Positions 1 through 32,042 of a stretch of DNA of 32,042 nt are shown piece by piece. A program made the translations under genes and the position numbers. Below the pieces are notes generated by a model that made no database searches, was not told the DNA's origin, and worked only from the letters and a program-made list of their open reading frames with translations. Position 1 is the first letter of the stretch; the number at the start of each line of letters is the position of its first letter. The DNA comes from Thermoleophilia bacterium (GTDB lineage: Bacteria > Actinomycetota > Thermoleophilia > Gaiellales > JAICJC01), in assembly GCA_025928655.1 (NCBI GenBank), contig JAICJC010000033.1:1-32042 (forward strand), written 5' to 3'.

Positions 1-2
1 CA

Positions 3-341
3 GGCGGCCCCCTCGACACGGCCGCCGTCACCGCCGTGCGCGAGCACCTGGCCGCGCACCCGGCCGCCGAGACGCGCGCCGCCGATCTCGAGCGGATCGC
101 CGGCATCGACCGGTGGGCGATCGCGCGCCAGTTCCGGCGGGCCTTCGGGACGAGCCCCGACCGCTACCGGCGCATGCGCCGGCTCGCCGTCGCCCGCGAC
201 GCCATCGCCGCGGGCGACTCCCTCGCCGCCGTCGCAGCGGAGACCGGGTTCGCCGACCAGAGCCACATGACGCGCCACTTCACGCGCGCGTACGGGCTGA
301 CACCGGGCAGGTGGGCGGCGCTGACCTCGGCGTCCCGCTGA
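3..341 (+). CDS. AraC-family transcriptional regulator, C-terminal HTH domain (5' truncated by window edge)
   Basis: Frame open from base 3; 'LERIAGIDRWAIARQFRRAFGTSPDRYRRMRRL...AAVAAETGFADQSHMTRHFTRAYGLTPGRW' is typical of the AraC double HTH. Confidence 0.9.
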   Translation, partial: GGPLDTAAVTAVREHLAAHPAAETRAADLERIAGIDRWAIARQFRRAFGTSPDRYRRMRRLAVARDAIAAGDSLAAVAAETGFADQSHMTRHFTRAYGLTPGRWAALTSASR

Positions 342-998
342 TCAGCGCGAGGCGGCCGGCGCGCGGCGGTCGGCCCCGCCGAACGCCGCCCACAGGCCGA
401 GGCCGATGTAGAGCACGCCGGTCAGGCGTCCCCACGGGAGCGGGCGCCGGCGGGAGGCCAGGCCTGCGCGCAGCCGACCCGAGCCGACCGCGTAGGCCGA
501 GTCCGAGGCCAGCCCGATGGCGGTGAACAGGGCGCCCAGGATCAGCACCTGGAGCCAGGCCGGGCCGGCCCCGCGGTGGATGAACTGGGGGAAGAGCGCC
601 AGGAAGAAGAGGGCCACCTTCGGGTTCCCGAGCTCCACGAGGACGCCCTGCCGGTAGGCCGGCCACACGCTCGCGGGCGCGCTCGGGGCGGCCCGCGGCA
701 CGGAGTTGTCGTGGCCGCGGCGAAGCGCGGTCACGCCGAGCGCGCACAGGTAGGCCGCGCCCGCGTAGTGGATCGCCGCGAAGAGCGCCTCGGACGACGC
801 GATGAGCGCCGAGAGGCCGGCGGCGGTCGCGACCACGTAGGCGAGGGCGGCGGTGGCACAGCCGCAGGCCCCGGCCACGGCGGCCCGGGGCCCGCTCTGG
901 AGCCCGCGCCCGAGCACGTACAGGTTGCTCGGGCCGGGAACGACGATCACCCCGGTGGCGACCAGCAGGAAGACGGCGAGTGTCCCGGCCGACGGCAC
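342..998 (-). CDS. LysE/RhtB-family amino-acid exporter
   Basis: 218 aa, hydrophobic, 'GVIVVPGPSNLYVLGRGLQSGPRAAVAGACG' motif near the N-terminus and 'ELGNPKVALFFLALFPQFI'. Confidence 0.9.
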   Translation of the reverse strand: MPSAGTLAVFLLVATGVIVVPGPSNLYVLGRGLQSGPRAAVAGACGCATAALAYVVATAAGLSALIASSEALFAAIHYAGAAYLCALGVTALRRGHDNSVPRAAPSAPASVWPAYRQGVLVELGNPKVALFFLALFPQFIHRGAGPAWLQVLILGALFTAIGLASDSAYAVGSGRLRAGLASRRRPLPWGRLTGVLYIGLGLWAAFGGADRRAPAASR

Positions 999-1018
999 CG
1001 GCGCAGCTTAGGCGGCGG

Positions 1019-1513
1019 CTACACGGTTGCGCGGGAGCGCGGCCGCATCGGCGGGCCGACGATCTCGGACCCGTAGACGGCCGCCGCCCGCTGCATGCGC
1101 TCGATGTCGGGCGGACCGGCCGGGGGCAGCCCCTCCGACTCGGGCGTCCGCCCGCCCTCGACGAAGAAGCGCTCGCCGCCGCCGGGGCTGATCAGCGTCA
1201 GCACCCGCGCCGGCGTGTCGCCCTCGACCACGAAGGTGTGGGGGACGTCCCGCGGCAGGAAGACGAACGTGCCCGGGCCGGCGGGGTGGTCCACCCCGTC
1301 GTAGCGGAACGTCATCTCGCCCTCGAGGACGTAGAACGCCTCGTCCTCGTGCCGGTGGATGTGGAGCGGGGGCGACGCGCCCGGCGCGATCGTCGACTCG
1401 ACCAGCCCGTAGGCGCCGCCCGTCGTCTCCGCGGTCGCCTTCAGCACCATCCGGTTCTGGAGGAACCAGGTCGCCTCGCCCTCTCCGGCCGCGAGCGTGT
1501 ACATGCCTGCCAT
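1019..1513 (-). CDS. Cupin-domain protein
   Basis: 'PPLHIHRHEDEAFYVLEGEMTFRYDG...PAGPGTFVFLPRDVPHTF' = cupin motifs 1 and 2. Start at 1513 preferred over 1531 because AAAGGA lies upstream. Confidence 0.88.
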   Translation of the reverse strand: MAGMYTLAAGEGEATWFLQNRMVLKATAETTGGAYGLVESTIAPGASPPLHIHRHEDEAFYVLEGEMTFRYDGVDHPAGPGTFVFLPRDVPHTFVVEGDTPARVLTLISPGGGERFFVEGGRTPESEGLPPAGPPDIERMQRAAAVYGSEIVGPPMRPRSRATV

Positions 1514-1535
1514 CGTGAAGCGTCCTTTCATCTAC

Positions 1536-1568
1536 TGCACAACTGTGTAACGAATGCACAGATGTATA
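1536..1568. promoter_or_regulatory. Candidate TetR operator: two TGCACA-N2-TGTRTA dyads 19 bp apart in the cupin/TetR divergent region
   Basis: TGCACAacTGTGTA (1536-1549) and TGCACAgaTGTATA (1555-1568), overlapping the candidate -10 TATACT (1565-1570). Confidence 0.55.
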
Positions 1569-1577
1569 CTGACATCC

Positions 1578-2186
1578 GTGGCCGGTGTCAAGCGAGACGC
1601 GCAGCGCCGACGGACGCGCCGGGCGATTCTCGCCGCCGCGGCCGATCTGCTGCGCGCGGGCGAGACCCCGTCGATGGGGGAGGTGGCCGAGGCGGCCGAC
1701 GTGTCGCGCCGCACGGTCTACCTGCATTTCGCCTCGATCGAGCACCTGCTCGCCGATGCCGCGCTCGAGGCGCAGCGGGCGGTGGTCGAGCCGGAGTGGG
1801 CCCCGAAGACGGGCGCGGCGGAGCGCCTGGAGGCGATGGTGCGGGCCCTCCAGTCGCACGCCGGCGGCTCCGAGGACCTCGGCCGCACGATCGTGCGCCA
1901 CACGGTCGGCGCGAAGGAGATGGAGGACGGGCAGCCGCGACGCGGATACCGGCGGGTGGCGTGGATCGAGGACGCGCTGGCGCCGGCCCGGACGGAGCTC
2001 GGCGACGAGGCCTACGAGCGGCTCGTCTCGGCGCTCACCCTGCTCGTCGGGTGGGAGGCGTTGATCATCCTGCGCGACATCCGCGGCCTCGACGCCCGGG
2101 AGGCCGAGGACGTGTGCGCGTGGGCGGCGGGAGGCTTGCTGCGCGCGGCCACGGCTCTGGCACCCTCGGGGCCGGTGCAGCGATGA
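1578..2186 (+). CDS. TetR/AcrR-family transcriptional regulator
   Basis: 'RRTRRAILAAAADLLRAGETPSMGEVAEAADVSRRTVYLHFASIEHLLADA' HTH. GTG at 1578 preferred over ATG 1554 (TATACT-N7-GTG). Confidence 0.88.
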   Translation: MAGVKRDAQRRRTRRAILAAAADLLRAGETPSMGEVAEAADVSRRTVYLHFASIEHLLADAALEAQRAVVEPEWAPKTGAAERLEAMVRALQSHAGGSEDLGRTIVRHTVGAKEMEDGQPRRGYRRVAWIEDALAPARTELGDEAYERLVSALTLLVGWEALIILRDIRGLDAREAEDVCAWAAGGLLRAATALAPSGPVQR

Positions 2187-2893
2187 GCGGCGGCGATCGG
2201 CCCACGGGTACCCTGACGCTCGTCTTCTCGGACATGGAGGGATCGACGCGGCTCGCCCGTGCCCTCGGAGACGGCTGGCCGGCCCTGCTCGCCCGCCATC
2301 GCGCGGTGTTGCGCGTGGCCGTCGAGGCGGAGGGCGGCACGGTCGTCGACTGCCACGGCGACTCGATGTTCGCCGTGTTCCGGTCGGCCTCGGCCGGCGT
2401 CCGCGCCGCGTCCGAGGCGCAGCGGCGGATGGGGGCAGAGCCGTGGCCCGACGGCGCCGTCGTGCGGGTGCGGATCGGCGTTCACACCGGGGAGCCGGCG
2501 CTCACGGCCGACGGCGGCTACGCCGGCGTCGACGTCTCGCACGCTGCCCGGCTCTGCGCGGCCGGGCACGGCGGCCAGGTGCTCATGAGCGAGTCGGCCC
2601 GGCTCGTCTCGGGCGCCGAGACGATCAGCCTCGGAACGGCCGCCCTGCCCGACATCGAGCCGGCGGCGGCCGTGCACCAGCTGGTGGGCGACGGGCTCGA
2701 CCGGGAGTTCCCGCCGCTGCGCACGAACGCCCGACCGCCGAACGCCGGTCCGGATCCCAACCGCGGCGACGCCGAGGCCCGCATCGACCGCGCCGCCGAG
2801 GCGTTCGAGCAGCGGGTGACCGAGCACATCGCCGACGCGGTCGAGCGCGCGTTCCAGTGGTCGCCGGGCAAGAAGCCGCCACGCGGCAACTAG
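2183..2893 (+). CDS. Adenylate/guanylate cyclase (class III) catalytic-domain protein, divergent active site
   Basis: 'LTLVFSDMEGSTRLARALG...VVDCHGDSMFAVFRSA...VRIGVHTGEP...YAGVDVSHAARLCAAGHGGQVLMS'. Its ATG overlaps the TetR stop (ATGA). Confidence 0.85.
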   Translation: MSGGDRPTGTLTLVFSDMEGSTRLARALGDGWPALLARHRAVLRVAVEAEGGTVVDCHGDSMFAVFRSASAGVRAASEAQRRMGAEPWPDGAVVRVRIGVHTGEPALTADGGYAGVDVSHAARLCAAGHGGQVLMSESARLVSGAETISLGTAALPDIEPAAAVHQLVGDGLDREFPPLRTNARPPNAGPDPNRGDAEARIDRAAEAFEQRVTEHIADAVERAFQWSPGKKPPRGN

Positions 2894-2894
2894 C

Positions 2895-3317
2895 TCACGC
2901 CGCCCGGTGGAACCACGGGGCGTAGGAGATCCCGACGATCAGCCCTTCGGCCGAGAGCAGGCGGGCGACGGTCTGGCCCCAGGGCTCTTCGCGGGCGTCG
3001 TGCACGAGCTCGAACCCGGCCTCCCGGAGCTCCGCTGCCGCGGCGCCGACGGCGGCGGCGTCGGCCACCTCGAACTCGACCGACGCCTGCGGCACGGTCA
3101 GGTCGTCGGGCCATTCGGGGCTGCCGAAGCAGGCCTCGGCCGCCTCGGCGAGCGGCCAGACGCCGAAGTGCCTGCTCCCGCCGATCCCCTCGCTGTGGAA
3201 GTAGTCGCCCCCCTCGGCCGCCTCGAGCGGCAGGCCGAGCGCGTCGACGTAGAGCCGCCGGCTGCGGGCCGGGTCGGGCGCGATGACGGCGAAGCCGGCG
3301 ATGAACTGGATGTCCAT
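2895..3317 (-). CDS. VOC (glyoxalase/bleomycin-resistance fold) protein
   Basis: 'FAVIAPDPARSRRLYVDALGLPLEAAEGGDYFHSEG...VEFEVADAAAVGAAAAELREAGFELV'; canonical first metal ligand not apparent. Confidence 0.8.
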   Translation of the reverse strand: MDIQFIAGFAVIAPDPARSRRLYVDALGLPLEAAEGGDYFHSEGIGGSRHFGVWPLAEAAEACFGSPEWPDDLTVPQASVEFEVADAAAVGAAAAELREAGFELVHDAREEPWGQTVARLLSAEGLIVGISYAPWFHRAA

Positions 3318-3407
3318 GGAATCCCTCCGATCTCGGGTTCGTGAACGGGACGCTACGGCCGTCGCCGGGCGAGCGCTTGAACGAATCGGCCGTCCCCGCT
3401 CCGACGG

Positions 3408-4418
3408 TCAGCGCCCGTGCAGGTGCGGCATGACCTCGGCCGCGAAGCGCTCCATCATCTCCACGGTCTCCTCGACCGGCTGGCCGAAGTTGGAGCTCAG
3501 GATCAGCTCGTCGATGCCCGCCTCGGCGTAGCCCTGCAGCCGCTCGACCATCTCCGCGGGCGGGCAGATGACGAGGTTCTCGCCGAGCTCCTCCAGCGTC
3601 TGCCGGCGCGGCAGCGGCTCGATCATCCCGCCGCTGACGAGGCCCGGCCCCCCGGCGAAGACGTTGTCGAAGCGCTTGTAGTACTCGTTGGCCAGGCCGA
3701 GCAGGCGGCGCGCGTCGCGCTCGTCGCGGGCGGCGTAGACCCCGCGCATGAGCGCCAGCCGCAGCGGCCCGTCCCAGCGCTCGGCGCCGCGCCGGAAGGC
3801 CTCGACCTGCTCGAGCAGCTTGGCGTGGGAGCCGCCGAGCGGGGTCGTCTGGATGTGGAATCCGCGGGCGGCGCTCGCCTCGATCGCCTCCGGCGCCATC
3901 GCCGCGATCATGAACGGCACCCGCCGCACCGGCCGCGGCATCACGGTGAGCGGTTCGAACGCGTAGTGGCGCCCGTCCCACGAGACCTCCTCCCGGCCGA
4001 GCAGGGCCCCCAGGATCTCGAGCGTCTCCGTGAACCGGTCGCGCGATGTCTCGATGGGCACGCCGAGCCGGCCCATCTCGTAGGGGAACGCGCCCCGCCC
4101 GACGCCGACGACCAGCCGGCCGCGGCAGAGCATGTCGGCCTGCGCGATCTCGCCGGCCAGGATGCGCGGGTCGTGCAGCGGGAGCACCACCACGGCCGTG
4201 GTGAGCCGGATGCGCTCGGTCTGGGGGGCGAGGTGCACGGCCATCTGCAGCGGCGACGGCACGAGCAGGATGTTGATGAGGTGGTGCTCGGGGATCGAGA
4301 CGGCGTCGTAGCCGACCCGGTCGGCCGCCTGCGCCTGCGTCACCATGTCGGCGTAGATCCGGCTCGCGTCGCGCTCTCGGTCGGGCAGGAACGCCGTCAG
4401 GAAGTGGCTGAACTCCAT
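3408..4418 (-). CDS. LLM-class flavin-dependent oxidoreductase (luciferase-like)
   Basis: 'MEFSHFLTAFLPDRERDASRIYADMVTQAQAADRVGYDAVSIPEHH...LCRGRLVVGVGRGAFPYEMGRLGV' characteristic of bacterial luciferase-like monooxygenases. Confidence 0.9.
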   Translation of the reverse strand: MEFSHFLTAFLPDRERDASRIYADMVTQAQAADRVGYDAVSIPEHHLINILLVPSPLQMAVHLAPQTERIRLTTAVVVLPLHDPRILAGEIAQADMLCRGRLVVGVGRGAFPYEMGRLGVPIETSRDRFTETLEILGALLGREEVSWDGRHYAFEPLTVMPRPVRRVPFMIAAMAPEAIEASAARGFHIQTTPLGGSHAKLLEQVEAFRRGAERWDGPLRLALMRGVYAARDERDARRLLGLANEYYKRFDNVFAGGPGLVSGGMIEPLPRRQTLEELGENLVICPPAEMVERLQGYAEAGIDELILSSNFGQPVEETVEMMERFAAEVMPHLHGR

Positions 4419-4419
4419 G

Positions 4420-6024
4420 TCAGGCGGGCGCGCCCGGGCCACGGTGGACGACGCGGCCGGCGACGACGGTGAGGTCGGCCTCGAGCCGGGTCAGCTCGTC
4501 CGCGGGGGTAGCCAGCGGATCGTTGCCGTACACGGCGAGGTCGCCCTCGAGCCCGACCGCGATCGTGCCCTGGGCGGCCTCGGCGAACGTCGCGCGGGCG
4601 GCGAAGCGGGTCGGCGCCAGCACCGCCTCGGAGAGCGACAGGGCCTCGCCGGGCGGCGGCACGGGCGCGCCGTCCCCGGTGCGGCGGCGCACCATGGCGG
4701 CGACCCCGTGCCAGGGGGTCGTCGCGAAGGGCGCCGTCCCCGCGCTGTCGGAGTTGCCGGGCGGCTCCAGGCCCTCGGAGAGCAGCGTCCGGAAGGGGAA
4801 CGGCAGGTTGCCGCCCGGCTCGCCGTCGCCGGGCCGGGCCGCGTAGCGGTGCATGAACGACGCCGTCGGCACGGGCACGATCCCGGCGGGCTCGAGGCGG
4901 GGGAGGATGCCCCGCTCGCAGACGGCGTTGCCGACGTGCTCGATGCGGGAGCGGTGATCCGCCGCCGGGTGGGTGCGGTTCGTCTCCTCGACCGCGTCGA
5001 CGGCGAGCTCCTGGGCGACCGCCCCGACCGCGTGCATCCACACCTGCACCTCGCGCTCGCGGCAGTCGGCGAGCACCGCCCGAAGGGCGGCGTAGGAGAA
5101 CGGCGCGAGGCCCCAGGCGCCGGGCCCGGCGGCCAGCTGCGGCCGCGTCCAGGCGGCCTCGCCGGCGCCGTCGAGGAAGAGCTTGAGCGCGCCGACCGTG
5201 AGCCACGGGTGCACGCTGCCCAGCCCGGCGCGCAGCTCGAGCAGCTCGCCCGCTCCCGCCACGGTCGCCTGGTGGCCGGGGCGCAGGATCGGGTTCAGCA
5301 CGATCCGGCACGGCATCCGGTCGGACCGGGCAAGCGCCCGCCAGGCGGCGAGCGCCGCCTGCGACGCGGGCAGCTCGTGGATCGCCGTCACGCCGAAGCG
5401 CACGAAGGAGTCGCGCGCCTGCGCGGGCATGGCCTCGGCCAGCCAGTCGGCGCTCGGCCACGGCAGCGGGAAGAGGTCGAAGCCCTCCTCGACGATCCCC
5501 GTCGGCTCGCCGTCGGGGGCGCGGCGCACGCGCGTCCCGGCCGGCTCGACGAAGCGGCGGTCGATCCCGGCGCGCGCGAGCGCCTCGGAGCTGGCGGAGA
5601 GCTTGTGCATGCTCTCGCGGACGATGACCGGGCGCCCGGGAGCGGCGGCGTCGAGCTGCTCGCGGCTCGGCAGCCGCTGGCCGAACGCGCCCTGGGCGAT
5701 GATCCATTCGCCGGCGCCGGGCCCGGCGGCGGCCTCGGCCACCCGGGCCGCGGCGGCCTCGGGGGCGGCTGCGCGCACCTGCACCCAGCGGCCCCCGGCG
5801 AGGGCGGAGAGCTCCAGGTGCGCGTGGGCGTCGATCAGCCCGGGGAGCACCGTGCGGCCGGCGAGATCGAGCGCCTGCGTCCCGGGCCGCGCCCGGCCCG
5901 TCAGCTCGCGGCTCGCGCCGACCGCGGCGATACGGCCGTCCTCCACGAGCACCGCCTCGGCGACGGTGCCCACGGCGTCGAGCGTGCGCACCCGGCCGCC
6001 GGCGAGCAGGAGGTCGCCGCTCAC
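4420..6024 (-). CDS. Amidohydrolase-family protein (YtcJ-like metal-dependent hydrolase)
   Basis: GTG start at 6024 overlapping the upstream stop (GTGA); 'LLLAGGRVRTLDAVG...LAGRTVLPGLIDAHAHLELSA' and C-terminal 'GTIAVGLEGDLAVYGNDPL'. Confidence 0.88.
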   Translation of the reverse strand: MSGDLLLAGGRVRTLDAVGTVAEAVLVEDGRIAAVGASRELTGRARPGTQALDLAGRTVLPGLIDAHAHLELSALAGGRWVQVRAAAPEAAAARVAEAAAGPGAGEWIIAQGAFGQRLPSREQLDAAAPGRPVIVRESMHKLSASSEALARAGIDRRFVEPAGTRVRRAPDGEPTGIVEEGFDLFPLPWPSADWLAEAMPAQARDSFVRFGVTAIHELPASQAALAAWRALARSDRMPCRIVLNPILRPGHQATVAGAGELLELRAGLGSVHPWLTVGALKLFLDGAGEAAWTRPQLAAGPGAWGLAPFSYAALRAVLADCREREVQVWMHAVGAVAQELAVDAVEETNRTHPAADHRSRIEHVGNAVCERGILPRLEPAGIVPVPTASFMHRYAARPGDGEPGGNLPFPFRTLLSEGLEPPGNSDSAGTAPFATTPWHGVAAMVRRRTGDGAPVPPPGEALSLSEAVLAPTRFAARATFAEAAQGTIAVGLEGDLAVYGNDPLATPADELTRLEADLTVVAGRVVHRGPGAPA

Positions 6025-7172
6025 GCCCCGGCCTCCAGCCGGGGAACGTGCTCGGCGGCCTGGCTCATCGCCCGCCGAAACCGGGGCGAGCGGGCCACGA
6101 CCGGGACGAGCCGCGAGCGCACGTCGAGCAGCGGCCGCGGCCAGCGGGTGCCGACGCGGCCGTACAGGAGCGAGTAGCGCTGGGTGCGGTCGGTGTACGG
6201 CCGCTCGCGCAGCTCCCACAGCCGCAAGGCCGCCGGGACGTCGGCGCGCCCGCTCACCGCCTGCCCGAGCGCGAGCGCGTTCGACATGGCGGTGCACGCG
6301 CCCTGGCCGAGGTTCGGCGACATGGCGTGGGCGGCGTCGCCGAGGACGGCCACGCGGCCGCTCGACCAGGCCCGGCAGCGGACGTCGTAGAACGTGAGCC
6401 AGCGCCCCTCGGGGTGGCGGGGGATGCGGCGCAGCTGGTCGGCGTACGCCGGGTGCGAGCGGATCCACTCCTCGGTGTCGAACGGCTGCTGCAGCCGCCC
6501 GGCGATGTCGGTGCTGGGGCAGCAGAGGAAGACGTACACCCAGTCGCGGCTGGCCGGCGCCACGCCGATCCGGCGGCCGCCGTTCCAGGCCTCGAACGTG
6601 CGCTGGACCGGGTCGGCGGTCGTGCGCGGGATCAGGTGGCGGCCGCAGCCGTCCCCGAGATCGACGATCGACGTGGCCAGGCCGAGCGAGTCGCGCACGC
6701 GCGAGTGGACGCCGTCCGCGCCGACGACGAGGTCGGCCCGGCCGCCGAGCCCGGAGGCCAGCTCGAGCCGTCCGTCCGGCGTTGCCGCGAGCGCCCTCGA
6801 CCCGGTCACGATCTCCGCGCCGGCCGCCGTGGCGGCGCGGGCGAGCGCTCCGTGCAGGTCGCGCCGCAGCGCCACGAAGAGGCGCGAGTTGACGGCGCGG
6901 CGCTCGTTACGGCGGATCACGAGCCGGTCGCGGTGGTCGCGCAGGTCGCCGTCGAAGATCTGCTCGGCGCGGCCGGCGACGTCGTCGTAGGCGCCGATCG
7001 CCTCGAGCACCCGCAGGGCGTTCTCGAACAGGTAGATGCCCGCCCCGATCTCGCGCAGGCCCTCGCCCTGCTCGTGCACGCGCACCTTCCAGCCGCGCTG
7101 GGCGAGGACGGCGGCGGCGGTCAGGCCGGCCAGTCCGGCCCCGGCGATCTCGGCGCGGCGCGTCTCCGTCAT
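6021..7172 (-). CDS. FAD-dependent aromatic hydroxylase-type monooxygenase
   Basis: 'AEIAGAGLAGLTAAAVLAQRGWKVRVHEQ' GxGxxG, 'LVVGADGVHSRVR' DG motif, 'GRVAVLGDAAHAMSPNLGQGACTAM' GD motif. Confidence 0.92.
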   Translation of the reverse strand: MTETRRAEIAGAGLAGLTAAAVLAQRGWKVRVHEQGEGLREIGAGIYLFENALRVLEAIGAYDDVAGRAEQIFDGDLRDHRDRLVIRRNERRAVNSRLFVALRRDLHGALARAATAAGAEIVTGSRALAATPDGRLELASGLGGRADLVVGADGVHSRVRDSLGLATSIVDLGDGCGRHLIPRTTADPVQRTFEAWNGGRRIGVAPASRDWVYVFLCCPSTDIAGRLQQPFDTEEWIRSHPAYADQLRRIPRHPEGRWLTFYDVRCRAWSSGRVAVLGDAAHAMSPNLGQGACTAMSNALALGQAVSGRADVPAALRLWELRERPYTDRTQRYSLLYGRVGTRWPRPLLDVRSRLVPVVARSPRFRRAMSQAAEHVPRLEAGA

Positions 7173-7196
7173 CGCTTTCTGCGCCCCTCGATCCGC

Positions 7197-7217
7197 CGCA
7201 TACCGCGCCAGTATGCG
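7197..7217. promoter_or_regulatory. Perfect inverted repeat CGCATAC-N7-GTATGCG upstream of the monooxygenase operon
   Basis: CGCATAC CGCGCCA GTATGCG, 25 bp upstream of the 7172 start; includes a -10-like CATACT on the minus strand. Confidence 0.55.
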
Positions 7218-7242
7218 CGTTTCCGGCCGGCGCCGCGTCAGC

Positions 7243-8139
7243 TCAGGCGGCCTCGAGCGCCCGCTCGAGCTCGGCCCGGCTCATCTTCGAGCGGCCCTCG
7301 ATCCCGGCCCTCGCGGCCCGGCGCCGGAGCTGTTCGAGCGTGGGCGCCTTCTTCGAGCCGCTCTTGCGGCCTCCGCCGCCGGCCCCTTCGAGCGACGCCC
7401 GCAGCGCCTCCATCAGGTCGGGCGCGGTCTCGGCCTCGGGTGTCTCGGGCACCTCGATCTTCTGCCCCCGCGCCTTCGTGCGGATGACGCCCATCAGCTG
7501 CTGCCGGTAGCGGTCCCTGTAGCGGCCGATGTCAAAGTCGGCGGCCATCCGGTCGATCAGGTCGCGCGCCATCTGGAGCTCGCGACGGTCGATGCGCTGG
7601 CCGCCGGGCTTGTGCTCCTTGTGCGACCGCACCTCGTCGGCGAAGTAGAGCTTCTCGAGCAGGAGCACCCCGTCGCGGCTGCGCAGGCATCCCAGGTGCT
7701 CGCGCTGGTGGAAGATGTACGAGCAGATCGCCGCCAGCTCCGACTGCTCGAGCGCCTTGGCAAGCAGCGCGTAGACGTGCTCGGCGCCCTCGTCGCCGAG
7801 GCCGAGGAAGAACGTGCGCTCGAAATAGATCGGGTCGATCTGGTCGAGCGGGACGAAGTCGAGCACCGTGATCGCGTGATACCCCTCCGCCCGGGCGGCC
7901 TCGAAGTCCCTGTCCTCCAGCAGCACCGTCTTGCCCTTCAGGTCGAACGCCCGCGCGATCTCCCTGTCGGGCACGGGCTTCTTGTGGCGCTTGCAGGTCT
8001 TCTGGTAGCCGATCGGCGCCATGTCGGTCCTGTGGACGAGGTGGAAATGCAGGTTGCGCTCCGAGATCGCGGCGTACATCGCCACGGGCGCGTTCACCAG
8101 GCCGAAGCTGATCGATCCCTTCCAGATCGCGCGCGGCAT
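7243..8139 (-). CDS. ku: Non-homologous end joining protein Ku with C-terminal SAP-like tail
   Basis: 'MPRAIWKGSISFGLVNAPVAMYAAISERNLHFHLVHRTDMAPIGYQKTCKRHKKPV...DQIDPIYFERTFFLG' is diagnostic of bacterial Ku; tail 'PTLEQLRRRAARAGIEGRSKMSRAELERALEAA'. Confidence 0.95.
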   Translation of the reverse strand: MPRAIWKGSISFGLVNAPVAMYAAISERNLHFHLVHRTDMAPIGYQKTCKRHKKPVPDREIARAFDLKGKTVLLEDRDFEAARAEGYHAITVLDFVPLDQIDPIYFERTFFLGLGDEGAEHVYALLAKALEQSELAAICSYIFHQREHLGCLRSRDGVLLLEKLYFADEVRSHKEHKPGGQRIDRRELQMARDLIDRMAADFDIGRYRDRYRQQLMGVIRTKARGQKIEVPETPEAETAPDLMEALRASLEGAGGGGRKSGSKKAPTLEQLRRRAARAGIEGRSKMSRAELERALEAA

Positions 8140-8246
8140 CGGTTCTCCAGTCGTCGCCAGATCCGCTCGCGCCACTGGTACCCGTCCGGGCCCGCCCGAC
8201 TATCGCTCGCCGTTCGCGCACGGGGGGCGAGCCGCCGCCGGACCGC

Positions 8247-8912
8247 CTACGTCGTGGACTCGGAGCCGGCCCCGCGATCCTGGGCGTCCTGCTCGACGGC
8301 GAGCCGGAGTGCTGTGCGGATCGTCGCTCGCCGACCCTCGATGAGAATCGCGTAGGCGAACCGGCCTTCGCGCCAGACGAGGTACACGAGCGGGAGGGGC
8401 CGTCCGTTGTACGGCAGCGAGCCCCTGATCAACACGGGGTCGGTGCCCGGCGCTCCGTCGGGCGCGGCGAGGAGATGACCGTTGACCTGGGCGGCGGCGA
8501 TCCGCAGGGTCGCGGGGTCGGTGTCGACGCGGTGTACGGCCACGGCCGACCTGTACGCAAGGGCCGCGGTGAGGAGGAGCCGGATACCCGGGCCGCTGTA
8601 GCCGGCCTGATATCCCCCGAGGTACGTCGCGTGCTCGATCGCTGCCGCGCGCGGTGAGTCGTTCGAGGTCTCCTGCGCGAGCGAGATGATGTGCATCTGG
8701 GCCGGCACGGGGCGGTACGACCCCGAGAGACCCGGCGGCTGCAGGACGAGGCGGCGGAGCTGCGCTGCGACGTTCTCGGTGGATCGAGTCGCCGGCTTGC
8801 CGGAGACGGCCGGCGTCGTGGTCCCGTGAGGCTGACCGCTTCCGCATCCGGCGGCCGCGACGGCGCCCGCGACGGCGGTCGCGAGGAGTAATCGACGAGG
8901 AGCGCCCGACAC
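8247..8912 (-). CDS. Putative lipoprotein of unknown function
   Basis: GTG start; 'VSGAPRRLLLATAVAGAVAAAGCGSG' signal peptide with lipobox; codon-like GC3 continues to the stop. Confidence 0.7.
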   Translation of the reverse strand: MSGAPRRLLLATAVAGAVAAAGCGSGQPHGTTTPAVSGKPATRSTENVAAQLRRLVLQPPGLSGSYRPVPAQMHIISLAQETSNDSPRAAAIEHATYLGGYQAGYSGPGIRLLLTAALAYRSAVAVHRVDTDPATLRIAAAQVNGHLLAAPDGAPGTDPVLIRGSLPYNGRPLPLVYLVWREGRFAYAILIEGRRATIRTALRLAVEQDAQDRGAGSESTT

Positions 8913-8927
8913 ATCAGTACGTGTCGG
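8906..8927. promoter_or_regulatory. Inverted repeat CCGACAC-N8-GTGTCGG overlapping the lipoprotein start codon
   Basis: CCGACAC ATCAGTAC GTGTCGG; the GTG start (8912-8910, minus) is inside one arm. Confidence 0.5.
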
Positions 8928-8963
8928 CGTGTGCGCCGCCCGGGTTGAGCATCGATGAACGAA

Positions 8964-8980
8964 CGTCACGAAATGTGACG
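8964..8980. promoter_or_regulatory. Inverted repeat CGTCAC-N5-GTGACG between the ABC operon and the lipoprotein gene
   Basis: Perfect 6-bp arms: CGTCAC GAAAT GTGACG. Either an operator or a weak terminator stem after the ABC operon. Confidence 0.45.
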
Positions 8981-8998
8981 ATCGCGATGGGGCGCGTG

Positions 8999-10090
8999 CT
9001 ACCCGGCGTCGGGCCCGGCGGCCGGGATCAGCCACGCATCGTCATCCGACCAGGACAGCCGGACACGCGACTCGGGGTCGGGCGCCCGGCCCGACCCGCG
9101 GGCCGTCGCTGTGAGCTCCCCGAGCCTGGGCGACTGCAGCCGTACGGTGCGCTCGGCGCCCAGGAACGCCGTGTCCACCACGCGTGCGTCGAGATCGGCG
9201 CGGCCCTCGTCGGAGACGCCGTCCAGCTGCAGGTTCTCGGGCCGGACGAGCACGAGCACCGGGGTCCCGGCGGTGAGCCCCGCCGGTCCGCCCGCGGTGC
9301 GCAGCCCGACGCCGTCGATCGCGACCGAGTACCGATCGGCCTGGACGCTCTCGACCCGGCCGGCGAACCGGTTGGCGGTGCCGACGAAGTCGGCCACGAA
9401 GGATGACGCGGGCCGGTGGTAGATCTCCTCCGGCGTCCCCACCTGCTCGAGCAGCCCGTGGTTCATGACCGCCACCCGGTCGGACATCGAGAACGCCTCC
9501 CCCTGGTCGTGGGTGACGTAGCAGAAGGTGACGCCGACGGAGCGCTGGAGGTCCTTCAGCTGGGTCTGCATGTCGGTGCGCAGCTTCAGGTCGAGCGCCC
9601 CGAGCGGCTCGTCCAGGAGCAGGACCTCGGGCCGGTTCACGAGCGCCCGGGCGAGGGCGACGCGCTGCTGCTGGCCGCCGGAGAGCTGCCGCGGCCGCGC
9701 CCGCTCGCGGCCCTGGAGCTGCACGAGCGCCACGGCCTCGTCGACGCGGGTGCGAACCTCCGCCTTGGCGACCTTCGCCTCGCGCAGGCCGAACGCGACG
9801 TTCTCGAACACGTCGAGGTGGGGGAAGAGGGCGTAGCTCTGGAAGACGGTGTTGACCGGCCGCCTGTACGGGCGCACCCCGGTCATGTCGCGGCCGCCGA
9901 CGCTGATGCGCCCCGCGGTCGGCTCCTCGAACCCGGCGATCATCCGCAGGGTCGTGGTCTTGCCGCACCCCGACGGGCCGATGATCGAGAAGAACTCCCC
10001 GCGCTCGATCCGCAGGTCCAGGTTGCGGACGGCGACGAGGTCGCCGAAGCGCTTCTCGACGCCGTTGATGTCGACGGCGGAGTCGGTCAT
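8999..10090 (-). CDS. Spermidine/putrescine-type ABC transporter ATP-binding protein (PotA-like)
   Basis: 'GPSGCGKTTTLRMIAGFEEP' Walker A, 'LSGGQQQRVALARALVNRPEVLLLDEPLGALD' signature/Walker B, C-terminal TOBE-like region. Confidence 0.93.
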   Translation of the reverse strand: MTDSAVDINGVEKRFGDLVAVRNLDLRIERGEFFSIIGPSGCGKTTTLRMIAGFEEPTAGRISVGGRDMTGVRPYRRPVNTVFQSYALFPHLDVFENVAFGLREAKVAKAEVRTRVDEAVALVQLQGRERARPRQLSGGQQQRVALARALVNRPEVLLLDEPLGALDLKLRTDMQTQLKDLQRSVGVTFCYVTHDQGEAFSMSDRVAVMNHGLLEQVGTPEEIYHRPASSFVADFVGTANRFAGRVESVQADRYSVAIDGVGLRTAGGPAGLTAGTPVLVLVRPENLQLDGVSDEGRADLDARVVDTAFLGAERTVRLQSPRLGELTATARGSGRAPDPESRVRLSWSDDDAWLIPAAGPDAG

Positions 10091-10917
10091 CGTCCCCGGT
10101 AGATGTCGAGCATGTTCCCCCTGCGTCCGGACCGGCCGAGCGAGCCGGCCGTGGCGTAGATGAGCACGGCGACGCTCATGAGCGTCACGGTGAAGAGCAT
10201 CACGAGCAGCCCGATCGCGTTGATCTCCGGCGTGATGCGGAAGCGGATCATGCCCAGGATCACCACCGGGAGCGGCGTGTTCGACGCGCCCTGCAGGAAG
10301 ACAGAGGTGACCACGTCGTCGAACGAGAACGTGAAGGCCAGCAGGCCCGCGGCGATGATCGCGGGCAGGAGCGCCGCGAACGTGACTCGCCGGAACGTCC
10401 GCCACGGCGTCGCGCCGAGATCGGCGGCCGCCTCCTCGAGCGCCGGGTCGAGGCCCGCCATCCGGGCCTGCACGATGATCGCGGCATACGCGGAGTTCCA
10501 GACCGTGTGGCCGATCACGATGGCGGTCAGCCCGAGCGTGAAGTGGATCTTCAGGAAGAGGAAGAAGAGCGCGGTCGCGGACACGACTTCCGGCAGGATG
10601 ATGCGGGCGTAGATCAGCCCGTCGTAGACCGCCCGCGCCTTCGGAGACGCCCGCCTCCACCAGAGGGCGCCGGACACCGCGATCGCGAGCGAGAGCAGGG
10701 CCGACGCGATCGCGATGTAGAGCGTCGTCTCGAGGCCGGTGCGCACGTTCTGGTCGTGCAGGGCGAGCCCGTACCAATGTGTCGTGAACCCGCCCCAGCC
10801 GGCCATGATCGTCTGCTGGTTGAAGGAGTTCACCGCGACCCCGATCAGCGGCAGCCACAGGAACAGCAGCACGAGCAGGCTCACGCCGGCGGCGAACGGA
10901 TGGCGGCGGACGCTCAC
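10087..10917 (-). CDS. ABC transporter permease (PotC-like)
   Basis: Multiple TM segments and 'ALEEAAADLGATPWRTFRRVTFAALLPAIIAAGLLAFTFSFDDVVTSVFL' EAA loop; 4-nt overlap with the ATPase gene. Confidence 0.92.
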   Translation of the reverse strand: MSVRRHPFAAGVSLLVLLFLWLPLIGVAVNSFNQQTIMAGWGGFTTHWYGLALHDQNVRTGLETTLYIAIASALLSLAIAVSGALWWRRASPKARAVYDGLIYARIILPEVVSATALFFLFLKIHFTLGLTAIVIGHTVWNSAYAAIIVQARMAGLDPALEEAAADLGATPWRTFRRVTFAALLPAIIAAGLLAFTFSFDDVVTSVFLQGASNTPLPVVILGMIRFRITPEINAIGLLVMLFTVTLMSVAVLIYATAGSLGRSGRRGNMLDIYRGR

Positions 10918-11798
10918 TGCGGGTCCGCCGCGGGCTGGGCCCGGCGCAGCAGGAAGAGGAGCACCATGAGCACGACCATGATGCTCACGGCCAGCGCCGA
11001 GCCGAAGGGGTAGTTGCCGGTCTGGAGGAACTGGTCGGCGAGGATGTTACCCGCCATCAGCGTCTTGCCTCCGCCCAGCACCTCGGGGATCACGTACTCG
11101 CCGAGCGCCGGCACGCCGACGATGATGACGCCGGCGATCAGCCCGGGCACCGCCATCGGCAGCACCACGCGGCGAAACTGCCGCCACGGGGTCGCGCCCA
11201 GGTCCTCGGCCGCGTCGAACAGCGCCGGGTCGATCCGCTCGAGCGAGACGTAGATCGGCAGGATCATGAGCGGCAGGTAGGAGTAGAGGATGCCGATCCC
11301 GATCGAGTACTGCGTGTACAGGATGTCGATGTGCCCGTGCAGGCCGAGCGCCCGCGCGAACCGGTCGATCGGCCCCAGGTTCTGGAGCAGGTCGACCCAC
11401 GAGTAGGTGCGCACGATGAAGCTCGTCCAGAAGGGCACGATCACGGCGACGAGCAGCAGTCGCTGGGCGCGCGGGCTCTGGCGGCTGATGAAGTAGGCGA
11501 ACGTGAACCCGATGACCGCGCAGGCGAGCGTGGTCGAGACCGAGAGCACGACGCTGCGCGCGAGCGTGTGCAGGTACAGGCTCGAGGTGAACGCGCGGTA
11601 GTTGCCCGTCGTCCAGCCGAAGAAGACGTTGAAGTCGACCTGGTTGACCGACCCGAACGAGTACAGGGCGATCAGGGCGAGCGGCACGACGAAGCACACC
11701 AGCGTGATCGCCAGCGTCGGGGCGAGCAGGGCGAGGCGGGCGTACCGGCTCGGGTCGATCCGCCGTCCCCTCGGCGCCGCGGGAGGCGGTGCCGTCAC
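10914..11798 (-). CDS. ABC transporter permease (PotB-like)
   Basis: 'ALFDAAEDLGATPWRQFRRVVLPMAVPGLIAGVIIVGVPALGEYVIPEVLGGGKTLMAGNILADQFL'; start GTG 11798 chosen, the longer ORF N-terminus being non-coding-like. Confidence 0.9.
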   Translation of the reverse strand: MTAPPPAAPRGRRIDPSRYARLALLAPTLAITLVCFVVPLALIALYSFGSVNQVDFNVFFGWTTGNYRAFTSSLYLHTLARSVVLSVSTTLACAVIGFTFAYFISRQSPRAQRLLLVAVIVPFWTSFIVRTYSWVDLLQNLGPIDRFARALGLHGHIDILYTQYSIGIGILYSYLPLMILPIYVSLERIDPALFDAAEDLGATPWRQFRRVVLPMAVPGLIAGVIIVGVPALGEYVIPEVLGGGKTLMAGNILADQFLQTGNYPFGSALAVSIMVVLMVLLFLLRRAQPAADPQ

Positions 11799-11809
11799 GC
11801 GCTCGATGG

Positions 11810-12928
11810 TCAGGCCGCCTTGATCGCCGTCCACGTGTTCGACCAGAGCGTCGCGCCGTCCGCGCCGAGGTACTTGTCGAACTCCGTCTTCGCCAGCACC
11901 TCGTCGGTCGGCACCAGGATCGGGTTCTTGGAGATCGACTTGAGGATGAGCGGCGTCGACGCGGGCATCACGTACGCCGTCCCGGTGGTGTTCACGAAGT
12001 CGGCGTACTGGGGCGGCTCGGCGAGGAAGTTCAGGAACGCCTGGATCACGGCGATCTTGCTCGTGCTCTGGACGGCGGTGAAGCCCTCGAGATATGCGTG
12101 CACGCCCTCGTCCGGCAGCACCCACTTGATCTTGTCGTTCTTCTGCTGGAGGAGCGCCACGTCGTAGTCCCAGTCCATCGCCATGGCGGTCGACCCGTTG
12201 ACGAGGCCGGCGCCGACGTCCGTGTTCAGGAACGCCTTCAGGTGCGGCTTCACGCCGACGACCGCGTCCTGCACCTTCTTCAGCTCATCCGGGTCGGTCG
12301 TGTTGGACGAGAACCCGAGGTACTTGCAGGTCGATCCCATGCAGTCGCGCTCGAGGTTGATGAAGATCGTCTGGCCGGAGTACCGGGGGATCAGCTCCCA
12401 CAGGTCGTGCCAGCTCGTGATCGTGGCGTTGCCGATGAGGTCGGGGCGGTAGGCGATCCCGACCTTGCCGTAGTCGGTGGGGAGGCCCCACGGATACGCC
12501 TTGCGGAACTTCTCCGAGACGTTCTTGGCGTTCGGGATCTTCGACCAGTCGAGCTGCGTGATCAGGTTGGCTGCGGACGCCTGGCCCGCGTCGCTCGTGT
12601 CGGCGAGCAGGAAGTCGTACTGCTTGCTCTTGAACTGGAGGACGACCTCGGCGCTGCTCGACGTCGCGTTCGAGGTCATCTTGATCGATGCGCCCGGGTA
12701 CTTCTTGGCGAAGTCGGCCAGGTTGTGCTTCCCGATCCAGCCCGGGTAGTTGGACAGGATCGCCTGGCCCTTGATCGCGCCGGAGGCGGCGGACGACGAG
12801 CCGGAGCCCGAGCCGCCGCAGGCGGCGAGCAGCGACGCCGCCGAGACGCCGAGCGCACCGGCGCCCGCACGTCGCAGCAGGGTGCCGCGGGTGAGCGGCT
12901 CCGTGGCGGGAAATCCCTCGGTATTCAC
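11810..12928 (-). CDS. Polyamine-type extracellular solute-binding lipoprotein (PotD-like)
   Basis: GTG start with upstream GGGAGG; 'RRAGAGALGVSAASLLAACGGSGS' signal and lipobox; 'LSNYPGWIGKHNLADFAKKYP...YDFLLADTSDAG...WGLPTDYGKVGIAYRPD'. Confidence 0.92.
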   Translation of the reverse strand: MNTEGFPATEPLTRGTLLRRAGAGALGVSAASLLAACGGSGSGSSSAASGAIKGQAILSNYPGWIGKHNLADFAKKYPGASIKMTSNATSSSAEVVLQFKSKQYDFLLADTSDAGQASAANLITQLDWSKIPNAKNVSEKFRKAYPWGLPTDYGKVGIAYRPDLIGNATITSWHDLWELIPRYSGQTIFINLERDCMGSTCKYLGFSSNTTDPDELKKVQDAVVGVKPHLKAFLNTDVGAGLVNGSTAMAMDWDYDVALLQQKNDKIKWVLPDEGVHAYLEGFTAVQSTSKIAVIQAFLNFLAEPPQYADFVNTTGTAYVMPASTPLILKSISKNPILVPTDEVLAKTEFDKYLGADGATLWSNTWTAIKAA

Positions 12929-12974
12929 GGCGTGTACCTCCCTCGGATGGCCGTACGAGCTGGACGCAAGCGGC

Positions 12975-12986
12975 AGGACATGTCCT
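12975..12986. promoter_or_regulatory. Perfect 12-bp palindrome AGGACATGTCCT in the potD / CocE divergent region
   Basis: AGGACATGTCCT equals its own reverse complement; the only such element noticed in the 132-bp divergent intergene. Confidence 0.5.
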
Positions 12987-13060
12987 CGTGACCGGCACCG
13001 TAGCGCCCGGGGCCGGCCACCGCGTCCGTGTTCGCCGCCCGGCTGCTAGCCTCGCGGCGG

Positions 13061-14992
13061 ATGAACCGCCCGACGCCACTGACGCTCGGTGGCGGAAACG
13101 TCCTCCTGGAGCGAGACGTCGGGGTGATCGCCCGCGACGGTGTGCGGCTCTCGGTCGACGTCTACCGCCCCAACCGGCCCGGACGCGTCCCCGCCATCCT
13201 CGAGCACATCCCGTACCGCAAGGACGACCTGCGGGCGATCGAGGACCGCTCGCAGAACTGCTTCCTCGTGAACGCCGGGTTCGCGTGCGTGCGCCTCGAC
13301 GTCCGCGGCACGGGCAGCTCGCAGGGCGTGGCCCGGGACGAGTACACCGAGGTCGAGCAGCACGACGGCGTCGACGTCGTCGCGTGGATGGCGGAGCAGC
13401 CCTGGTGCACCGGGTCGGTGGCCTCGTGGGGCGTGTCGTACGGCGGGTTCAGCTGCATCCAGCTCGCCGCCCTGCGCCCGCCGGCGCTGCGGGCGATCGC
13501 GCCGGTGTACGCCACCGACGACCGCTACACCGACGACATGCACTTCCACGGCGGGGCGCTGAACGCGAGCAGCCTGCCGGGCTATCCGACCGAGATGATC
13601 GCGATGAACGCGCTCCCGCCGCTCGGCGAGCGCGACGAGGAGTTCGACCGGGGCTGGCGACGCCGGATCGAGGAGACGCCGGCATGGGTGCTCGACTGGA
13701 TCCGCGAGCAGCACGACGGCCCCTACTGGCGCAACGGCTCCCTGCGGCCCGACTTCGACCGGATCACCTGCGCGGTGCTCATCTGTGCCGGCTGGCGCGA
13801 CGGCTACCGCACGGCCGCGCTGCGCATGGCCCGGAACCTGGAGGCGCCGTGGGAGCTGCTCGCCGGGCCGTGGGCGCACAAGCTGCCCGACCGCGGCGTG
13901 CCCGGCCCGCGGTATCCCTTCCTGGCCGAGATGGCGCGGTTCTTTCACCATCATCTGGGGGAGGCCGGTGGAGAGGCGCCGTCCGGGCGGCCGCGGACGG
14001 TGTTCTTCATCGGCGCGCCGGACACGCCCGTGCGCCCGCACGCGGTGGTGTCGGGCGAGTGGCTGTCCTCGCAGCGCTGGCCCGAGGACGTCGACCGGAC
14101 GCGCCTCGCGCTCGGCGGGCCGGCCGTCGCGCCCGCCCGGGTGACGACCGGCGTCATGACCGGGCAGTGGTGCCCGCCGCCGCCGGCGACCGGCCAGTTC
14201 CTCGACCAGTCCCGCGACGACGCCCAGAGCGCCGTCTTCGAGAGCGAGCCGCTGGTGGCCCCGGTCGCGCTGTTCGGCGAGCCGATCGTGCGGCTGCGGC
14301 TCCGCCATCCCGGCCCGCGGACGCTGGTGTCCGTCAAGCTGCAGAACGTCGCGCCGGACGGCTCGTCGCAGCCTGTCACGTCCGCGGCCGCGAACATCGA
14401 GATCGCGGGCGAGATCACGCTCGAGCTCCCGCTCATGGCGGTCGGCTGGAGGTTTCCCGCCGGCCACAGGATCCGGGCGGCGGTGGCGGTGGCCGACTGG
14501 CCCAACCTGTGGCCGCTGCCCGCGGTCGCGCCGCTCGAGATCACGGCTCCGGTCGAGCTCGAGCTGCCCGGCCTTCCGGCCGACGCGGCCGCGTTCGAGC
14601 CCGCCGACGGGCCGTTGGTGGAAATCGCGCAGCCCGGGGCCGAGACCGAGGCGAGCTCCCGGTGGGACGTGGTGGCCCACGTGCTCACCGGCGAGGCCGG
14701 CATCGTGACCGAGATGCGCTCCCGCGAGTCGATCCCGGCCGAGGGCTGGTCCGTCGAGGAGTCCGCCCAGCGCTGGGCGATGACGGGCGACGACCCGCTG
14801 GGCGCCGCGGTCAGCGGGACGTGGCGCTACCGGCTCACACGCCCGGGCCTGACGGCGGACGTGCAGGTCGAGACACGGTTCGAGGCGACCGCGGACGAGT
14901 TCGTGGCCGACCTGCGGCTGCGGGTCGAGGCCGACGGGGCGCCCTTCGCCGAGCGCACATGGAAGGAGCGGATCCCACGCCGGGGCGTGTGA
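13061..14992 (+). CDS. CocE/NonD family hydrolase (X-Pro dipeptidyl-peptidase S15-like), copy 1
   Basis: 'DGVRLSVDVYRPNRPGRVPAILEHIPYRKDD', nucleophile 'SWGVSYGGFS', Asp 'GWRDGYRT', His 'LLAGPWAHKLPDRG', C-terminal jelly-roll-like region. Confidence 0.93.
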   Translation: MNRPTPLTLGGGNVLLERDVGVIARDGVRLSVDVYRPNRPGRVPAILEHIPYRKDDLRAIEDRSQNCFLVNAGFACVRLDVRGTGSSQGVARDEYTEVEQHDGVDVVAWMAEQPWCTGSVASWGVSYGGFSCIQLAALRPPALRAIAPVYATDDRYTDDMHFHGGALNASSLPGYPTEMIAMNALPPLGERDEEFDRGWRRRIEETPAWVLDWIREQHDGPYWRNGSLRPDFDRITCAVLICAGWRDGYRTAALRMARNLEAPWELLAGPWAHKLPDRGVPGPRYPFLAEMARFFHHHLGEAGGEAPSGRPRTVFFIGAPDTPVRPHAVVSGEWLSSQRWPEDVDRTRLALGGPAVAPARVTTGVMTGQWCPPPPATGQFLDQSRDDAQSAVFESEPLVAPVALFGEPIVRLRLRHPGPRTLVSVKLQNVAPDGSSQPVTSAAANIEIAGEITLELPLMAVGWRFPAGHRIRAAVAVADWPNLWPLPAVAPLEITAPVELELPGLPADAAAFEPADGPLVEIAQPGAETEASSRWDVVAHVLTGEAGIVTEMRSRESIPAEGWSVEESAQRWAMTGDDPLGAAVSGTWRYRLTRPGLTADVQVETRFEATADEFVADLRLRVEADGAPFAERTWKERIPRRGV

Positions 14993-16917
14993 CGCACCTC
15001 GAGTCGGCCGGCGGGCGGATCGTGGTCGAACGGGACGTCCGCATCCGGATGCGCGACGGCGTGCAGCTCTCGGCCGACGTCTACCGGCCCGACCGGCCGG
15101 GCCGCTTCGGCGCCATCCTCGAGCACATCCCGTACCGCAAGGACGACCTGCGGGCGCTGCAGGATCGCGGTCAGAACCTCGTCCTGGCCGGGGCGGGCTT
15201 CGTCTGCGTCCGCCTCGACGTCCGCGGCACCGGCGGCTCCGAGGGCGTCGCCGTCGACGAGTACACCGAGGCCGAGCAGCTGGACGGCGTCGAGGTGGTC
15301 GACTGGATGGCGCGCCAGGAGTGGTGCAACGGCAACGTCGGCTCCTGGGGCAAGTCCTACGGGGGCTTCTCGTGCATCCAGCTCGCGGGCCGCCGGCCGC
15401 CGGCGCTGCGCGCCATCGCGCCGGTCTACGCGACCGACGACCGGTACACCGACGACATGCACTTCGACGGCGGCGCGGTGGCCGCCTTCGAGCTCGGCAA
15501 CTACCCGGTCCGCATGATCGGCATGAACGCGCTCCCGCCCGGCGACGGCGAGGGGCCGGAGTTCGAGGCCCGCTGGCGGGAGCGGATCGACTCGACGCCG
15601 GCGTGGGTGGTGCGGTGGCTGACCGAGCAGAAGGACGGCCCGTACTGGCGCAACGGATCGCTGCGTCCCGACTACGAGCGGATCGAGTGCCCCGTCTTCA
15701 TCGTCTCGGGCTGGCACGACGGATACCGGACGGCCGGACTGCGCATGGCGCGGCGGCTGCGAAGCCCGTGGCAGCTCCTGGCGGGGCCGTGGACGCATGT
15801 CGCGCCCGACCGCGGCGTGCCCCGGCCCGTCTACCCCTTCATGCGCGAGCTGGTCGCGTTCTTCCGGACGCATCTCGATCCCGGCTCGGCGCCCGCCCAG
15901 GCCGCCGGGCGGCCGCGGTCGATCCTCTTCATCGAGGAGCACGACCCTCCCGGCGAGCCGGCGGAGCGGGTGTCGGGCGCGTGGATCGCGAGCGAGTCGT
16001 GGCCGGAGTCGGCCGGCGAGTCGGTGCTGACGCTGGGGATGCCCCGGGTCGCGGCTCCCTCGGCGTCGGTCGGCCTCGCCACCGGGAACTGGTGCCCGCC
16101 GCCCCCCGACAGCGGGCTGTTCGGAGACCAGCGCGCCGACGAGGCCGCGAGCGCCTGCTTCGAGAGCGCGCCGCTGCCCGAGGCGGTCGAGGTGCTCGGG
16201 GCGCCCCGGGTGCGGTTCCGGATCGCGCACCCCGGCCCGCGCGCCCTCGTGTCGGTGAAGCTGAACGACGTCGCCCCCGAAGGGGCGTCTCAGCCGGTGA
16301 CCCGCGGCGCGGTCAACCTCGCCTGCGACGGCGAGGCGGCGGTCGAGCTCGATCTGATGGCCACGGGCTGGAGGTTCCGGCCGGGGCACCGGATCCGGGT
16401 CGCGGTTGCGGCGAACGACTGGCCGTGCCTGTGGCCGCTGCCCCGGCTCGAGCCGCTCGGCGTGACCACGGCGGTCGAGCTGCGCCTCCCCGGGCTGCCC
16501 GACGACGCCCGCCCCCATGACGCCGGGAGCGATGTGGTGCCGGTGACATGGACGGACGGCGTCGTGACCGACCGGCCGTCGCGCTGGGAGCCGGTGCGCG
16601 ACCCGGACACCGGCAAGGCCGGGATCGAGGCCGCCGACTGGTGGGTGTTCGAGTTCCCGCAGGAGGGCCTGCGCTGCGAGGAGGGGCACGTCTACTCGAC
16701 CGGCGTCCGCGACGACGACCCGCTCTCGGCCCGGGTGGAGGGGCGCACGCGCTTCGCCCTGGCCCGGCCGGGGCTCGACGCCGTGGCGGAGGCGAGCGGG
16801 ACCTTCACCTGCACGGAGACGGAGTTCGTGGTCGAGCTCGACCTGGCCGTGACCCGCGACGGCGAGCCGTTCCACCGCCGGCGCTGGCGCGAGCGGATCG
16901 CGCGCGACGGCTGCTAG
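14989..16917 (+). CDS. CocE/NonD family hydrolase, copy 2
   Basis: GTG at 14989 overlaps the stop of copy 1; ATG 14959 is the alternative. Nucleophile 'SWGKSYGGFS', Asp 'GWHDGYRT', His 'LLAGPWTHVAPDRG'. Confidence 0.92.
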   Translation: MTHLESAGGRIVVERDVRIRMRDGVQLSADVYRPDRPGRFGAILEHIPYRKDDLRALQDRGQNLVLAGAGFVCVRLDVRGTGGSEGVAVDEYTEAEQLDGVEVVDWMARQEWCNGNVGSWGKSYGGFSCIQLAGRRPPALRAIAPVYATDDRYTDDMHFDGGAVAAFELGNYPVRMIGMNALPPGDGEGPEFEARWRERIDSTPAWVVRWLTEQKDGPYWRNGSLRPDYERIECPVFIVSGWHDGYRTAGLRMARRLRSPWQLLAGPWTHVAPDRGVPRPVYPFMRELVAFFRTHLDPGSAPAQAAGRPRSILFIEEHDPPGEPAERVSGAWIASESWPESAGESVLTLGMPRVAAPSASVGLATGNWCPPPPDSGLFGDQRADEAASACFESAPLPEAVEVLGAPRVRFRIAHPGPRALVSVKLNDVAPEGASQPVTRGAVNLACDGEAAVELDLMATGWRFRPGHRIRVAVAANDWPCLWPLPRLEPLGVTTAVELRLPGLPDDARPHDAGSDVVPVTWTDGVVTDRPSRWEPVRDPDTGKAGIEAADWWVFEFPQEGLRCEEGHVYSTGVRDDDPLSARVEGRTRFALARPGLDAVAEASGTFTCTETEFVVELDLAVTRDGEPFHRRRWRERIARDGC

Positions 16918-16967
16918 CCACCATCGACGGAGCCCTCCACCGCCGGGACATCGCACGACGACCGGGG

Positions 16968-17345
16968 TCAGAGCGCGAATCGGAGAACGACGCTGGTGCC
17001 GCGGGCGGTGCTGATGGTGGCTTCCGACAGCGCGTGGATGAGCTTCACGCCGACGCCGAGGCCGGGGTTGAGGCTGGGGGTGGCTATGCCGCTGCCGTGG
17101 TCTCTGACCCGGATGGTCAGGTGGTGGTCGCGAATGCGGCTGGTGATCGTCATCTCGCCGGCCCCGGCAGGGTAGGCGTGCTGCACGGCGTTGCTGCATG
17201 CCTCCGTGACGGCGAGCGCAATATCCGCCCCGTCGCGGCACGCCTCGGGCCAGTACTCGTCGACGAACCTCGAGACGGCGGCGCGTACCGTCGGGACGTT
17301 GGCGGCGGTAGCCGGGACGTGCATCTTGATCCCCGCCGCTGACAC
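16968..17345 (-). CDS. RsbW/SpoIIAB-like ATP-binding anti-sigma-factor type protein (HATPase_c)
   Basis: 'DIALAVTEACSNAVQHAYP' N-box and 'IRVRDHGSGI' G1 box; GTG start with upstream AAGGAG. Confidence 0.88.
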   Translation of the reverse strand: MSAAGIKMHVPATAANVPTVRAAVSRFVDEYWPEACRDGADIALAVTEACSNAVQHAYPAGAGEMTITSRIRDHHLTIRVRDHGSGIATPSLNPGLGVGVKLIHALSEATISTARGTSVVLRFAL

Positions 17346-17466
17346 GGCGGCTCCTTCCCGACCTCTTTGCGACCGGCGGCTATTTCACCGGGCTGGCGTC
17401 AGGCTAGCACGCGGCTTCGCGCGAAACCGTTCCGCGGCGCGCATCGAGTCGTATACTGGGTGGCAT

Positions 17467-17482
17467 GGCGCCTTCTGGCGCC
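17467..17482 (+). other. 5'-UTR hairpin GGCGCC-TTCT-GGCGCC upstream of the GAF-ANTAR gene
   Basis: Perfect 6-bp stem, 4-nt loop, ~10 nt downstream of a -10-like TATACT (17452-17457). Confidence 0.45.
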
Positions 17483-17559
17483 GCGGTTCTCGGCGTCGAG
17501 TCCATGTTCTCCACTCTCCGCCGCGATCATCCCGGAGGGCGGATCGACGAGATGTCTCG

Positions 17560-18234
17560 ATGTCCGACCAGGCCGGGGCTGATGCCGCCGAGGTGCGGCT
17601 CAACCGCCTCTTGAACCTGATCCTGGAGACGGCCGTGGAAGCGCTGGGGTTCAGCGCCGCCACCGTCACCGCCCGCCACACCAACGACATGTCGACCGTG
17701 GCCGCCACCGACCAGCGCCTGATCGAGCTCGACGCCGTCCAGTACGAGGACGGCGGCCCGTGCGTCCAGACGCTCGACGATCCCTCGCCCATCCTCCTCG
17801 AGGACGCGTCGAAGAGCGACGATCGGTGGCAGCACTTCGCCCAGACCGCCGCCCATCTGGGCGTGCGGAGCTCGCTTTGCCTCCATGTGCCAACCGATTC
17901 GCGTGATCTTGCGGCCAGCCTGAACCTGTACGCCCGCGAGACCTTCGACATGTCCCGCGACAACGTGCGCCTGGCCTCGACCTACGCCGCGCAGCTCGCC
18001 GCGACCCTGGAGAGCGTCGACGCCTATCGGTCGACCGCCCGCCTGGCCCAGAACCTGGCCGAGGCCATGCGCAGCCGCGCAGTCATCGAGCAGGCCAAGG
18101 GCATCCTCATGGCCGACTACCAGATCAACGACATAGAGGCCTTCCAACGCCTCGCAGAGCTCTCCCAACGCAGCAACATCAAGCTCCGAGACGTCGCCGC
18201 CCGGTTCGTCGAGGAACGCAGCAGCGGGGGGTAG
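17560..18234 (+). CDS. GAF and ANTAR domain RNA-binding regulator
   Basis: GAF region 'VQYEDGGPCVQTLDDPSPILLEDASKSDDRWQHFAQTAAHLGVRSSLCLHV' followed by ANTAR 'MRSRAVIEQAKGILMADYQINDIEAFQRLAELSQRSNIKLRDVAARFVEE'. Confidence 0.92.
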   Translation: MSDQAGADAAEVRLNRLLNLILETAVEALGFSAATVTARHTNDMSTVAATDQRLIELDAVQYEDGGPCVQTLDDPSPILLEDASKSDDRWQHFAQTAAHLGVRSSLCLHVPTDSRDLAASLNLYARETFDMSRDNVRLASTYAAQLAATLESVDAYRSTARLAQNLAEAMRSRAVIEQAKGILMADYQINDIEAFQRLAELSQRSNIKLRDVAARFVEERSSGG

Positions 18235-18264
18235 CACCGAACGTCGCCTGCTCCCCCGGAGCCG

Positions 18265-18344
18265 GCTGCGTGCGAACGGCCCGGTCGTTCACACGGCCCC
18301 ACGCAGCTTGCCGATCTCGCCGAGAGACGACCCACGCGGTCGTC
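18265..18344 (+). other. Candidate structured leader RNA: two consecutive stem-loops between the ANTAR gene and a small ORF
   Basis: Stem 1 GCTGCGTG (18265-18272)/CACGCAGC (18300-18307) with inner GAACG/CGTTC; stem 2 GACGACC (18326-18332)-CACGC-GGTCGTC (18338-18344). Confidence 0.45.
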
Positions 18345-18361
18345 CGATAGAGAGGACCGAC

Positions 18362-18574
18362 ATGGAAGCCGAGCCCGTGGCTCAGAGGGGTGCCGACGCG
18401 CCGGAGCACGCGGTTGACCCGCCCATCGTGGCGCCGGAGCCCGGCGGCCCGGATTCGCCTGCTCGCCGGCCGCTCCTCAGCACGTTCACGCGGCTGGCTC
18501 GATTCTCGCCGCACACCCGGCGATGGCACTCGATCGATCGACCTTCCGGCGGGCGCGGGGATCGCGACGGGTGA
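18362..18574 (+). CDS. Small hypothetical protein (70 aa)
   Basis: AGAGAGGA ribosome-binding-like sequence 6 nt before ATG 18362; no recognised domain. Confidence 0.35.
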   Translation: MEAEPVAQRGADAPEHAVDPPIVAPEPGGPDSPARRPLLSTFTRLARFSPHTRRWHSIDRPSGGRGDRDG

Positions 18575-18619
18575 GGTGAGGGACGGCCCGGAAGGCCGGT
18601 GATGGGCCGCCGCTCGGCC

Positions 18620-20002
18620 TCAGCCCGGCTCGGGCGGGCCCGGAGCGAGCGAGCCGAGGTACGAGGCCGGGTCCGCCACGATCCGGGCGAGATCCTCCGG
18701 ACGGTAGACGGCGGCGACCTCGGGATCGAGCTGCAGCGCGGCGTCGAGCGCCTCGCCGGATGCGGCGGCGTGCGCGCTCGCCCGTGCCACCATCGCGTGG
18801 GCGCGCTCGTGCCCCCACCGGCGCGCGAGCTCCATCATCACGGCCTCGGCCATGATCCCGCCGCGGGTGATTTCCAGGTTGGCCCGCATGCGGTCGGCGT
18901 CGATCTCGATGTCCTGCAGGATCCAGGCCAGCTTCGACGCAATGCCCGCCGTCAGGATGAGCGCCTCCGGCAGGGCGACCCACTCCACCGCCCACAGGCC
19001 CATGTCGCGCTCTCCGGCGTGCGAGGCCGAGTGGGTCAGCGCCGTGGTGCCCGCGTACACCAGCCTGGCCGAGGCGATCAGGTACTCGCTGGTCATCGGG
19101 TTTCGCTTCTGCGGCATCGTCGAGGAGCCGACATGCCCCGGCACCGCCGGCTCGCGCACCTCGGCCACCTCGGTTGCCTGCAGCCGCACCACCTCGGCCG
19201 CGATCCGCTCGCCCGCCGCCGCGATCTGGGAGAGCGCGTGCGCCACCTCGCGGACGCGGTCGCGGGCCGTGTGCCAGGCAGCGGCGGGCATCGGCAGGCC
19301 CAGGTGCACGGCGAAGCGTGACCGCACTGCGGTCGCGGCATCGCCGAGCGCGGCCAGGCTGCCGGCGGCTCCCCCGAGCTGCGCGCACACCACCTCGTCC
19401 TCGAGCCGGTCAAGCCGGGCGACGGCGCGCCGGAGCTCGTCCGCCCAAGTTTCCGCCTTCTGCCCGAACGCGATCGGAACGGCATGCTGGCCGTGGGTGC
19501 GGCCGGCCATCGGAACGGCTCGGTATCGACGCGCCAGCTCACCGGCCGCGTGCTCGGCGGCGGCAAGCTCGCCCCGGATCAGCCGCGTCGCGGCCCGCAC
19601 CTGGAGCATCATCCCCGTGTCGATGACGTCTTGGGTCGTCGCGCCCCAGTGCACGTAGGCGCCCGCGTCTCCGCAGCGCTCGACCAGGGCGCGGATCAGC
19701 GGCACGAGCGGATGCTGGGACTGCGCGATGCCCTCTCGGAGGAGGTCGAGGTCGAAGCGGGAGGCGTCGGCCTCCTCGGCGATCCGGTCGGCGGCCGCCT
19801 CGGGGATCACGCCGACCTCGGCCTCGGCCCGCGCCAGCGCGACCTCGCTGTCGAGCCAGCCCTGCACGAGCGCGCGCGAGTCGAGCACGGCGCGGGCGTC
19901 GGCGGTGCCGTACAGATCGCGGAGCACGGTGCAGCCGATGCCGACCGCCGAGCCGCTCACGCCAACACGCCCTGCCCACGCCTCCCGCCGGTCACCACTC
20001 AT
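18620..20002 (-). CDS. Fumarase/aspartase/PcaB superfamily lyase (3-carboxy-muconate cycloisomerase or adenylosuccinate lyase-like)
   Basis: Signature 'SSTMPQKRNPMTSEYLIASARL'; 'HWGATTQDVIDTGMMLQ'; 'AGRTHGQHAVPIAFGQKAETWADELRR'. Confidence 0.88.
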   Translation of the reverse strand: MSGDRREAWAGRVGVSGSAVGIGCTVLRDLYGTADARAVLDSRALVQGWLDSEVALARAEAEVGVIPEAAADRIAEEADASRFDLDLLREGIAQSQHPLVPLIRALVERCGDAGAYVHWGATTQDVIDTGMMLQVRAATRLIRGELAAAEHAAGELARRYRAVPMAGRTHGQHAVPIAFGQKAETWADELRRAVARLDRLEDEVVCAQLGGAAGSLAALGDAATAVRSRFAVHLGLPMPAAAWHTARDRVREVAHALSQIAAAGERIAAEVVRLQATEVAEVREPAVPGHVGSSTMPQKRNPMTSEYLIASARLVYAGTTALTHSASHAGERDMGLWAVEWVALPEALILTAGIASKLAWILQDIEIDADRMRANLEITRGGIMAEAVMMELARRWGHERAHAMVARASAHAAASGEALDAALQLDPEVAAVYRPEDLARIVADPASYLGSLAPGPPEPG

Positions 20003-20041
20003 ACGATTGACCATCGTATGGATCACCGTTCGGCATGTCAA
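20000..20041 (-). promoter_or_regulatory. Promoter/operator of the lyase gene: TTGACA-N17-TACGAT with CATACGAT-N5-ATCGTATG over the -10 and start codon
   Basis: Minus strand TTGACA (20041-20036), TACGAT (20018-20013), 17-bp spacer; inverted repeat at 20000-20020; ATG at 20002. Confidence 0.7.
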
Positions 20042-20075
20042 CCCCGGCCCCGTCGGGCGCCCTAGACTTGCCACC

Positions 20076-21083
20076 GTGGAACGCACACCACGCAGGGTGC
20101 GGATGAAGGACGTCGCCGCCGAGGCGGGGGTCGATACGTCGCTCGTCTCGAGGCTGCTGAACGCCGACCAGACGCTGAGCGTGCGACCCGAGACCGAGGA
20201 GCGGGTGATGGCAGCGGTGCGCCGGCTCGCGTACCGGCCCAACACCGCCGCACGGACGCTCAAGACCGCCCGCACGATGGCGCTGGGGATGGTCATCCCC
20301 GACCTCAGCAACGTGATCTATGCCGAGATCGCCCGGGGAGCCGGCGACCGGGCCGCCGCCGCTGGATACGTGCTGCTGATCAGCGGTGCGGCTGCGGAGG
20401 TGCGTACCGAGATCCTCGAGGATCGCGTCGACGGGTTGCTGTATGCGGTCGCGACGGCCCAGTCGGTTCCCGACCTGGACGTCCCAGGTGCTCCTCCGGC
20501 GATCCTGATAAACCGGCGCGGTCCGGCCAGCAGCCCGAGCGTCGTCGTCGACGACCGGGCCGGCGTTGCGCTCGCCACGCGATACCTGCTCTCGCTCGAG
20601 CACCGCCGGATTGCCCACGTCGCCGGGCCCCAGGACGTCGACACGGCTCGGCGCAGGCGGCGTGGCTACGTCGATGCGATGACCGCGGCCGGACTCGACG
20701 TCCCCGCCGAGCTGACGGTGGAGTCGACGTTCGACGAGGAGGGCGGGGCGGCCTCGACGGCGGCCCTCCTGCGGGTCACGCCGCGCCCGACCGCGATCGT
20801 CGCCGCGAACTCCAACGCCGCCGTCGGGGCGATGGCGGCCGTCCGCGAGGCCGGGCTCTCGGTCCCGCAGGACGTCTCGGTCGTCGGGCTCCACGACATC
20901 CCCCACGCGTCGTATCTGAACCCGGCGCTGACGACGGTGCGCATGCCGCTCGCCGAGATGGGCGGCCGGGCGGTCGACCTCCTGCTCGGCATGATCGCCG
21001 GTGACCCGGGCGGCGCCGTCATGGTCACGACTCCCCCGGAGCTCATCGTGCGCGCGTCGTGTGGGCCGCCGGCCGGGCGCTGA
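20076..21083 (+). CDS. LacI-family transcriptional regulator
   Basis: 'RMKDVAAEAGVDTSLVSRLLNADQTLSVRPETEERVMAAVRRLAYRPNTAARTLKT'; GTG 20076 preceded by TAGACT-N7, alternative ATG 20103. Confidence 0.93.
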   Translation: MERTPRRVRMKDVAAEAGVDTSLVSRLLNADQTLSVRPETEERVMAAVRRLAYRPNTAARTLKTARTMALGMVIPDLSNVIYAEIARGAGDRAAAAGYVLLISGAAAEVRTEILEDRVDGLLYAVATAQSVPDLDVPGAPPAILINRRGPASSPSVVVDDRAGVALATRYLLSLEHRRIAHVAGPQDVDTARRRRRGYVDAMTAAGLDVPAELTVESTFDEEGGAASTAALLRVTPRPTAIVAANSNAAVGAMAAVREAGLSVPQDVSVVGLHDIPHASYLNPALTTVRMPLAEMGGRAVDLLLGMIAGDPGGAVMVTTPPELIVRASCGPPAGR

Positions 21084-21095
21084 CCGGCGCGCTCC

Positions 21096-22289
21096 CTACT
21101 CGCCGGTGAGGGCGAGGCCGGTGTCGGGATCGAAGAAGTAGAGCGACCCTGCGCCGACGCCGATCTCGATCGACTCGCCGGCGCTCATGGGGATGCGAGG
21201 GTCGAGCCGCGCGATGACGGTCGCCTGCGTCTCGCGCGAGAGCTCCTCGACCTCGGCCGCGTCCTCGACGTCGTTGGCCAGCGACGACTGGGCATCGTCA
21301 AGCGCCAGCGAGCCCTTCACCATCACGTACGCGAGGGAGTCCGATCCCAGGGCCTCGCAGAGCACGACGCCGCCCCGCAGTCGCCGCTGCGGGGGCGCGT
21401 CGCTCGTCCCCAACCGCTCCGGGCGGACGCCGACGACGACCATCGCGCCGGCGCGTGACCCCAGCGGCGGGTGGGCGGCGAGCTCCTGCTCGTCGACATC
21501 CAGGCGCTGCTCGCCGACCACGAGCCCGATCCCGTCGCCGGTGCGCTCGACCGCCGCCCGGAACAGGTTCATGGGAGGAGACCCGACGAAGCTCGCGACG
21601 AACAGGTTGGCGGGCCGGTCGTAGATCGTCTGCGGGTCGTCCACCTGCTGCAGGCGGCTGTTGCGCATCACCGCCACGCGGTCGCCGATGGTCATCGCCT
21701 CGACCTGGTCGTGGGTCACGTACAGCGTCGTTACGCCGAACCGGCGCTGGATCGCCGAGATCTCGGCCCGCATCTGCACGCGCAGCTTGGCGTCGAGGTT
21801 CGACAGAGGCTCATCCATCAGGAAGACGGCCGGTTCGCGCACGATTGCCCGGCCCATCGCGACCCGCTGGCGCTGCCCGCCGGAGAGCTGTGGCGGCTTA
21901 CGCTTGAGGTGGTTCTCGAGCCCGAGCACCCGCGCCGCCTCGCGCACCTTGCGGTCGCGCGCCTCCTTCGGCACCCGCGCCAGCCTCAGCGGGAAGTTGA
22001 TGTTGCCGTACACGGTCATGTGCGGGTAGAGGGCGTAGTTCTGGAACACCATCGCCACATCCCGCTCGCCCGGCTCGAGCTTGTTGACCACCCGATCGCC
22101 GATGTGGACCGTGCCGCTCGTGATCTCCTCGAGCCCGGCCACCATCCGCAGCGCGGTCGTCTTTCCGCACCCCGACGGGCCGACGACCACGAGCAGATGG
22201 CCGTCGTCGATGCGCAGGTTCAGGTCGGTCACGGCTCTGGTGCCGTCGGGGTAGACCTTCTCGACATCCGTCAGCACGACCTCAGCCAT
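21096..22289 (-). CDS. CUT1-type sugar ABC transporter ATP-binding protein (UgpC/MsmX-like)
   Basis: 'VVGPSGCGKTTALRMVAGLEEITSGTVHIGDRVVNKLEPGERDVAMVFQNYALYPHMTV', 'LSGGQRQRVAMGRAIVREPAVFLMDEPLSNLDAKLR'. Confidence 0.93.
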   Translation of the reverse strand: MAEVVLTDVEKVYPDGTRAVTDLNLRIDDGHLLVVVGPSGCGKTTALRMVAGLEEITSGTVHIGDRVVNKLEPGERDVAMVFQNYALYPHMTVYGNINFPLRLARVPKEARDRKVREAARVLGLENHLKRKPPQLSGGQRQRVAMGRAIVREPAVFLMDEPLSNLDAKLRVQMRAEISAIQRRFGVTTLYVTHDQVEAMTIGDRVAVMRNSRLQQVDDPQTIYDRPANLFVASFVGSPPMNLFRAAVERTGDGIGLVVGEQRLDVDEQELAAHPPLGSRAGAMVVVGVRPERLGTSDAPPQRRLRGGVVLCEALGSDSLAYVMVKGSLALDDAQSSLANDVEDAAEVEELSRETQATVIARLDPRIPMSAGESIEIGVGAGSLYFFDPDTGLALTGE

Positions 22290-22301
22290 CGCCGTCCTCC
22301 A

Positions 22302-23417
22302 TCACCGATCGATCCTGTGAAATTCTATGAAGTCGCGGTCGAGCTCCCATCCGAGGCCCGGCCCCGACGGCAGCTGCACCCGCCCGGCGACCGGCATGGG
22401 GCGGTTTGCGATCATGCCCCACCACACCGGGTCGCGGTCGGGGTGGAAGCACTCCGCGTACGTCCCGTGCGCCTGGCTCGCGATCAGGTGAAGCGCCACC
22501 TGCGGCTCCTCGTGATGGCCCATCGCCACGTTGTAGGCGTGGGCGACGGCGGCGCACCGGCGCCACGCTGTGGGCCCGCCCGACCAGGACGAGTCGAAGT
22601 TGCAGACGTCGATCGACCCCGCCTCCATCAGGTCGCGGCAGCCGCTGACACTCGTCTCGGTCTGGCCGGCGCACACCGGGATCCCGCCGATCGCGCGGAC
22701 GTCGCGCAGGTCGCGGCGGTCGTTGTGCCAGCGGCACGGCTCCTCGAACCAGCGGATGCACGCACCCTCGAGCCGGCGGCAGAGCTCGATCGCCTCGGAG
22801 ACGGTGTAGCCCTGGTTGGCGTCGATCATCAGCACGAAGTCGTCGCCGCCGGCCGCTCGGGCCGCGAGCACGCGCTCGGCGTCGCGGGCGGGCGCCGCCC
22901 CGCCAACCTTCAGCTTGCAGCCGGCGAGGCCCATCTCGCGATACCCGGCGATCTCGGCCTCGATGGGCTCGTCTCCGTCGTAGTACCCGCCGATCACGAC
23001 CATCTCGACCGTGTCGCGGTAGCCGCCCCAGAGCCGCCACAGCGGCTGTCCCAGCGTCTTGCCGACCGCGTCCCACACGGCCAGGTCGGCCGCGGCCAGG
23101 GCGACGAGCCCGATCCGGCGGTCGCGCAGGATGTCGAACGTGGCGGGGTAGGCCGCCTCCCAGCACCGCTCGACCGCCAGGCAGTCCTGGCCGACCAGCC
23201 GCGGTGCCAGCTCCGACTCGAGGACCCCGACGATCGCCGCCAGCGAGGCGTCCTCGTCGCCCGCATAGGCCTCGCCGACCACCCCCGTGGAGGTGGTCAG
23301 ACGCACGAGCACCGTCGCGCGGTGGGTCATGTGGTAGGTGCTGCCGCGGAACGTGCGCCCCAGCGGCGCCCGGATCGGGATGGCCTCGAGCGACTCGATC
23401 GCCACGGCGTCGGTCAC
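22302..23417 (-). CDS. Enolase superfamily protein, mandelate racemase-like subgroup
   Basis: KxK 'CKLKVGG', metal ligands 'MIDANQGY', 'WFEEP', 'AGQTETS', then Asp 'NFDSSWSGG' and His 'MGHHEE'. GTG start overlaps the upstream stop. Confidence 0.88.
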   Translation of the reverse strand: MTDAVAIESLEAIPIRAPLGRTFRGSTYHMTHRATVLVRLTTSTGVVGEAYAGDEDASLAAIVGVLESELAPRLVGQDCLAVERCWEAAYPATFDILRDRRIGLVALAAADLAVWDAVGKTLGQPLWRLWGGYRDTVEMVVIGGYYDGDEPIEAEIAGYREMGLAGCKLKVGGAAPARDAERVLAARAAGGDDFVLMIDANQGYTVSEAIELCRRLEGACIRWFEEPCRWHNDRRDLRDVRAIGGIPVCAGQTETSVSGCRDLMEAGSIDVCNFDSSWSGGPTAWRRCAAVAHAYNVAMGHHEEPQVALHLIASQAHGTYAECFHPDRDPVWWGMIANRPMPVAGRVQLPSGPGLGWELDRDFIEFHRIDR

Positions 23418-24388
23418 GCGTCGATGGCCGATCTGATCCCGGCGGCGATCCTCTCGACGGACGGAAGCGTCGCCTCCTCGAGCGTGCGCGCGTAGGCGAC
23501 CGGGATCGGGTCGGCTGCGATCAGCGCCGGCTGGGCGTCGAGCAGCTCGAACCCGGCGACGGCGACGGTCGCGATCACCGCCTGGCCCCAGCTGCCCGCG
23601 GCCGGCGCCTCCTGGACGCACACCAGCCGCCCGGTGTGGCCGACGCTCGTGAGGATCGTCGCCGTGTCGAGCGGAGCGATCGTGCGCGGGTCGATCACCT
23701 CGCACGAGACGCCCTCGGCGGCCAGCTGCTCGGCGGCCTCCATCGCGCGGTGCCGCATCAATTGCGTCGCGACCACGGTCACGTCGCCGCCCTCCCGCAC
23801 CACCTCGGCGGCCCCGATCGGGAGGCCGTCGTCGCGCAACTCCCCCCTGATCCCGTACAGAGCCTTGTGCTCGAAGACGATCACCGGGTCGTCGTCGCGG
23901 ATCGCCGCCCGAAGCAGGGTGTAGGCGTCGGCCGGCGTCGCCGGCAGGCACAACTTCAGCCCGGGCGTCTGCAGGAACCAGTTCTCGACGCACTGGGAGT
24001 GCTGGGCGCCGAACCCAAGGCTCCCGCCGCCGGCCATCCGCAGGGTGGCGGGCACGGTCGTCTGGCCGCCGGACTGGAACCGGTACTTGGCCATCTGGTT
24101 CACGATCTGGTCGTAGCAGACCCCCGCGAAGTCGGCGAACATGATCTCGCCGACCGGCCGCAGGCCCGAGACGGCGGCGCCGAGCACGGTGCCGACGATG
24201 GCCTGTTCGGCGATCGGGGTGTCGCGTACGCGGACGCCGCCGAAGCGTGCGTGCAGCCCCTCGGTGGCCTTGAAGACGCCCCCGGCCGCGCCCACGTCCT
24301 CGCCGATCAGGACGACCCGCTCATCGGCCTCGAGCTCGTCGCCGAGGGCCCGGATCACCGCCTCGCGATACGTGATCGCATCGCTCAT
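23414..24388 (-). CDS. 2-oxoacid/acetoin dehydrogenase E1 beta-type subunit
   Basis: 'YREAVIRALGDELEADERVVLIGEDVGAAGGVFKATEGL...RVRDTPIAEQAIVGTVLGAAVSGLRPVGEIMFADF'. Confidence 0.92.
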   Translation of the reverse strand: MSDAITYREAVIRALGDELEADERVVLIGEDVGAAGGVFKATEGLHARFGGVRVRDTPIAEQAIVGTVLGAAVSGLRPVGEIMFADFAGVCYDQIVNQMAKYRFQSGGQTTVPATLRMAGGGSLGFGAQHSQCVENWFLQTPGLKLCLPATPADAYTLLRAAIRDDDPVIVFEHKALYGIRGELRDDGLPIGAAEVVREGGDVTVVATQLMRHRAMEAAEQLAAEGVSCEVIDPRTIAPLDTATILTSVGHTGRLVCVQEAPAAGSWGQAVIATVAVAGFELLDAQPALIAADPIPVAYARTLEEATLPSVERIAAGIRSAIDA

Positions 24389-25371
24389 GCCGGCGCCGCC
24401 CAGACGTGGTCGAAGCGGTGGCGGGGCTCAGGCTCGGGCCAGGACAGGGCCCGTTCGAGCGCACCCGCCACGGCCTCGGCGGCGGCGTGCCGGACGGCCT
24501 CGACGTCATCCTCGGAGATCGCGTCGTGGTCGGGGAGGGCCGCCGCGAAGGTCGCGATCGGGTCGTGCTGCATCCAGCGCTCCAGCTCGCCCTCGGGCCG
24601 GTAGGCCGCGGGATCGCTGCGCGAGTGGCCCATGTGCCGGTAGGTCATCGCCTCGATCATGGTCGGGCCCTCCTCGGCGGCGGCTCGGGCGCGGGCGGAC
24701 GCGACCGCGGCCCTCACGGCCAGCACGTCGTTCCCGTCGACACGCGCCGACGGCATCGCATAGCTTGCCGCCCGCCGCCACAGCTCGGTCACCGGGGTCG
24801 TCGAGGCGATCGGGGAGTACTCGCCGTAGAGGTTGTTCTCACACACGAACACCACCGGCAGCTTCCACACCGACGCCAGGTTGAGGGCCTCGTGGAACGC
24901 CCCAATGTTCGTGGTGCCGTCGCCGAAGAAGCAGACCGAGACGGAGCCCGTTCCCATCACCTGCGCCGCGAGCCCGGTGCCGCACGCGAACGGAAGATGT
25001 GAGCCGACGACCGCGAACGACCCCATCGCGCCCACCGTCAGGTCGGCGAGGTGCATCGATCCGCCGCGGCCGGCGCACACGCCGCGCTCCTTCCCCAGAA
25101 TCTCGGCCATCGAGCGGTCGAGCGGCGTGCCCATCGCGAGCACGGCGCCGTGCCCACGGTAGGTGCAGGTCATGGTGTCGCCGGGCTCGAGCGCCGAGCA
25201 CGCGCCGACGGGCACCGCCTCCTGGCCCTGGCAGAGGTGCGTCGACGCTCGCACCAGGTTGCGCTGGAAGAGCTTCATCACCTCGTCTTCGAACAGCCGG
25301 ATCTCGATCATCTGCCGCAACAGCCCGAGCAGCGCCTCGCGGTCCAGGCCGCCCCAGCGGGCCTCACTCAT
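24385..25371 (-). CDS. 2-oxoacid/acetoin dehydrogenase E1 alpha-type subunit (TPP-dependent)
   Basis: 'THLCQGQEAVPVGACSALEPGDTMTCTYRGHG', TPP motif 'FFGDGTTNIGAFHEALNLASVWKLPVVFVCENN'. Confidence 0.93.
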   Translation of the reverse strand: MSEARWGGLDREALLGLLRQMIEIRLFEDEVMKLFQRNLVRASTHLCQGQEAVPVGACSALEPGDTMTCTYRGHGAVLAMGTPLDRSMAEILGKERGVCAGRGGSMHLADLTVGAMGSFAVVGSHLPFACGTGLAAQVMGTGSVSVCFFGDGTTNIGAFHEALNLASVWKLPVVFVCENNLYGEYSPIASTTPVTELWRRAASYAMPSARVDGNDVLAVRAAVASARARAAAEEGPTMIEAMTYRHMGHSRSDPAAYRPEGELERWMQHDPIATFAAALPDHDAISEDDVEAVRHAAAEAVAGALERALSWPEPEPRHRFDHVWAAPA

Positions 25372-25846
25372 CGCCGGCGGTCTCCGGCCGCCTCGCTGGG
25401 GGTTGGAAGATCTCGACGAGGATGCCGTCGGGATCGCGCAGGTAGACGCCGAAGCCGCCGGTGTTGATGCCGGTGTCGACCTTCACCGGGGGGCTCACGA
25501 ACGTCTCGACGCCGGCGTCCAGGAGCCGCCGGTGCACGCCGGGCAGATCGTCGACGACGAAGCACAGGTGCGCGGTGCCAACGTCCCGTGGCTCGATCCG
25601 GTCGGGACGGATGCCCTCGGGGGCGAGGTATTCGAACAGCTCGAGCACGTGCCCGCTCCCGGGCACCCGCATGTGGGCCATGCGCACGTGGGCATCGGGA
25701 TAGCCGACGATCTCGGCCAGGTAGCCGCCCCGCTTCTCCTGCTGGGCGATGACCTCCATGCCGATCAGGTCGCGGTAGAAGGCGACCGAGCTGTCCAGAT
25801 CGGAGACCGTGTACCCGGTGTGGTGGATGTCGCGCGGCTCGATCAC
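25364..25846 (-). CDS. VOC metalloenzyme-like protein (glyoxalase I / extradiol dioxygenase superfamily)
   Basis: 'IHHTGYTVSDLDSSVAFYRDLIGMEV...GHVLELFEY...TAHLCFVVDDL...DPDGILVEIFQPP' with metal-ligand positions retained. Confidence 0.87.
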   Translation of the reverse strand: MIEPRDIHHTGYTVSDLDSSVAFYRDLIGMEVIAQQEKRGGYLAEIVGYPDAHVRMAHMRVPGSGHVLELFEYLAPEGIRPDRIEPRDVGTAHLCFVVDDLPGVHRRLLDAGVETFVSPPVKVDTGINTGGFGVYLRDPDGILVEIFQPPARRPETAGDE

Positions 25847-27009
25847 CGAGCCCCCAGGGCGGTGCGCAGCTCGAGCCCGCCGTCATCGGTCACCAGGAAG
25901 ATGTTCTCGACCCGGGCGCCGGACACCCCATCGAAATAGACGCCCGGCTCGACCGCCAGGAGCATCCAGCGCTCGAACGGTGTGGTGTCGCTCGGGATCA
26001 GATGCGGATCCTCGAAGGCCGATACCGAGATGCCGTGGCCGCCGTGGTGGGGGAACTCGCCGCCGGGGAACGACTCCAGGATGCGCCGTTGCATCGCGTC
26101 GAACACCGCCGCGCCCGTGTTGCCCGGCACCAGCTCGCGGCCGGCCTCGGCGAGGATCTCGAGCAGGCGTTCCCGCTGCGCCGACGCGTCGGGGTTGGAG
26201 CCGACGATGTGGGTCTCGGCGGTGTCGCCGAAGTAGCCGCGCGCGCCGAGGGCGATGTCGGCGACGACGACGTCGCCGTCCTCGACGACCCGCGGGCTGG
26301 CGACGTGGATCGGGCAGCAGACCTTCGACGTGAGCGGGCCCGAGAGCATGTCGGTGAGGAACTCGATCGGGGCCCCGTTGGCGTTCTGAGCGGCGCTGAG
26401 AGCACCGGAGAAGAGCTCGATCTCGGTGATCCCCGGCTGCGCCATCTCGCCGACCGTGCGTTGCCCGAGCCACGACAGCTCGTAGGCGTGGAGCACCTTC
26501 ACGAGCTCGTCCTCGTCCTTCAGGAGCCGGATCCGCCACAGCGCCCGACTCGCGTCCACCTGCTCGGCGTCGGCATTCGCGCGGACGAGCTCCGCCATGC
26601 CGCCGATCTCGTCGCTGAAGCCGATCCGCCGTGCCGCGCGGACCACGTCGAGGCCCGCGACGACGCCTGCGAGCAGCGGTAGCGGGTTGAGGTTGATGCC
26701 GAACCCGCGATCACCGTACGGGAGCACCTCGTCCGCCTCGCCCAGCTCGCGGGCCACGGGCACCTCGTCGAGCATGACCACCAGCGTGCGGCTGCGGTCG
26801 CGGCCGATCACCACGCCGGCGGGGCCCCCGTAGTAGCGGGCGTAGCCGGCGAGGTGGGCGACGTTCACCGCCCCGAAGGCCACCGTGGCGTCGAGCGAGT
26901 GTTCGTCCATCCACTCGTTCAGCCGGTCGACCCGATGGGGCAGCCGCTCCATCGCGACCCGATCTCCGAGCGACGCGTTCGCCGTCAGACCTGTGTTGTC
27001 CAGAGCCAA
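25843..27009 (-). CDS. M24-family metallohydrolase (Xaa-Pro aminopeptidase / creatinase-fold)
   Basis: Metal ligands retained: 'VVADIALGARGYFGDTAET', 'HGGHGISVSAFEDPH', 'AVEPGVYF', 'ARVENIFLV'. TTG start at 27009 after AAAGGAGG. Confidence 0.88.
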   Translation of the reverse strand: MALDNTGLTANASLGDRVAMERLPHRVDRLNEWMDEHSLDATVAFGAVNVAHLAGYARYYGGPAGVVIGRDRSRTLVVMLDEVPVARELGEADEVLPYGDRGFGINLNPLPLLAGVVAGLDVVRAARRIGFSDEIGGMAELVRANADAEQVDASRALWRIRLLKDEDELVKVLHAYELSWLGQRTVGEMAQPGITEIELFSGALSAAQNANGAPIEFLTDMLSGPLTSKVCCPIHVASPRVVEDGDVVVADIALGARGYFGDTAETHIVGSNPDASAQRERLLEILAEAGRELVPGNTGAAVFDAMQRRILESFPGGEFPHHGGHGISVSAFEDPHLIPSDTTPFERWMLLAVEPGVYFDGVSGARVENIFLVTDDGGLELRTALGAR

Positions 27010-27038
27010 TTGATCCTCCTTTGGAACGGCGGGTGGGC

Positions 27039-27776
27039 CTACCACCAGCCGCCGTTGAGCACGAGCACCTCGCCGCTCACGTACGAGGCGTGGGCGGAGC
27101 ACAGGAACGCGACCGCCGCCGCCACGTCGTCGGGCTCGCCGATGCGGCCGACCGGGATCGCCTCGTCCATGCCGTCGGTCATGCCGGCGAGCATCGGCGT
27201 CCGCACCGCCCGCGGCGCGACCACGTTGACCAGCACCCCGTCCGCCGCGGACTCCTTTGCAAGCGCCTTGGTCAGCGCGATCACGCCGCCCTTCGAGGCG
27301 GCGTAGTGCGCGCACGACTCGGTGCCGCCGTCGATGCCGGCGCCGGACGAGATGGTGACGATGCGGCCGAATCCGGCCCGCCGCATCGGCCCGAGCGCGC
27401 GTTTGGCGCAGAGGAACGTCCCGGTGAGGTTGATGTCGATCGTGCGCGTCCACTCCGCCAGATCGAGGTCGGCGATCGGCACGGGCGTGAACACGCCGGC
27501 GCAGGTCACGAGCATTTCGACGGCTCCCAGCCGGGCCTCGGCCTCGGCAAAGGCCGCGTCAACCTGGGCCTCGTCGCGCACGTCGGCCGCGAGCGCGAGC
27601 TCGGGACCGGCGGAGCCGGCTTCCAGATCGATGCCGGCGACCCGTGCCCCCAGCTTTCGCAGCGTCTCGGTGACCGTGGCGCCGATCCCGCTCCCGGAGC
27701 CCGTGACCACTGCCACCCGCCCCGCGATCCCTTCGAGACGCATGGTGGACGCGGCCGGTGGGTGTGTCGAGGTCAT
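27039..27776 (-). CDS. SDR-family oxidoreductase (a)
   Basis: 'VAVVTGSGSGIGATV', 'VTCAG', 'ISSGAG...HYAASKGG', 'VAPRAVRTPM'. Confidence 0.92.
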   Translation of the reverse strand: MTSTHPPAASTMRLEGIAGRVAVVTGSGSGIGATVTETLRKLGARVAGIDLEAGSAGPELALAADVRDEAQVDAAFAEAEARLGAVEMLVTCAGVFTPVPIADLDLAEWTRTIDINLTGTFLCAKRALGPMRRAGFGRIVTISSGAGIDGGTESCAHYAASKGGVIALTKALAKESAADGVLVNVVAPRAVRTPMLAGMTDGMDEAIPVGRIGEPDDVAAAVAFLCSAHASYVSGEVLVLNGGWW

Positions 27777-27781
27777 CCGGG

Positions 27782-28555
27782 TCAGCCCGCCGGAATCGAC
27801 GTCAGCGCGCCGTCTATGGCGATCGTGCTTCCGTTCACGTACGCCGCCGCGTCCGACGCGAGGTAGACGGCCAGGGCGCCCACGTCGGCGGGCGTGCCCA
27901 GTCGCTTGGCGGGCACGAGGTCGAGATAGAACGGCTCGTCGATGACTCCGCGGGCGACGTCGGAGTCCCACATCGGCGTCCGCAGCACCCCGGGGGCGAT
28001 GGCGTTGCACCGCACCCCGTGCTCGGCCCACTCCCCCGCGGCGATCTTGGTCATCATGATCACCGCCGCCTTGGCCGAGCAGTAGGTCATCCGCCCCGGG
28101 TTGGGCGAGTAGCCGCGGATGGAGGAGATATTGATCACCGATCCCGATCCCTGCTCGATCATGATCCGGCCCGCCGCGCGCATGCAGAAGAACACGCCCG
28201 TCTGCATCACCGCGATCGACTCGAGCCAGTCCTCGTCGGAGACCTCGTGGGTGTGCGGTCCGATGCGGCTGATGCCGGCGTTGTTCACGACGATGTCGAG
28301 CCGGCCGAGGTCGGAGACGGCCGCCGCGAACGTGCGGTCGACCTGATCGCTCTTCGAGACGTCGGTGGGATAGGCGCGGGCGCGCACTCCGGCCTGCGAC
28401 AGCTCGCTGGCGGCGACCTCCGCCGACTCGGCGTTGATCTCGGCGACCGCGACGTCGGCGCCCGCTTCGGCGAGGGCCTGCGCGATGCCGCGGCCCAGCC
28501 CGGTGCCGGCGCCCGTCACGAGCGCTACCTTGCCTTGCAGGACTTCACTCAACAT
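27782..28555 (-). CDS. SDR-family oxidoreductase (b)
   Basis: 'VALVTGAGTGLGRGIAQ', 'VVNNAGISR', 'ISSIRGYSPNPGRMTYCSAKAAV', 'NAIAPGVLRTPM'. Confidence 0.93.
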   Translation of the reverse strand: MLSEVLQGKVALVTGAGTGLGRGIAQALAEAGADVAVAEINAESAEVAASELSQAGVRARAYPTDVSKSDQVDRTFAAAVSDLGRLDIVVNNAGISRIGPHTHEVSDEDWLESIAVMQTGVFFCMRAAGRIMIEQGSGSVINISSIRGYSPNPGRMTYCSAKAAVIMMTKIAAGEWAEHGVRCNAIAPGVLRTPMWDSDVARGVIDEPFYLDLVPAKRLGTPADVGALAVYLASDAAAYVNGSTIAIDGALTSIPAG

Positions 28556-28580
28556 ACACCTCCGATCGACGAGTGTCCGG

Positions 28581-29324
28581 TCAGGCCGAGGCCGACCGCA
28601 GACGTGGGGTGACGGTCTTCGACGTGACGTCGAGGACCATGCTGATCAGCTCTTCGCGGTTTTCTCGGAACCGCTCCGACGGCGCGGAGATCCCCATCGC
28701 CATGGTGCCGTCCGCGACCGGTGCGGCCACGCACGAGACTCCCTCGGCGAACGCCTCCTGGTCGATGGCGTACCCGGCGTCGCGCACCATGCCGATCTCC
28801 TGCCGCAGCGACGCCGGGTCGGTGGCGGCCCGGGCCGATTTCGAGACGGCGTGCTTCTGGAGGTAGTCGTCGAGGGCGCCGGCGGCGCTGAACGCCAGCA
28901 GCACCTTGCCCGAGGCCCGGGCGTGGGTGAGGCCGGAGTAGCCCATGTGCAGCCCCGTGACGCGCACGGCCCGCTGCCCCTCGATGATCGAGAGCAGCAC
29001 CGCGTCGCCATTGCGCCAGGCCGACAGGTAGGCGGTCTCGCCGGTGAGATCGGCCAGCTCGCGCAGGCACGTGACCAGGTACTCGGGGGCCGAGATCTGG
29101 GCCTCAAACGCCTCGGCGAGCAGCCCCACCTTCGGGCCGAGCTGGTAGCGCCGGTCGTCGAGCTTGGTGAGCATGCCGCTCCCGGTCAGCGTGCTCAGCA
29201 GGTGGAACGCGGTGGGCAGCGGGACGTCGAGCTTCGAGGCGATCTCCGCCGCCCGGAGACCGCCGCCGCTGCGCGCGACGAGCTCGAGCACCTCGACGGC
29301 GCGGCTGACGGATTGGATCAGCAT
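28581..29324 (-). CDS. IclR-family transcriptional regulator
   Basis: 'SVSRAVEVLELVARSGGGLRAAEIASKLDVPLPTAFHLLSTLTGSGMLTKLDDRRYQLGPKV' wHTH plus effector domain 'GVSCVAAPV...AMGISAPSERF'. Confidence 0.93.
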   Translation of the reverse strand: MLIQSVSRAVEVLELVARSGGGLRAAEIASKLDVPLPTAFHLLSTLTGSGMLTKLDDRRYQLGPKVGLLAEAFEAQISAPEYLVTCLRELADLTGETAYLSAWRNGDAVLLSIIEGQRAVRVTGLHMGYSGLTHARASGKVLLAFSAAGALDDYLQKHAVSKSARAATDPASLRQEIGMVRDAGYAIDQEAFAEGVSCVAAPVADGTMAMGISAPSERFRENREELISMVLDVTSKTVTPRLRSASA

Positions 29325-29332
29325 GGATCTAC

Positions 29333-29358
29333 TTTCATAGTTTGAAAACCACTTTGAA
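29333..29358. promoter_or_regulatory. Candidate IclR operator: TTTCA-N5-TGAAA inverted repeat plus a second TTTGAA 12 bp downstream
   Basis: TTTCATAGTTTGAAA at 29333-29347; TTTGAA direct copies at 29341 and 29353, in the AT-richer IclR/SDR divergent region. Confidence 0.5.
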
Positions 29359-29434
29359 TATGTCGCAGTACCTGTATCATGGCGGCCCGCGCCGGGTCAA
29401 GCAACCGGCACCCCCGAGCGAGAGGAACGCCCCG

Positions 29435-30169
29435 ATGGAGCTTCACCGATCGACGTGTATCGTCACCGGCGCGGCGAGCGGCATCGGGCGCGCCGTGGCA
29501 GAGCGGCTCACGCGCGCCGGCGCCCGCGTGATCGCGGTCGACCGTGACGCGGCCGGGCTGGCGACCCTGGCGGCGGCCGCCACCCTCGTCGCCGACGTGA
29601 CCGATCCCGAGACCCCGGCGGCACTCGCGGCGACCGGAGGCGTGACCTCCCTCGTCAACGCCGCCGGGATCATTCGCCTGACGGCCCTGGATGACGTGAG
29701 CGAGGACGATTGGGACGCGACCTTCGCCGTGAACGCCCGGGCGCCGTTCTTCCTCACCCAGGCGGTCGGCCGGATCCTCCCGTCGGGAGGCGCCGTCGTG
29801 AACGTCGCCTCCGGGGCCGGCAAGACCGGCGCCACGGTCGAGGCGGCCGTCTACTCGGCCACCAAAGCCGCCGTGCTCTCGATGACGCGGACGTTCGCCG
29901 CCGCGTGGGCACGCCGAGGAGTGCGCGTGAACGCCGTCTGCCCGGGGGTCATCGAGACGCCGATGAACGAGACCGTGCTCGAGGGCATCGCCTCCATCCG
30001 GGGCGTCCCCCGCGAGCAGGTCGAGTTGGCGCGCAACGCGGCCATCCCGATGGGCCGCCCGGCCGCACCCGGCGAGGTCGCAGACGTGGTCGCGTTCCTG
30101 CTCTCCGATGAGTCCGGGTACATGACCGGGCAGTCGATCAACGTCACCGGCGGGACGATCACGTACTAG
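29435..30169 (+). CDS. SDR-family oxidoreductase (c)
   Basis: 'TCIVTGAASGIGRAVAERL', 'LVNAAGIIR', 'VYSATKAAVLSMTRTFA', 'NAVCPGVIETPM'; upstream GAGAGGA ribosome-binding-like site. Confidence 0.93.
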   Translation: MELHRSTCIVTGAASGIGRAVAERLTRAGARVIAVDRDAAGLATLAAAATLVADVTDPETPAALAATGGVTSLVNAAGIIRLTALDDVSEDDWDATFAVNARAPFFLTQAVGRILPSGGAVVNVASGAGKTGATVEAAVYSATKAAVLSMTRTFAAAWARRGVRVNAVCPGVIETPMNETVLEGIASIRGVPREQVELARNAAIPMGRPAAPGEVADVVAFLLSDESGYMTGQSINVTGGTITY

Positions 30170-30192
30170 GGGGGTGGCGGTCGTCGTCGTCG

Positions 30193-31074
30193 TCAACCCT
30201 TGACCCCCCCGGCGGTGAGCCCGCGGATGAAGAACCGCTGACCGGCGAGGTAGAGGATCACCATGGGGACGGTCGCCCACAGCATCCCCGCCATCACCAG
30301 CGGCACGTCGAGCTGGTACCGCGAGTGGTAGACGGTGAGCCCGACCATCAGCGTGCGCAGGTTCGACTGCTGCAGGAACACGAGCGCGATCAGCACCTCG
30401 TTCCACACCCACAGCGCCTGGACGATCACGACGGTCATCAGCGCCGGCCGCGACAGCGGCACGATCAGCTCGACGAACGTCCGCAGCGTCCCCGCACCGT
30501 CGATCCGGGCGGCCTCGAGCAGCGTGCGCGGCAACGTGCGGTAGAACGTCACGAGCAGGAATGTCGAGAAGGGGAGCAGGAGGCCGGTGTAGATCACGAT
30601 CACCGATCGGTAGGTGTTCAGCACGTGGAGGCTGACCGCCTCCTGGAAGAGCGGTATCACGAGCACGATCGGCGGCACCACCATGAGCGCGACCAGCACC
30701 GCGAGGATGTAGCGGCCCGGCCGCCACTGCATCAGCGCGATGGGGTACGCCGCAAGCGCCGCGAACAGCGTCGAGACGCCGACCGCTATCGCCGTGATCA
30801 GGAGCGAGTTCCCCAGCCAGCGGAACAGCTCGCCGTCCGACAGCGCCTGGCGCATCGTCGAGAGCGTCCAGTGGTGCGGGGGAGCGAACGCGTTGTTGAT
30901 GTATTCGGTGTTGCTCTTGAAGGCGTTGGCGATCATGAAATAGATCGGGAAAGCGGCCAGCAGCGCGAAGACGATCAGCACCGCCTGCCGTGCTGGCACT
31001 CCGACCGTCCGCATGGCCGAGCCGCGGGCGCCCGGACGGCGGCGTGGGAGCCCGGGCTCAGCTCTCGTAGCCAC
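30193..31074 (-). CDS. CUT1-type sugar ABC transporter permease (MalG/UgpE-like)
   Basis: 'LLEAARIDGAGTLRTFVELIVPLSRPALMTVVIVQALWVWNEVLIALVFL' EAA loop; TM-rich. Confidence 0.92.
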   Translation of the reverse strand: MATRAEPGLPRRRPGARGSAMRTVGVPARQAVLIVFALLAAFPIYFMIANAFKSNTEYINNAFAPPHHWTLSTMRQALSDGELFRWLGNSLLITAIAVGVSTLFAALAAYPIALMQWRPGRYILAVLVALMVVPPIVLVIPLFQEAVSLHVLNTYRSVIVIYTGLLLPFSTFLLVTFYRTLPRTLLEAARIDGAGTLRTFVELIVPLSRPALMTVVIVQALWVWNEVLIALVFLQQSNLRTLMVGLTVYHSRYQLDVPLVMAGMLWATVPMVILYLAGQRFFIRGLTAGGVKG

Positions 31075-31948
31075 TGACCTCGAACCTCATCGCAACCCAC
31101 AGCCGGACGACGATGAACACGCTGACGACCGCGAGCAGCATCACGCCGGCGGCCGCGCCGACCCCGATGACGTTGTTCTGGAAGACGGCCTGGTAGATGT
31201 AGTACTCCGAGACGACCGTGCTGTTCTCGGGCCCGCCGCTCGTCATCACGTACACGTAGGCAAACACCCACGAGAGCATCGTGATCAGCTCGACAACGGC
31301 GTAGAAGGCGATCGCGGGCCCGAGCTGTGGGAGCGTCACGTGCCACAGCACGCGCCACCAGCGCGCGCCGTCGACGCGGGCGGCCTCGAAAAGGTGCTCG
31401 TCGACACTCATCAGCCGGGCCAGGCAGAGGATCACCCCGAACCCGAGCTCCTTCCACACGATCACGGCCATGATCGTCCAGAGCGCCCACTGCGGCGTGC
31501 CCAGCCAGTCCTGAGCGACTCCGCCCAAGCCGACGTTGCGAAGCGTCGAGTTGACAATGCCGTTGTCCTGGAAGACGTACCCGAACACCACGCCGACGAC
31601 GGGAATCGAGAGCACGTACGGCAGGAAGATCATCGTGCGATAGAAGCGCCAGCCGCGCTTCCGGTCGAACAGGATCGCCGAGATCAAGACCGAGAGGGCG
31701 ACCAGAATCGGCACCGCGAGGAAGAGCTTGACGTTGTTGCCGATTGCTCCGCGAAACGTGCTGTCCGACCAGACGAAGCGGAAGTTGTCGAGTCCCACGA
31801 ACCGCGACGGGATGTAGGGCGACGGGGAGACGCTCTCCATGCTGTAGCGGACCAGCTGGACCATCGGGTAGAAGTAGACCGCCGCGACCGCCAGGAGCAT
31901 GGGCGCGGCGTACAGCCAGGGCTTGAGGTGTCCGACTCTCATGTGCAT
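31058..31948 (-). CDS. CUT1-type sugar ABC transporter permease (MalF/UgpA-like)
   Basis: 'LFEAARVDGARWWRVLWHVTLPQLGPAIAFYAVVELITMLSWVFAYVYVMTSGGP'; TM-rich, 17-nt overlap with the next permease. Confidence 0.92.
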   Translation of the reverse strand: MHMRVGHLKPWLYAAPMLLAVAAVYFYPMVQLVRYSMESVSPSPYIPSRFVGLDNFRFVWSDSTFRGAIGNNVKLFLAVPILVALSVLISAILFDRKRGWRFYRTMIFLPYVLSIPVVGVVFGYVFQDNGIVNSTLRNVGLGGVAQDWLGTPQWALWTIMAVIVWKELGFGVILCLARLMSVDEHLFEAARVDGARWWRVLWHVTLPQLGPAIAFYAVVELITMLSWVFAYVYVMTSGGPENSTVVSEYYIYQAVFQNNVIGVGAAAGVMLLAVVSVFIVVRLWVAMRFEVSGYES

Positions 31949-31956
31949 CGGGCCGT

Positions 31957-32020
31957 GGGGGGGGGGGGGGGGGGCCCGCCCGGCCGGCGGCCGGCGCGGG
32001 GGGGGGGGGCCCCCCCCCCC
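31957..32020. repeat. G/C homopolymer block (G18 ... G12C11), probable contig-end artefact
   Basis: G run 31957-31974, G run 31998-32009, C run 32010-32020. Confidence 0.85.
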
Positions 32021-32042
32021 GCGTGAGGAGGGGAGGACGACG

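Follow-up and report, generated by a model that had tools for sequence, protein, structure and literature searches.

Between a LacI-family regulator gene and a divergently transcribed lyase gene lies a 115-bp gap in which the predicted lyase promoter is overlaid by a perfect inverted repeat. The question raised by this locus is whether the repeat serves as the operator of a repressor and, if so, which protein is likely to bind it. The window, that is, the whole stretch of DNA analysed (32,042 nucleotides, 72% G+C), contains the following features at this locus:

18620–19960, minus strand: PcaB/adenylosuccinate-lyase-like gene (446 aa; probable start codon GTG, 19960–19958), from profiles, codon statistics and homologues
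19970–19973, minus strand: AGGG, a weak Shine–Dalgarno-like sequence 9 nt ahead of GTG 19960
20000–20002, minus strand: ATG, taken as the lyase start codon in the preliminary description; probably not the start, the first 14 codons looking non-coding
20000–20020, no strand: candidate operator, a perfect 8-5-8 inverted repeat CATACGAT-TGACC-ATCGTATG, from the sequence and chance estimates
20006–20008, minus strand: predicted transcription start, 5–7 nt past the -10 hexamer and inside the dyad, placed from the -10 position
20013–20018, minus strand: -10 hexamer TACGAT, 4/6 consensus, inside one dyad arm, from the sequence and a promoter scan
20036–20041, minus strand: -35 hexamer TTGACA, 6/6 consensus, from the sequence and a promoter scan
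20063–20068, plus strand: TAGACT, candidate lacI -10 hexamer 7 nt ahead of the lacI GTG, from the sequence, with spacing as in PMC3160421
20076–21083, plus strand: LacI-family regulator gene, divergent from the lyase gene (Pfam PF00356, 48.9 bits; PF13377, 136.7 bits)

The lyase promoter and its inverted repeat

On the minus strand, TTGACA is followed after exactly 17 bp by TACGAT and, 10 nt further on, by the ATG at 20002–20000, while the repeat CATACGAT-TGACC-ATCGTATG occupies 20000–20020; in all of this the preliminary description was accurate to the letter and coordinate. The promoter matches the consensus at 10 of 12 positions, and no other sequence near the gene resembles a promoter more closely. 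Shuffling of the 600-bp region gave on average 0.0 matches this good, and only one other 10/12 match occurs in the 32-kb window. The earlier wording 'strong promoter' therefore stands as a statement about consensus match, and about nothing else. The repeat overlaps both the -10 hexamer and the predicted transcription start. Neither another good palindrome nor a terminator was found in the gap between lacI and the lyase gene.

The repeat probably acts as one operator over the lyase promoter, to which a dimeric repressor would bind, and this is the best explanation of the locus. It is favoured by the position of the dyad on the best promoter match, its rarity, its uniqueness in the genome and the adjacent divergent LacI-family gene; it is weighed down by the lack of a central CG and of G at half-site position 6, by the failure to find an orthologous locus that would show the repeat conserved, and by the 2–6% chance of finding some 8-bp dyad in the gap. 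In the proposed mechanism, a repressor dimer on the dyad would lie across the lyase promoter's -10 hexamer and start site and would exclude RNA polymerase sterically. Release of the repressor by an effector would then allow the sigma-70-type promoter TTGACA-17-TACGAT to fire, giving a transcript predicted to begin near 20007, with a leader of ~47 nt, and to be translated from GTG 19960. The protein encoded by the divergent LacI-family gene (20076–21083) would be the likeliest repressor, and is itself probably translated from a leaderless mRNA; if the repeat is an operator, the chances that this protein is the repressor appear about even. The lacI gene would not be strongly autoregulated through the dyad, because the dyad lies 56–76 bp upstream of the lacI start.

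Dyads are also seen beside other genes of the window. One, CGCATAC-cgcgcca-GTATGCG (7197–7217), lies ~25 bp upstream of an open reading frame resembling an FAD-dependent monooxygenase (6021–7172, minus strand). Another, CACAGATGT-atactg-ACATCCGTG (1557–1580; 8 of 9 positions paired), lies where a TetR-like gene (1554–2186), divergent from a cupin-like gene, begins, and the minus strand carries TTGACA-17-TATACA at this dyad.

The divergent regulator and other candidate binders

The regulator contains the LacI helix-turn-helix (PF00356, above the cut-off of 27) and a periplasmic-binding-protein-like domain (PF13377), and is one of only three LacI-family genes in the draft genome. Matching of its translation to LacI by eye places the recognition-helix Arg in VSR (within DTSLVSRLLN) and the hinge Leu in PNTAARTLK. 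Its mRNA may be leaderless: the first T of TAGACT precedes GTG 20076 by 13 bp, a distance near the ~12-bp spacing reported for leaderless genes of Actinobacteria (PMC3160421). In a genome of the same genus, a contig end (L067, 1–2950) carries three tandem LacI-family coding stretches.

LacI-family operators follow well-described rules. Among 1303 motifs collected by Ravcheev and colleagues, 1251 are even palindromes and 1173 of these motifs have a central CG, while palindromes of 17, 19 or 21 nt belong to ~4% of the regulators; nearly 90% of the LacI-family proteins studied are local regulators (PMC4052901). Camas and colleagues connected two residues with the operator sequence, G at position 6 going with the recognition-helix Arg and the central CG with the hinge Leu (PMC2978694). 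The repeat at the lyase promoter departs from both patterns, being odd, 21 nt long and centred on TGACC, with C at position 6 and G at position 5 counted from the central base. The preliminary description was thus right to call the spaced dyad unlike CG-centred LacI operators, and the repeat moreover lacks the G6 that the regulator's own Arg would predict (PMC2978694, PMC4052901). No CG-centred G6/C6 site of LacI type was found in 19940–20110, and canonical LacI-type sites elsewhere in the window did not rise above chance. Near some relatives of the regulator in other genomes (L068, L078, L086), we read candidate CG-centred sites of the CTGCAATCGATTGCC type. A further candidate, GGGAAAACGATTTCCT at ~1443 of L073, is by our reading a CG-centred LacI-type site behind a TTGACA element; it precedes a transporter binding-protein-like gene just downstream of a LacI regulator with 47% identity. 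Binding of the adjacent LacI protein to the dyad is plausible, being the simplest guess by position, but fits the recognition rules poorly. That a protein with the standard Leu and Arg binds a 21-nt odd dyad lacking the central CG is doubtful; if it does, it would break the published rules and offer a test case for their reach.

This misfit (PMC2978694, PMC4052901) also speaks for a second explanation, in which a regulator whose gene lies elsewhere, such as one of the TetR family, uses the dyad as its operator while the adjacent LacI protein acts at other sites. The genome scan for arm-N5-arm proposed in the preliminary description found the exact motif to be unique in the organism's own 3.69-Mb draft genome, the next-best match having 3 mismatches and lying within a coding region. 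Within the window, the motif occurs once at up to 3 mismatches (0.02 expected). For the core TACGAT-N5-ATCGTA, the draft genome holds no second match with fewer than 2 mismatches, and 12 sites compared with 8 for the reversed control. Since it is unique, the site would serve one promoter, as a local repressor's site does, which fits a regulator encoded elsewhere less well.

Motif searches extended to 4 genomes of the same family, 399 of the class and 267 of the phylum. In the 267 phylum genomes, the 33 near-matches, compared with 19 for the reversed-pattern control, give no indication of an operator in wide use. Where the surroundings of matches with 1–2 mismatches were examined, most overlap open reading frames; those that are clearly intergenic adjoin TetR genes (L089, L090) or a toxin–antitoxin-like pair (L124). 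At positions 1501–1519 of both L089 and L090, near-identical ATACGATAC-N-GTATCGTA repeats beside TetR-family genes form a candidate TetR operator family. The outer arms of these repeats, ATACGATAC-N-GTATCGTA(T/A), are those of the lyase dyad, and their presence in two genomes of the same order speaks for a TetR-type binder, yet the dyads beside the TetR genes have arms that meet at one base and are not of 8-5-8 form. A limited literature search found no published TetR operator containing ATACGAT. Relatives of the lyase in Pseudomonadota are divergent from GntR genes with dyads of their own, so this lyase is not tied to LacI control; the lyase locus studied here has no adjacent TetR or GntR gene. 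Binding by the IclR protein encoded at 28581–29324 is unlikely, its own gap carrying a different dyad, TTTCATA-G-TTTGAAA at 29333. A TetR protein whose gene lies elsewhere is a reasonable rival to LacI, though on balance a regulator encoded elsewhere seems rather unlikely. The IclR-linked dyad itself is an imperfect repeat at 29333–29347, between the IclR-family gene (minus strand) and an SDR gene divergent from it, and appears to be the operator of that IclR regulator.

Conservation is of little help. No close orthologue of the regulator was found in a collection of genomes from 84,980 species (best 36% identity, six exact peptide seeds) or in the class sample (best 50% identity). No orthologue of the lyase was found at E up to 1e-105 in the 399 class genomes or up to 1e-95 in 387 phylum genomes, the nearest lyase being ~43% identical, and in none of the genomes searched was an orthologous locus found with lacI and the lyase gene side by side. 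The missing conservation of the repeat, which had been named as a possible refutation, therefore says nothing either way.

Start of translation, and the role of chance

The lyase belongs to the fumarase/adenylosuccinate lyase superfamily; the nearest models are 3-carboxymuconate cycloisomerase and XcbD, and its solved-structure relatives include fumarate lyase, PcaB and trans-aconitate decarboxylase. It scores below every curated cut-off of the family models, among them those for 3-carboxymuconate cycloisomerase (PcaB): 296.9 bits against TIGR02426 (cut-off 355.75) and 389 bits against NF006554 (cut-off 595). The lyase and PcaB share a superfamily, and the scores do not allow the function of PcaB to be assigned.

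The preliminary description placed the start codon at ATG 20002, inside the dyad, and predicted a near-leaderless transcript whose -10 hexamer, transcription start and start codon would all be covered by the operator. This proposal differs from the operator readings in the start codon only and overlaps with them. The ATG is in frame, with an unbroken reading frame into the lyase, and leaderless genes are frequent in Actinobacteria (PMC3160421). The codons ahead of GTG 19960, which is residue 15 counted from ATG 20002, tell against it: the 13 codons after the ATG have a codon log-odds of -11.8, lower than any of the 21 other gene starts scored across the window (mean +4.1 +/- 5.0, minimum -4.7, some of these starts being uncertain themselves). 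GC3 is 64% in the first 14 codons from the ATG compared with 92% over the remainder of the gene. Family profiles put the start mostly near residues 17–19, and annotated relatives begin at the equivalents of residues 10, 10, 14 and 23. In leaderless genes the signal peaks with the first T of TANNNT ~12 bp before the start codon (PMC3160421), whereas the first T of TACGAT is 16 bp from ATG 20002 and 58 bp from GTG 19960.

Codon usage, the starts of homologues and the upstream AGGG thus favour GTG 19960, which is probably the translation start. The lyase mRNA would then have a leader of ~47 nt and would not be near-leaderless, so the earlier picture of an occluded start codon is probably wrong; translation from the ATG in the dyad is unlikely. 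Repression at the lyase promoter is unaffected by this correction, which is relevant to anyone expressing the lyase.

Perfect dyads with 8-bp arms are not very rare in this 72% G+C window, in which 53 occur with spacers of 0–12. Only 1 of the 53, the dyad at 20000–20020, carries four or more A/T in each arm, against an expectation of 0.37 per 32 kb. For the 115-bp gap, the chance of any 8-bp-arm dyad with a spacer of 0–12 is 1.9% under a first-order Markov model built on the gap itself, and 6.4% under whole-window composition; for the 8-5-8 form, the values are 0.2% (local composition) and 0.8% (whole-window composition). That the repeat is a chance palindrome bound by nothing, on a promoter that may be real, is improbable: some 8-bp-arm dyad occurs in 2–6% of gaps of like size and composition, many gaps were scanned in the preliminary description and the phylum near-matches exceed their reversed control modestly (33 versus 19), but no other perfect 8-bp dyad in 32 kb has four A/T per arm, and the repeat falls on the -10 hexamer and start site of a promoter that matches the consensus at 10/12 positions and points away from a regulator gene. 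The dyad is probably, although not overwhelmingly, more than chance.

Relation to known systems

The operator reading is mostly routine: an uncharacterised lyase gene, in a bacterial lineage of high G+C that has been little studied, would be switched by a local repressor. Among systems built on spaced half-sites, CytR offers a precedent for variable half-site spacing within the LacI family (PMC3454398). CytR works by anti-activation, and most of its sites are weak, imperfect repeats flanked by CRP sites, in contrast to the perfect dyad on the core promoter described here. The TetR-linked ATACGATAC-N-GTATCGTA repeats (L089, L090) share the outer arm bases and the arm-to-arm distance, but their arms run inward to a single central base and a TetR gene is adjacent, whereas the inner five bases of the lyase dyad are asymmetric and no TetR gene is near.

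In the GntR–lyase–dicarboxylate transporter loci of Pseudomonadota (L099–L101), a related lyase is likewise divergent from a regulator, with dyads in the gap. These loci differ in their GntR regulator, in a different neighbouring transporter and in dyads that are contiguous, for example AATATGTCC-GGACATATT.

The local LacI repressors with operators of the lac O1 type also resemble this locus, in which a 21-nt palindrome, of a size to suit a dimer, covers the promoter of a probable catabolic gene and the regulator gene is adjacent. The candidate site at the lyase promoter differs from theirs in its five-base asymmetric centre and in having neither central CG nor G6. The locus is a fresh instance of a familiar arrangement, with the layout of an ordinary bacterial repressor switch.
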